From positions 47,501 to 111,500 of the forward strand of contig JAIVFJ010000136.1 in assembly GCA_025765615.1 (NCBI GenBank): 64,000 nucleotides of DNA, written 5' to 3'. A program made the position numbers and the translations under genes. The notes below the pieces were generated by a model that did no database searches, was not told the origin of the DNA, and saw only the letters and a program-made list of their open reading frames with translations. Shown here piece after piece: positions 1 to 64,000 of the stretch. How positions within the stretch are numbered: the first letter of the stretch is position 1; every line of letters begins with the position of its first letter. The stretch comes from Zopfochytrium polystomum (lineage: Eukaryota > Chytridiomycota > Chytridiomycetes > Chytridiales > Chytridiaceae).

Positions 1-2
1 AA

Positions 3-929
3 ACCAAAACTGAGGATGTCGCCATCAGAGTTGAGGACGACAAGAAGCCGCAATTCTCTATGACGTTGATGGAGTCACTGCTGTCGACAGAGATGAAGCT
101 GATGTACCTGATGTTCATCGGCAGTCAGGTTTGTATTATTTCGTCCGTTCGTTAAAGGCTATTCCACTGACATAGCTGCAATTCGTTCCTTCAGATTACC
201 GGCTTGTTGATCATCTCGTCCATTCAAAACATTGTGGCCACCCAGTTCGACAGGCCGGACCAGAAGGTTCCTATGAACTCGGTCCTCGGAGTTTCCAACC
301 TTCTCGGCCGCTTGATTCTGCCTTTGACGTCCGACCTGTTGGGTACCCGCAAGCCTCTGTTCATCCTCTCGTGCGTGGCCCAGGCCGTCCTTCTAGGTCT
401 GCTCCCGACCACCATTTGGAACCAATCATACAACCTTTTCCTCTTCTGCGCCAACATGATTGCCTTCTTCTATGGTGGAGGTTTCGGTATTATTCCGGCA
501 TTCCTTGCCGATCAGTTTGGCTCCAAAAACATCGGGCCGACGCACGGTGTCATTCTCACGGCTTGGGCGCTGGCTGGAGTCGCTGGTGGTTTGACATTCA
601 CCGCAGTCTACGACAAAAACTACCAAGCGACATACAACACGACCGCTAAGGCTTGGGTTCCCCCCGAGGCCAAGTACCACGTGTACGACACCAACTTCCG
701 GTGGATTCTTGGGTTCGTCCTTGCCGGCGTTATCTTGGCGTCGATGGTTCCGTCCAACCTGAGGGACCGGCGCCTGCCCAAAAAGGAGGGCGAGAGCTTC
801 CGATTCCGCCTTGGCTCTCGCCTCGTGCGCGTGTACGGCTGGGTTCGCCCTGTTATTGTACCGAAGCCGGAGGAAGACGCCGAGTGGAACGAGTACCTCG
901 CGTCCCTCAACGTCGCCGAGAACCGCTAA
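3..929 (+). CDS. MFS transporter, oxalate/formate antiporter (OFA)-like, 5' truncated by window
   Basis: C-terminal half of a major facilitator permease, probably a carboxylate or monocarboxylate carrier. Two exons are visible: 3-128, open at the left edge, and 195-929, joined across a 66-bp GT-AG intron (gtttgt to ttcag) in phase 0. The 286 visible residues contain about five or six hydrophobic spans. The segment GGGFGIIPAFLADQFG followed by GPTHGVILTAWALAGVAGG is the pattern of OFA-family MFS proteins in the second half of the fold. The C-terminus is a short basic cytosolic tail rich in Arg and Lys. Substrate cannot be assigned from this half. The frame upstream of position 195 was chosen because it is the only one that stays open and splices in phase. 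Confidence 0.8.
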
Positions 930-1647
930 TGAAACTCAAGCTACAGACATACTTCTTACACCACGTACCGGCATTGTCGATGCTAGTACGTTATATAGTT
1001 TCCCTTGTGATACTCTTGTTTGTTACTCTTTTCCTTTGCTTTGCGTTTTCCTGAGTTGGCAAGCCTACACGGAGGGGGGTACAGTTGGTTGTTCGCCCCT
1101 TTTGCCGAAGCGCCCGTCTCGTCCCCTCCTCCCTTTCCCTTATTTTTCAGCAAACAAAAAAGTCCTCATCTGCCTTGCTCGCTTATGTTCCACTCTGCTC
1201 CATCCACCTCTCTCCCATGCTGCCTGCCCTCTCTGCTCGGCCCACGACCGATACGAGTGCGTGTGTGTATGTAAATTTGAAATGACAAACAGCCCCTTGC
1301 CGTTTTCCCTTATCATCAGACCATGGATGTGCATATTTTTTTGGAAGAGGAAAGATGAGGCCGCGTTAAAATTGTTGGGAAGAAAAGGAAGACACGATTT
1401 CAAAATAGAGCGAAATTGCCAACTTGGATGAATTTCGCTTTGGCTCCCACGTCAACGGTCGCGTCCTTGCCACCACCAGCCCGCCTCGTGCTCGAAGATA
1501 CTTTAACAATACATACTGGCGTGCCTATGACAGCCGCCCAAGTTGCTTGGGTAGGTGTTGGTTGACATCAATGCAATCGGCCTGGGAAAAAATCTGTGAC
1601 GTGCATATGTGTGTGAGTCTGTGTTAGTCTGCGAGTGTGTGTTGTGT

Positions 1648-1679
<32 letters not shown>

Positions 1680-2676
1680 TTGACTCTCTCCACAACTTCT
1701 TTGCCCCTTTATACTCTCGGTGCAGGATGCCAGCGAGGACCGCGCTGGCCCCCGCAGGTCTCTTGGAACCTTTGGGTGGGAGGTATAGAGTCCCTATCGA
1801 CGGGAGGTGTCGGGTAAGCGGAGGATGTTTGGACGCGCCTCTAAAACCAACCCTGTTTGGGAAAAAAGCCCTTTGGCCCACCATCACGCCCCTCGAGAGA
1901 AAAGAACAAAACACGTGCAAGCTTTGCTGGAAAAGAGTCCCTTCCCTACCAAACTACTTCGTCAGCTCGAATTATGCGGAACATGGCCGCCAGCGTGACC
2001 TCGCTCAAAGTTCATCAGGGCAAAAGCAAAAAAAAGGGAAAGCAAAACCGACAAAGACAAAAAGGGGTAATGCGTCGGCCGACCCTCCATAGAGCACCGC
2101 CCCCGCCCTCCCCCACTTCCCCCCGCCCAAGGCGGACGAACCGTTCGATTAACCCGACCCGCGCCCCCAACCGCCCCGCAAACCCCTCTCGTCTACTCCC
2201 GACTCGCGGCGCTGCTACGCATTCGGAAATGGGGTCTTCCATCGTTTCGGTGTCTGAAATGCAGGAAACTAATAACTTCACACTGGCGCATTTTGCACCC
2301 CGTTTTCTTGGTGCCCCCCCTCCTGCGGCCCTCGCACCCTCCCACCACCCCCATCCCCCTTCTCTTTCTTGTTGCTCGATCACAGCATCTTTTTCACACA
2401 CTGTTGCAAGAGAGTCGACGCGTCGCAGTCACGCAGACCAAGAAACGAGACACGCAAAAAGGTCCGTTGGGATCGATCGCGCGCGGGAGAGTGCGGAGGG
2501 GAGAGACGGAGAGAGAGGTATTGGAGGGAGAGAGATGCGCTGCGAAAGCGAGCACAAGCCGAAGCAGTCGCCTGCATCGAGCGACAGTGCACCCGAATGT
2601 TTGATGCATTCTCCAGTGTAATTTCATTGAATTTATAGTTTATTTTCTTTCCAGAGGGCTAGCACTCCTTCCCAAA
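930..2676. other. Intergenic region with TG microsatellite
   Basis: About 1.75 kb between the MFS gene and the first ankyrin gene. It holds an interrupted (TG)n tract at about 1634-1681, C- and T-rich runs around 2090-2400 and a purine-rich stretch near 2480-2560. Open frames here are short, lack recognisable motifs and follow base composition. The last few hundred bases are presumably promoter and 5' UTR of the ankyrin gene. I see no gene. Confidence 0.6.
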
Positions 2677-4413
2677 ATGTCGAGCGATTCCTTGACCAAG
2701 CTATTCAATAAGAGCGTCACGCTGGACCAGATCAAGGCCTGGCTCAAGGACGGGAACTCGGTCAACCAGGCCAACGATAAGGGATACACCTTGCTTCACT
2801 GGGCCGGCCAGATCGGAAGTGTGGAAATTGCGACCTACGTGCTCGACCACGGATGCAACATCGACACCCTCTGCAAAGCGGACTTTACAGCCGTGCAGAC
2901 AGCATCTTCTTGTGGCAGCTATGACGTTGTCAAGCTGTTGACCCAGCGCGGAGCCAACGTCAACATTGGCACCCCGAAAGCGATCAACGTGGCGATTTCA
3001 AATGGCCACCTGAACATCGTCCAGTGTCTCCTCGAACACGGGGCCGACATCAACCAGGTCGGATCGAACGGGGACATGCCTCTCAACTACGCCGCGATGG
3101 AAGGATACGAAGAAATCGGGCTGTTCCTCATCGAGAAGGGCGCAAACGTGAACGCGGCCAACGAGCTGGGCTTTACCCCGCTGATGTACGCCTCGGCGCT
3201 CTGCCCAGGCCTGGTTGGCCCGCTGCTCGAAAAGGGCGCGGACGCGCTCAAGGCCAACAATAACGGCGTCACGGCGCTGCACCTGGCTGCGCAGGCGGGG
3301 AAGGTCGACGCCGTGCGGCAGCTGCTCCGTGCCGGGGCCGCGGTCAACGCTGGCGACAAGGAGAACTACACGCCGCTGATCCTCGCGACGGAGAAGGGCC
3401 ACCTAGACGTGATCAAGGAGCTCGTCGAGCACGGCGCGGACGTCGACGTCCAGGACACAGCCGAGTACGGGCAGCGCACGGCGCTGGAAGCGGCGGCGGT
3501 GCGCGGGCTCACGGAGGTCGCGGCGTACCTGATGGAGCACGGCGCGGACGTCAACAGGCGCGACCGGATCGGCGGCACGGCGCTGCACGACGCGGCGCGG
3601 ACGGGGCGGGTGGCGATCGTCAAGGCGCTGCTGGAGCGCAAGGCGGACACGTCGTTCGCGACGGTCGCCGGCGCCACGCCGTTCCTGGAAGCGTGCGAGG
3701 GCGGGCACCGCGAGGTGGCGGAGCTGCTCTTGGGGAAACCGGGCGGCGACGCGGTCAAGACGGCGGACGAGAACGGCCGCACGGCGCTGCACGTGGCGGC
3801 CGGGAAGGGCCACCCGGAGCTGGTGAGCTGGCTGCTGGGACTGCCCGGGGTCAGCGTCGGCGCGCTGACGGGGGGCGAGTCCAAGGGCACGCCGCTGCAC
3901 GTCGCTGCGGCGGCGGGGCACGCGGAGGTCGTGCGGGTGCTGCTGCGGGCCGGGGCGGACAAGGACGCCAAGGCCGAGGGCGGGGCGACGCCGCTGCACC
4001 TGGCGGCGCAGCAGGGCGCGGCGGAAGTGGTGGTGTTGCTTGTGGAGCACGGGGCGGACGTTGCGGCGGGGGCCGGGGAGAACGGGACGACGGCGCTGCA
4101 CCGGGCGGCGGAGGGGGGATACGTGGAGGTTGTGGCGGCGCTGGTGGAGAAGGGCAAGGCGGAGGTGGACGCGCGCGACCTCCGCGGCGAGACGGCGCTG
4201 CACCGTGCGGCGCGGGGCAACCACGCGGGCGTCATGGACTGGCTGATGGCGCACGGGGCGGAGAAGGACCCGGTCAACGCCAAGGAGCAGACGCCGTTCC
4301 ACTACGCGATCGCGTTTGAGCAGATGGACGCCATCGCGGTGCTCATGAAGCACGGCGCGACGGGCAACGGCCTGTCTGCCGCCGTCTCGTTTGTCGATGC
4401 GGATGAGGAGTAG
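2677..4413 (+). CDS. Ankyrin-repeat protein, tandem copy 1
   Basis: An intronless 578-residue protein made almost wholly of ankyrin repeats, about 16 units of roughly 33 residues with the pattern G-x-TPLHLAA-x2-GH-x2-VV-x2-LL-x2-GAD. A short non-repeat N-terminus (residues 1-27) carries the motif KSVTLDQIK, shared with the downstream copy. There is no signal peptide, membrane span, kinase or SOCS-type partner domain, so it is presumably a cytosolic protein-binding scaffold. The ATG follows a short purine/C context (cccaaaatgtcg) and is the first in frame. Base composition shifts along the gene: the last kilobase is very GC-rich in third positions, which also opens long antisense frames. It is a paralogue of the gene at 5013-6803, formed by tandem duplication. 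Binding partner unknown. Confidence 0.9.
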   Translation: MSSDSLTKLFNKSVTLDQIKAWLKDGNSVNQANDKGYTLLHWAGQIGSVEIATYVLDHGCNIDTLCKADFTAVQTASSCGSYDVVKLLTQRGANVNIGTPKAINVAISNGHLNIVQCLLEHGADINQVGSNGDMPLNYAAMEGYEEIGLFLIEKGANVNAANELGFTPLMYASALCPGLVGPLLEKGADALKANNNGVTALHLAAQAGKVDAVRQLLRAGAAVNAGDKENYTPLILATEKGHLDVIKELVEHGADVDVQDTAEYGQRTALEAAAVRGLTEVAAYLMEHGADVNRRDRIGGTALHDAARTGRVAIVKALLERKADTSFATVAGATPFLEACEGGHREVAELLLGKPGGDAVKTADENGRTALHVAAGKGHPELVSWLLGLPGVSVGALTGGESKGTPLHVAAAAGHAEVVRVLLRAGADKDAKAEGGATPLHLAAQQGAAEVVVLLVEHGADVAAGAGENGTTALHRAAEGGYVEVVAALVEKGKAEVDARDLRGETALHRAARGNHAGVMDWLMAHGAEKDPVNAKEQTPFHYAIAFEQMDAIAVLMKHGATGNGLSAAVSFVDADEE

Positions 4414-4444
4414 TAAGTAGGTTGGGGGTTTTGTTTTCGGCGGC

Positions 4445-4478
<34 letters not shown>

Positions 4479-4758
4479 TGTGTAGGTAATATTAATACTA
4501 CAGACAGTAGTAGTTTTTAGTGTTACGACCAGTTTGTTTTTTTTTTTGTTTTTTTTAAATTTATTTTTTGTTTCTAGTGTGATTTTGTCCTGTTTGGTTT
4601 TGGTTGTTTGCGGCTTCTGCACTCACAGCTATGCCACCACCTGTCTGTCTGTCTGTCTGTCTGTCTGTCTCACGCCTCTGTGTCTGCGCAGTGCAACGTT
4701 AATCCAAATCACGTGCGCCTCTTTTCTGGGACTCCCTTGCGGAACTCCCCCACTGCCG

Positions 4759-4800
<42 letters not shown>

Positions 4801-5012
4801 CGACTAACTACTTGTAACCCTGCCTTCAATCTGCCAGCAACCCACTGGAAGATAACAACAACAACAACAACAACAACAACAAGACACAGTCAAGGTAAAG
4901 GTAACTTTGCGAGGGACTGAACGGAGCGGCCGCGATACGTGATCCGCGGGTTAAGCCCCTGGCGCTGACAGCTCTCGCAATAGCACCCAGCACCTCGCTC
5001 CTCTCCTTCAAG
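4414..5012. repeat. Spacer packed with simple repeats between the ankyrin genes
   Basis: The 600-bp spacer holds a 30-nt poly-T run (4448-4477), a second T-rich run near 4538-4570, a (CTGT)n tract at 4641-4670, a (CA)n tract at about 4762-4797 and an (AAC)n tract at about 4854-4881. No gene is seen. It must contain the 3' end of ankyrin copy 1 and the promoter of copy 2. Confidence 0.85.
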
Positions 5013-6803
5013 ATGTCGTCGGACGATTCGAAAAACGACTCCTTTTCCAAGCTGTTTGAAAAAAGCGTCACGCTGGACCAGATCAAGGTGTGGCTCAACG
5101 AGGAGGAGGCGGCCAACTCGGTCAACCAGGCCGACGAAAAGGGTTACACTTTGCTTCACTGGGCCGCCCAGATCGACAGCTTCGAGATTGCTGCGTTTTT
5201 GCTCGACCGGGGATGCAGCATAGACGCCCTCGCCAAGGCGGACTTTACAGCCCTGCAGACGGCAACTTCGCTCGGCCATTTTGACGTGGTCAAGTTGCTC
5301 GTGAAGCGCGGAGCCAACGTCCACATTGGCGTCCCGCAAGCGATCAACCTGGCGGCTTCGAGGGGCCGGCTGGACATTCTCCAGTTTCTCGTCGAACACG
5401 GGGCCGACGTCGACCAGGTCGGACCGAACGGGGACACCCCCCTCAACTACGCCGCGATGGAAGGACACGAAGAAATCGCGCTGTACCTCGTCGAGAAGGG
5501 CGCAAACGTGAACGCGGCCAACGAGCTGGGCTTCACCCCGCTGATGTACGCCGCGGCGCTCGCGCCGGGCGTCGTCGGCCCGCTGCTCGAAAAGGGCGCG
5601 GCCGCGTCGACAGCAAACAACGACGGCGTCACGGCTTTGCACGTCGCCGCGCAAGCCGGCAAAGTCGACGCCGTGCGGCAGCTGCTCCGCGCCGGCGCCG
5701 CCGTCGACGCGCGCAACAGCGAAAGCTACACGCCGCTGATCCTCGCGGCGCAAAAAGGCCACCTCGAAGTCATCGAGGCGCTGCTCGAGCACGGCGCGGA
5801 CGTGAACGCAAAGGACACGGCCGAGCACGGGCACCGCACCGCGCTGCAGGCCGCCGCGGTGCGCGGGCACCTCGCCGTCGTGCTGTTCCTGCTGGACCAC
5901 GGCGCCGCCGTCGACGCGCGCGACGCGATCGGCGCCACCGCGCTCCACGACGCCGCGCGCACCGGCCGCGCCGAGATCGCGCGCGAGCTGCTGCTGCGCG
6001 GCGCGGACCCGGCGCTGCGGTGCGTCGACGGTGCCACGCCGTTCCTGCGCGCCTGCGAGAACGGCCACGTGGACGTCGCCGCCGCGTTGCTCCTGGGCAA
6101 CCCCGGCGGCGACGACCCGGCAAAGGAGGCGGACGAGAACGGCCGCACGGCGGTGCACCTCGCCGCGCGGGGCGGCCACGTCGAGGTCGTGGAGTGGCTG
6201 CTGGATCTGCCGGGCGCCAGCGCGCGGGGGGCAGCGAGCGCCGCGAGCGCGAACGGGGAGACGCCTCTGCACGCCGCCGCTGCGGGCGGGCACGCGGACG
6301 TCGTGCGGGTGCTGCTGCATGCCCCCGGCGGGGGCGGCGGCGGTGTGGACGTGGACGCGCGTGACGCGAACGGGGCGACGCCGCTGCACTACGCGACGGG
6401 GGCCGGGGCGACGGAGGTGGTGATTCTTCTCGTGGGGCACGGCGCGGACCTTTCGGCGTGCGCGGGTGAGCGCGGGACGACGCCGCTGCACAACGCGGCG
6501 GCGGCGGGCCACGTTGCGGCGGTGGCGGCGCTGGTCGAAAAGGGCAAGGCGGACGTGGACGCTCGCGACCTCGACGGCGAGACGGCGCTGCACTATGCGG
6601 CGGAGGGCAACCACGCGTCCGTCATGGACTGGCTGATGGCGCACGGCGCCGCAAAGGACCCGGTCAGCGCCAAGGGCCGCACACCGTTCCACCACGCGAT
6701 CGCATTGGAGCACATGGACGCCATCGCGGTGCTCATGAAGCACGGCGCCACCGGAAACGGCCTGTCTGCTGCCGTCAAGTTTGTGCCCAACGAGAAGCTA
6801 TGA
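5013..6803 (+). CDS. Ankyrin-repeat protein, tandem copy 2
   Basis: An intronless 596-residue ankyrin-repeat protein, the tandem paralogue of the gene at 2677-4413. The two share the N-terminal KSVTLDQIK block, long near-identical stretches such as NYAAMEGHEEIALYLVEKGA, and the C-terminal block DAIAVLMKHGATGNGLSAAV. Copy 2 has a few short extra segments, including a glycine run near residue 445 (PGGGGGGVDVD), explaining its 18 additional residues. Composition is strongly GC-biased in the second half, as in copy 1. No other domain is visible. A scaffold or binding role is likely, but nothing in the sequence names the partner. The start codon is the first in-frame ATG after an upstream stop. 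Confidence 0.9.
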   Translation: MSSDDSKNDSFSKLFEKSVTLDQIKVWLNEEEAANSVNQADEKGYTLLHWAAQIDSFEIAAFLLDRGCSIDALAKADFTALQTATSLGHFDVVKLLVKRGANVHIGVPQAINLAASRGRLDILQFLVEHGADVDQVGPNGDTPLNYAAMEGHEEIALYLVEKGANVNAANELGFTPLMYAAALAPGVVGPLLEKGAAASTANNDGVTALHVAAQAGKVDAVRQLLRAGAAVDARNSESYTPLILAAQKGHLEVIEALLEHGADVNAKDTAEHGHRTALQAAAVRGHLAVVLFLLDHGAAVDARDAIGATALHDAARTGRAEIARELLLRGADPALRCVDGATPFLRACENGHVDVAAALLLGNPGGDDPAKEADENGRTAVHLAARGGHVEVVEWLLDLPGASARGAASAASANGETPLHAAAAGGHADVVRVLLHAPGGGGGGVDVDARDANGATPLHYATGAGATEVVILLVGHGADLSACAGERGTTPLHNAAAAGHVAAVAALVEKGKADVDARDLDGETALHYAAEGNHASVMDWLMAHGAAKDPVSAKGRTPFHHAIALEHMDAIAVLMKHGATGNGLSAAVKFVPNEKL

Positions 6804-9800
6804 TTTCACGCGTTATGTCGGGTTTGGGGGTTTTCCTTTTTTGTAGATATATATACCGGCGAAAAAAAAAAAATTAAAAAATAAAAAATTAAAAATAAAA
6901 ATAAAATAAAGCGACGAGGATTGCTGGTGAGAAGGGGCAAGATTGCAAAAGTACACAGAAAAAAAGGACGAACCAATTCTTTTGCTGAATTCGGTGTGGG
7001 GACTCACTTCATTCCAAACTTATTCACATGTTCAGCCGGTTTTATCAAGGATTTGCATTTTTTGGGCTGTGTGTGAGACTATACTCACTCCTTTGACCCT
7101 GGGATCTGGGCCCTAGAGGCAAAAACTAACTTTATTGGGCTGTTGTCTTGGGGGTGTTTACCCTACCACTTGCCTAGTCCACGAAGTATCCCTACTGATC
7201 TGTCTAACAGGGGTCTCAACCACAAAGAATGAACATTCAGAGGAACAACCCTCTGAAGGATTGGTGTGGGAGCACTGATTACTTGTGTGGCTGCAGGCCA
7301 GTGCAAGGGGAAACAGAAGGGCACTCCCAAGGGCGCAACACAACCGCAGAATAAAGAGAGAGAAGAGGGAAACAGGGGTTTTTATCACAGGAACCTAATC
7401 TCAAATGCAACAGGAGCAGGTAATAGCAACAGGACAGACAGGCTGCGACCTAGCATCCCTTGTTGCAGACTGTGCTGTGGGAGCCCTCGTCGTTGCCAGC
7501 AATGAGGGAGAGAGAGAGAAGGGAGTCAATGTTGAAGTTGCTGTGTAGAAGGCAACGTCGTCAGTGGAGGCAGTGTTGCAAGAAGGTTGAAGGGTCAAGG
7601 AACCGAGGCTTGAATTGAGAATTTGTACAAGGGAGCTAGTGTAGCAAGTGACCAAGGGCAAGTGGGTAAAGAGAGCTTGTTTTAGACAGGGACTGGCAAA
7701 TTGGAGTGAGAGTGTTTTTTTTTTTTTTTCAATAAGAAAACTCTGCCCAATTTATACTCCTGCAGGGAGTTTGACCAGTTTTCCTGTTTTGCCTATCTGA
7801 GCAAGTTGCAAACCGCTTCAGACAGGACTTTGCTTTGGGGAGGTATTGTAAACCCCTTCCCACAGAGGGAGGGTGATTTGAAATATTCAGAGCATTTCAA
7901 ATCAACCAAGCTCTGTGTGGAGCCCAGTGTGCAAGCACTGGTCTCCCCACAGAGAGGGAAAAATGATTTGAAATATTCAGGAGCGTTTCAAATCAACCAA
8001 GGTCTGTCCAGAGGTCTGTGTCCAGTGACCAGTCTTCCCACAGAGGAAAGATGGTTTGAAATCATCAGGGGCATTCCAAATCAACCAGTCCCTGGTCCAA
8101 CATTGGTTCAGACAAAAGTCAGGTGACCTGGAGCTGCTGTGAGCTGCCCCAGTTCAACATTTCTCTGAACCCATTGAGTGTGATTCTAATTGCATTGTCC
8201 TCACCGGCGAAGCCTAGGAAAGCAAAGCTAGAATCACTGCCGTCTTCACCTAACTCTTTTCGTTGAATTCAGATTAGGCCTTTCGGCTTACATGACTTAG
8301 TGTAAGTTGCATCAGCAGGCACGACAAGGCCGCTGTCAACATAGGAAGCTGGCGTCCTAGGCTCAAATCTCAACAGTCAAATATGTAGGGGTCGGAAGGT
8401 CACCAGCAGGGAACTTGCATGCAGAAACACCTGCGATTGTACACGCACCCCACCAGGCTGAGTCAGCACAATCACTCAACCAACGGGCTTTATTCCATCA
8501 CACTCATACTCACACATCTCACTTTCACAGTAATAGGACTGAGGCAGGCATTCGTAGATTGAACTCTCAGATGTCGGTGGCCGCACCACTGGCCACCAAC
8601 ACCCTTGCAAGGTCGATGACGCCATCACCGTTGTCTCCGCAGTGGGCGAGTTCCTGTGATCCTCACTCCAACACAGAGCCAGCGGTGTCACACAGCCGGT
8701 GGTGGGGCCAGCTGCATTCCCCACCCGCGGCCCCTTAAGAGGAGCCCCACTAAGGGACCATGTACACACCAGGGTGTGTACCATCTCTCACTACCCTCAC
8801 CTTGTGAGCCAGATGGATTTGACGGAACTCTGTATTGGTGCCAAAGGACAGAAATCAGATTGAAGAAAATGGCCCAAAAACAGAGAGAGAGAAAATTGAC
8901 AAGTCAACCCCCCCTGACTTGGAGCATCCACCACAAATGCTCTAAGTACCCCCCAACCCTATGCGTGTATGTACAAGTGCCGAAAATAAATAATTAATTA
9001 AGCAGGCGTGGGGTACAGCCTGAAAGCACCCCATCCCTAGGCAGTGAGGCGTCTCTGTTAGTCACTGAAAAAGAAAATATGCTGAGAAAGCCCTGGTGCA
9101 ACAGAAACTGTTAAGTAATAAAGACGGGTTAGCTGCAAATACACTTTGATAACGCCTTGGAAACTAAAGAGCCAGGAATAATAATAGGAGTCCCGATCCT
9201 TGCAGTTTTATGACAGGTACACTTGTTTTTGCGAATAAAATCCCTAGACTTTATCACTGAGACCTCAGTGTAGTCTCACATGTGGCGTTTCCACTTTTTT
9301 TGCCCAAATTTCGCCATGATTGATTGCGCGGTGCAGCTTGCGCTCAGCGATGTTGTGGAACTTGTGGGATTTTTTTTCGTTTTTATTGTTTTTATTTATT
9401 TTTTATTTTATTTTTACCTTAGCTGAAATCAATGGAGGCTCAATTCATACGCATTTCGGCAGCCGAAAAATAAGTAGAGCTTGGGTAGAACATAATTTGT
9501 TTAAATCATTGCAAAAACTGACTGCCTATTGGACTCAAAAAAGCACTAACAGGTTCGTTGCACTGGGTTCGAGTTCGAATTAAAAAGTGTTTTTCCTCAA
9601 TATTTTGAAATGGGTGCACTTCTCTGTTTCTGGGTCAAATTTGCGTTAAGAACAAGAGGATGCTCTCTGTCCAGGGTAAGCATGGGAAACCGGCTTGTGG
9701 CTTGAAAGCGCAGAGCTCTCTATGTCTGCCATCAGTATTTAGTCACTTCGAGAATGTTGCATGGCATGAGGCATGATGTCAACATCGCCTGTCGAATATT

Positions 9801-9915
9801 TTTGCTTTTTTTCCGCCTTCTCAGTTCCGATCGAAGCAAAGCTCAAGCAAAGTCGCATCTGAATCCCAACTGCTTACGATATTACGGTAGGCGTGGGGCG
9901 AAGCACCAAACAAAC

Positions 9916-9950
<35 letters not shown>

Positions 9951-10447
9951 GGAAACAATTGAGCAGCAAGAGAGAGGGTCGGGTGGGCGAGAGCGTGCGC
10001 GGTAGAAAGTGGAGGTGGGGAAGGAAAGAGAAGTTAGGGGACGCATATCACGAGGCGGAAGAAAAAATGCGATCATCACGACCAAGGGCACTGCAGAGAA
10101 CAACAAGAAAGTGGGCGGGCGGAGGAAGATGTAAAACAGAATGTGCGCAAGGGGTTTCGGGTGAAAACAAGGCGAGGAAAAAGTGAGAAACACTGCTCTT
10201 CCTCCATCCAGGAAGAGAGGAGGGATGAAGAACAAAGCAAGAAGAAAATCTTTTCTTAAGTCAGCGATCTAGAAAAAAAAAACCGCTGGGGTCATGACGA
10301 TATCGAACCCCACCTCAAAACTTTCAAGCCTCAGCTACAAAGAAAATCATACCCCAAAGAAAAAACCTAAAAACTACATTGACGAAGCGGCGAGTGCGGG
10401 TGTCCTCACAGCTGGTGTATCAAAATGGCGACCGCTCATGCAAATAT
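6804..10447. other. 3.6-kb gene-free region
   Basis: After the ankyrin gene comes an A/T-rich stretch (6840-6910), then about 3.5 kb with no convincing gene. It holds the 88-bp tandem repeat at 7859-8112, poly-A at about 9919-9948 and T-rich runs near 7718 and 9370-9415. Open frames are under 120 codons with no motifs. Parts of 7000-8800 have the CA/AG-rich texture of old interspersed repeats seen again at 57-59 kb, but I could not establish a clear alignment. Confidence 0.55.
7859..8112. repeat. Three tandem copies of an ~88-bp repeat with an internal palindrome
   Basis: Copies begin at about 7859, 7947 and 8038, each with CCACAGAG. Each contains GATTTGAAAT, a 10-12 nt spacer and ATTTCAAATC, a near-perfect inverted repeat able to form a hairpin, followed by AACCA and a CTGTG/GGTCTGT segment. 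The third copy is the most diverged (GGTTTGAAATC...GCATTCCAAATC). No open frame runs through the array. Confidence 0.75.
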
Positions 10448-11719
10448 TTAATCGTTTCGATTGCGGGGCCAGTCAAGAGCGCTGAGGAACTCTTTTTCGA
10501 CGGGTAGGAGTTTCGCGACCCCATAGGCAGTGGCTGCAGCACATGCGCCGATCAACATCATTTGGACTGTAGCAAGTCGGGGAGGTAAGTCAATTTTAAC
10601 CAATGAGAAACAGGTAAACAAATCAACGCACAGGCGGAAGTGAAGGGCTTTGTTATTCCGAGTAGAACGGCCTTGACGTATCCGAAAATGAGAAGTACCG
10701 TCAAAGTGCTGACGATAGAGACGATAAACGCTCTGTCGGTGTCATCGGTTGCCATGTAGGGGATGAGAGGTACCAAACCGCCCATCTGCAGGTGAAAGTG
10801 AACACGTATGAGATAAACTCTCAGAGAAATCGCCGAACATACCACGTAGGAAAGTCCAATAGTTATAGCACTGATCCACGAGCGACTCGAGTCGGGTCGT
10901 TCAAGGCTGAGCTCAAACTTCATCATGAAGTCAACCCATTTGTCGGGATCAGTCTTGAGCAGAGACAGCATTGGTTCCACTGCTTTCCGGTCCAGGCCGT
11001 ACGGCTAGAAGAGAACATCATTAAAGCGCTGCGAGATGTATTCGACCTGCTCACCGAAAAGATGTCGACAATCTCCTGCTCTTCCTTCTCCGGCATCGTG
11101 GAAATCTCGCAATACTCTCGGGCGCGCTCGGCCTCATAGTGCTCGATCTCAGATTTTCCAGCAAGGTATCCTCCCAGACCCATGGAGATCCCGCCCGCAA
11201 CGATTTCTAATGATGACCAGTGTAAGATGATACGCAGAAACACCGTAGAATGAGGCGGCAAACGAACCGGCAACGCCTGCAGTAACAACAACTCTCGCAT
11301 TCCCCAGTGATGATAGGCCGGCAGCGAGAGCAAAGGGGACGGTGAGACCGTCGGACAACCTATGATCCAAGCGGGGCGGAAAACGGATCGGCAAAGCTTT
11401 AATACTCCGCATTTAAATATTCCATGCTCCATGGCATTGCTCACCCAACGATGATGTCCTTCAGGTTCGATGATTCCGAAAGTGTTCGCAGCGACATGGG
11501 CAAAAAACACAGTCAGCGATATGGATGTAACAAAATGGAAAGTGAACAGTCGGCGATCGGGGGGCAGGCAGGTAGGCACCTCACCCTGACAACTTCCGCT
11601 CCGGCAAAGTGAGGTTCGTCGTGAGAGTCGCGGCTGGATGCCGAATGTGTGGATGTGACGGAACTGATGGAGGAGCGGGACGATCGGCGGGAGTGGATGA
11701 TTCCAGTTTCAGGGTCCAT
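10448..11719 (-). CDS. Vacuolar iron transporter, CCC1/VIT1 family
   Basis: Predicted membrane carrier moving Fe2+ or Mn2+ into the vacuole. Seven exons in phase: 11719-11585, 11458-11445, 11359-11268, 11206-11055, 11004-10843, 10785-10632 and 10566-10448, giving 275 residues. Family motifs run in order: AEVVRDIIVGLSDGLTVPFAL (first helix, with the conserved SDGLT), EIVAGGISMGLGGYLA (second helix), the acidic cytosolic segment EKEEQEIVDIF (the metal-binding domain position) and FQMMLIGACAAATAYGVAKL near the C-terminus. The second exon is only 14 nt and encodes part of the DIIVG motif. An in-frame ATG 69 nt upstream (11788) would add 23 residues. Length and helix order fit the family. Iron versus manganese preference cannot be read from sequence. 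Confidence 0.88.
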
Positions 11720-12895
11720 TGCGCGTGCTACAGTCGAAAACAGGAGGGGGGGTCGTTTCCGACGCGCTGCTGTGTGGGTCTGCGCCAACGTCGACGACCG
11801 TGGACGACGACGAGGACGAGACGGCGGGGGTGCCGGGGGGGCCAGAATACGACATGGCGTTCAAAGAAGAAGGCTTGCGGGAGCGAAAGGGATGGGTGGG
11901 GTGGGTGGGTGGGATACGGATCGACGATAGTCCGAGTAGAGAGGGAGGGTACGGGGGAGGCAACAGGGTCGATGTGTGTGTGTGTGTGTGTGTGTGAGTG
12001 TGTGTGTGTTGACGGGTTGACCGTGGGAACGAGAGAGAATGGATGAATGAACGGGGACCGATTGTTTTTTTACTTTCTTTCTTTCTTTCTTTCTCTCTTC
12101 TTTCTCTCTTCTTTCTCTCTTTCTTTCTCTGATTTATTTGGATAATTTATAATAACAATGCAAAGAAATTGGGGCAATTTTTTTTCCTTTTGATTTTTTT
12201 TCCCGGCGGCGACCGAAAGCAATGGGATTTTTCTTGCGTATGTCTGTCTGTCTGTCGGTTCTACCCGTCATCGATCTGTCCGCCTGCCTGCCGTTGCGCT
12301 TCCCCATTCGCCGCCGCCCACTCCAAGCTTTTGGCTCAAGCTTGTCCGAACGCCCCTGGTTCACCGCGGTCTGTCTCCCTCGGCCAAAATCCCCAAAAAA
12401 TTTTCCACGCTCACCATGTGGAATTCTGTTTGTAAGTTGCCCTGTCTGCCGTCCATGCCTGAAGTGTTTTCTTGTTGTGTTCTTGCGGGGCCCCAAAAAA
12501 AAAAAAAAAAAAGAAGAAAGAGAAAGACGCCATCCATCCTGCACACAAACCACCAACAGTATATTTTTTCTATTTTGTTTGTTTGTTTTATTTACTTTTC
12601 TCATTTGGTTGTCAGCTCGATTGTCGGACTGCGATCGGACGTCCGGCCGGGACGGATTCAATCGATTCAATCCATTTCACACGAGCTGTGCCCATCCCGA
12701 TCGGGGATCCCAACGCCGCACTACGACCACACACACATGAATCGGCTGCTTGAAAAGTACTTCCACATCGTCCGCCTGTTCGGACTGGCTTGGACCCCAA
12801 CTCCAGTGGAGAATTCGATTGCTCCCACTCAGCCACCCAAGCCAATCCCACCCCACTCTTCGACCCACCACCCCACACCGTTTTCCCGGCCGCGA
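11720..12895. other. Spacer with TG and CTTT microsatellites
   Basis: About 1.2 kb between VIT1 and COQ4. It contains (TG)n at about 11972-12009, a (CTTT)n/(CTCT) tract at 12074-12130, short (TCTG)n at about 12240-12256, and an A-run at 12496-12513. No gene is recognised; the larger minus-strand open frames here simply extend the COQ4 exon frame or are compositional. Confidence 0.6.
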
Positions 12896-13902
12896 TCACA
12901 CCAACCGAGGCAGCGGCAGAATCCCAAGATCCCGCTGGACCTCCGCGAGCCGGCGCTCCAGCATGCCCTCGTAGTCGACGTTCAGCAGGAACTGCGCGTT
13001 GGACCCGCACTGCACCGCCCACGGCACGAGCTGGCCAAACAGCCGTTCCCGCTCTTCGCCGTTCAGCCGCAGCGGGCCTACCACGGCGCTCAGGATCGCT
13101 ACGGGAAGACCCGTCTGCGTCGCCTCGAGCCATTTGAGGGCAAGCTCCTCCTCGACCGTCGTCCCGAGGCCCGTCAGCGTGTGGAAAAAGTCGTGCACCT
13201 GGCGGTAGCGGAGCATGACGTACGCCAGCTCTTCGTCCTCGATGTACTTGACCTTTTTGTTTGCGATTTGTTATGCAGCGGGGGGGTATTTTTGGTCGGG
13301 TTGCGAACGAGAGTGCAGACTTGGGCATTAAGCAAACAAAAGAACGCGCCACCAAGCCAGGCGATACCTCCGTCCGTGAGTCGGGGCTGACCTTGTACGA
13401 GTCCAGCCAGGACACATACGTTTTACCAAAAGTCTCGTCCGGAAGACTTCGCAGCCTGTCAAGGTCGAGCACGGTGCTGTTAATGATCGGCCGGTTTCTC
13501 AGTATTTGCCGCCCGACTCGGTCGCGAAGCATACGGTCGCGCATGCGCCCCAAGAAAAGTCGACCCGTCGTTTCGCCCAGTGCTGCAACCATGTCTGTGG
13601 TTTGAAGGGCAGAGGATTAAGGTGTTGCTATTCCATTTGACCAGCCGCAGTCCACACGCGAAACGTTGCGGCCAGCCGGGCCACTGGATCTGTACCGTGA
13701 ATACCACGAAGATGGCAGACCCTGCACGCGCTCGAACCCTAATCAGTGCCTTCGCATCCTTTCTCACACTCGCCCCTCATACCCTCAAACAACCACTTTC
13801 GCCGTCTACCCTCTTCTTGCCTTGGCGTGTTGGATCGCGGATCGCCGTGAAAGCGGCGTTGGTCGCGATTCCCACATCCTTCACCAGCGCTGACAGTCTC
13901 AT
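12896..13902 (-). CDS. COQ4: Ubiquinone biosynthesis protein COQ4
   Basis: Mitochondrial matrix-side scaffold of the coenzyme Q synthome. Three exons: 13902-13821, 13594-13392 and 13252-12896, in phase, 213 residues. Hallmarks are DMVAALGETTG, the linker DLDRLRSLPDETFG, EDEELAYVMLRYRQVHDFFHTL with the zinc-binding HDxxH motif, then LALKWLEATQTGLP and VPWAVQCGSNAQFLLN. Intron 1 uses a GC-AG boundary (CCAAG|gcaag to cacag|ACATGG); the phase and the family motif spanning it support this. The N-terminus is short and lacks the usual presequence and PGHxPL segment. Its first ATG overlaps the VMA21 stop codon by ATGA (see findings), so the true 5' end may lie upstream through another splice form. 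Confidence 0.9.
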
Positions 13903-14527
13903 TTTTTGGTGGATTTGATTCGCTTTGCCTTGTCAACAACCTCTTCGTCGTCACCCTCCATGAACGCCATCAACACGTACGAAAACAAAATGACGTTTGC
14001 AGTTATCACCGCAGCGACCGCGCTCAGTGTGGTGTTGCCTTTGGTTGTCCGGAGTCGATGGTCGAATTCGTTTGGGTTGCGCCAGTGGAACCGCGACGAA
14101 GTGTAGTCACACCGTTAGATTCGACCAAGCTGTGCGGCCCAGCCACAACGACACTCACCATCAAACAGGCGATCCCTGCAGTAAAAGTAGACTAAAATGG
14201 GGAGACTGAACATCAGGACGGTGAAAAGAATGAGCTTCGCTACAACCGAGCTGGGTGGAAGAAAACAAGAGTAGAGGGTTGGGGGGTCGTGCGCGTTAGT
14301 AAATGCCGTGAAAAAAGCAAACAAAGAGAGGCAGCAAACGTTGGGACAGTGGCGTTCTTTTTGGCGGGCACCGCCGCCTTTTGGGCGCCTTCTGCGCGGC
14401 TCGTTCTCGACGGCGGATCCGCGGCCGTCTCCTTTGCGGTCGCTGTCAGGCCCGTGTTGGTGGTGGTGTTGGTGTCATCGTCGTCGTTGGCCCCAGCAGC
14501 TGCTGCTGCGCCTTTTCTTCGGTGCAT
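13899..14527 (-). CDS. VMA21: Vacuolar ATPase assembly factor VMA21
   Basis: Small ER membrane protein that guides assembly of the V-ATPase Vo sector. Three exons: 14527-14340, 14250-14159 and 14038-13899, giving 139 residues. The two membrane spans are SVVAKLILFTVLMFSLPILVYF and LSAVAAVITANVILFSYVLMAF, matching the family pattern of KL-x2-FT-x2-M-x3-P in helix 1 and AxxAxxxxNxxLxxYxxxAF in helix 2. The N-terminus has about 60 extra low-complexity residues (Ala, Asp, Thr). The tail ends in KSTKK, lysine-rich but not a canonical KKxx retrieval signal. An upstream in-frame ATG at 14602 would add a poly-Lys stretch encoded by a poly-T tract and is unlikely. The stop codon overlaps the COQ4 ATG. 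Confidence 0.85.
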
Positions 14528-14539
14528 TAGGACGTTTGT

Positions 14540-14574
<35 letters not shown>

Positions 14575-15731
14575 TGTGTGCGTATTTTTTTGGAGTGACC
14601 ACTCCTTCCTCGGCCTCTCCCGCGTTCTAATACTCTCTCTCACGATCTCTCTATATCACTCTATCCCTCTCTCTCTCTCTCTCTCTCTCTCTTCCCACCT
14701 TCTTCCCACCAAGGCAATGCAACGGTCACAACATCGTCCGAGCCAAGCCATTTTGGACTGTCTGTCTCTCCGAACCAACAGTAAATAATCCAAAAAAAAA
14801 AAAAAAAAAAAAAAGTGCCGTCATTCCACACACACACACACACAGGCTGAGAAAATGGACAGAACATCTTCACACTGAGCAAGGGAACAACAACAAACCA
14901 ACAAAAATTCGAGAAAATTAAAAAAAAAAAACCTGAGCCCTTTTCCAAACCAAACCAACCAACCAGCCAACCAACCAGTCCTCCCAATCTCTTTTCCCCT
15001 CACCCATCATCCAACCAACTTCTCCCATCTCATACAGACTGTACAGTAGAAGATCCCGGTGCAAAAAATGGCAAGGTGCAGTAACAAGCGCGTGTGCTGG
15101 CGTCTGTACTTACCTGTGCGGTGTTTGCGTACGCGTGCGCACGTGCGAGTGTGTGTGTGTGTGTGTGTAAAAAGGGGGGCTGTGTCCATCCGTGTTCTCG
15201 CGATGGGCCAGGTGCCATCGCCTGCTTGGTCACCTACGACCGGGCTTGGCTGTAGGATGGGGACAGATCACTCTGTGTGCGTGTTGTGTGGTGCGTGCGA
15301 AGGGGCAGTGGGGTCTGTGGGTAAGGACGGGAACGTGCCTGTTGACTCTAGGGATACGCATATTTGGAGAGGACCAAGATGTGCGATTATGACGAATCAC
15401 GAACGCGACGCCTCTATCGGGGGGCGCTGAGACTGCAATAGTCGCCATCTCGTCGGATCCGACAGCAACCAGCAGGCCGTTGCGAGATTGCCCAGCACGA
15501 GTGGTGGCGAAGTGCCATCAGACTGTGCGCATGGGCCTATCCTGCACTTCGGGAGAAACAAGTGACCCCGACCAAAACTTGACCTGCATCTGTCTACTCC
15601 TTCACCCCAGCACGACCAACCCACCCACACAGCCGCACATCCCATCCCTCTCTCCCCAACTCTACAATTCCAAAGCTAACTGAAAATTAACTCGCGATAT
15701 CGCCCCCCTCATCACCTTCCCCCCATCTCAG
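14528..15731. other. Spacer / 5' region of DHH1 with simple repeats
   Basis: Contains a poly-T run (about 14545-14573), (TC)n at about 14666-14692, poly-A at about 14792-14813, (CA)n at about 14827-14845 and (GT)n near 15150-15169. It probably holds the divergent promoters of VMA21 and DHH1 plus the first DHH1 intron. A candidate first DHH1 exon, ATGGCAAG, lies at 15068-15075; no other gene is seen. Confidence 0.5.
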
Positions 15732-17391
15732 CCAACAAGACGAAGACTGGAAAAAGGCCCTTCAACTTCCCAAGAAGGACAACCGTCCCCAGACTGCCGA
15801 TGTCACTGCAACGAAAGGAAACACATTTGAAGACTACTACCTCAAGCGAGAGCTCCTCATGGGAATCTTTGAGGCGGGGTATGAGCGTCCTTCGCCGATT
15901 CAGGAGGAGGCGATCCCGGTTGCGTTGACTGGTCGCGACATCTACGCGCGTGCGAAGAACGGAACAGGAAAAACCGCTGCCTTTACGATTCCGGTTCTCG
16001 ACAAGTGCACCAACGAGCACAACCACATTCAAGGTGGGTGTTTCTTCTAGTAAGCCGTTTCCAGCGATCATTAACAAAGTAGTTTTTCTCTCCACCTGCT
16101 GGCTTCTGTGAGCAGCTCTGATTCTCGTTCCCACACGTGAACTGGCTTTGCAGACCTCCCAGGTTTGCAAAACTTTGGGAAAGCATCTTAAAGTCGAGGT
16201 CATGGTGACCACGGGCGGCACCACTTTGAAAGATGATATTCTGCGTCTTGGACAGCCTGGTATGTCAACCCCCATTATTCGATTTTACTGACGACCGTGA
16301 TAGTCCACATTCTCGTTGGAACCCCCGGTCGTGTGCTTGACTTAGCCGGCAAAGGCGTCGCGGACCTCAGCCGCCTCCAATTTTTCATTATGGATGAAGC
16401 TGATAAGCTTCTTTCGCCCGAATTCCAACCGGTCATCGAGCAGCTTATTGGGCACTGCCCCCCAGAAAGGCAGATCCTTTTGTTTTCCGCCACTTTCCCT
16501 ATTGTTGTCAAGACTTTCAAGGACAAGTTCCTCCAGAATCCGTACGAAATCAACCTCATGGACGATCTGACCTTGCGCGGCGTTACGCAATTCTACGCTT
16601 ACGTCGAAGAGAGGCAGAAAGTTCACTGCCTGAACACGCTGTTCTCAAAGGTGAGCACTGATCTTGCGTCAGTCATTGCATGTGTTTCTATTCATTTGAG
16701 GGCTCCCACTCATTCCAACATTCTCTGCACAGCTTCAAATCAACCAGTCCATGATTTTCTGCAACTCCACTAGCCGTGTTGAGCTTCTAGCAAAGAAAAT
16801 CACAGAGCTCGGTTACTCTTGCTTTTATATCCACGCGAAGATGGTTCAGGCGCACCGCAACCGCGTGTTCCACGACTTCCGTAACGGCAAAACGCGACAT
16901 CTCGTCTGCTCCGGTACGGTATAACCTGTTGTTTTGCTTTGGGTTTTTTTTTAGGTGTCATCCTCTTCCATTGGCAACCTTCATTTTTTTCCCTTCTCCT
17001 TCACTTCCCCTTTGTTTTATTCACACTCGTCATCTTTTCCCTGTGTCCTTGCTTCTGCCCTTCATCATTGACACTCTTCCCGCCTCCTCGTCTTCGACTT
17101 CGCCTTCCTTGTAGCTGACAACACTCTCTCCTTGGCCATTCCGCAGACCTTCTTACGCGTGGTATCGATATCCAAGCGGTGAACGTCGTGATCAACTTTG
17201 ACTTCCCAAAGACGGCCGAGACGTACCTCCACCGCATTGGCCGTTCCGGCCGTTTCGGGCACCTGGGCTTGGCCATCAACCTGATCACATACGAGGACAG
17301 GTTCAACCTGTACCGCATCGAGCAGGAACTCGGCACCGAAATCAAACCTATTCCCCCCATAATCGACAAGTCCCTGTATGTGGCGCCGTAA
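15732..17391 (+). CDS. DHH1: DEAD-box RNA helicase DHH1 (DDX6/Ste13 family)
   Basis: ATP-dependent RNA helicase of P-bodies that promotes decapping and translational repression. Exons 15732-16033, 16116-16259, 16304-16650, 16733-16913 and 17147-17391 join in phase. Motifs in order: upstream F ([26 protein letters not shown], written here across its Q motif), motif [11 protein letters not shown], Ia PTRELALQ, Ib TPGR, II DEAD ([12 protein letters not shown]), III SAT, then IV IFCNS, V TRGID and [12 protein letters not shown]. The conserved end PIPPxIDKSLYV closes the protein. The stop codon is immediately overlapped by AATAAA (17391-17396), a likely poly-A signal. The start is not in this span: an 8-nt exon ATGGCAAG at 15068-15075, spliced in phase to give MASQQDEDW, is a good candidate but implies a 656-bp intron. 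Confidence 0.93.
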
Positions 17392-17961
17392 ATAAAAATT
17401 TTAGGACAAGGTGGTGGTGGTTGTGAGCGAGGAGGGCAGAAAGGGTGGTTGGTGGTTTGTGGTTGGTGGTGGAAGTGGATCGTGGAGGGCGGCGGGCGGA
17501 GGGGGAGCGGGAGATCGTGGGAGAGAATGGGGCGGACGGATGAAAGATTGCGAGGCAACCGTGTGTTCCTCCTGCGGCTCTTGTTGTTTATACATGCACA
17601 AACCACGGGCGCGGCTGCCTCGACGTTGTGTCGTCTCTTTTTTTTTTTTTTTCTCGCCTCCACCAGCTCAAATGACCGCTGCCTCGCCAGTAGAAGTGGG
17701 AGACTTTGTCGCTGGCGAAAGTTCGCGAGCTCGTCACAGTGCTTGGAATAGAACAGAATGGACGATTCCATCCTCCAAAAACGCATCATATTTCTCTTTC
17801 ACGGTTGCCTCTCGACGTTCCTCGACGTTCCCGTCGCCGCACAACAGCAAGAAGCACAAACGAAGGGAGAAAGCGCACCGAGGACGCATCCACACAACAC
17901 AAACGTGTTCGCACAACACGCACACCCCGCACATCACACAGATTTTGCCCAGGGGCGGAAA
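17392..17961. other. Spacer between convergent DHH1 and RPN3
   Basis: About 570 bp between two convergent genes. It has a G-rich stretch (17410-17530) and a T-run at about 17639-17653. No gene is recognised. Confidence 0.6.
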
Positions 17962-20650
17962 TCAAAACTCGTCATCGTCGTCAACGTCAAAGTCGCCTTC
18001 CGTGATGTCGGCCGACAGAGCTCGCTCTTCGTCTCGGATGGCGTCGATCAGGGCAAGGTCCTTCCTGTGCGAGTCTTGCAAGAAGCGCATCGCCTGATGT
18101 GCAGTTTTTTTTTTTGGTTTTATTTTTGGGGGGAGGTTCATTTCTTAGCGGAGCGCAGTAGGAAGCGTAATTTCTATTGGAGGGACAAGGTGGCGCTGTT
18201 TTTCTTTTTTTACCTTGACAGACTCGTTGTGAAGGTTCAGGCAGAAACTGATTCGCTGGTGGAAGGCGTTCTGTGGCTCATTCGTCGAATAAATATCCGG
18301 GTTTTCCTGCAAGTTGCAACGAATATATGAGTCCAAAGCAGCAAGCCCTTCCCTCTCCGCTGCAACAAGCTTTTACCTTGGATTTCATGTAGCCGTTCTC
18401 GTGATCAATAATGGCGTCGATAACGCCGTCACGGATCGCCTGCGTTGCACTACCCCGTAAACAATTTTGCGAGACTATGGCGTGTTTCTAAGAGCTCACC
18501 TTGGCAACAATGTACTCGGCATCCTCCTCGCTGTCCAACTGCAGTTTCACGCAGATATCACGGAGAGAGATGCGAGAGTACGAAAGGCTGATCATGCGGA
18601 TACCAGTCTTGATGACGTTGTGACGAAGACTGTTGAAGAAAAAATGAGTGGCCGCTTGGTTGATAGAAATTGTCCAAACCGCAGAATGAGTGTGTATGTC
18701 TTGTCGGCGTGGAACACGGGTGCGTGCAGAGACAACGTTTCCTGGAACTTTGCAAGATCTCCCACTCGGACCGCTGAATAAATGTGCGTGAGACGGATCC
18801 AGAATTGCGTGTATTTGGCAGTGCACGACTTACCCTGGGCAATTCCGAGGTATGGAATCAACGACTTTCGCAAAGTGGCCTGGCGGAAAACACTTCGTTC
18901 GGGAATCTCTCCAGTGAGAAGTTGAACGATAATGCACAGCTTGTTGACCTAATTTGATTGAACGTTAAATTTAAGAATAGCCTGGAAATTCCGGTGTGAA
19001 GGGTACGTACTGCTTGCTGGAAGCCCGCCGTTTGCGCATTTTGTGGAGCCTTTCGAACAGCTTGCTGCAAATAACGGAGTGAAGTTGTATAATCCAGCTG
19101 AATAGCCTTAATCCGACCTAGCGACCGGGTCAGTCCATTAGGGCAACCTTCCACCAAAGTGCATACCCAGGTAGTAAAGGTATCTGGCTGATTGGTTGTT
19201 CCCCGCCGCTTCCGGGTACGTGGTTTTCGACACAAGCTTGTCGGCTTGATCGTAAAGATTGAAATGCAAAAAGTTTCGCAAGAGCAAGTTCAAAAGGACA
19301 GCCTTGGGTTTAATCCAGCATCGTTCTTAGTCAACGCCATATCAGATCCAAAAATCCCACCTGCGTTTCCACATCCTGCCTCAATGTCGCAGTCCGCTGG
19401 GCTGCCAGCAAAACACTGAAGATATAGCGGCTTCAGACTGACGTAAAAGCTGAGCTAAATACTTACGGCCGCACTTCGACCAGCTTCCCAACTGACTCAT
19501 AAAACATGGAGTAGTAGAAGTAGACTTTGCTAGCAATGGCATCGAGCGTCCGGCGATTCAATGTTTGAATCTCGTGCACCAGGCGTTCAGACAGCGAAAT
19601 TCCCTTTCCAGAGTCACGAGTGAGTAAAATCTTCATTGAGTGTTTGGAAATCAACGCGTACCTTTTCCACCAACTTGTGATCGTAGAGGTACAAGAGGAC
19701 GAGGTATCCAAAGTACAATTCAACTTCCGGGACGATGGTCTGCGGCTAATCCAACATGTGAGTCATTGATATTGATGCTTGAATGGCCCACACCACCGGC
19801 TGTTTCTCGTCCCCTGCTGCAGCGTCGACCTCCATTCCGCTGTCCTCATACGTCTGAGCATGGGGCGTCAGCACTTTACGCATTTGCATATTATGTGGGC
19901 TACCGACCCCTTTCAATGCCGCCAAAAGGATTCCTGCGGAAGCGTGGTCTTTGGAGGCGAAATCGCGTTAGCACCGACCCCCGATCTTGGGAATCACCAG
20001 TCACGAAATGAAATATCCAACCTTTCGGGAAGTGTGCTGCGATGGCGGCAGACAAGATCGCGCCTGTCAAGCGATGGCGGATTGCCGCGGTAGAACGAAG
20101 GGCACGCAGTGAGAATCGAGATTCGCCGGCTGAGACTGCGCGCTCCAGGAGGGCGACATTTTGTCGGATCTCTTTTGTTTGGGAGCGGGATCGGGAAGGA
20201 AGGTTTTGAAAGTAACAGATGGTCAGTTCAGAATGCGCACGCCGTGGGGGGAAGTGGGATGGCTGGTTTATCGCGGTCAGATGGCAAACGCGTCATTGAA
20301 GAAACGAACGATCTTCGCAAGCAAGATTAAAAAGAGATCCACAAGAGGCAGATTACGATTGGTGCTTGCGCCTTTCTTTTTATTATTTCTTTACCCGCAG
20401 CGAAGAGCAGATGCAAGCGAGAAGGGATGCTGAGCGCGGGAAGGAGGAGGGCGAGAGTGAAATGGGAGTTGAAAGGAGGGTGACGAAGTAGGGGTGTGCC
20501 GTGGGGAAGGTGGGCAGGGGGACGCGCGTTTTCGGGTGGGACCACACCTGCCACATTCCACTTGTCAGAGTCGGCAGGGCTGGGGGCCGTCGCACCATCG
20601 TCGGCGGCAGCGGCGGTGGTGGTCGTTGTCGCAGCTGAAGTAACGGCCAT
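17962..20650 (-). CDS. RPN3: 26S proteasome regulatory subunit RPN3 (PSMD3/S3)
   Basis: PCI-domain subunit of the proteasome lid. Fourteen exons were traced in phase: 20650-20548, 20171-20022, 19948-19797, 19745-19662, 19603-19467, 19415-19361, 19302-19167, 19117-19011, 18948-18834, 18773-18680, 18629-18500, 18439-18377, 18306-18214 and 18093-17962, giving 516 residues, the usual length. Signature segments are [99 protein letters not shown] (winged helix of the PCI domain), [22 protein letters not shown] and the acidic tail FDVDDDDEF. The N-terminus is a Thr/Ala-rich low-complexity stretch. Intron 1 (376 bp) is the longest in the gene. Exon 3 could end 3 nt later. Confidence 0.95.
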
Positions 20651-21086
20651 TTTTTTTTTTTTTTTTTTTTGTTGGAGGATTTTTTTCGTTTCGCGTCCCT
20701 TTTCGGTTTCCCCAGTCGAATGCTTTGCTTGCTTGACTTTCACCCGTCTCGCCTCCTTCTCGCTTGCGTGGACTCATGTGTTAGCTCCGCAACCTTAAAC
20801 TGTCCGAAGGGGCATGGGATGTGCGCTCAGCGCTGCTCATGGCGCTTCGGCGTCGGAGGGACGAAGCAAAAACAGGCAGGCCAGCACATACGTTGAGAAC
20901 AAGTTCGCAAACTAGACAAAGGACACAAGTGGCTTAAAATCCAACGGTGTAGACGAGCTTCGATGTAGCTCTGGTGTTGGCCGAGCGATATCCCTCGCGG
21001 GTTTTGATTTTTTTTTTTTTTTTTTTTTTCCCCGGCTTTTGCTTATCGGTGAACGGAATTGGACAATTTCGTTCGCTGGAGAAAGG
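20651..21086. other. Divergent promoter region between RPN3 and the SNARE gene
   Basis: About 435 bp between two divergently transcribed genes, with T-runs at 20651-20670 and 21008-21029. It should hold both promoters. No proteasome-associated control element (GGTGGCAAA type) was recognised by eye. Confidence 0.5.
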
Positions 21087-22315
21087 ATGTCGGGTGAGAA
21101 TCCCGATCATGCAGTGCGCTCGCAGACATCAAACTAAGACCGATCAACCACTCGGCGTGGTGGATTGCGTTGTTCTTGATGTTGCTTCCTCCAGTTGATT
21201 GATTGATTTTCGTCCATCCCTCTCCGCATCAATTTATTGAATACGTGGGGATCCCGCGAAACAACGGCCAGAAATCGAGGAGTTCGACGACCAGATCCAG
21301 GAGCTCATTCAGGGAATAAGGCAAGTCGTGGAAAAAGAGCTCCCAAAACTGAAAGGGCAGGAGCGAATAGAGGTAAATCACCGACGGCTGTCCCGAAATG
21401 CAACGCTTGGAAACATCATCTGCCTCATATCCCGTCTTGAAAAAAAAAAAAAAATTACCCTCCTTCAACACGATCCTCACAGCGATGCGCCTATCTCCGA
21501 AATCGACTGAACCGCGCCAAGCAGCTGCACCGGTCGATTCTTGTGGAGATTCGAGACCTTCCGGAGGAAAAAGTCCACGACTGGCAGGCGAAAGCGAGGG
21601 AGTATGAGACGACGATCGGACGGCTCGTGCAAGACGTTGAGTGGGCGGAAACGAGTGCAAAGGGAACTCCGGGGGAGGGCGCAGGCGGGAAGAAGGGTAT
21701 GTTTTCGAGAGGGTGCGTTCTGACTCGGAGGGGGAGCCTACCCGCTGAAAATTTTCCCTCCATAACGCGCCACTGACTCCGCCAGAGGTTGATGAAATGA
21801 CGCCAAAGGAGCTGACGACACAGGCGTTAAAAGTTCAGCAAGAGACTCAGGAGGCGACCAGCCGGACAAAGCGAATCGTGGAACAGACGATTGAGGTGAA
21901 TATTCTTCTCGCGCTTCCCTAAAATTTTTTTTTCATCGGTGTCTCACTCGACGACATTCCACAGATTGGAAGTGCTGTAAACGATGAGCTGCGCAAACAG
22001 GGCGAACAAATCCACAACATTGCCGACGGAGTCGACCAGGTCGAGAGTAACTTGAAGCGAGCCGATAAACAATTGAGAGTCTTCATGAGGTGAGGGCTTG
22101 GGCACCGAGTGTGGGAGGAGGTTCATTCCGCACATTATGTGTAATTGTTCGATCCTTCCACGGTGTTTCGTCTTTAAAAAAGGCGAATGTCGTCCGACAA
22201 GATTTTCCTCGTCATGATCTTCTGCGTCTGCGTTGGTATCATCATAGCCATCATTCTTTACATTCTGAAGAAGAAAACCGGTGAGAATTCAATGCTCGGG
22301 CATAGGGATATTTAA
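21087..22315 (+). CDS. Q-SNARE, resembling the NPSN (Qb) type
   Basis: Tail-anchored membrane-fusion protein. Exons 21087-21093 (only ATGTCGG), 21272-21372, 21483-21696, 21786-21895, 21965-22089 and 22183-22315, in phase, about 229 residues. The N-terminal helical region begins EIEEFDDQIQELIQGIRQ. The SNARE motif runs through RIVEQTIEIGSAVNDELRK, GEQIHNIADGVDQVE and KRADKQLRVFMRRMSSDK, with a Gln at the expected zero layer, followed by a hydrophobic anchor (IFLVMIFCVCVGIIIAIILYIL) and KKKT. The EQTIEIG-x13-QxxQI spacing and the MSSDK-anchor end resemble plant and protist NPSN proteins more than Vti1 or Bos1; this subfamily call is inference. The final part can be read through to the stop at 22313-22315, or spliced at 22280 to 22333 giving a shorter end (stop at 22346). 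AATAAA lies at 22462. Confidence 0.75.
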
Positions 22316-22707
22316 TCGCTACGGTTTCACAGGGATGCTTGGTTGACACAGTGTCCGTGCGGATGGGACTGACTGCACCGGATATGACTATCACGTATCA
22401 TTAATTTTCTCCGCAGTCGCACTGCTCTCCGGCCATCACCCATTGCTAATTATGCTGCGCAAATAAACTCAGAATGAATCTGTCGGTGCATTATTTGCGT
22501 TGACATTTCGTGATAAAGGGTCTCGAATAAGTGTGCTGCAAGTGTTCGCTTTTCTGAAGACACACAGTTGCTTAAAAAATGTAAAACTTCGAAAGTGTGA
22601 AACCAAAAACTGTTCGTACGCCGGGACGAGTACTTGAGATCCTTCCTGGCCAAAGGTCCTTGTTTGCTCGGTTGTCATTCAAGGTCGCCAACGCCTGAAT
22701 TGAAAGG
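22316..22707. other. Spacer downstream of the SNARE gene
   Basis: Contains the 3' UTR and AATAAA (22462-22467) of the SNARE gene. No further gene is seen before the broken frame starting at 22708. Confidence 0.5.
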
Positions 22708-23514
22708 AATGGCCGCACGACTAGCGCTTGTTCTCCAAGGGAGACGCCCCAAGGCCTCCTTCATGCCTCTCCCCTGGACCTTGCAGCGCAAGATTCTCAA
22801 GTTTCGTGCCTCGCTGGACCACCCTTGTCGGTCTTAGCGCCGTCTACTCTGTCTTTGCGGTTTGTTGGGATCAAACTTGGTGGGCCCTCCTACTGCATCC
22901 GATGCAGTCCTATTCGCTCTGTTGATCGCTGCTTCACCAAACTGAAGATTCCGGCGAAGGAATATGGATCTTACCCCGAGGACGGCGAAGGCTGCTGCTG
23001 CCCTCGCCGGACTGCCACCACTTATTATTCAACTTGTGAATACAAGCGGCCACCCCTTCCCGCTGTCCTTGTCTCTCGAGCGCTTCGCGACCTCGCTTAC
23101 GACATCACGTATTCCTCCAATATCCTGATCCTTCATGGCAGCAGATTTCACGGACGAGAGAGACTTGAAATTATTCAGCCCTGCTGTTAGGCGACTTATT
23201 CGTCGGCTGGAGCTGCGATTTCCAATAGTGGGGTAGTGGCTGTTGGTCGGAAAGGTTGGGAGGACCTGCTGGAGCACATTGCGAGTCCAGAGGCGGGATT
23301 TGAATTTAAGCAGCTTTCGGTGGGGCTTCTCGCGTATGGAAGATGCTACGACGATGACTTTATGTGGAGTGCGCTTCGGGAATTCGAGCTTGGCGACGAA
23401 AAGCGTTGGATGACGGTTCACGTTGAAAAGAATTGTGGAGCCAGTGCGGAGGATCCTGCTTCCGCGGCCTCAATCAACGTGCACTGGAAGGGCATTGAAA
23501 CGCTTGATATATGA
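22708..23514 (+). pseudogene. Frame-broken gene remnant of unknown function, possibly F-box-like
   Basis: Three successive plus-strand frames carry protein-like composition but do not join as one open frame. The first starts at 22708 with a segment PLPWTLQRKILKF that vaguely recalls the start of an F-box; it stops near 22840. A second covers 22825-23190. The strongest protein-like part is in two frames: KLFSPAVRRLIRRLELRFPIV before about 23232 and GRKGWEDLLEHI onward, with FKQLSVGLLAYGR and DEKRWMTVHVEK, ending at 23514. A one-base shift near 23230 separates them, and no splice sites rescue it. This looks like a decayed gene or one carrying sequence errors. I cannot name a family with confidence. 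Confidence 0.35.
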
Positions 23515-23716
23515 CTTTGTATTAATGTGGTGCGACGGAGATCGAGCGCTAGTGGCTAGTGGAAGGTTGACCCTTTTGCGGAGCATAGCTCGTGTTAAAC
23601 ATGCAAGATAATATTTTGGTTGCCCGTGAGGACTCGCTGGTAGTTGAACCATCTCGAGGCCGAACCAAACTGGTTTTTGGAAGCAGGAAAAAACTGAGGA
23701 AAGGCACCCATAAACC

Positions 23717-24937
23717 ATGCCGCCGTCGTCGTCCGCCGCCCTTGTGCGGCGCCCAGCCGCCGCCCTCGCTCTCCGCGCCGCGGCCGCCGCGGATCGCCAG
23801 CTCGCCGTCTCTCCCGTCGGTCCGTTGCCGCTGGGTCTGCGCCAGATCAACGTCCTGCAGTCCCGCTCGATGGTTCGCCTGCTCACAAAGGACAAGGGCC
23901 TGAGCTCGTTCGACTGGAAGGACTCGGCGCCTCTTGTCAAGGCGAACCCGTACAACCTGCCTGCTCCCATCAACAACGCCGCCGGTGAGTCGAGATCGCC
24001 TTTGTCGCCCTTCCCCAGATCTCGTTGTGTGGGTAGTGTCGGAAGTATGCTGGTTGTCTGTGCATGTGGTTTCGCCCCAACCCGAGGGGCGGTAACTGCT
24101 CTCCACCCTTCTCAGATCGCGTCCAATTTGGATCTCACAGTTTTTCCGGCTGACGAAAAAAAACCATTTCCCCTTGAATTCTACGTTATATTGCCCTAAC
24201 ACAAAACACTCTTTTTCCATACCCGCGGGGGGGCACAGAGGTCATCCTCACGACTCTTGACTCGGTCTTCAACTGGACGAGGACCTCATCGCCATGGCCC
24301 ATGACGTTCGGTTTGGCTTGTTGCGCCGTCGAGATGATGCACATGGCCGCGTCCAGATACGATCAGGACCGTATCGGTATCGTCTTCCGTGCGTCGCCTC
24401 GTCAGTCGGACATTATGATTGTGGCCGGCACACTGACCAACAAGATGGCGCCTGCTCTTCGCAAAGTGTAAGCCGTTTTTTCTGCCAAAGTCCGCTCGCG
24501 TTCTTTTTTTCTTCTTTTTTTCCCCCCTTTCCTCTTGTTCTTCTTCTGGGCTCACTCTGGGCACTTTCTTTGCCACCACCTCCACCTCCCTCTTTTTCAG
24601 GTACGATCAAATGCCTGAGCCTCGCTGGGTTGTGTCCATGGGCAGTTGCGCAAACGGTGGAGGCTACTACCACTACTCGTACTCGGTCGTCCGCGGCTGT
24701 GACCGGATTGTCCCTGTCGATATCTACGTTCCCGGATGCCCTCCCACTGCAGAAGCGCTCTTCTACGGCATGCTCCAGCTGCAGAAGAAGATGCGCCGCG
24801 ACAAATCCACTCAAATGTGGTACAGGTTGGTTTGGGGCCTTGCCCACTTTTTGTTGCAGTTTCAAGCCCTTTGATTTTCTTGTTACCTGCAGCTCTAATT
24901 CGACCTCTAAATTTTGCTTCTTTTCTGCAGAAAGTGA
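23717..24937 (+). CDS. NDUFS7: Mitochondrial complex I subunit NDUFS7 (PSST, NuoB family)
   Basis: Holds iron-sulfur cluster N2 and forms part of the quinone-binding pocket of NADH:ubiquinone oxidoreductase. Exons 23717-23984, 24239-24467, 24601-24825 and 24931-24937, in phase, 242 residues. Residues 1-50 are Ala/Arg-rich, a typical mitochondrial presequence. Conserved blocks are [22 protein letters not shown] (tandem Cys cluster ligands), [47 protein letters not shown] in pieces, [19 protein letters not shown] (third Cys) and [19 protein letters not shown] (fourth Cys). The last exon adds only the final Arg/Lys and the stop codon (7 nt). The match is essentially full length. Confidence 0.97.
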
Positions 24938-25313
24938 AACCAATATATTTAGTGGTAGCATTTGCTTTAATTCCCTGCCTCATTTTTCCTCCCATATTTT
25001 TGAAGTGGTGATCACGTACGTTCAGAATCCGAAACAGTCCCCATACGTTCATTTCCTACTCGCATGCACACCCTAGCGGCCAAAGGCGCGAAGAATGTAG
25101 TGTAGCATTCAAACCGACGATGTGATGTTCTGGTGGATTAACCTGTGTTTCACTCAGTTTACACGATTGATATGACGGTTGGCCACCAACTAACATCCGA
25201 GGAAGGAACATAAAAAAAAGCAGTTCGACCTTTTGAAAGCGTTTTATTTTCCTCGCGATCGCATGGCCTGTGCCCCACACCCGAGCCCCACTTTTGTTCC
25301 TCGCCTCCGCCTT
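24938..25313. other. Spacer between convergent genes
   Basis: About 375 bp of 3' flanks of NDUFS7 and the minus-strand gene at 25314. No gene or clear repeat is seen. Confidence 0.5.
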
Positions 25314-26157
25314 TCACTGCTTCGGGTAAGGAGGTCCATACAGGTCGTCGTTTTCCTGCCACGAGTACTTTGGCTTGACGCCCTCAAAGCTGATCTGCGT
25401 ACCGGGCTCGATCAAAAAGTCCGACGCGCGCTCGTAAACCTCGGGGAAGGGCAGCCTGTACATCTTTTCGTAGGCGTTGGGGGCCCTGAGGATGATCATC
25501 CTGTCGTCGGCGCGGCGGCGCTGCATCTTGAACTGCTCCTCGGAGGCGGCCGAGTTCTCCTCGGGCGTGCGGGCGAGCGAGGCGACGAGGCGCGTGAAAG
25601 GGTGGACCTCGGCGTCGGCGGTGACAAAGGCGTTAAGCTCGTAGGCGCCGTAGGCCAGGGCCGCGAGGAGGAGCGCGCGGGAGAGGTAGTGTCCGACGCC
25701 AGGGACGTGGTGGAATTCGGCTCGCGACTCGTACTCGATGGTCGAGGATGCGTGCGCCTCTGCGGGCCACCTGTGTTTTGTTGGGCGGGGGGAGGGAAGG
25801 GAAAAGTTAGGAGGGAAGGGGGGAGGGAGGGCGGAGGGAGTGAGGGGAGGAGGAGAACGGAGAATATGGACCAGATCGATCGATGGATCGATCGCTTGCT
25901 TACTCGTTCGCCAGCTTTACCCATTCCTCCTTGAGCGGGGCTGGGCGACCGGCGGGTGCCTCGAATGGAGACGGGTAGTGGTGGTGGTCGTGGTGGTCGT
26001 CGTGGTGGTCGGAAGAGTGGGAGGCAAGTCCCCGGAAGGGGCTGGCGCTGATTCCGACGACGGGCCAACTGCTCCTCGCCGTCGTCGCCGCGACGGCGGA
26101 GAGAACGGCGCGCCGAACGGAGCTGGTGACGATGATGCCGCGGGCTGCCATCATCAT
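25314..26157 (-). CDS. Probable mitochondrial single-span membrane protein, possibly a complex I accessory subunit
   Basis: Two exons, 26157-25904 and 25770-25314, in phase, 236 residues if the third of three tandem Met codons region starts translation. The N-terminus is Arg/Ala/Ser-rich (AARGIIVTSSVRRAVLSAVAATTARSS in pieces), a plausible mitochondrial presequence. It is followed by a His/Asp-rich stretch (HHDDHHDHHH), one hydrophobic span (GHYLSRALLLAALAYGAYEL) and a soluble tail rich in aromatic and charged residues, with FPEVYERASDFLIEPGTQ and the ending DDLYGPPYPKQ. The tail resembles what I recall of small fungal complex I accessory subunits, but I cannot confirm the family by eye. The His-rich stretch could bind metal. 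Adjacency to NDUFS7 carries no weight in a eukaryote. Confidence 0.65.
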
Positions 26158-26657
26158 CAATTGGATGTGCGACTGCGTCTTGTCACGCACTGCAAAAAAT
26201 TTCTCCTTTTTCTTTTCTGTGTTTTTGTTTTTTGTTTTTTTATTTTTTTCCCAGTGATTCGTGATTCTGGCTGGTGGAATTTTCATAAATAGGGGGCGAA
26301 AGTTTGAGGGCTGTTCGAAGTGAAGAGCAAGGAAACAGGAGGTGGGGCATCAAAAAGTTGGAATATCCTAAGAGAGCGGTGAAAACAGAGTCCAACTGGT
26401 TTGGTAGATATCGCTGGAGACGATAGGTACTGTAGGTGTGCAGTGCACCGTATATTCCCGGCGATTGTTAAGCCGAACGAAAAAGAGAAACCACTTCCGA
26501 GGAGCAGTGGCGGCATGAAACGCAAAGCAAAGAGAGAAAGGAGTGAAGTGAAGCGCAGAAAAGAAACCAGAACAAAAAACAGTAACGAGAAGGGGGAGAG
26601 CGAAAAGATATACTCGGAACGAAATGAAGTGCCATAGAGAACGGCCAATACCCAACA
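26158..26657. other. Spacer
   Basis: 500 bp with a T-run near 26222-26250 and an A/G-rich stretch. It holds the promoter of the minus-strand gene at 25314-26157 and the 3' flank of the glycosyltransferase. No gene is seen. Confidence 0.5.
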
Positions 26658-28801
26658 TCACTCTCTCCGACTGGATGTGTGCACTTCGGCACGTATCCGG
26701 TCGTCACTGCCCGACTCCAGTGCCAACGGGGACAAGGTGTCGATTTCAGAGTACACGGGCAGCTTTGGAGATAGTGATTGGCTCCGTGGGGAAATGACTT
26801 GCACGTCAAAATCGATCCGATGACCCTTGAGGTCTGAAATGAGGTCTTCACGCCCAAAGACCTCGGTGCTGCTACTTGCTGTTTCGATTGGCAGTGCATC
26901 CGCTGGTGGCTTGTGATGGTGCGAGGCTGCTGGGTTCAGGGTTGGCTTCACCGCAACAGTGTAGTCCAACCTGTCAGTCCAGAGCTGAATGACTTGCGCC
27001 ACCACTTGCGGTGCGCACTGGAACAGGAAACCGGACACGGGAAGCGCAATCCAGTCTACAAGATTGTACCTGCTTCGGACCGTTACCAGCTGGGAACGCA
27101 AGCCCAAAGGCTGGACTCGAGGCGTCCCCGCAGGCAAATCCTTCGCGGCGACTTGTTGCCACCGCTCGCTACCGACCCATCGATGGTACTTCTCGTAACT
27201 TACAATAGTGACGGCCATTGGAAGGGCGGAGAGGAAGCGAAGCCACCCACAGAGGTCCAGGACAAGAGACAGGAACGGATGAATGCCTTGAGACGTTACC
27301 GAGTCCCAGTAGGATATGGCAAACGTTGATGGATTCGGTCCCATCGGGATGAGGATAGATGTCATGATGATCAGAACAAAGAGGTGCCCGACAATGATAT
27401 GCGCCTCCATGAGACGGTGTAGGAGTATTCCTAGAGTCGACAGTTTGAAGGAGCTGCTCACGTCGTCAGACTTCTTGCGCGACTTCAGATCGTTGAAACC
27501 GGATACTGCTGAATCGAGGCCAGGTGCGAGAACGCCAAGGAGTGCTCGCCGCAGCGCGTAGCCTGTGTCGAGGGAACCCCAGAGGTGGCGTTTGGCTTGG
27601 TTAAATCTCGCCCAAATATTGGCAACGACCCCATTTCCTTCGATGTTGCAGCATGAGGCCGGAGAGAAGATTGGCTCGACGTGTACGCGACCTCCGGTGG
27701 CGAAGTAGCACTTCAAGTACATGTGCATGTCTTCGCCCATGGCCTCCGCTCCAGTATCCCAGAAACCAACCGACGAGGCCAGTTCCATGGAAATCGAGTA
27801 CGCAGAGCAGGGGAACCGTACTGGGCAAGACGGGAAGAAGTTGGACATGACAGCGATAGACCACATGATATCCGAACAACGAACAACAAGAGGAACATCT
27901 TTCGCATTCCTACAATTTAAGATGCATTCAGAGCCATTGGAGGAGGGGGAAAATACACCGGAAACTGACCTATCGAAAATAGTACTGGGAGCAAACATCT
28001 GAAGGCGACGTTGCTCCGGCGTCGCAGTGCTGAAGAAGTACGTGATCGAAGTAAAGTAGTCCTCAGTGAAGCAGGTGTCGGCATCCATGACAGTGATAAT
28101 CTCCACTCTATGGTTCTTGCTCTTCCGTGCCATTTGCTTTGCCGCCCATGAGACGTTGCTCGACTTCCCCCGAATCTCTCCTTCGAGCCCAACGGGATGA
28201 ATCGTGTACACGATTTGAAGAAAAGCATCCGCATAACGGCTGACCAAGGCTATCGCCTTCCTCTCGGAGCCGGCTTCTGATTCCTCCATCGCTAGGCAAA
28301 CCTTTAAATCTAGTGTAAGTCGAACAGTCTTCGCCCAGTAAAGCCTCAAACCTTGTATTGAGTCAGTGCACGGGAATGACTAGCCAAAACGTCCAATGTT
28401 TCGCAGAGTGTATCCATATTCTCCTTGTAGTTCGGGAGGAGTATAACATGGTTGACGTCCTCGAAAGGTAGGTCATGGCGCAGGTCTCGGCCATTCGCAG
28501 CACCCGTTTTGGCGCAATACTTCTCAAGCCAGTCAGTTGTGGACCATGTGACCACCTGAGAACTGGCATAGTATATTCCATATGCAGCACGAACACTGGA
28601 GCCGATAAAGAGGACGTGGAGCAGTATGAAGTAAGCAGAGAAGGCGTATGGAAGATGTGCCGGGCCAAACAATCCAAACAGGAACACGCCTATGAGCCAA
28701 ACGCCTGGCAGCCTTTGGAATATTTGCCGCCAGGGGGCTCGAGCTATCACCGACGAGATGGACAGAGACATAGAGGCCGACGTCGGCGCCGTGGTGGCCA
28801 T
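26658..28801 (-). CDS. Membrane glycosyltransferase family 2 protein
   Basis: Processive-type GT2 enzyme in a membrane, likely making or extending a cell-wall or surface polysaccharide. Exons 28801-28352, 28301-27970 and 27909-26658, in phase, 677 residues. N-terminal hydrophobic spans (WLIGVFLFGLFGPAHL and the next about 25 residues) precede the catalytic domain. Motifs are NHVILLPNYKE, VMDADTCF (the DxD-type metal site), GEDMHMYLKCYF (catalytic acidic pair) and QAKRHLWGSLDTGY (QxxRW-like). Two or more C-terminal spans (HIIVGHLFVLIIMTSILI; FLSLVLDLCGWLRFLSALPM) follow. Intron 2 is exactly 60 nt and stays open in frame, so an unspliced form would add 20 residues; the spliced form restores the family segment FDRNAKDVP. 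The donor sugar cannot be assigned. An upstream GTG-started extension is unlikely. Confidence 0.85.
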
Positions 28802-29951
28802 GATGAGCTCAAACAGCTGCCAGGCTCTATCTTGCACTGATCGTCGTCAATTCGGGGTTCACCGGGACTAACAGCGCTGCGCGGTCGGAGGGCGAGGGGG
28901 GGATCCAAGAGGCCGTCACGGTGGTTGGGGGAGGAGGGGAGAAGGTGGGGGAGGGAGGGGGGGTTGTGGCCGCTGGAGGTGGGCGGGCGGAAGGTCTGCG
29001 GGGGAGGGCGACTGGGCTGCGAGCGAGCGTGTGGAGATTGGTGAATGTTTTCCTCGTTGCTCACTTCCACTGAGATAAGAGCGTCGGCAGTGGCTGCTTC
29101 CCACAGCCGTGGCAGACAGACTAACTGACCGACTGACTGAATTACTGAGAGACAGACGGACAGACAGACAGACAGACAAACAGACCGACAGACAGACAGA
29201 ATCTTCACCAATTGCGATTTATTTGCAAGGCGCTTCGGCCACTGCGTGCAAATTTGGCGATTTTTGGAGAGGGGAGGAGATAGAGCGAGTGGCAGACAGC
29301 GATGGGTGGGAGACAGACGCTGGGGATTGGATGAAAAAGGAGCGAGAGAGAGACAAGCGGGAAAATAGAAAACTTCGAAGAAGAAGATCGCACCGGTGGT
29401 CCGACAAGCAGACAGATTGACAGACAGACAGACAGTTTCGAACAAAAAAGCCAAGAACGATGAGTGATGACGCAAAACGGGGACAGGCAGACAGACAACA
29501 CAATAAACCAACACGATGAGGAAAATTTTTTTGACCACAATTTCCCACCAATCAAACCCGAGACGGACCGACGTCCTTCAGTCTCTCGCCCTCGAAAACA
29601 GACTTCCGGCTGGTCCCAAGGGGAACAAAAAACAAAAAAAAAAAAAAAAAAAAAAAAAAAGGAGAAAAAGGCACGACGGACGGACCCCTCCAAAGAGACG
29701 CGGAAGTCGCTCCCTCGGTTCTGAACCGACAGTTTTGCGCTGGGAGAAGAGGTCGGTTCTTGGGAGGGGGCAATCTGGAGCCATGGTCACTTCCTGTTGT
29801 TGGACCCACCGGCGCTGTGCGGTGCGCACCGAACTGGACGGCCCAGGCTTCATGAGAAAGGTCCAATTATGAACTAGAAAATATGCGAGATCTGTCATTA
29901 CAGTTGGGAAGCTAAGGCACCTCTGCAGACTTACTAATGTCGAGCAAAAGC
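28802..29951. repeat. Low-complexity spacer with GACA/CAGA microsatellites and poly-A
   Basis: (GACA)n tracts at about 29145-29200 and 29405-29435, G-rich stretches at 28890-29010, and a poly-A run at about 29633-29660. Long open frames on the minus strand here are compositional (Ser/Leu/Cys repeats from CTGT). I see no gene. Confidence 0.6.
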
Positions 29952-30023
29952 ATAATACCAGTAGGGATTTGAACCCTGTCACTTAGCGCACGCACGGTGC
30001 GCACTGACCAGTGCACTATTATT
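29952..30023 (-). repeat. tRNA-derived element (SINE-like relic)
   Basis: Read on the minus strand, this 72-nt segment has a partial acceptor pair (ATAATAG...TATTAT), an A-box-like GTGCACTGGTCAGTGCGC, a 5-bp anticodon-like stem (GCGCA/TGCGC) around a 7-nt loop and a near-canonical B box GGTTCAAATCCC. The stems are imperfect and position 33 is not T, so it is not a functional tRNA. A tRNA-derived SINE head or tRNA pseudogene is the likely explanation. Confidence 0.5.
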
Positions 30024-30739
30024 TCAAAACATAAAATGTCCACCTTCTACAGATAGTACATTCACAATGTCCACTTGTGTGTCTACTTAATTGAGTTTTG
30101 TCCTTTGTTGTGTGTCTTCGACCGTCTCTGCTGCCCAGTCATCCTGATGGGCTCTGTCCACCACACTTACTTCACTCTGCAGAGTTGTTTCCACCCAGCA
30201 AAGTCATTTTGCTGAAGTGGACCAAGAGGGTTCTGACAGGCGTTGCATGCCTTCATTGGCCCACGCTCTCCACACTGGGTGCCAGTCAGGCACTTCCCAC
30301 CTACGTGGACAGACTGCTCCACCTCCAACAGGTGCGAGACGGGCACTTCACCCCTGTCCCTCACAGTCACCAACTTCCTCTGTCGCCACAAGAAATCTCC
30401 TTCATGGGGAAGCAGCACTGCAGATGGGTGAGACAGTTACTCTGCACCTGTCCCCTGCTGTCATCTCTGCTGCACCAAGGCCCCTCCATGGAACCATCCT
30501 GACAACCACTCTGTGGACACCCCAGTCACACCCTCCTTCATTGAGACATAAGGCAAATCCACCAGAGTATGAGCGCCTGACCTTTTTTTCAGGTCCAAAA
30601 TCTGAAGCAATATGAAATCCATAAACGACTTGGAGAAACAAAAAAAAAAAAAAAAAAAAAAACTCCACTGGCTAGGGAAGTCGGCTTGCAAGTCGGATCG
30701 CCCTCGCCGCCCCCCGATCTGGAGAGTCGGAGAGACAAA
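30024..30739. other. Repeat-like region without a gene
   Basis: CT/CA-rich sequence with a poly-A run at about 30640-30661 that could be the tail of a retroposed element. Short open frames only. Confidence 0.4.
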
Positions 30740-30871
30740 CAGTTAATGCGCAGAGGTGCCTGTTGAACCAAATCAGAACTGTTTTCCACTCAACAGAACC
30801 CGACACAACTTGTCTCACTCCAAGAAGAGTGTCCCAACTCAATCCAAGGAAGAGGGTGCAACCAGGGTGGG
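30740..30871. repeat. Dispersed repeat segment A, copy 1
   Basis: About 132 bp, from CAGTTAATGCG to ACCAGGGTGGG, over 90 percent identical by eye to 57630-57761. Here it is followed directly by segment B; at the other locus the order and spacing differ. Confidence 0.8.
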
Positions 30872-31163
30872 TGTTAGGCGGAACTGACTGGTTAGCAGCA
30901 AGAGGCACAAGACGGACCTGAACCTATTGTGACTGTCAGTTATTGTTCTCATGATGCCATGGGAGAGTGAGCCACCACCAATGCAGACCTGGGCGCTGGC
31001 TTGCACTGTTGACAAATACTCCAAGTATTAAGTGGAATGGAAACCTGGTGTCAACAGTTTTCCTCCCCCTCTGCTCAAGCAGATAATAAAGCAGAGGTTT
31101 TTACCCTGTGCCAGCCACGCTTGCCTAGCAACTATTACAGTGTGCATATCATCATGTATCAAT
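30872..31163. repeat. Dispersed repeat segment B, copy 1
   Basis: About 292 bp beginning TGTTAGGCGGAACTGACTGG and ending ATCATGTATCAAT, nearly identical to 56886-57176. It joins segment A without a spacer at 30871/30872. The TG start would suit an LTR end, but no CA end or target duplication is visible. Confidence 0.8.
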
Positions 31164-31173
31164 AATTCATAAC

Positions 31174-31613
31174 TGTTATGAATCACCCTCTGGAAACCTC
31201 TGGAACCTTCTAGAACATTCCTTCATGGAACCTTCTGGAACCAACCTTCTGGAACCTTCTTTGCTTTCCTGACTTGTCTTGTTGTCATTGGTATCATTGG
31301 TATCATTGTATTACTAATTGCTCTTTCTGGAACTTTCTTTGAGTCTTGACAAGGAACACTCTCAAAAGGTATAAAAGGGGGATGGGGGACCTGTCCCATC
31401 CCTCAAGTGAATTATTGTTTCCAATACAATCATCACTCCTCTCAGTTCCTTGTCTGCCTTGTCCTGTCCTGCCATGTTCCTGACAATAACAGAGTTTTTT
31501 TCTCTTTCTCTCAAAGTTGGGGAGAAGGACCACCTACAAACACACATCTCCACTTCATTCACTCCTTCCACTCACTCACTCAGAGTAGACTGTTTACAGC
31601 CCAACTCATGACA
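31174..31613 (+). repeat. Solo-LTR-like unit with promoter features
   Basis: A 440-bp segment bounded by short inverted ends TGTTATGA (31174) and TCATGACA (ending 31613). It contains an array of GAA/TTC boxes and a strong TATA box (see next entry), an arrangement expected of an LTR U3 region. No flanking target-site duplication is evident and only one copy is in the window, so the LTR call is inference. It could also be the promoter part of another element. Confidence 0.45.
31203..31377 (+). promoter_or_regulatory. Heat-shock-element array upstream of a TATA box
   Basis: Within 31203-31260, GAA and TTC triplets alternate at 5-bp steps: GAAccTTCtaGAAcaTTC, then GAAccTTCtgGAA, then TTCtgGAAccTTC. 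This is the binding pattern of heat shock factor trimers. A consensus TATA box, GTATAAAAGG, follows at 31369-31378, about 110 bp downstream. There is no host gene immediately downstream on this strand, and the unit sits in a repeat-rich interval. Confidence 0.6.
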
Positions 31614-31753
31614 AAGCGCACGCCTTAATGAAGAGAATGAATAAGACAATTATGGACTACGAAGGCTTCCAGCATTTAGTTCCCTCCATAGCGCCGGCTG
31701 GGTCCAACAATAAGATTCACAACTGCCCTTGCATGAGCCTTGCAAGCATTTAT

Positions 31754-32167
31754 TCATAATGCTTTCCCTAGCTTTCCTCCACATGCAGCTTTGCCCCGGT
31801 TCCTAGTCTGGAAAGTTGCCTCACCAGTCAAAATAACTTTGGCCCAATATTTGACAGTCCAGTCCTTGTCCTTGCAAGCAAATGCCAGGCACCTGGCTTG
31901 CTGCTTCAGAGATAAAAAGGGCCGCTTCTTTGAAATACAGCTATGAATTCCAAGCAGATGTAAGTGTTTCGAAATGGTTCTGGTTGTTACTGGGGACAAT
32001 TGAGATGAATTCATGATGTTTGAGATGTCCTGCAACAAACGGCAAGCCTCAGTCAAATATCGTAAGATTGTAGACTGGGTGCTTTTTTGGCTGTCCACTA
32101 TGTAGGAGATCCACCAGACTTGATCACTTGATCGGATCGGAACGAAGTTGCTGATCTTGCGAAACAA
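31754..32167 (-). pseudogene. Tc1/mariner transposase fragment
   Basis: An open frame of 137 codons corresponding to the second helix-turn-helix and the start of the DDE domain of a Tc1-like transposase. The family pattern is seen in VTTRTISKHLHLLGIHS, KKRPFLSLKQQARCLAFACKD and WTVKYWAKVI, leading into the first catalytic Asp. At that point the sequence reads LTGEATF, so the usual Asp is replaced by Gly. The rest of the DDE domain is missing in frame. It is a truncated, inactive copy. Its upstream end lies only 67 bp from the SNF5 start codon on the opposite strand, so it has replaced or become part of that gene's promoter. Confidence 0.75.
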
Positions 32168-32234
32168 TGGTTTTTTTTTGGGGGTATTACCTACCTTGTC
32201 AGGCGATTGCGATTGGAGTCGTCGTCGTCAGTCG

Positions 32235-34688
32235 ATGCTGCCGATGTCGCCCTCCGCTCCTCCACCGCCGCCGCCCCCAGCCGGCGCCGGCCCGGTGCTA
32301 GGCGCGATCCCGCAGGTGCCGTCCGCGTCCACATCTGCTCTGCCCTCAGCTTCCCCTTCACCCGCAAAAGCCCCCGTCGTGGCCTACCCTCGTCCCCCGC
32401 CGTCGAACCCTCTTCTCCAACAGCAGCACCAGCATCATCAGAATCACCAGCAGGCGCCGCCGCCGCCGCAGCAGCAGCAGCAGCACCAGCTGTACCCGGG
32501 GATTTCCTCACAGCAAATGCAGTCGCAGATGATTAGGCCGCAACAGCCACTGACCCCCCTTCAACAACAAACATCTCTTCAGCACCACCACCAGCAGATG
32601 GCGTTCCGTGGTCCTGGCCCTCAGTTGCTTCATCACAACATCCCGATGAACGCGCCGAATCCCCCGAACCTTCAGCCGCAGCAGCAGCAGCATCTTCCCT
32701 CGCCGTTGACACAACCATACCCTCCTCGACCACATTTCCCGCCGCACTCGGTAGGGCCCCATGGCTCCACTAGCCCAGCACTTCATGGGTCACCTGCCCC
32801 TGCCTCTGGTTCTTTTCCATACCGCTTCCCTTCAGGCGCTTCATCGTCGTCGGCTGCCTCGCCGGCCAGACCGGGCTCGATGCCGGCAACGCCATTGCAT
32901 CAGCGGCCTGCATACGTTCGCCCTCCGCCAGTTGGTGGCTTCCCTTCCTCGGCAACACCCCCTGGAAGGTCTCCATCAATGACATCGTCCACAGTTTCCT
33001 CTTCCTCTGCCTCCCGTCCTGTCGCTGCCCCTGCGGTCCCACAGCTTCCAAAGTTGGCATCATACGCGAATACTTACGCAAGTCGTCTGAAAGAGGGCAT
33101 GTCCGCTCTTCTTGTGCCAACTGGACCTGTTGGAAAGAGGAAGCGCGCCGCCGCGACGGCTTCTGCCTCTGCGATCGCAGACATGGCTGATGAATCGGAC
33201 GACTCAGATTTATCGGAGGATGGCTTGAGACGCCGTCGAAGGCGCGATCTGGACCCACGGCAGTCGAACAACGGTTTGACTGGCGCCACGGGAGCTTCAG
33301 GCAGACCGCCTGCTGCTGAGCCGCGTCCACCAGCGAAACGCGCTTTTAAACGGACAAAGCACTCCAACTTGTAAGTTCTCGTTGGCGAATGTAATACCCG
33401 CCAACAAGTTTTCTCAATGGAAGGCTTCCTCGAGACCTGGACTACTTAGCGAATTGCGGTGAGAGTTTGGTGCCTATTCGCTTGGACTTGGACATTGAGG
33501 GGTACAAGGTCAAGGACACATTTATGTGGAACCTTCGAGGTAATTTATTTTATCACCCCAACATTTTGGAGCTCATTTTGAGCGCAACGTTCTCCTTGGC
33601 CAGAAAAATCTTTGAACCCGCAAAAGTTTGCGGAAATTATGTGCGAGGACCTAGATCTTCCTGCCTCTTTGTATGCAGCTCAAATCGCCGAATCAATCAC
33701 CACGCAAGTGGACGAGCATTTGACGCAGCTTCTGAATGAAGTTCCCCCCGAGGAGGACATGAGGATATCCATAAGCGTGAGATATTTGCAATCAATTGTG
33801 GAAGCTTAATGCCGTTTATCCAGCTGGACATCATTTTTGGCTCGTACTCGATACGAGACAGATTCGAATGGGATCTTGCTTCGCGGCTCACACCGGAAGA
33901 GTTTGCGGAAATTCTTGCAAGTGATCTTGGACTGGGCGGCGAATTCGCTGGCTTGGTGGCCCATAGTATACATGAACAGATTCAGCGTGGCAAAGCTGTC
34001 ATTTCAGCTGGTGGACTGGACGAAATTGACGCCGATGGTGGTGTACTGGGTATGCTTAAGGACTCTACTCGTGCTATAGAGGACGTCCTTCGGGATGTTA
34101 AAGATGTGTATGATTGGGGACCTATTATTGAGACTATTTCGCGAGAGCAAGTTGAACGAATCGCTTTGGCCATCGATAAAGAGCGGGGACGGTGTGTAGG
34201 AAAGCAATCCAAATGAATTTCGCTGACTGCGGTGTTCTTTTAGGCGTAATCGGACTGGGCGGGGAAACGCTCTTAGCCGCAGGCGCTCTTACATGCCAGC
34301 GGACCTCGAACTCACCCTCATGGTTGAACCGGAGGAAACATGGGCTACAGCAGGTTCGGCTCCGAGAGTAATTCGCTCCTTTTTTTTTTTTACACCCACA
34401 ATTGCAGAGGACAGAAATAACTGGAAATGCGCACACTGTCAAGTACGGCTCCACCACCACGACCTCTTCTTTCTCATTGGTATTTTGTTTTCAGTGCAAA
34501 GGAAAGCAGACCACGATGCCGAGAAAGGGGCCTACGGGCTTACGCACGCTTTGCAACTCCTGTGGTAGGACCTTCATTATATTTAGACGAGCGGATACGC
34601 TGAAGCACAGGCCGTTGTTTTCTCCGCAGGTCTCTTTTTCAAGTCAAGGGGAGAACTACCCGCACACCGTTATTCGCTGTTTGCATGA
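32235..34688 (+). CDS. SNF5: SNF5/SMARCB1 chromatin-remodelling subunit fused to a GATA-type zinc finger
   Basis: Core subunit of a SWI/SNF-type remodeller. Eight exons in phase: 32235-33370, 33424-33539, 33604-33776, 33824-34191, 34244-34353, 34408-34442, 34495-34564 and 34630-34688, 688 residues. Residues 1-330 are low-complexity Pro/Gln/Ser/His. The SNF5 domain has two related repeats: LVPIRLDLDIEGYKVKDTFMWNL with NPQKFAEIMCEDLDLP, and LDIIFGSYSIRDRFEWDL with TPEEFAEILASDLGL. At the C-terminus WKCAHCQCKGKQTTMPRKGP and GLRTLCNSCGLFFK form a GATA-like C-x2-C-x20-C-x2-C finger. The protein ends about 15 residues later. The start is the first in-frame ATG of exon 1 (32235); a second ATG lies 9 nt on. 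Only 88 bp separate it from the channel gene downstream. Confidence 0.92.
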
Positions 34689-34776
34689 CAATCTCAATAT
34701 ACTCTTCCTTTTTTTTTTTTTTTTTTTTTTTTTTTGGGAATTCTCCTACATATCACTGTTTGTCCAGTGGTGCGGG

Positions 34777-37700
34777 ATGGACAACTACACCGGCGTGGAG
34801 GGAGATATCAGGCTCGATGAGTATGGAAACGCGACCCTGGACACAGTGGTGGATGCGGTCATCCAGGAGCGGAACTACAACATTCTCCTGTGGACTCCGT
34901 TCTTGGCAATCCCGTTGTGTATTATCACGGCCCGTTTGATCAAGTACATATACAGAATCTACTTGAACAAGCGGTATGGCTACGGTAAGACAGACCCCGC
35001 CAGGGTTTTGGAAATACCCAAATCGGGCAAAGCTTAACCAAGACCTCCTCGTTGAAAGGTGACGATCTTTTCGACGATCCTCTCGCTCAACTTGGGTTGG
35101 CGCAATTGGGCCTCACCATCCACCGAGGGTACGACGATTTAAATGACGTTCGCAAAATTAGGCAAGAGCAGAAAAAGCTGGAACGCCGGCTGGCCAAGAA
35201 GGAAAATCAAAAGCTGAGCCGCTCGCGCCAGAACTCGAATGCTGCTCCCGTCGGGCGGGGCGAAAGTATTGTAGGGCCAGGAACAAATTTGCATCCGCTC
35301 TTTATCGCAGAAAACTATCTGCGCTCACTCAGAGAGGCAACTAGGCGAACCTGGATTGACGTTCTCAGCCCAGACGCAGTCCGTCGGTGGTTCGTAACGT
35401 CGCGATTCGGCCGGCTCTGGATGATTTTCCAGGTCCTTGCGACCGCCGTGGCCATTTTCAACTACGTTTTTTTGACGTACGCCATCCAGCGAGATGACCG
35501 AAAGCACATCAAGATCCTCGACGTTGTTCTCGCTTTCATCTTTTTGATGGATTACGCCATTTCCATGTACATTGCCGAAGACCGCCTCGCATTCTACTTC
35601 AACCCGTCCTCTCTGGTGGACCTTGTCTCGATTGTTCCACCCTTTATCTACGTTTTTGTGAGCGAGTCGTCACAGTTCGTTTGGTTTTTGGGATTGCTGC
35701 GGATTCTGCGAGCCTCGCGAATTTTGAGAACGTACAGGCTCCTCTCCTTTTCGGCCACAGAAGAGAAACGCGAGTTGACTATAGCTGCGCTGAGTTTCTG
35801 CAATTTTGTGTTCCTGGCGGCCAGTATCATCAATGCTTTGGAAACCATAAACGCCAGTCGAAAGTCCGACCCTTCTTTAACCCATTGGCATGACAGCCTT
35901 TACTACATTATGGTCACTTTTAGGTTTGAAACGTTAACTTTTGGGCAGGCCGTGGTGCAAAACTTCTGATTTTCTTTCCGCAGTACCATCGGTTTCGGAG
36001 ATCTTACACCATCGTCCGTCCCGTCGAGAGTAGTCGTTATGCTTTTAATCGTGGTCGTCATCATTTACGTACCAATCCAAACAACTCGAATCACGGAGAT
36101 TTTCAACTCAACGTCGTCGTTTCAGAGAGCCAAGTTCTCGGCCTCAAAGCGGCACGGTCACGTCATCCTTTCCGGTCGAATCGACTACACAACAATTGTC
36201 AACTTCTGCCGCGAATTCTTCATTTCGGACGCAGCATCCCATGTCGTCGTTTTGTCGCCTCTTGAGCCGACGTTGGAGACGCGACGACTGCTTAGACATC
36301 CGTACTATCGAAATCGACTGTTTTACCTTTCCGGCACGGCGCTCTCCTCCCAAGACTTGCGACGCGCCGCAGCCCAGTACGCAACCAGCATGTTTTTGGT
36401 AAACGTCCCCACCGACGACACGTCCAACCTGGAGGAAGACGCTCAAATCCGTGCGACCCGGACAGCGGATGCGGAGCTGCTGATGCAGTCTCTCGTCGCA
36501 AAAAAGCATTGCCCGGGCCTGCCCGTCGTTGCTCAGGTGCAGGACACGCGGTCCGAAGAGCTCGCGCAGGCGTGCGGTTGCGACCGCGTGCTGTGCATCG
36601 ACAAGACGAAGATGGCGATCGTCGCTCGCGACTGTTTGGTTCCCGGATTTCTCGCCATGATCGTGAACTTGGTCCTGACGTACCGCAGCGACCGAGCGGT
36701 CGCTGCGGTAGTGGGCGGCGACGCGTGGCGGCGAGAGTACGGGCTCGGCGCGGCGAACCAGATCTTCTCGATGCGCGTCCCGCCCGGTCTGGCGAACTTG
36801 CATTGGCGCGAGGTCGTGGACGCGGCGTACAGGAGCTTCAACGTTACTTTTTTTGCCGTCATGTCCGGAGGGGGCCGATTCGCGGGGCGGCTTCGGCTGA
36901 ATCCGGAAGGTGAAGAGCGCGTCCGAGACGACGACGTTGTCTTCTTTCTCTCCAGCGGAGGCAGTGAGGTGGTTGTGCGACTGGCGATTCAATTTAGGGA
37001 GCCCATCCCGAAAGAGCAGCTCCAGTTGCTTGAGTTGGATGCCGAGTTGGATGCGAAGCTTCCACCGGTGCCGTCTTCGGTGAACGCCAGCGTTGAAAGC
37101 GGACTGGCGTTGAGAGACAGCGCAGACACGGCACAGGAGCAGTTGGACAAGCCCCTTTGGTCCAATCACATTATTCTTTGTGGATATACTACCGCTCGAG
37201 GCGTGCAGCAGTTCCTTTCCAGCCTTCGAGCCGGCGAGGAGAACGACGGGACGAAAAACCAGATTGTGTGTCTCATGGACGAGGTTCCGGACGAGTCGCA
37301 AATTTCCGCGCAATCTGACGGAGTGTGGGCGGAGCTTGTCAAGGACAGCAGCATTGCATTCGTGCGTGGAACGCCGCTGAAAAAAACTAGTTTAAGCAAC
37401 GTGGGGATAAAGACGTGCAGGAGGATTGTCGTTTTCTCCACACCGGCTAGTTCCACCGATTCGGGCGGTTCGCAGACTCTACCCGATGCGAATTCGATAT
37501 TTATAATCAAAATGATCCAAGAGGTATCTGCATTCAATTCCTTGCCGCCTTCTTAATGATACTGACGCGATGGTTTCGTAGGAGTGGCCTCTAACAAATT
37601 TCCTCGTTGAGCTCGTCAATGGAGCAAATGTCAAGTACTTCTCAACAACACGAGAGGACGCAGACTGGGACACGGTTAACTTGCGCATGCTGTCGATTCT

Positions 37701-38556
37701 CAATAACTACAGCATATCTATCTCAGACCGCACGACTCTTTTGAAGAAGCTGCGACAGCGTGGGGCGGACCAAGAGAGCTTTTTTGAAGTCCTGCGACGC
37801 TTCGTGGTCGGGAGTGGAAACGGTGGAGTTGAAGCAGCCGGAGGAAACCAATCTGGCGCTGGGAGGTCATTCGGCAGCCTTCCCTTCTCCAAATTGAGTG
37901 GCAGCGACGATGACGAGGATGAACGGCAGAAACTGACATCAGGAGCAGCATCTTTCGGTACAACAGAGAAAGGGAAAGCGGAGGTAGAACTTCAAAGGGA
38001 AAGGGCAGTCACCGAAGCAACGAGCGCCGTCCATCACACCCCAGCAGAGCCAGAAGAAGCAGGGACGGACGAAGAACCCAGTGGAGAGTCGACCGCACCC
38101 ATATCGTCGCATTTTCTGCAAAAGCTAGTGGAAGAAGCCGAGCTGAACGAGTCTGGATTTTCTCCGTACCCAACACACCATTTCGATCGAAACTTTGCAT
38201 TGGGGAGGGTCATTCCAATGTCGTTTGCCCACGCATTACTGGCGCAAACGTACTTCAGACCATTCCTGCCCGAGGTGATCAGGCTGCTTGCCTTGCACGT
38301 ATCGCAAATCGCAGTGCCTCCAAAATGCGCTGGAAGACCGTACTCCGATCTTGTTTTGTATCTCTTAAAGAGGGGATTCCTTCCCTTAGGGCTCTTACGA
38401 GGAGCCGCCAAGTGGGAGAGGCATATACAGGGCGGGGGGAAGCCGAAAGGACAGGCAGATATACCAACTCCTTACGTCTACACGAACTGCCGCGGCTTTG
38501 ACATAGTCAGCGAAGATGATTATGTGTTCGTCCTCCCATCAATCGAATACAAGTAA
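34777..38556 (+). CDS. BK/Slo-like potassium channel with RCK domains
   Basis: Voltage-gated-type K+ channel alpha subunit with cytosolic RCK gating ring. Exons 34777-34984, 35059-35923, 35984-37523 and 37582-38556, in phase, 1195 residues. An N-terminal span (LLWTPFLAIPLCIITARL) precedes the six-helix core; S4 carries spaced arginines (LLRILRASRILRTYRLL) and the pore filter reads STIGFGDLTP, with Phe where BK channels have Tyr. RCK1 starts HVILSGRIDYTTIVNF; a second RCK-like region starts HIILCGYTTARGVQQF. The C-terminal part GRVIPMSFAHALLAQTYF and YVYTNCRGFDIVSEDDYVFVLP matches BK tails. No clear poly-Asp calcium bowl is seen, though acidic low-complexity stretches (GSDDDEDE) occur. The stop is overlapped by AATAAA (38556-38561). 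The first exon could extend upstream through the acceptor at 34763-34768. Confidence 0.9.
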
Positions 38557-38910
38557 ATAAAGAGAGTATAGTGTGCTGGGTGGCATCTTTGTAAACAAAA
38601 CTGAATTGCGCGCATTTTCGCTGAGATTCCACTAATCGGTAGGTGATAATTGAAACTCGAGTACATTTGCGTTGCACTCGCCCAGTGCACTCACTATTGG
38701 CAGCGGGGCCTACTGCACGCTTTAACAGCATAATACTCTGCAAAACCTGTTACATCCTGCGTCCGTGCACACCATTGCTGAAGGTTCAATCAACAAAGTA
38801 CACTTCCCAGACACTTCCAGCCCTCTCACTGCCAAACTTATGTTGCTTGCGAAGTCACCACCAGTTCATGGCGTTTCATAATCGATGACGCATGGAGGGT
38901 TTCTTATACT
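38557..38910. other. Spacer between convergent genes
   Basis: About 350 bp, convergent 3' flanks of the channel and EVE genes. No gene or repeat is seen. Confidence 0.5.
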
Positions 38911-39780
38911 TTATTCCGGCAAACTTTTCTCAAGACTAAGAATAAATTTGAACTCTTCAGCCGTGACTTTCGATACACTCAGGCGTGACCTTCTGATGAG
39001 TTGCATGTTTTTCAACTCGGGTTGCTCTTGTAAAAGTTTCAATGGAAGGAATGCGTCAAGCTTCCTGACAAATTCAACATCGACCTGTGCGAAGTTTTAA
39101 GCGTTCATGAAAGTGGAGCCCCTTCTTTTTTCATTACCATGTACCAAGTCGGCTTCTCTGGATTTGACTTTTTGTCGAAATATGGGTGAGAAGAGTCCCA
39201 AGCAGTATGATCCGGATAAGCGAGCTTCGACACCTTTGCTATGCCAGCAATGCCAGGCTGCTTGCAGTTTGAGTGATAAAATAGAACGAGATCTCCAACT
39301 CGCATAGATTGCATGTTATTTCTTGCCTCATGATTGCGCACTCCTGAGACGAAACCAACAAAAAAAAAAAAAAAAAAAAAAAAGAAAAAAGAATAATGAG
39401 CCATCTGCATTCTCAGTTATAGTAAATAGCCCACCGTCCCACGAGCTGTGTCCAACTGCTGCCAAATCGTCTATCGAGAACTTTACATCTTTGCCTTTCT
39501 CCAGCCTACTCTCTGGTTCGGCCTTCATCAGAAAATACCGCACGTCAGAGTGAGACGGTTCCGTTTCGGAAGAATCCACAACGGACTGTTTTGATTTCTT
39601 CGACTGCTTTGATTCCGGCGACTCCAATTGCTCAAGCCCCTTACTGCCAGCCTCGCTTTCTTCTCGAGCCCGTTTCTTGCCTTTCCGCGCTTGCGATGTT
39701 AGGGCCTGCTCATGATCCTTTCGACTGTTTGCTGCGAGCCGCGTGCTCCGGCGAAGGTTCCCTGGCTTGGGTTCGGACAT
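38911..39780 (-). CDS. EVE-domain protein (THYN1-like)
   Basis: Nuclear protein of the PUA-like EVE family, thought to bind modified bases in nucleic acid. Exons 39780-39435, 39343-39138 and 39084-38911, in phase, 241 residues. Residues 1-75 are a basic, Ser/Lys-rich tail with KGKKRAREE, a likely nuclear localisation signal. The EVE domain covers about 80-235: RYFLMKAEPESRLEKGKDV, SIDDLAAVGHSSWDGVRNHEARNNM, MRVGDLVLFYHSNCKQPGIAGIA, YPDHTAWDSSHPYFD and PTWYMVDVEFV, then RRSRLSVSKVTAEEF. An upstream in-frame ATG at 39948 would add 56 residues that look like a mitochondrial presequence (SYPGQRSAALRLF). Dual localisation cannot be excluded. Confidence 0.9.
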
Positions 39781-40601
39781 GGTGGCTGAGAGACCTGAGA
39801 CAAAGCAGCGGGAGCTGGAGCAAACGCTAATGAGGCGAAGATTGGTCCGAAATTCACGATGCGTAGCGTTATCGGGACCTGCAAATAACAACTGACAGAA
39901 AAGCCTCAGAGCGGCGGAGCGTTGCCCTGGGTAAGAGGTATTCAGCATGTGCGAGACAATGACGGATAATTAAGGGGGGAAGGAGGGGCGAGGGAGGGAG
40001 GGAAGGGAGCGAAATTGTTCGTTACGCTGCCGATTCTATTCTGTTTATGAAGGAAGCTGCCGATGAAATAAAACTACCGATAAATGACTTAACCCAAACG
40101 AAGTCTCAGGGGGTTCCAGCGGAGTTTGAAAACTTGTGGCCCAGACGGCCATCCCCGGTAATTATCAACGGAGCCACGGGCAAAGAGCCATCCCATTTCG
40201 CGATAGCTACGCGAGTCAAGCAAGTGCCGCCTTTGGTAGGGTAACCAACCATTACTGTTGGGTCACTGGCGCGGCTCCATCAACGGAGTAAGGGGTTCCC
40301 CTGCTTTAAACGGCGATATTGCTGAAGAGTCTGGTAGCACACAGTACAGCGACTTTCGCTGTCGCGCCAGTCAGGCGATGGAATGGCCCATAGAAAGGGG
40401 TTCCATCAGCTTTGAAGTGGCGGCTGTGCGGCGTAGGTTGCTGCGGGGGCTGATGAAGGAAAGTGGGTTCATCCGTCGCTTACGCTGCAGCCCAGAACGA
40501 CCACCTTGTGGAAATTGAATTAGGGAAAGGCTTTTCTCGCAGCACGCACATTAAGAAGAGGGTTGAAAAAGCAGGATGAAAGAGTTCAATAATCTATTAT
40601 T
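39781..40601. other. Spacer with weakly repeated GGGGTTCC units
   Basis: About 820 bp between EVE and the PI4K 3' end. GGGGTTCC occurs three times (about 40109, 40289 and 40397) with loosely similar flanks (CAACGGAG at 40168 and 40275). A plus-strand frame at 40047-40244 has no recognisable motif. It may be a decayed element; I see no gene. Confidence 0.4.
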
Positions 40602-43600
40602 TTATAGAATTCCATTTGAATACCATTGGAAGGCATCATATAACCTTGTAAACATCGAGTTAACACTGCTGTCGACCAGCCTGTCGACTAAATCCCGAAT
40701 TTGCTTTTCCGGGAGCGATAATCCGAATCGTTCCCGAAGACGCAAGCTAACCGGCAAACTGCTGTTGCTTCCCAGGGTGGTAGAGCCTACAGGTGGGACC
40801 GAGGGGGAAGATGGGCTCTCTGCCGAATCCGGCATTGACGCATTTGAGCCAAGGAAACCAAAGAGGGAGTTGGCCGAAGGGGGAACATAAACGGTTGAAG
40901 GTTTTGTCGAAGCTCCGGTGAAGCAGGGGAAGGTCGAGTCTGGTGAAACCGTTTGGAGTTAAAACAGAAGTTCTGGAACTGAAGCAGTTGAAATGCACCG
41001 CACCTTTCTCCATCACCTCGACTAAACCAACAATTACATCCCATCTTCGGCGCACCGCAAGGAACGCGCTTTTGCACAAGTTGCGGTACTCCTTGAACTT
41101 CTCACTGTTCGTGCCACCAAGAATATCGATAAATTCTTGCGGCAGTTTGAAAGGTGCCAGCTCGAATCCCATCGAACCAGGGGAGTTGGATAGCATGAAA
41201 CCGAAATCGATATGAACCTGGTGACCTTCGTGATCTATCAAGATATTTCCATTATGTCTGTATGATATTGGCGACAAAGATAAGCACCGAAGCCGTCCGA
41301 GGAGAAAGCACGTCGCACCTGTCTTTTACTTGAAGCAGGTAGCACACAATTGAGTATCCCGCAAGACTTCGCATAAATGCGTCCTGGGCTTGCTTAAAGC
41401 GATCCGATCCCGGGTGCCCATATTGCTAGATGAAATAAGTTTTCCAAAAAAAAAAACATTTCGGCGACTCACTCGAATGAAATGATCGTACAGGGTGTAG
41501 GCAACCCCCTGCTGATTGAGTTTCCTGCGGTAACCCTCTTTTTTGATTGAGTGGAGAGAAATTGTATTCTGGACTGTTTCAACTAAGCCCCCTTGGTCAG
41601 AAGTTACGAGAATGCGATACCTGCGAACCAGGCGCGCCAGATTAATGAGATGGCAGAACAGCGAACAAAAATTAAACATACGATGAGACCCAAACCGGGA
41701 CATTTTCGTCCTTCCAAATTCTCTGCATTTCCTTAATAACTTGGAGAGCGAGGACTTCTTGACGCAAGTCTGAACCCGACTTTACAATCACAGAGATGAG
41801 TTTCCACGATGGGTGGTGACCGTAAGGAGAAGCTCTCTGGATTCTGGCGCACTTATCATCCCAAAGCTCCTTGAACACCGCGGCTAAAAGGATCTATGAG
41901 CGTGAGGATACCACGCGGATCTAGAACAAACCACTGGGATCGTCTTTATCACGTTCGTCTTTCAAAAGCTCTGAGCCCTCTGGTTGGCGCTCGTCCGCAT
42001 CCGACGAGAGTTCCTGCGTTTGGGGTAACTCATCAATGCCGGCTTCCTTCAAAACAGCGCGTTGCTGCTCGAGGGCTTTCATTCGTTTGCTTTCAAGCAC
42101 TGCCATTTCCTGAACCAATTTGTTGCGGATGACATCGAAACTAGCGTTGATCTTCTGCTGCATCTTCCGGATCGCTGAGGGGGAGTTTGGTGCGCTCGAA
42201 GCTGACGTCGTCGATGAGGTTCTAGGCCCAGGTGCAAGAGACGGTGATGCTGGGCCAGATGCATTTCCCGCTGCACCCGAACTGGCTATCATCAGTTCCC
42301 TCTGTTGCTGTTGGTATAGTTGAGCCAGCATGATTGCAGCAGTTCGCATCTTTTCAGTGAATTCTTCAACCGCCGCAGTTGCGTTAGTCACTTGGGCCGC
42401 TACCGCAGGGCTCAGGGAGGCAAGCTTTAACTCTTGGCTCTTTCTGGGCTCAGAGCTATGCTTAGCACCGTTTCGCCGAATCATCACACGTTGAAAATGC
42501 TGTTCGTCTGCTGTGGTCATACTTTCGTCCAAAGCAGCTTTGTAAGTGGGGGGAGTCCCACTCTCTGCACGCTCTTCATCCCCTAGGGGGCTGTCAGCCG
42601 CAGTATTCGCAGACGCTTCGTCGGCATCCACGTCTTCCTCATCATCTTCGTCTGACCCCTCGGTTTCGTCTCCTTCACTGAATTGACGCTCGAAGTTTTC
42701 GATATCACCTTCCACAAGCTCAAGCATAACCAGGTAGGGGACCTGTCCCGTAGTTTAGACGAAGCGAAAGGATATTGCACAACAATCACTTACGCGATCG
42801 GCAGAGTTCAGAATTACAGCATCTGAGGGGGGAACTCGCACAACCAAATGGTGCTTTTGACCATCGGTTCCACCCTCACACCACATGGGTATACAAACAG
42901 CGGCTGGTAAGTTGTGGTTGAGTACCTCTAGCTCGGCAATAAGAGTTCTCTGCCTCGACGGTTTTGGAACGGTCCGCAATCTGTCGGATATCAGCGACAA
43001 GTGAGTGATAAACTCTAGTTCACGCTCGAAGTATTGCGTTCTATGAGATTGAGTTGCCGGAAGCTCCGACTGAGCCGAGTCGGGTGCAACGTGAAGGAAA
43101 GGTGACGACGGCTCATCCGATGGCGGGGGTAGCAACTTGGATGACGAAGGGGACTTTGCAAAGGCTCGACCATGGCTGAGATCTTCAAAGGAGGGGGCCA
43201 TCCTGCTATTCCTCATTTCCTGTTGGTGCAGCTGGCGCCGAGCAATATCCATGGAAGTAGCGGCATCGTTCGGGGTCAAACGCGGCAAATCAGTCGCCCC
43301 GTCTAGTCCGGAGTCCTGCTGAACGTGAGCAGGACGGACTGGCTCTGTCGAAGCTTCTGTGCTGCCACTCGTTCCTTCGACCGAGTTAGAAGTGGCGACA
43401 GCAGTGGGTTCCACGCGCTTAACCGCATCCAAGGGTACTGCTCGTCGACCTTGCGACATTACCATTGGTTGAGTAGACTGAGCGACGGCTGGAAGGCCAA
43501 CTGCCCCCAAGATCGTTCCAATTCCAACCACGAGTGGGCTTAGTCGACCATAATCTGTCAACGACTTGGCGGACTCCTCATTGGGCAGATCAAAAAGGAT

Positions 43601-44051
43601 GCCTTTGACTTTTTGGTACAAGCGGCGTAGTGTTTTGACCGCAGGGTTGTTGATTGAACCCACGAAATCCGAAGCGTAAGACCGTATTTGCCAAAGCGTC
43701 TTTCAATCGTAACCATCAGTGTTCCCAATGACAACCTATGAAGATCAACTCACAAGGATCGCAAAATGATCTGCCTTCTCGCATTGAAACATGATGAAGT
43801 CTTCCAATGCCGCCGAGTCGGTCGATCGCGAGATCAAGAGGTGTCTTGTGCGAATCGTAAGACTGAATACAATCAATCGTAGGGCTGCGAACTCACATTA
43901 GCTGAGGGAGGAGAAATTCAATTTCTGCTGACGGAAAGCTTTTCATCGCTTCACATATGTGATATTGAATTCCCAGATTGTCATGATGGAGGTACAGGTA
44001 GTGGAGAGCGAGTCTTGTGTCGAAGTCCTCCCTCTGTCCCAAGAAAACCAT
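40602..44051 (-). CDS. PIK1: Phosphatidylinositol 4-kinase beta / Pik1-type
   Basis: Golgi lipid kinase making PtdIns4P. Nine exons in phase: 44051-43897, 43862-43754, 43699-42794, 42742-41932, 41883-41682, 41620-41473, 41425-41319, 41257-41004 and 40939-40602, at least 1009 residues. The lipid kinase unique region is near the N-terminus (FDTRLALHYLYLHHDNLGIQ, EIEFLLPQL, FIMFQCEKADHFAIL). A long disordered middle (about residues 110-270 and 380-600) is Ser/Glu/Ala-rich. The kinase domain shows SVIVKSGSDLRQEVLALQ (ATP-binding Lys), KDRHNGNILID (catalytic loop), HIDFGFMLSNSPGSMGFE (activation loop), RLYDAFQWYSNGIL at the C-terminus. The start is uncertain: the frame continues upstream to an acceptor near 44123, so further 5' exons may exist. 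Confidence 0.92.
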
Positions 44052-45541
44052 CGAATCAGCAGTGGATCGAATGTAGAGAAGGTTATCAAAGCCAAATCCG
44101 CTTGTCCGTGGACCTGGGCCGTGTTCGCACGAAGCAGTCTAACGTGCTTCCCGTACAGGGTTCCTTGAGCGGGTCCATGGACAGCGCGCTTCGTCGTGAC
44201 CACCAATTTCGGCACGACCCGAGTCGATCCTCCGTTCCTCTCGCCGCTGTCCCTCGCTCCACATAAGCACGGCTTTCCACGCCCTCTCCCCTCTCTCTTT
44301 CTCTATCTTTCACTATCTCTTCCCTCTCTCTTCCCTCTCTCTCTCCATTATCATCGTTGTTGTCGTCGTCGTCGTTTCTCCTCATCGCTCGCTCGCTCGC
44401 TCGCTCTGCCCGCCCCGCTCACCCGCACTAGTCGAAGGACAGACAGAGAGGACATTTTGGCGCTTTTTGCGTTTCCTGTTCGTCCGCCTCCGGATCTGCA
44501 AATTTTGTCCCCAGTCGGTCTGTCTGTCTCCCTCCCTCTCTCGCTCACACTTCCTCTCCAACCCTCCCATCCTCACCCCCGCCCGGATGCGATGCCGCCC
44601 ATGCAGAAAATCGCACGCGCACGCGCGCCGAGTCCATCATGATTGAAATCGGGTATCGTTGGCGTAGCCACAACAACATGCCCGCATAGTCTGTTGGCGC
44701 CCTAATGAGCTATCGCCTGTTCTTCAAAGTATTTATAAGCGACAATAATAACGATCGTTTGCTCGGTGGTCGATATGCCATGTAGCATTCATGGAAGAAG
44801 AATAGTCGTCGCTCTTCTGCACGAATGAATGTCATCAGCCGTTAGAGGAAGCAGGATCCCTGGACTGATTTCACAAATCGTTTCAAGCTTGGGCTGGCGT
44901 GACGCATTCCCCAGCGCTTGTCGCGGCCCTCCTCCTCCGAAAGAGCATACCGCATACTCTTATCGGCCCACTGGAAAGCTGCTAGACTCAAATTTGGACT
45001 CCCGGCTCCCAATGTACCATGGCAGCTCCACTAATTCTTTTTCACCATCACCCAACCTTTGGATTCAATTGTTTCCATAGAACTCCGGCTTAACCTCCAT
45101 GGGCGGAGTTAGGTAAAAAGTGGGGCTGTGATGATTACCTATAATCGCCACTGCCGCAAGATCCTTTCCCCCAAAGATATTGAAGAAGCCGGACTTCTGG
45201 CTCCAAAAATTTACTTGAATAGTAAAGTCTTTCGTCAGCCCAAAGCTCCAAGGAGATTGGAATTTCCATTCCCCTGTTGTTCTCGTAAGGTCTCCTCAAA
45301 GGTCAAATCAGAGTCCAAAATTACAGTCTACTTGCGGCGGGTGACTGTCCCGAATGACGAAAGATGGTCAGGACTCAGCATTCTTGATAGGCCAATGCAC
45401 AACCATCGAATGGTCGAATGGTGGACAACAATGCTGTTATGCCACCGATGCAAACACCCTTTTTTAACCAACTCCGTTTTGGGCAAAGACAAAATGTGTT
45501 AACCGTCAAGCTCAAAAAAAAAAATATATATATATATATAA
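44052..45541. other. Spacer upstream of PI4K and left of the Harbinger insertion
   Basis: CT-rich runs at 44285-44350, (GCTC)n at 44387-44406, and A/TA-rich sequence at about 45514-45541 forming the transposon target. An unbroken plus frame at 45128-45502 (124 codons, with Cys and aromatic residues) matches no family I recognise and may be an ancient relic. No other gene is seen. Confidence 0.45.
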
Positions 45542-45557
45542 GGCCTCGCTCGGCGCC
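45542..45557 (+). repeat. Harbinger left terminal inverted repeat
   Basis: GGCCTCGCTCGGCGCC, preceded by TAA. It is an exact inverse of 48876-48891. Confidence 0.92.
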
Positions 45558-45713
45558 AAAAAAATATCAAGGCGTGATTCTGAACCAAAATTTTGTCCTT
45601 CCCGATTCAGTTTCTGTTTCTCTCCATATTATCGCAGATCGCATCTGAATGATGATTCAACCTGTGTACAAGGTCTCTGCCTTGATTGAGATTTGGTTTC
45701 TGTTTTTGCCAAA

Positions 45714-47148
45714 ATGGGAGGGAAAGCATCTGCCAAGAAGCCGCCAAAGCGGACAGCCCATCCTCCCCAAACTGCTGCACCAACAGATTTCTCACCAGAC
45801 GTACCAGCGTCCGAGTCGTCCATCTCCATCACTGCAACTACCCTCAGCGACGATGCCTTCAGCGACAATGGAGAGAAAACCGATCGCCCTTTGCATGAGC
45901 AAATGACCTGGACACGTGAAAGAGCTTCCTTTCTGTTGAAGACGTTGCAGCACCTGGCGAAGAAAGGAAAACGGGCTGGGGGAAGTTTGAAGCCGGAGGC
46001 CTGGAAGAAAGCACAGGCGTCGTTCATCCGTCGATTTAAGATGGCAGTGGCCATTCAGCCGCTTAAGTCTCGGTACTATGTTGAGAAGAGGAGGTGAGCT
46101 GTTTGACTGAGTTCATCAACTTGCGACCTGGGACCCGTCGATCTCATTGTATGCTTTGCTTCAGGTGGGAGGCAATCCAGAAGATGAAGGGTTTGAGTGG
46201 GTGGGGCTGGAGTGAGCAGTCTTTCAAACCTTTGGTCGACGACGTCGTTTTCGACGCATTCGTAGCGGTGGGTATTCCTAGATTTGCCCTCTTGTTCGTC
46301 CTTCTCATTGGCTTTTCTTCTGATTGCATACCTTTTACTCTTCTCAGGCTCAACCAAAAGGCTCCCGTCCGATGTACAAAGACCTAAGGGCTCTTGGTTG
46401 CCCTGACTATCCCGTGCTGAAGTCGATATTTGAAAAGACTGCTGCAAGTGGACGTTTTGCAAAAAGCTCTTCGGCAAAGAGGGCATCTTCAGCACGCAGT
46501 CAAACTGCAAACGAGGTGGAAGCTGATGCCAGTGGATTGTCAGAGGCTCTAACAGACGACACGCTTTCTTTGAACGAAGAGGGCAACAGCAATGACAATG
46601 ACAGCAGTGAGGACGAGACTGCTGACGAAATTCCGTTTGCTCTCAACACTGATCGAACAACACCCTCAGCAGCATCGACTTCGCCATCACCTGCACCAGC
46701 TCTAGCAACCGGGGTCTCACAGAAACAAAGAGCTGCGTCGCCTGACGAGTCCATTGGTGTTGGGATGCGGCCAAAGCGATCACATGCCAAAGGCCAAGGA
46801 TCGGCTTCACAAGCAACTATCGCATGGCAGGGCTCACTTGACAAGTTGGGACAATCCATCGCTGACCTAGCTGCAAACCCTATCCCTGCTCCTCCACCCT
46901 TACCCCCCATGCCACCCTCGGCAGCAGTGATGCGGATGAACAACATCATGCAAGCTGGCGGTCTGCTCAATTCTCTGGTTCGATCAGATGATGTCGACCC
47001 TCTGAATGAGTTCCTTCGTATGGAAGACATTTTTGTTGCTAGTGAGATTTTTGCGAGTAACCCAGTAAATGCCGACTTGTTTCTCTCGTTCCAAGATGAT
47101 CGTGTTCGCGTGGGCTTCATCAAGCACTTGGTGAAGCAAAAGCATTGA
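45714..47148 (+). CDS. Harbinger Myb/SANT-like DNA-binding protein
   Basis: Second protein of the transposon, expected to bring the transposase to the nucleus and to bind subterminal DNA. Exons 45714-46093, 46165-46267 and 46348-47148, in phase, 427 residues. The Myb/SANT-like domain of the Myb_DNA-bind_3 type lies at about residues 62-165: MTWTRERASFLLKTL, FKMAVAIQPLKSRYYVEKRRW, GLSGWGWSEQSFKPLVDD and YKDLRALGCPDYPVLKSIFE. A Ser/Glu/Pro-rich linker follows, then a C-terminal part ending in basic residues. The start ATG is followed by a basic Lys-rich stretch (GGKASAKKPPKR) that could act as a nuclear signal. Convergent with the transposase gene. Confidence 0.85.
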
Positions 47149-47184
47149 AGTCATGGAGCTTTTTATTGATCAATAAAACTGGTC

Positions 47185-48519
47185 TCAACGCAAAGCACGA
47201 AAAGCGACATAATCATTCCACATCTGCATGGCTATCTTGTCGCGAAAAGCCCCAGCCCCTCGGTCATCTGCCACACCTGTGTCATCATCTGGTGAATCCG
47301 ACAATTCGTCATCAACAGAATCGTCGAAGCTATCAGACTTTCCCTCCTCCCGAATGAAGTTGAACAAAATTGCAAGCGCAGTAACCAAATCCACTTGCAC
47401 TTCGATTGGGAAAGGCTTCATGTTGGAGAGCATAGGAAAGCGTTTCTTCAAGGCTCCAAAGATCCTCTCAATGACGTTTCTTGCAGAAGCATGGCGGAGG
47501 TTGAACAGCTCCTTTGGACCTGAAGGCCTGTGGGCGGTCGAGAACATTTAGTGAGAAAATAATGTGTGCCGGAGGTGAATGGGGAGAGGATCGCAGAAGA
47601 GAAATGCAAAGAAGCAGAAGCAACACACCTCAAGTTTCCTTGTGCAAATTCTTTCAAGTGGTAACGGACACCTCGATATGGAACGAGAAACTGGCTGGAC
47701 AGCGCGTAGCCAGCATCAGCTAAGTAGTATTTTCCTGGAGGGACAGAAAACCCCAATTCCAACGCGTTTGAAAGGACCTTTTCGAGACTGTTCAGATGAT
47801 CGTGCAATTCATCAACAACAGTACCTTACTGTCATGAGCGCTTCCCTCCCATCCAGCCAGTATGTACTGAAATCGCATGTCAAAGCCGCAGACAGCGAGT
47901 ACATTCTGGCTGAGTGTACCCTTCCGATTCCGCCAAGCAATTGATTGAGTTTCCAGAACGGCCGCAGAGATGTGTGATCCGTCGATCGCACCTGAGGAAA
48001 GGGTTGGATTAAAAGGCAGATCATGACACAGTCAAACCAATGCAATCTTTGAAGTATGGGTAAAGTTTGCGATCTCGGCGGATCTCAGTAGGGGTAGTGG
48101 ATCTGACTCCAACGACAGGAAGTTTCAAGTAGCGTTTCTTCAGCGAAACAAGCGCACGGATGACGCCCTTGAAGGAACGACTGACAGTGTCAGCACTTCG
48201 CTGGAAGCGCTCGCGGACAATCCTCGACGAAACGTTTCCAGAGCAAGTGTAAAGGAAAATCGCGAGCTGTTCATCGTGGGACATGTAACGAGTACTTGGG
48301 AGCTTCCCTGTCGCCACGAGAAGCTTTGTGAGACGGCTGTGACCATGGGTGGATCGCAGAGATTGGATCAGAGCGGGACAGGAACGACCTCAATGAGGTG
48401 AATGGGACTTAACTCAAACGTTTCTATGTCCATGCGAAGAGCATTGTGAATGCGATCCTTATGCCCCCTGCGAAGCTCGTCCAACCAGTCTTGACCACGC
48501 AACTTGGACGTGCATACAG
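47185..48519 (-). CDS. Harbinger DDE transposase (DDE_Tnp_4)
   Basis: Catalyses cut-and-paste transposition. Exons 48519-48414, 48336-48038, 47991-47825, 47777-47629 and 47527-47185 join in phase. Motifs: TRYMSHDEQLAIFLYTC and SRIVRERFQRSADTVSRSF (helix-turn-helix region), then the DDE triad as AIDGSHI (first Asp), YYLADAGYAL (second Asp) and ARNVIERIFGALKKRFP (Glu). The segment GWEGSAHDSKVLSNAL is reached only by removing a 47-nt intron (47824-47778), which restores the family pattern. The acidic C-terminal tail (DDSVDDELSDSPDDD) is typical. The start codon is not resolved: either the ATG at 48433 or an upstream exon spliced at 48519. Confidence 0.88.
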
Positions 48520-48532
48520 CTGTCTTGTGATC

Positions 48533-48891
48533 GGAGATCGGTGCAGAGCGGGCAGTCAAAACAACGGTCAAATGTCCCAAACCAAAGGCGAAATACAGGT
48601 CCCGACCTGTTTTTCGATTCTGGCCTTTTTGCGGGAAGAAAAACGGCGGGGCCGAGCAGTTCATGCACGGCTCGGTCACCTGCCCGATTTGGATCTGGCG
48701 CCGAGCATTTTTTCCAATTTTCCTGTTTTTTATCTGGATCCACTCAGCGCCGAGCAGACTGGAGCAAAAGTGGCAAACAGAATCCGGCGCCGAGCGACCC
48801 GTGCGGGAAAGAGTGAATTGTAGCGGCCGAGAGACAAATCGCGATACAATACAGTTTTTCATTTAGGAGATTTTCGGCGCCGAGCGAGGCC
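48533..48891 (-). repeat. Harbinger right terminus with subterminal GGCGCCGAGC repeats
   Basis: Besides the right TIR (48876-48891), copies of the TIR core (G)GCGCCGAGC recur at about 48697-48706, 48747-48755 and 48786-48795, with looser versions at 48649-48657 and 48823-48831 and an inverted GGCTCGG at 48669. These are candidate binding sites for the transposon proteins. The left end shows only the terminal copy. Confidence 0.8.
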
Positions 48892-49596
48892 TAATATATT
48901 AGGTGTGTCATGTTCATTAAAACTTAACCCTCTTTGTGAGGAAAAATAGTCCAATTCTTCCTAGTACGCTGCGCTTGAGTGGGAATCTAAGCAACCTGCC
49001 CACACATTGTGACGAAATCAAGCGTCCAGCCATTCGCTTAGAATGAGGCATAATGCCAAAGAAATATTAAGTTGGCTTCACCATACAAGATCTCTCTCAA
49101 TCTGCTGCTCGCTCCTTTGGAAACCTTCGTCCGTCTGCCTGTATCTATCTTGGTCTGACAGATTTGTGTGCTGTCGCGTTTTGGCAGATCCAAATTAAAT
49201 GCGCCGCTTATGAAGATCAGCTAGCCTGTATACTTTTTTTTTGATAGGTGAAAGGTGATGGGTGCTCATCAAAGCCAAGAGGAACAACGAGTGGAAGAGG
49301 ACGGAGGAATGAAAGAGGAACAGAAAGTTGAACAACAAGAAGGGAAAGGTAATAAAAAAGAGGGGGAAGAAGAGAAAGAACGAGAGGAGGAATTGTTAAC
49401 GAGTCTTTGGGGCAGGAATGCATAGTAGTAAATAAGAAAAACTGAAGAGTGGAAGGCGAAGAGAGACGAAAAGAACCGATCTACGCCATCAGGAACCATC
49501 CAAGTGAGAATGGAAATAAAAGGTAAAGAGGATAAAGATGCTTGCCGTTGATGATCCAACGAATTACTGAGTTTGGAACGGAGAATGATTCCCGCT
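48892..49596. other. Spacer right of the Harbinger element
   Basis: About 700 bp with A/G-rich sequence at 49280-49400. It includes the 3' flank of the DUF2470 gene. No gene is seen. Confidence 0.5.
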
Positions 49597-50734
49597 TTAT
49601 TCATCCCTCGGCTTTAGGATCTTGTCGGCATTTTTAATCTTTGTCAGCCCACCATCAAGGACACCCTCCGGAATGCCAAACGTCACTGGGTCCCGGTACA
49701 TTGCGTGTCTCACGGCAACTTTCAAACAGTTTTGAAGACTAGGCGTACCGAAAAGGACGATTATCAAAGGCCACAACAGCACAGTGTGGACGGGCATTCG
49801 AGCGTACAGGCACAAGCCGATGCCAACAACGGCCTCGATCGAGTGAAGGATAACCCAGGCGGTCAGCATTCTCTGGAGCACGTCCATCCCGACAATTTTT
49901 CGGAACGTTGCTACCTCGGGTGGAAGGAGAGCGGCGTCGAGAAAGATCACAATGTACGCCGCAACCCAGGCGCCAGCGGTCGCGCCAATGATCCATGCCT
50001 TGGGGAGGTGGACGTTTGGCGGGGTCTTGGTTCCCGGCGCTTTATAGTTCCTGTCAATGTCCTGAGAAACAGGGAGTGGGGGAAGGCTGTCAGTCGATCG
50101 TGCCCGGCTCCCGTTCCAACTATCCTTCCCCTCCTAACAGAGAACAAAGACGGCCGATCAAACAAACCAGGTTGAGCATCTTGTACGCCTCGTTTTCCAT
50201 GTCCTTCAGTTTCATTTCAGCGTCCTCCACGGAGCTTGCCGGCTGCTTGAACTGAATGCGCAACTCGTGGCGAGTGGCCGGATCGGAAAAGACTGTGTAT
50301 TCCATGTCGAAGCCTGATTGCGGTACACAGATCGGTTCAAAGGTAACCAATGACAAAGAAAGCAACCAACCTGCCAGATCGACCGAGACGATGCGCGCCT
50401 TGTCTGCAGATGCGATACTCCCCCAATAGCGAACATAGTTGACCTGCATAGGTGGTAGTTAGTGAGTTGGTGCATCGTTGCAAGTTCTTTGTCGGTCTCG
50501 CGCTGACTCTCTCTGTGGTACTCACACACGCGCGCGCACCGACGCACGACACAGGCACGCGCGGCTCACACACTGCACGCACACACACACAGCCACTCTC
50601 TCAGCTCTCTCGGCACGCACCACAGCCTCGGGGTTCTTGGTGTTGAGCGAGGCGCAGATCTCCCTCGAGGTATTGGGCGGGATCTCGGCCGCCCCACTGC
50701 TGCTGCTGTTGTTGCCGTGTTTCCGATTTCGCAT
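49597..50734 (-). CDS. DUF2470-domain integral membrane protein
   Basis: Exons 50734-50621, 50443-50371, 50313-50168 and 50061-49597, in phase, 265 residues. The N-terminal part (SREICASLNTKNPEAVVNYV, YWGSIASADKARIVSVDLAG, FDMEYTVFSDP, ELRIQFKQPASSVEDAEMKL) follows the DUF2470 pattern found in haem- and flavin-associated proteins. The C-terminal half has three or four hydrophobic spans (AWIIGATAGAWVAAYIVIFL, ILHSIEAVVGIGLCLYA, VLLWPLIIVLFGTPSLQ) separated by short loops, the DUF4499-like arrangement seen in fungal membrane proteins. Function is unknown; haem or redox-related binding at the soluble domain is only a guess from the domain family. The short intron before exon 2 contains CA repeats. 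Confidence 0.75.
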
Positions 50735-51118
50735 TTGGGTGGGTCTTCCGCTTTTTTTTTCTTGTTCCTTTTCTTTCGTGACAAACGGATCTGTGTGAGA
50801 CGTTTTTGAGCCGGCGGATACTCGCTCCCTCGCTCCGCTAAGCGCGCAGTCGCGAAGTAGAAGGAAACCTGCCTTTCTGCTGTGCAGATCCCCTTCGCGG
50901 ATATCACGCACCCTTCGCCAATACCCCTTGTACAACATACACACACGATGACTTGATTAGTTAGGTCCAGCGCATTATGCTCAGCGAGCGCGCTGAACAG
51001 CACTGGCACTACCAAAAACCACCATTTTATAAATAAAGATTCCATCCTGGTGGTGGTGATATGCGGTAGAACTAGTCGCGAGAGGCTTCCTTGTTGTGTG
51101 TTTATGAGGATCACTTCA
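50735..51118. other. Divergent promoter region
   Basis: 384 bp between the DUF2470 gene and the methyltransferase, with a T-run near 50752. It holds both promoters; no gene is recognised. Confidence 0.5.
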
Positions 51119-52918
51119 ATGACAAGGCAGAATCTCCGGCTCCCGCCTGCCTTCTCCAACGTCGAGAGCCTGGTCGACCACGCGGTCCGCTTCCTTGCCC
51201 CTTACGAGTGGCTGTTTAGTTGAGTCAACAGCGCGAGAGGAGGACAAGAAAGAGTAGAGAGCGAGGGAGAGAAAAAGAGAGAGAGAGAGAGAGAGAGCGA
51301 GCGTGTGTATATGTGTGGTTGTGTGTGTGTGCGAGAGGGCGAGGGCGAGATAGAAAGAGGAAGACGAACGGAAGGGCTTCGCCCAACCCTGCCACCTTGG
51401 CTCAATTCTTGTAAAACCCAACAAGGTGCCCATGCATACGACGTACTGACCCAAGACGTGTTCCGGAATCATTGGCCGGAGGAGTGGAGACCGATTGCGG
51501 AACCCACCTCGTTCAACCTCGACAATCTCGTTGCCCTGGTCCAAGGCGGCCCAATACCTGTAAATGTCCTTTTCACTTTAAAGGTTTGCTACTCCACGTA
51601 TTCGTTAATGCTTTCTCTGTGTACGCATGGCAGAAACATTGGCCGGACTCCCTACAGCAGTTTATATCCACAGCAAGATCTCTCACCCTCCCAAGAAACG
51701 TTGATTCATCCGACTTTGGGTTGGAAACACCATTTCCGCAAGACACAGAAGATGAAGAGGTATTTCCAACCACGCCGACCGAACATATTGAAACGGGCTG
51801 TTCGTTTGGCAGTCGGAAGCGTTGCGTCTGGCGGAGATGAACCGCAAAAAGTTTCACGAAGTCCGTCGGTTTGCAGACATCGTATTGGCGCAGGCCAGAG
51901 CCTCAGGCATCACGAAGATCGTCGACGTTGGAGCGGGCCAAGGTTACCTCACTCACAGGTTGGCGGCTCATTACCCATGTGTTGCCCTCGACCATTCGGA
52001 AACACAGGCCGCTGGCTCCAAAGCTCGGAACGACCGGCTCGGACGGCGACGGCCGGCCGCGGACGACGCGCGCCCAAACATTGCGTACAAGGTGTTGGAG
52101 GTCAATGAAAGCGCACTTTTGGATGTGATCAACGACATTGCCGCAGAGGGAGACGGAAGCGATAAGCTGATGCTGGTCGGCTTGCATGCGTGCGGGGACC
52201 TGTCGGCGTCCGTCATGCTCAAGTCTTTTGTCAGCTCGGGGTACGTGCAATCATTGGCGGTTGTTCCCTGCTGCTATAATCTCCTTACCGAGGCAAACGG
52301 GGATGAATCTGCAGGTAATCAGTCACTTTGAGTCGCCTGTCGCCCGCTGAACACTTCCCGTAAGGCTTTCCCCTCAGTTCTCTCGTGCGACGACTTGTTC
52401 GCGAACAAAACTTGCGCTTTGGCCACACGGGCCGGAACCTGGGGTGCCAAACGTATGCTGGATTTGAGCGGGCAGAAGTGGTGCCCGTTCTGTCTGGCCT
52501 GGTGAAGCGTTGCGTCCTGGACTCCATTCTGACGGACGCAGGGGTGGAATCAAGCGAAGGAGGCGCGCCGGCCGCGCGGCGAAAGTTCCGGCTCGGGCGG
52601 TTGGACCCACAAGCGTACAGCGGGACCATCCTGGATTATTTAACGGCCGCCACGAAGCGGATGAAGCTCGAAGATCGGCTCGGCGCGGAAGCGCTTTCAA
52701 CGATGCTTGGCGCTGGGAAGTACCGAAATTGCGAAAGGGAGCTTCTTTCGGTGTTTGCGGTGCGAAACATTCTCTCGCAGGTCATTGAGACGCTGCTCCT
52801 CGCCGACCGGTATCTTTTCCTGCAAGCTGAGGGCTCGGTGAGCAGCTGCGCTCTTCTCAATCTGTTCGACGCCACAAAGTCTCCGCGGAACATGGTGCTG
52901 ATGGGCACAAAGCGATGA
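51119..52918 (+). CDS. METTL25-family SAM-dependent methyltransferase
   Basis: Exons 51119-51218, 51426-51559, 51634-51759, 51813-52314 and 52365-52918, in phase, 471 residues. The N-terminal helical part (VRFLAPYEW, HWPEEW, KHWPDSLQQF) fits the family. The methyltransferase core shows motif I as KIVDVGAGQGYLTHRLA, an acidic position in CVALDHSE, then MLVGLHACGDLSASVML and LAVVPCCYNLL, the signature of Methyltransf_32/METTL25 proteins. The family includes enzymes recently linked to ribosomal protein methylation, but the substrate here is unknown. Exon 1 was chosen because it supplies an ATG and joins in phase across an intron carrying GA and GT repeats; that first exon is less certain than the rest. 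Confidence 0.85.
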
Positions 52919-52975
52919 TTTATTTCAACGCGTGCACGCAATCTATCGTCACCTGCAACCTTTGCCCCACACTTC

Positions 52976-53009
<34 letters not shown>

Positions 53010-53315
53010 CGTCCCTTTCTTTTTTCTCTCCACTTCACCTTTTTTTGGCCCGCATGGTTCGGTCTTTATTTTATCCCTTTTTCAATAACTGAAGTGGTTC
53101 AATCTCTTTGGGCAACTCAACTTCCTGTTTTCTTGGCAGGAGACAGACACCCACAAAGGCAATGGAGCAAAAGAGACAAAACGGGGTAGGCACAGACAGA
53201 GTGAGGGAGAGAGACAGGCAGACAGACACGCAGACAGACAGATAGATAGACAGACAGACAGAGAGAGAAAGACAGATAGAGCGAGGGACTCTGAAGAAGA
53301 AGGAGACGACGAACC
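52919..53315. repeat. Spacer with poly-T and CAGA microsatellite
   Basis: Poly-T at 52981-53009 and a (CAGA)n/(GACA)n tract at about 53205-53275 directly upstream of the next gene. No gene is seen. Confidence 0.7.
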
Positions 53316-55857
53316 ATGAAGGACGCCGACTCCGCCGGGTTCGACGCCGTCGAGCGGCCCCATCCCCGTCGTAGAGGGGTCGATCCTCGGCTTCCCCGCC
53401 GCGGGCTTCTTAATGGGATCCTCGACACCGTCTCATCCGCCGTCTCTCCCGTCGTGAAGGGCCTCCACGCAGCTCTCGGCGATGCGTTGGACGGAGATGG
53501 CGTTACCCCTTCGCCATCGTCCGCAACAACGGACTCGCTCCCCACATCGAATTCAGTTCCGCCGGCGTCATCGCCAGTTACCGTTGCCGACTCGGTCTCT
53601 CCGCCAAACTCGACGGTTCCGACAAGTCCATCTACGTCAACGTCTGGATCAGGGTCCGGCATTCGCATGGGATCGGGTGGTGGGGACTCCGTCTCGCCGT
53701 GCAGTTCGTACGGCGCAAAGTGCGAGACTCTTGCGAAGCAGTCATGTCAGGGAGCCTGGTCGTGGGATTGTTCGTACCCCACGGCCCCGGCAGGCTTGCC
53801 GTCAGGAGCCTGCGGTTACTGTTATTGCAACTCTAAGCCTCTCCTGGGATATGCCTCGTGCAACTCACTGGATGATTTGCTATCGGGCGGCGTCAACGCT
53901 ACCGCCAGTGGATCCCCCACCGCTGTAACAAAACTGGATAACCCGACTGCTCCAGCCTCCACCAACAACATCAGTGCGTCCACTTTTCAATCGCTTCATT
54001 ATTTCAACTAATACGTGTTCCTCCACCGGGGTAGATCCCGCAACCACTCTGGATTCGACTGCGGCATCGCATCTCCCGGTTGGCTCTGTCGTGGGAGTCG
54101 TCTTCTCCTGCCTCGCGCTTGCGACGGTTATCATTGGCGCCGTGGTTTACCGCCGGAACACTAGGACGGGGTCAAAGACGACCCGATCCGACGATGCGGG
54201 CGAAGGGGGCGGATCAGTAATGATTTCGGCATCTCCTAAACTTGAAGACGCTGAGGACGCCATCCCAAGCCTTCGACGACTTCCCAAAGATGCACAATTT
54301 TCGCCTCCACCAGTCCCATTATTTGATAAACTTGAGCTGGACATCGGGGATCCGATTGCTATTTCCTCAAGCAAGTTGTCGCTCCGCAGCGAACGAACCC
54401 CTTCTCCCCCGCCAGCCGCCTCCGTCTCGCCGGACGATCCATTCCAGGACGGTTCACATCTTGCGGCCCCCTCCGTTTATTCAATGTCCAGTTCATTGAG
54501 TATGTCGCCATTGCCTGAGGAACCAGCAAGCGTCCCAGATCACTCTCAAGTAGAATATACTGTGGAACAGCATTGGCAGTGGCTCCATTGGCAGTACGCT
54601 CGGCAATGGCATGAGTGGCAGCTGCAGCAGCGTCAGTGGCAGGACCAGCAACGGGCCTACTATCTGGCGAAAGAAGAGGAAAGGAAGCAAAAATTGAAGG
54701 AAACCAGCGGCAAACCCGAGGTTAACGAATCCCTGATGGCACCGCGCCGTCCACGTGTCTACAAGCCGTCTCCGCTTTCAAAAGCCATTCGGGCCTCCAT
54801 GATCAGCACCGTCTCTCGGTCCTCCTCCACCCGTTCTATGTCGACCGTGTCGAGCCGTCAGGGATCCTTTGTCGCCAGCGTGATTGGAGCGCACCCAGAG
54901 TCTCCGCAGCTCAACAGCAGCTACTCCAACCGGCGCTTAAGTTGGGAAAGCTTTGCTTCTGTCGCATTTGGAACGTCGAACGCCGGCGCAAACGCCGACG
55001 GCCCGAAGCGCCAGAACAGCTTTTCATCGACCGGTTCCCGCGAGTCTCTCCGCCGGTCCTCACAACCCCGCAACAGCACAGCCGCCGTCGGGGAGTGGGG
55101 CGTAACGCTGGTCGCAACGACGCCGCGGTGGACCGCCCCAGCAGACATTGTCGGTCCGTTGACGCGATCCGACTCGTCGTCGTCCACAACGTCAACCACA
55201 CTCCCGCACCGGTCGCCCTCCATCCTCTCCACGGACGGCGGCGGCGAGACGCGCACGACCTCGACTCTGGTCCGGCACGTCATCCCTGGCTACGAGGACC
55301 AGCCGGCCGCGGCGATCGTGTCGTTCACGTCCGTCGGCGCCGACGGCTCGCTGGTGACGACGCAGACGGTGACGCTGCCGACGGTCGTCGGAGGCGGCAG
55401 CGGCGGCTTCGAGCCCGTTGCCGGTGGCGGCGGCGGCGGCGGCCGCTACTGCGCCAGCCCTGACCCGCGCTTCTCCATCCTGGCCGCGTCGGTGGTCGCC
55501 AGCGACCTGCTCGACGACAGCGCCTCCGCCGGCGGCGACCCGTTCGTGGACCCGCCGCCGCGCGCCGCGCGGATGAGCGGCGCCAGCAGCGGCCGCGTGC
55601 CGTCGCCGGTCGTCGGCGCCAGCGACTCGCTGGAGAGCGACGACCCCGCCGCGGCCGCCGAGGAGCTGCAGGTGCAGCTGCAGTACCCGGTCCGTCAGGG
55701 CTATCTCCGCAGCGGCCGGTCGGACGAGCTGGAAGTGGCCGTCGGGGACCACGTGGTGCTGTGGCAGGTCATGGACGACGGCTGGTGCGAGGGCTACTCG
55801 GTGGAGCTGAGGATGTCCGGACGGTTCCCGCTGTCGTGTTTGATGGAACCAAACTGA
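53316..55857 (+). CDS. Single-pass membrane protein with cysteine-rich ectodomain and cytosolic SH3 domain
   Basis: Exons 53316-53973 and 54035-55857, in phase, 826 residues. Residues 55-125 are Ser/Thr/Pro-rich and probably O-glycosylated. A compact cysteine-rich unit (CSSYGAKCETLAKQSC, WDCSYP, GACGYCYCNSK) follows. The membrane span is VGSVVGVVFSCLALATVIIGAVVY at about 235, then a long disordered cytosolic part with a Gln/Trp-rich segment (HWQWLHWQYARQWHEWQLQQ). The last about 60 residues form an SH3 domain: YPVRQGYLRSGRSDELEVAVGD, DDGWCEGYS, RFPLSCL. The layout suggests a wall or surface sensor signalling to the cortex. No signal peptide is evident at this ATG, so the true N-terminus may be elsewhere. 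Confidence 0.78.
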
Positions 55858-56885
55858 ATGCGCGATGGGGCTCTGGGGAGTGCCCACGGCGATTGTTTTG
55901 CACGGAGATGTTTTCTCCGCTCTTGTTGGTGGACTTTTTTTTTTCTCCCTTAGAGCGATTTTTGGCTCCGCTTCCCTCGGTTCACCATTTTTGCTTACCA
56001 AGTTTGCAGTTTGCGGCGCATTTCGTTCTCTTGGTGCGGCCGATTGGCGAGTAAAAATCCGTGTCGTCAATATACAAGATACAGTTAACAGTTTCTTTTG
56101 CATGCAAACTGCAGGGGAAGCGCGCTGCTGGACGATTCGCTGAGCGGACACTGAGATCCAACGCGCAGTCACTACTCAAGGCGAGTGACAAGGACCCCAA
56201 CAGAGACAAAAGCATTTGTTGAAAAAAAATTAGAAAAATGAAAAATGAAAAATGACAAGGGGAATCAGGAGAAAGAGGACAGAGGACCAAGTGCTTTCCC
56301 AGGGACACATCACCCAACGCCCCTGTGAAGGGATTTTTCGTTTCTCTGTGTATAAGACATTGAAGGATGCTGTACATGTTAACAGCAGCCATTACATCAC
56401 AGTCCCACATGGTTTCTGAGGTTGGTGACCTCAGGAAGTGAAGGCCAGTTGAAGGGTTCGGAACAACCTGGACTTGGTTTCTCAACAGTTCACGTTACAA
56501 GAAAGGAGATCTCAAATCTGTCCGTGGTGATTTTGCCGCTGAAGAACTTTTTTCGCCTTCTTCCGGTTGGTGGTCCTATGGCTTTAGAGGTGGGATGGTC
56601 TGCCGCCCTCAATGATATATTTCGTTGATTCAGGCTTGCGCCGTATCCTTGATATCAAACATATGAATTTAAGTGTATCCACCCCCTTCTGTTCCAGCTG
56701 CTGCTTGATTTTCGCCAAAGTCGGAGCAGTCTTCATCTGAGCCTTACTTAAAGGCTGTCTTCGTCGAACGTGCCTCTGACAGCTGGTGGTTTGAGGAAAG
56801 AAAGCCAGGGTCTTTGCACTTTGGGCAAACTGTAATCAAAGGAAAGCAAAAAGAACGAGAAAGTGAGTTGATGCATTTGCTTGGC

Positions 56886-57176
56886 TGTTAGGCGGAACTG
56901 ACTGGTTAGCAGCAAGAGGCACAAGATGGACCTGAACCTATTGTGACGGTCAGTTATTGTTCTCATGATGCCATGGGAGAGTGAGCCACCACCAATGCAG
57001 ACCTGGGCGCTGGCTTGCACTGTTGATACTCTGAGTATTAAGTGGAACGGAAACCTGGTGTCAACAGTTTTCCTCCTCCTCTGCTCAAGCAGATAATAAA
57101 GCAGAGGTTTTTACCCTGTGCTGGCCACACTTGCCTAGCAACTATAACAGTGTGCATATCATCATCATGTATCAAT
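56886..57176. repeat. Dispersed repeat segment B, copy 2
   Basis: Nearly identical to 30872-31163, differing by a few substitutions and small gaps (for example CATCATCATGT versus CATCATGT near the end). Here it is not preceded by segment A; the left neighbour is unrelated sequence. Confidence 0.8.
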
Positions 57177-57629
57177 GTGAGACTGTGCTCTCTAACTCCT
57201 CACCTAGGGCTATAGGTGGAAACTAGAGCATGGACCTAAATACCAATCCTGACTAATGAAAAGGGGCAAAAGGGGGGTGTCTAGGGGCACTAGACAGGAA
57301 AGTGTATTTGGAGTCTTAAAAAGCCCAAGAAAAACACAAATAAATCTCTAACACAAAAGAGGGGTTTCTCACACCAAAGCATGAAACAGACACAATCACA
57401 AAAGAAAGCATAATCCTCTGGTGCAAGACACAGAAGGGTTTCATCTGGGGCACAAGGCCAAAGCCAAGTTAGACCAGAGGCAGAACCGACTTGATCGGTA
57501 AGACCGACTGAATCGGTAAGGGGAGTGACAAGCCACTACAACCCATCAAAAGAAACAACAAAAGAAATAAACAACAAGTCAAACCCTGAGTTGGAGGGGG
57601 TTGGAGAGACAAAGGGCAGACACAAGGAA

Positions 57630-57761
57630 CAGTTAGTGTGCAGAGGTGCCTGTTGAACCAAATCAGAACTGTTTTCCACTTAACAGAACCAGACACAACT
57701 TGTCTCACTCCAAGGAGAGTGTTCCAACTCAATCCAAGGAAGAGGGTGCAACCAGGGTGGG
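57630..57761. repeat. Dispersed repeat segment A, copy 2
   Basis: Over 90 percent identical by eye to 30740-30871. It lies 453 bp to the right of segment B, whereas in the other locus A directly precedes B. The sequence continues past the point where copy 1 switches to segment B. Confidence 0.8.
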
Positions 57762-58177
57762 AGACAGTGGGACTCTTCTTGCTCCATCCTACCAGGAGAC
57801 AGACCTCTGCCTCACCAGGCCAGAGAGAATAACCTGTCTTAGAAGCAAGGAAGGTCAATACCCACTCCCACACACAAGGAAGACACCAAAGACAACCACA
57901 GGTATTAGCATGAAAGGAAGAGGGTCTGAACCCAGTGAACCAGGCCCACCAAAGGCCAAAGGAACCATCACCGGGGATAGGGAGGAATACCAGAGAGACC
58001 ATACCACCACATAATACCTGACCAGCCAACTCATTCATATCACCTTGAGAGACCTGGATTTGAAGCTGATGTATTGACAGGAACCGGCGAGGCACTACCA
58101 CAGTTTTACCCTCCCACCGTCCATCATCAAGTAGCTCCTACCCCAGACCAGCCTAAACAGTATGTGCAGAATGGTGA

Positions 58178-58247
58178 GGTGCACTGGGACTTGAACCCAG
58201 CACACTGCCATAAATGGCCAAGAGAACCAATTCTCCTGTCACACACC
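58178..58247 (-). repeat. tRNA-like sequence (SINE or tRNA relic)
   Basis: Read on minus, a 70-nt segment with a 7-bp acceptor-like pair (GGTGTGT / GTGCACC, with wobble), a D-arm-like CAGG...CTTG, and a perfect T-arm CTGGG TTCAAGT CCCAG. The anticodon region is too short (GCCAT/ATGGC with a 2-nt loop), so it is not a working tRNA. Confidence 0.5.
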
Positions 58248-58959
58248 AGGGGACTGCCACCCCCAGCTCATACACACAGTCAGAGAAGGAATAAGGGCAG
58301 GCAAGAAGACTTCAGGATACAGGTTCTAAGGGGCAACAAGAATGGGGGGTGGGCTGCTTAAATAGGAGAGGGTTGGAATCAGCAGGGTGAAGGAAGAAGG
58401 AAGGGAAAAGAGGGGAAAACATATACAAAAGAACAAAACAATAAATAAAACAACAAAGAAGAGAGAGGAGGAGTGAGTCACCAAACAATGGGGCTGAGCC
58501 ATCAAACAAGGAAGACAGCTCAGAAAATCATGGAGCATTTCTTGGCATCAGCTGCCAAGAAAGATGGAGGAGATGGAGAGAGCTGGTTGGTGCAAAGAGG
58601 AAGACAGTCACTCACAGCCACAAAAGAAAAGAGAGACACACACAGAGACAATAAACAAACAAATAAATAAAAGATAAAACAGTAAAAACAGGAAAAACAG
58701 GATAAACTACTAATTGAAAAAATAAGTAAAAATCATCAATAAAGAAAGGAGAAAAAACCCTATGATCTCATACCCTTTCATGAGGCCTTTCATCATGGTA
58801 GCTTATGTAGCAGCTCTGTGTTAGCTCTGTGTACACCTGGACTCTGTACTTCTACCCACTTAAGCACATCATCCTAATCCATTTCCAAAAGTGAGGGGGC
58901 AAGGCTTAGTCATTGTGCAGAACTTAGCATTTCTGCATCATTCAGTCAGTGACTGCCAG

Positions 58960-59028
58960 CATGTCTCGAACTTAGCACCTTTCCCATTGAAGGGAGCGCT
59001 CTACACCACTGAGCTAGAGGGCCTCTGG
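58960..59028 (-). repeat. tRNA-like sequence (SINE or tRNA relic)
   Basis: Read on minus it starts GGCCCTCTAGCTCAGTGGTGTAGAGCGC, a very good A box with a GCTC/GAGC D-stem, followed by an anticodon-like stem and a degenerate B box AGTTCGAGA. The T-stem is broken. It lies about 290 bp beyond the presumed 3' LTR start of the gypsy element. Confidence 0.5.
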
Positions 59029-59384
59029 CCAGTAGTGCAGAGCGGCCTGAGCCATTCGGCCTGCAACTTAGTGCGTAATAATAACATGAATAATATACAT
59101 GGCCGCAGGCTAAGAGACAGTCCAAATCTCAGTGGTTCGGCTTGCAGGGACAATAATAACCCATGAAAATAATAAGAAATGGGGTCCAGCCGTGTTACGT
59201 CACTTTCGTGAAACGTTGTTTGGTCAAGTCAAATTGATAATCCTCACAAGTTATCAGTTAAAAAAGCGAGGTATACTCTTTTTATTTGAGGTCGCAGGCT
59301 CAACAGCCTGTCGTCCTCACAGTACCTCTTTTTTATTCTCGCAGCCATAGATGCGACAAATTAAAATAAGGTGGGTCCAAGGCG

Positions 59385-60083
59385 TCACTTGGATTTTTGC
59401 AGTCGGAGGCTACGTCGCGTTCCGGTTGCAGGTGGTGGGTTTACTGGGATGAGCTTCTTTGTGGTATTCATTGGTTTTACAGGAGTTTCTGCACGTGTTG
59501 CAGGACTCGTGTTTTTGGGACCTGGAGCGTTGGAGCGCTTGGAGGGTCGGTTTGCAATGAATTCTGTGCGTCGCTGGAACTCATCTGGATCGTTCTCTTT
59601 TACAAGAGCCCAGTAGTCTTGAATAGCTTTGGGGTGTAAGTCTTCTTCAAGTTGGTTCCAGTCATGCTTGGAAGAGTATCCTAACCATTTGGTTAGATAC
59701 ATATATTTTTCGCCATCGAATGTGTGAGATTTAATGCGCTCGATCTCGTATTCGATATCGGCAGGGTCTTCTTCATCATCTTCAGGCTCAAAGTATCGTC
59801 TGACAAATTCAGGGTGGATGCCAGGAGCCATCGTGGTTTTTGAAGAGGGTTGGCGGTAGCGTTTCTTAGCGGTTTGCCATTTTTCAAGTTCTTCGTCATA
59901 TGTTGCACCAGCGAGGTCTGCGGCTTCTTCTGCGAAGTCAGCAGGAGCTCGCTCAGTGTAAGGTCGCAGTCGTGAAACATGCACAGTTCTGGTCACAATC
60001 TGATTTCCAGGGAATGCTTCAACAATTGTGTATTGCGCTTCAGAGTCTTTGCCAGGTGATTGCAATGACTCGTACAGGGCCAA
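59385..60083 (-). CDS. Gypsy integrase end with chromodomain
   Basis: Open frame of 232 codons. The first about 45 residues complete the integrase barrel (QYTIVEAFPGNQIVTRTVHVSRLRPY, the HVSRLKPY-type ending). Residues 112-160 (about 59604-59750) form a chromodomain: YEIERIKSHTFDGEKYMYL and TKWLGYSSKHDWNQLEEDL, with Y112, W133 and W142 at the aromatic positions. Chromodomains at this place mark chromoviruses and direct integration towards methylated histone. The tail is Pro/Arg/Lys-rich (TRRSLRLQKSK). No start codon is expected; it is the end of the polyprotein. Confidence 0.85.
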   Translation of the reverse strand: MALYESLQSPGKDSEAQYTIVEAFPGNQIVTRTVHVSRLRPYTERAPADFAEEAADLAGATYDEELEKWQTAKKRYRQPSSKTTMAPGIHPEFVRRYFEPEDDEEDPADIEYEIERIKSHTFDGEKYMYLTKWLGYSSKHDWNQLEEDLHPKAIQDYWALVKENDPDEFQRRTEFIANRPSKRSNAPGPKNTSPATRAETPVKPMNTTKKLIPVNPPPATGTRRSLRLQKSK

Positions 60084-60115
60084 CCCAACGGAAGAGGAGT
60101 GAGCGGTTCTTATCG

Positions 60116-60325
60116 TTAAGTTTGCCAGGGATTATCAAGAGGAACAGAGAGCCAAGCCCTCTGTCCGAGTTGAATTTTGTGAGCTTCTTTATCTTTTTCA
60201 AGGGAAGCAAGGTGCAAAAGCTCTTGATTCTGCTTTGCTCGTGTCATAACAATGTTCTGCGCAGCAGTAAGCTTGTCAATAACTTCAGCTACGTAGGGTT
60301 CTGTCAGAATGAGTTCTGAACTCAT
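60116..60325 (-). pseudogene. Gypsy integrase C-terminal helical segment (frame-broken)
   Basis: 70 codons in the integrase frame: ILTEPYVAEVIDKLTAAQ, MTRAKQNQELLHLAS and KEAHKIQLGQRAWLSVPLDNP. This is the helical linker (RAKQN) and the start of the barrel (KIQLGQRAWL) in a gypsy integrase. It ends at a frame shift near 60125; the continuation LNDKNRSLLFRWVGPVRVIAIT is in a second frame and SPGKDSEAQYTIVEAFPG in a third. Confidence 0.75.
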
Positions 60326-60412
60326 TGTTTCAGATAGGGTCTGTTGAAGGGGAGCTCAAACAGAAGTGGTGCCGAAGCGCCAGCCCACAGCGGGAGAGCT
60401 GGTGCAAGCGTT

Positions 60413-61942
60413 TCAAGTGAAGGCGGCTGTGAACAGGTTTAGGGTAATTTGGTGTCCTGTTTTGTTGGCAAAAAGGTACACAAGTTCTCCGTTTCTTGAA
60501 AGAACAGTGAGCCCGCGTTTGAATTCAGTCACAGCAACTGATTTCAGCAAGTGTTCAGGACAAATGAGGTGTCGAGGCCCGTACACATAACAGGCAGAAC
60601 GATCAGTAAAAACCTGCGATGCGGCCAGAGACGTTGTCATTCCACCAGGATTCAGTGAGTTTCGCAGAAAAGTGGGGAATTTCAAGTGTTCAGGTCGGCG
60701 TCCTGGAATTGCAGGTGGACGCTCATGAAAGATGTAAAGAACATCAATGGAGTATCTGGAGATAAACTCGCTTAGCACTTCGTGAACAGGGTACTCTGTG
60801 GGGAAGGGCCAGAGTTTCATCGGCAAATACTGTCGGAAGGTGAGCCTAGGATTTGTTGTTCGCATGAACACAATCCTAAGTTGCGGTGAAGAAGGCAGGG
60901 GCTCGCTTGAAAAGAGAGGGAGTGCTTTCTTTGAGTACACTGCTGTCGTTGTCAGTGTTTCAGGTGTGTTAACTACAGGAGGTTTAAATTCAAAGCTCTG
61001 AGCAAGAAACACATTGTCACCCAGCAGCAATGTTGTACTATCAGGTTCGGCATCTTCTTCTTCAGGAAGAAGTGCTTTTTCCTCTGTGCTGAGAGGATCA
61101 TCTCTGTCAACTCCAGAGAACATATCAATGGGGAGTCGGCAGTCGCGTCCATGCATCAGGAAAAACGGAGTTTCTCCAGTCAGTGGGTGGACGTGAGTTC
61201 TGTACGCAAAAAGAGCATACGGAAGCACAGTGGGCCAGTCGTCATGGGATGACTGATCAATGAAAGACCGTAAGGTTGCCTTCAGTGTTTTGATGTAACG
61301 TTCTACAGCACCGTTGCTCGGCCAGCGTGGTGATGAGAAGGTCTTCTTGGTTCCGAGTGCTTTACAGAGAGCAGCAAACAATTCACTGGAAAAGGGCTGT
61401 CCTCTGTCGGAGTGAAGGAACACAGGGATTCCGTGTCTGCAAAACACTTGTTCTACAAGGGCTCGTGCAGCAGTTTCTGCGGTAATGTCTGTGACAGGGA
61501 CTGCTTCAACCCAGCGGGTGAAATAATCAATCACAACCATAATGTACTGGTAACCTTCAGTGGTCTTTTTGAAGGGGCCAGCAAAGTCAACAGAAATTCG
61601 TTCCCAGGGATACATTCCAATGGGGACAGGATGCAGAACTCCGGAACGGGAGGGCGCAGGTTTACTCTTTTGGCAAGTTTCACAACTTGCAATGTGGTTG
61701 CGGAGGTCTCTACCCATAGTGGGCCAGTAGAAACGTTCAGCAAGGGTGTCAAACACTTTCCGAGCACCAAGGTGTCCAGAAAGGAGGTCGTCGTGGACAA
61801 GTTTAAGAACATTTCTCCGCAAGTTGTCAGGAATGCATATGGCAAGTCTTAGTGGGGTTCTCTTCATCATGAAAGAGTATGAATCTCTCACGGCGTGGAG
61901 AACTCCGTGTCGAATCACCATCATGGCTGCTCGTGTAGTCAT
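60413..61942 (-). CDS. Gypsy integrase with ~210 unassigned C-terminal residues
   Basis: 509-codon frame; the same frame is open upstream to about 62085. The zinc domain has H50, H57, C87 and C90 (HDDLLSGH...CETC). The catalytic core has D119 (ISVDFAGPF), D179 (HSDRGQPFS) and E214 (SNGAVERYIKTLK), a D-x59-D-x35-E spacing as expected. GETPFFLMHGRDCRLP ends the core at about residue 272. The remaining residues, from about 300 to 509, do not look like the usual integrase linker: they include LRIVFMRTTNPRLTFRQYLP, YSIDVLYIFHERPP, DRSACYVYGPRHLICPEHLL and NGELVYLFANKTGHQI and match no domain I know. In-frame stops at 60413 and 60359 separate this from the next integrase segment, which is in the same frame. 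Confidence 0.85.
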   Translation of the reverse strand: MTTRAAMMVIRHGVLHAVRDSYSFMMKRTPLRLAICIPDNLRRNVLKLVHDDLLSGHLGARKVFDTLAERFYWPTMGRDLRNHIASCETCQKSKPAPSRSGVLHPVPIGMYPWERISVDFAGPFKKTTEGYQYIMVVIDYFTRWVEAVPVTDITAETAARALVEQVFCRHGIPVFLHSDRGQPFSSELFAALCKALGTKKTFSSPRWPSNGAVERYIKTLKATLRSFIDQSSHDDWPTVLPYALFAYRTHVHPLTGETPFFLMHGRDCRLPIDMFSGVDRDDPLSTEEKALLPEEEDAEPDSTTLLLGDNVFLAQSFEFKPPVVNTPETLTTTAVYSKKALPLFSSEPLPSSPQLRIVFMRTTNPRLTFRQYLPMKLWPFPTEYPVHEVLSEFISRYSIDVLYIFHERPPAIPGRRPEHLKFPTFLRNSLNPGGMTTSLAASQVFTDRSACYVYGPRHLICPEHLLKSVAVTEFKRGLTVLSRNGELVYLFANKTGHQITLNLFTAAFT

Positions 61943-62048
61943 GGTGCGAAGAGATACTCCGTCAGGAAGAATCCCATCTTTCCTAAAACGAAGGATTGGT
62001 CCAAAATACTCGTCCTTGTTCTGAAGGTAGCTTAGGGCACGCGGGTTG

Positions 62049-63989
62049 TCAAGAACTTGTACTTCTGAGTGGAAACTCTCTAGGAAGGGCTTCTGGTGTT
62101 ACGACCAACTCAGGCGTAACAGGAGCTGTGTCAAGTGGTGAGACTGCTGTTTCAGTTTCTTGCTCTGTTGGCACAGCAGGGAGGAGGTCTCCAAGGTTTG
62201 ATAGAAACTCAATGCAGTAGTGGTCGCTGACAGGAAGTCCATCAGCAGCAGGAATTTCATTGTGAACTTGAACACTGTACTGTGAAGGGTCAATGTCTGC
62301 ACTCACAAGGAAATAATCAATTCTCAAGAGAGGAACCCATTCACTCGAAGAGACAGATCTCATGGTCCAGGTCAGTCCATGAGCAGAAGGGAAACTCTTT
62401 CGGAAGGCATCAGTATAGCCAGATGCTAAGAATCTGTCGAGCCATTGTCTTTCTTCAGCCAAAAGGCCAGGAAACGTAGCGTTGTACTTTTTCAGTGTAA
62501 AACGCAAGGAATGATCAACATCAAGGTCAGTGTGTGCGATGTTCAGATCTCCAGCAACAATGACAGTAAAGCCTTGTAGTTGGAGCGCAGAGCAGTTTCG
62601 TGTGATGTCTTCAAGGAAAATCATCTTGTAAGGATGGCGGGTGCCAGTTTCATCAGCAAACGAACTTGGAGCATAAACGTTCACAATTGCAAATGGCCCC
62701 ACAAGAAGAACAGCAACACGTCCCTCTCGGGTGTGTTGGGGGTCTCCTAAATAGGTGAATTCTTTGCCGTTCAACTCAGAACGGTAGAATATTGCAACTC
62801 CACTTATCCCGGTTCGGGGATCGCAAAGCAAAAGCTTCCATCCCTTGATCTGGGAAAGTTGATCAACAAGTTTCTGGCGCTTAGCACCAAGACGTGTTTC
62901 TTGCAAACAAACAATACAAGAGGATTGTGAGTTGAGGTAAGACTCAAATCGTTTGGCAGGGTCAGTTTCTTGAGCAAAAGTGACACCGGATTTGTGAGCA
63001 ACCTTAAGCCAGGAGTTCAGTCCGTTAATATTCCATGAGGAAATACTGAAGGACGGTTTCCACTTAGGTCGTTCAAAAACTTCTGCTTTCGCAGGTTCGC
63101 GTCGCCGTATGAGATGATGGCGGAGGAGATCCTTTCGAACCTCTGGGTCAAAGAGAGATATTTCTCGAGGAGGGCCTTCATTGTCTGAATCCAACGCATT
63201 GGTTTCAGATTCAAAGTCCTCATCAGTAGCAGTGGCTACCTCTTTTTTCGCTTTGTCCTTACTTGTTACAGTAAAGATCGCGTTTTCAACAGGGGACATT
63301 TCTGTCTGTGTTGCAGCATCTTCAGAGAACAGGAAGCGCTTCTCTTTCCTTGCAGTGGGTCCAAGGAAAACACGGGAGAGGGCGTCAGCAACGATGTTCT
63401 GTTTGCCTGAGACATGGACAAGCTCGATGTCGTAGTCAGAAAGTGCATAGGCCCATCGTCCAAAACGGCCAGTCAGAGGTCCTTTCTTGAACAGTTGAAG
63501 GAGAGGAGCGTGATCAGTCTCAATAATCACAGAGCGGTTGAAGATATATCGTTCAAAGGTGTCGACAGCCCATACAACTGCGAGTCCTTCGCGATCGTGA
63601 GTCCAATAACGCGTTTCCGCATCATTTAAAACTCTCGAAGCGAATCCAACAGGTTTCCGTTTCTCGCGGTTGTGGGGGTCATCAGGGTCAACTATGTAGA
63701 GTGCAGCGCCAAGGGCATAACCAGAGGCATCACATTCTATTAATAGCTTGTCATTAGCAGTTGGGGTCACGAGTTTGATGTCGCGTTGAAGCTCTTTTCT
63801 CAAGAGGTTAAAGGCATCTTCCTGTTGAGATCCCCACAGAAATGGGTTCTTTCCAGAAAGGAAGGTTATATAGCGGTTTTGCTTTATCAGAGAAAGCCTG
63901 AATGAAGCGCTTGAAGTAGTTTGCAAAACCAAGGAACTGCTGTAGCTGGTTGAGCGTTTTGGGCATTGGGTACTGGTCCAACTGAACAA
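62049..63989 (-). CDS. Gypsy pol part: RNase H followed by AP-endonuclease (EEP) domain
   Basis: 646-codon open frame. Residues 45-206 are RNase H, with D87 (IECDASG), E134 (HDREGLAVV), D159 (ETDHAPL) and D202 (VADALSR) at the four metal positions. A disordered linker covers 207-315. Residues 316-598 (about 62196-63044) are an exonuclease III/APE1-type nuclease: SWNINGL (N320, N322), CLQETR (E364), VNVYAPSS (Y439), VAGDLNIAHTDLD (D481, N483), GLTWTMRS (W542), LLRIDYFLVS (D558) and LPVSDHYCIEF (D589, H590). These match the metal-binding and catalytic residues of the family; NIN rather than NVD in the first motif is as in bacterial ExoIII. LRIDYF and the hydrophobic W-region favour the AP-endonuclease branch over LINE endonucleases. 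The C-terminal 45 residues are a Pro/Glu/Thr linker running into the integrase, which is in another frame. Confidence 0.9.
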   Translation of the reverse strand: MFSWTSTQCPKRSTSYSSSLVLQTTSSASFRLSLIKQNRYITFLSGKNPFLWGSQQEDAFNLLRKELQRDIKLVTPTANDKLLIECDASGYALGAALYIVDPDDPHNREKRKPVGFASRVLNDAETRYWTHDREGLAVVWAVDTFERYIFNRSVIIETDHAPLLQLFKKGPLTGRFGRWAYALSDYDIELVHVSGKQNIVADALSRVFLGPTARKEKRFLFSEDAATQTEMSPVENAIFTVTSKDKAKKEVATATDEDFESETNALDSDNEGPPREISLFDPEVRKDLLRHHLIRRREPAKAEVFERPKWKPSFSISSWNINGLNSWLKVAHKSGVTFAQETDPAKRFESYLNSQSSCIVCLQETRLGAKRQKLVDQLSQIKGWKLLLCDPRTGISGVAIFYRSELNGKEFTYLGDPQHTREGRVAVLLVGPFAIVNVYAPSSFADETGTRHPYKMIFLEDITRNCSALQLQGFTVIVAGDLNIAHTDLDVDHSLRFTLKKYNATFPGLLAEERQWLDRFLASGYTDAFRKSFPSAHGLTWTMRSVSSSEWVPLLRIDYFLVSADIDPSQYSVQVHNEIPAADGLPVSDHYCIEFLSNLGDLLPAVPTEQETETAVSPLDTAPVTPELVVTPEALPREFPLRSTSS

Positions 63990-64000
63990 TCTTGGTTGGA

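Follow-up and report, generated by a model that had tools for sequence, protein, structure and literature searches.

The window, i.e., the whole analysed stretch of 64,000 nt, carries on its minus strand at 62196..63044 a nuclease domain of the exonuclease III (ExoIII)/AP-endonuclease type (EEP) within the Pol region of a Ty3/gypsy-type element, which raises the question whether this domain is a genuine module of the polyprotein or an insertion that came to lie there by chance. The domain comprises 283 aa with all eight catalytic positions. A sequence-only reading had described a 646-codon frame that runs from RNase H into a full ExoIII/APE1-type nuclease and is followed by the integrase. Pfam searches confirmed the first two domains and their order: in the frame 62049-63989 (-), matches to RT_RNaseH (E 3.1e-27) and RT_RNaseH_2 (E 2.3e-23) precede a match to Exo_endo_phos (E 3.5e-19) that covers profile positions 2-225 of 225. 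The RNase H is located at 63432..63836 (-), residues 55-189 of the 649-aa frame, if the shared open frame is taken as 62049..63998 (-). Two details of the description were corrected. The first approximately 40 codons are out-of-register RT sequence, with RT similarity at 63996-63862 and RNase H from 63863 onward in two different frames, and the integrase, which indeed follows, occupies another frame. Its H2C2 zinc finger (PF17921, 2.6e-21) and rve core (PF00665, 3.6e-14) are situated at 61325..61834 (-) in the next ORF, 60413-61942 (-).

The segment at 60416..60952 (-), which separates the integrase core from the chromodomain, matches no Pfam family. The chromodomain ORF at 59385..60083 (-) (PF00385, E 4.4e-6) represents the C-terminal end of the integrase. 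It is followed by a purine-rich tract at 59322..59341 (-), in which the minus strand ends AAAAAAGAGGTAC (AAAAAGAGGTAC in element B), and by the adjoining 3' LTR of 2.14 kb at 57176..59321 (-). The partner 5' LTR is located at contig 136:120362-122504 and is 99.8% identical (1 mismatch and 3 gap openings in 2146 columns); part of the LTR recurs elsewhere in the genome (40 scored matches). A target-site duplication TCAA at 57172..57175 is repeated directly just beyond the 5' LTR at contig 136:122505-122508. The element thus delimited, contig 136:104676-122504, is about 17.8 kb long and extends beyond the window, where gag-like and protease/RT ORFs with a zinc knuckle and RVT_1 (Pfam) were found; the protease was seen only as an aspartic DSG motif, by eye in the translation. 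RT, RNase H-EEP, integrase, and chromodomain of this copy are distributed over several frames, which are broken on both sides of the EEP domain, so that integrase and chromodomain lie outside the RNase H-nuclease frame. Considering LTRs so alike next to broken frames, either a young copy moved while defective, or some of the indels are sequencing errors. Elsewhere in the window, a host ORF with BK-type calcium-activated potassium channel domains at 36039-37556 (+) and an adjacent pair of ankyrin-repeat ORFs at 2677-4413 and 5013-6803 (+) were observed.

The eight residues named in the sequence-only reading, N320, E364, Y439, D481, N483, D558, D589, and H590, correspond to domain residues 5, 49, 124, 166, 168, 243, 274, and 275 (offset 315). 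We take this set of Asn, Glu, Tyr, Asp, Asn, Asp, and Asp-His to be the catalytic positions of the ExoIII/APE1 (Xth) family. All eight are present as claimed; they are invariant in 9 of 9 element sequences of a first alignment and throughout a second one of 10 rows, composed of the window copy, four other A/B copies, a metagenomic protein, three copies of the families F2 and F3, and the host APE1. Because the catalytic set is complete, the domain is likely an active nuclease. Its predicted fold is closest to ExoIII/APE enzymes and places it in the ExoIII/APE1 (Xth) family; in structural alignments, Mth212, the ExoIII enzymes of M. mazei and B. subtilis, and human APE1 show about 26-30% identity to the element domain, which differs from them in being built into a retroelement polyprotein. 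A Trp beside the RLDY motif of APE1, which is part of the AP-site pocket, is kept in the metagenomic protein P0001 and replaced in A, B, F2, and F3, i.e., in four of five families compared. Due to the fact that ExoIII-type enzymes have several activities, the substrate is not fixed by the sequence. Furthermore, between A and B the EEP domain diverges faster than the RT, with 37% identity for the EEP (window copy) compared to 72% for RT-RNase H (copy L015), which could reflect a relaxed or shifted role.

A search of the 80-Mb genome with the domain yielded 102 matches, which merged at 3 kb into 68 sites, 37 of them spanning at least 700 bp; a few F2/F3 rows are included, so that the 68 sites are not the count of one family. 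For A/B-type sites, 30 were inspected in the DNA, namely 28 sites from 30 loci of the genome search together with L008 and L051. The order RNase H, nuclease, and integrase on one strand was observed by best match at 18 of these, whereas one of RNase H and integrase was present in the fetched flank at 8 and neither at 4. At nine inspected sites (L008, L010, L015-L019, L035, and L038), RNase H, EEP, and integrase occur in one open frame. In case of L052 on contig 40, the longest such frame that was read, a single stretch of 2429 aa, inside an open frame reported as 3741 aa, contains RT (674-832), RNase H (896-1028), EEP (1215-1480), H2C2 (1640-1698), rve (1715-1810), and Chromo (2324-2372, 8.1e-8) according to Pfam. 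Apart from the EEP, this is the Pol order of the Ty3/gypsy elements, and a chromodomain at the integrase C-terminus is present in both the window copy and L052. The contig 40 element is about 14.7 kb long and is bounded by 908-nt LTRs that are 100% identical and by a 4-bp duplication, CGGT. LTRs with target-site duplications were thus found in both copies examined in this respect, the contig 40 element and the window copy. At contig 49:54763-83051, three B-type LTR matches are spaced about 13.96 kb apart with an EEP match in each interval, which looks like two tandem elements with a common LTR. The segment between integrase and chromodomain also recurs: window 60416-60952 (-) and L052:5732-6511 (+) of element B are 29% identical, and a counterpart in P0001 at about residues 3055-3290 was recognised by eye; an AF2 model from two sequences reached a pLDDT of 46.

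With respect to these copies, a chance nested insertion, a decaying passenger or an assembly join has a practically negligible probability. It would agree with the broken frames on both sides of the domain, which are found in the window copy alone, and with fungal 'complex transposons' whose extra domains derive from multiple insertions, as recorded in an excerpt of PMC3248453. Against it stand the single-frame copies at nine inspected sites, purifying selection, the conservation of the catalytic cells described below, and the independent metagenomic protein. The sequence-only reading had named a lack of further copies, or a junction at the domain edge, as what would speak for such an accident; neither was encountered, and 18 of the 30 sites keep the order. 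Nested insertion and assembly artefact were therefore rejected on the one-frame copies, P0001, and the collinear sites.

Conservation across the copies, for which catalytic residues and dN/dS had been proposed as measures, is pronounced. Of the 223 catalytic cells covered at the 30 sites, 220 agree with the family reference, compared to 6239 of 7779 other cells (80%); the copies are related, so that in neither count the cells are independent. The three changed catalytic cells belong to the degenerate sites L028, L031, and L032. Between the window subfamily (L009) and L015, dN/dS (Nei-Gojobori) is 0.12 for the EEP (dS 1.23), 0.09 for RNase H, and 0.07 for the integrase. All ten pairs of five L015-subfamily copies show an EEP dN/dS of 0.04-0.16, with Fisher p from 7.8e-3 to 2.4e-12, the pairs not being independent, and F3 gives 0.07 (dS 2.0, near saturation). 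Excluded were pairs with saturated dS, pairs with almost no change (L009-L010 for EEP and RNase H, L038-L008), the RNase H of L009 or L015 against L023 (0.28 and 0.53) and the pair L035-L036 (RNase H 1.22, integrase 0.65) due to frameshifts, and the integrase of L009-L010 (0.65) due to very few changes. The nuclease is under purifying selection.

Many gypsies of the same genome are without the nuclease domain. The best 150 of 483 candidate RNase H matches and the best 150 of 777 candidate H2C2 matches are dominated by one abundant, near-identical gypsy family. The gap count took in 111 RNase H and 126 H2C2 places, out of 150 each. Among the 90 RNase H places with a same-strand H2C2 downstream, the gap measures 297-299 bp in 89, which is too short for the domain, so these ordinary gypsy places lack an EEP; the one exception, with 2014 bp, extends across an adjacent copy.

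The domain is not confined to A and B. Two further families, F2 and F3, which belong to a second, distant gypsy lineage of this genome, have it as well. In F2 (contigs 55, 143, and 79), EEP, RT, RNase H, and H2C2 follow each other in one ORF of 1416 aa, the nuclease thus preceding the RT, and the ORF ahead of it contains an aspartyl-protease match just under the Pfam cut-off. Direct repeats of at least 660 nt with one gap and a spacing of 9339 nt were read in two F2 copies. A 68-nt unit occurs three times near one LTR of F2 elements (L040:8973-9223 and L041:770-1020). F3 (contigs 104 and 20) displays the order RNase H, EEP, and H2C2/integrase. The RTs of F2 and F3 are 37% identical to each other, and each is 25-29% identical to the six other rows compared. 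Outside this genome, P0001, a JGI metagenomic protein of 3585 aa, displays the domain order of the window family, namely RT, RNase H, EEP, H2C2, and rve. Identity to A and B amounts to 58-60% in RT-RNase H; for the EEP, identity to the window copy is 31%, with the eight catalytic residues kept, and a Chromo match was absent at E 0.01. P0001 was the sole relative among 721 candidates of the protein database search with the element B region; the F2 region returned none among 2323 candidates. For the A region, five EEP-domain proteins were found among 1754 candidates, of which P0005, P0006, P0007, and P0009 gave no gypsy domains on scanning and P0008 was judged by its listed Pfam numbers only. 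P0007 and P0009, whose clusters have 12 and 38 members, represent another ExoIII-RT fusion, with an ExoIII-like EEP N-terminal to a group II intron-type RT/maturase (RVT_N, RVT_1, and GIIM).

The view of the domain as a polyprotein module has held, in that there are copies with the same domain order, several of them in one frame, almost identical LTRs next to target-site duplications, purifying selection on the protein, and a remote relative from a metagenome. The domain is a real, selectively maintained enzyme, given the domain match, predicted fold, catalytic residues, frame, recurrence, purifying selection, and integrase-type ends.

Concerning its origin, a tree of 22 EEP rows places the nine element EEPs on one side of a branch supported by 94/95 (just under the star of the program), with host APE1 and the LINE endonucleases outside. 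The APE1 gene of the host, located on contig 103, contains introns (zebrafish APE match, 1.1e-52). A recent copy of it was rejected as the source, since it is only 23% identical to the window domain and is excluded by the 94/95 branch. Likewise rejected was a LINE endonuclease spliced into a gypsy: of the 22 rows, the three LINE endonucleases of this genome stand apart from the remaining 19 across a 100/100 branch. The element clade lies near some prokaryotic ExoIII enzymes with weak support (66/98 and 57/66), and P0001 is long-branched. No close bacterial source emerged when plasmids (79 records) and phages (11 records) were searched by tblastn with the window domain, all matches being below 60% identity; the best 12 plasmid and 8 phage matches listed show 28-32%. 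Viral contigs gave 3 pattern matches and no relatives; in prokaryote genome contigs, the pattern of alignment A1 gave 10 matches and no relatives, which is weak evidence as a single very specific pattern was used.

The same tree bears on element-coded target nicking in the manner of LINEs, alone or together with the integrase, which the sequence-only reading had also considered and which is now disfavoured. LINEs nick their target with an enzyme of this superfamily, and the genome does contain non-LTR ORFs that combine EEP and RT. The element domain, on the other hand, groups with ExoIII/APE enzymes across the 100/100 branch from the three LINE endonucleases, both copies examined have LTRs with 4-bp duplications, and the family possesses an H2C2 and rve integrase. 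Target nicking is hence regarded as very unlikely.

In an unrooted RT tree of 8 rows, which includes one EEP-less gypsy of this genome and Ty3, the EEP-bearing rows form one side (96/94). By identity, the A/B RTs are closer to Ty3 (37-41%) and to the ordinary gypsy (36-39%) than to F2/F3 (25-29%). Because the A/B RTs are nearer to Ty3 than to the F2/F3 RTs, yet the EEPs form one clade, the common clade may go back to one ancient capture, followed by loss from most gypsies, or else to transfer of the module from one gypsy lineage to another. Considering two deeply separate lineages and a metagenomic relative, with two Pol positions, it is tempting to speculate that the ExoIII/AP-endonuclease has a stable place in gypsy Pol as a module open to exchange, and that some LTR elements bring their own base-excision-repair endonuclease into the particle, mending abasic or blocked cDNA prior to integration; we offer this wider proposal tentatively.

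As to function, we lean, with modest confidence, towards a captured ExoIII/AP-endonuclease of a chromovirus-like Ty3/gypsy Pol that is packaged with the RT and processes the element cDNA before integration. The nuclease would be translated within the polyprotein, released by cleavage, and enter the virus-like particle together with the RT. There it would nick 5' to abasic sites and clean blocked 3' ends of the cDNA, the RT would resynthesise from the resulting 3'-OH, and the integrase would insert the product. Insertion by integrase is indicated by the 4-bp duplications and the full integrase. The element would thus carry its own base-excision-repair step, a counterpart, in both location and role, of the dUTPases found in other retroelements. 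Matches to the UDG family at three places and one dUTPase match were obtained in the host genome, due to which a uracil/abasic repair pathway seems to exist around the element. Several points weigh against cDNA repair, among them the range of possible substrates, the faster divergence of the EEP, and the replaced Trp. In addition, a nuclease of this kind might be detrimental as well as useful, since APE1 in HIV-1 particles has been reported to help degrade edited cDNA, although others failed to find APE1 there (PMC2427051, in part). The abundant ordinary gypsy family of the same genome manages without an EEP.

The latter point applies as well to the processing of cDNA ends or primers by an active nuclease, i.e., trimming of 3' ends or removal of tRNA or polypurine primer remnants before integration, which appears unlikely, if worth keeping in mind. 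ExoIII enzymes act as 3'-5' exonucleases and as 3'-phosphatases, and some also possess RNase H activity; A, B, and F3 have the domain placed after RNase H and before the integrase. In F2, however, it precedes the RT, so this position is not essential, and the elements retain an RNase H of their own. A counter-defence module, in which the nuclease counters a host deaminase or glycosylase attack that leaves abasic sites or uracil, is a doubtful explanation. The host UDG-family matches are in agreement with it, and the faster divergence of the EEP relative to the RT fits an arms race, though not specifically, but a dN/dS far below 1 does not.

Compared to the preferred reading of cDNA repair within the particle, known systems provide partial precedents. 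With fungal Ty3/gypsy chromoviruses the elements have in common RT, RNase H, H2C2/rve integrase, chromodomain, LTRs, purine-rich tract, and short duplications, and the closest solved relative of the RT is Ty3. They differ by the EEP between RNase H and integrase, by the additional segment between integrase core and chromodomain, and by their length (about 14.7 and about 17.8 kb). LINE endonucleases are likewise EEP-superfamily members in a retroelement, but on a separate branch (100/100) and in another type of polyprotein. Retroviruses and fungal gypsies with dUTPases also have a captured DNA-hygiene enzyme in Pol, at several positions across lineages: retroviral dUTPases occur at several places, among them between RT and integrase, and the gypsies of one fungus carry a dUTPase at three Pol places (PMC2427051 and PMC2864245, in the sections available). 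The present enzyme, in contrast, is an AP endonuclease/ExoIII that would act after base loss and not on the dUTP pool, and a comparable DNA hygiene in the particle is suggested by position and precedent. For HIV-1 particles, uracil repair by UNG2 and an AP-endonuclease activity of RT has been described (available part of PMC2427051).

Gypsies with captured enzymes are known: a DNMT in Klebsormidium (PMC5890265), an archaeal-type RNase H in oomycetes (PMC5348765), and an m6A demethylase in an extra ORF in orchids (PMC9289625). These likewise took up a further enzyme, none of them a repair endonuclease according to the portions available of these reports. The sequence-only reading knew of no described lineage with the present layout. 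This appears to stand for a conserved gypsy Pol module: an ExoIII/AP endonuclease in this role was not found in full-text searches, whose coverage excludes most subscription papers. It does not stand for LTR elements in general, since Exo_endo_phos was seen in the LTR reverse-transcribing Kuafuorterviruses of animals, where it is 'only present sporadically' and possibly host-derived (2024, PMC11673190, in part); in contrast to this animal lineage, the domain is recurrent and conserved here and belongs to gypsy Pol.

For annotation, an EEP domain adjoining an RT does not alone mean a LINE. Retroelement cDNA is made inside a particle in which little host repair may be available, and the known answers, according to the section available of PMC2427051, are a dUTPase that lowers uracil input or borrowed host repair enzymes. 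With an element that itself codes for the following enzyme in the pathway, it would become possible to test whether retrotransposition is limited by damage to the cDNA and whether retroelements pass repair enzymes among each other as modules.
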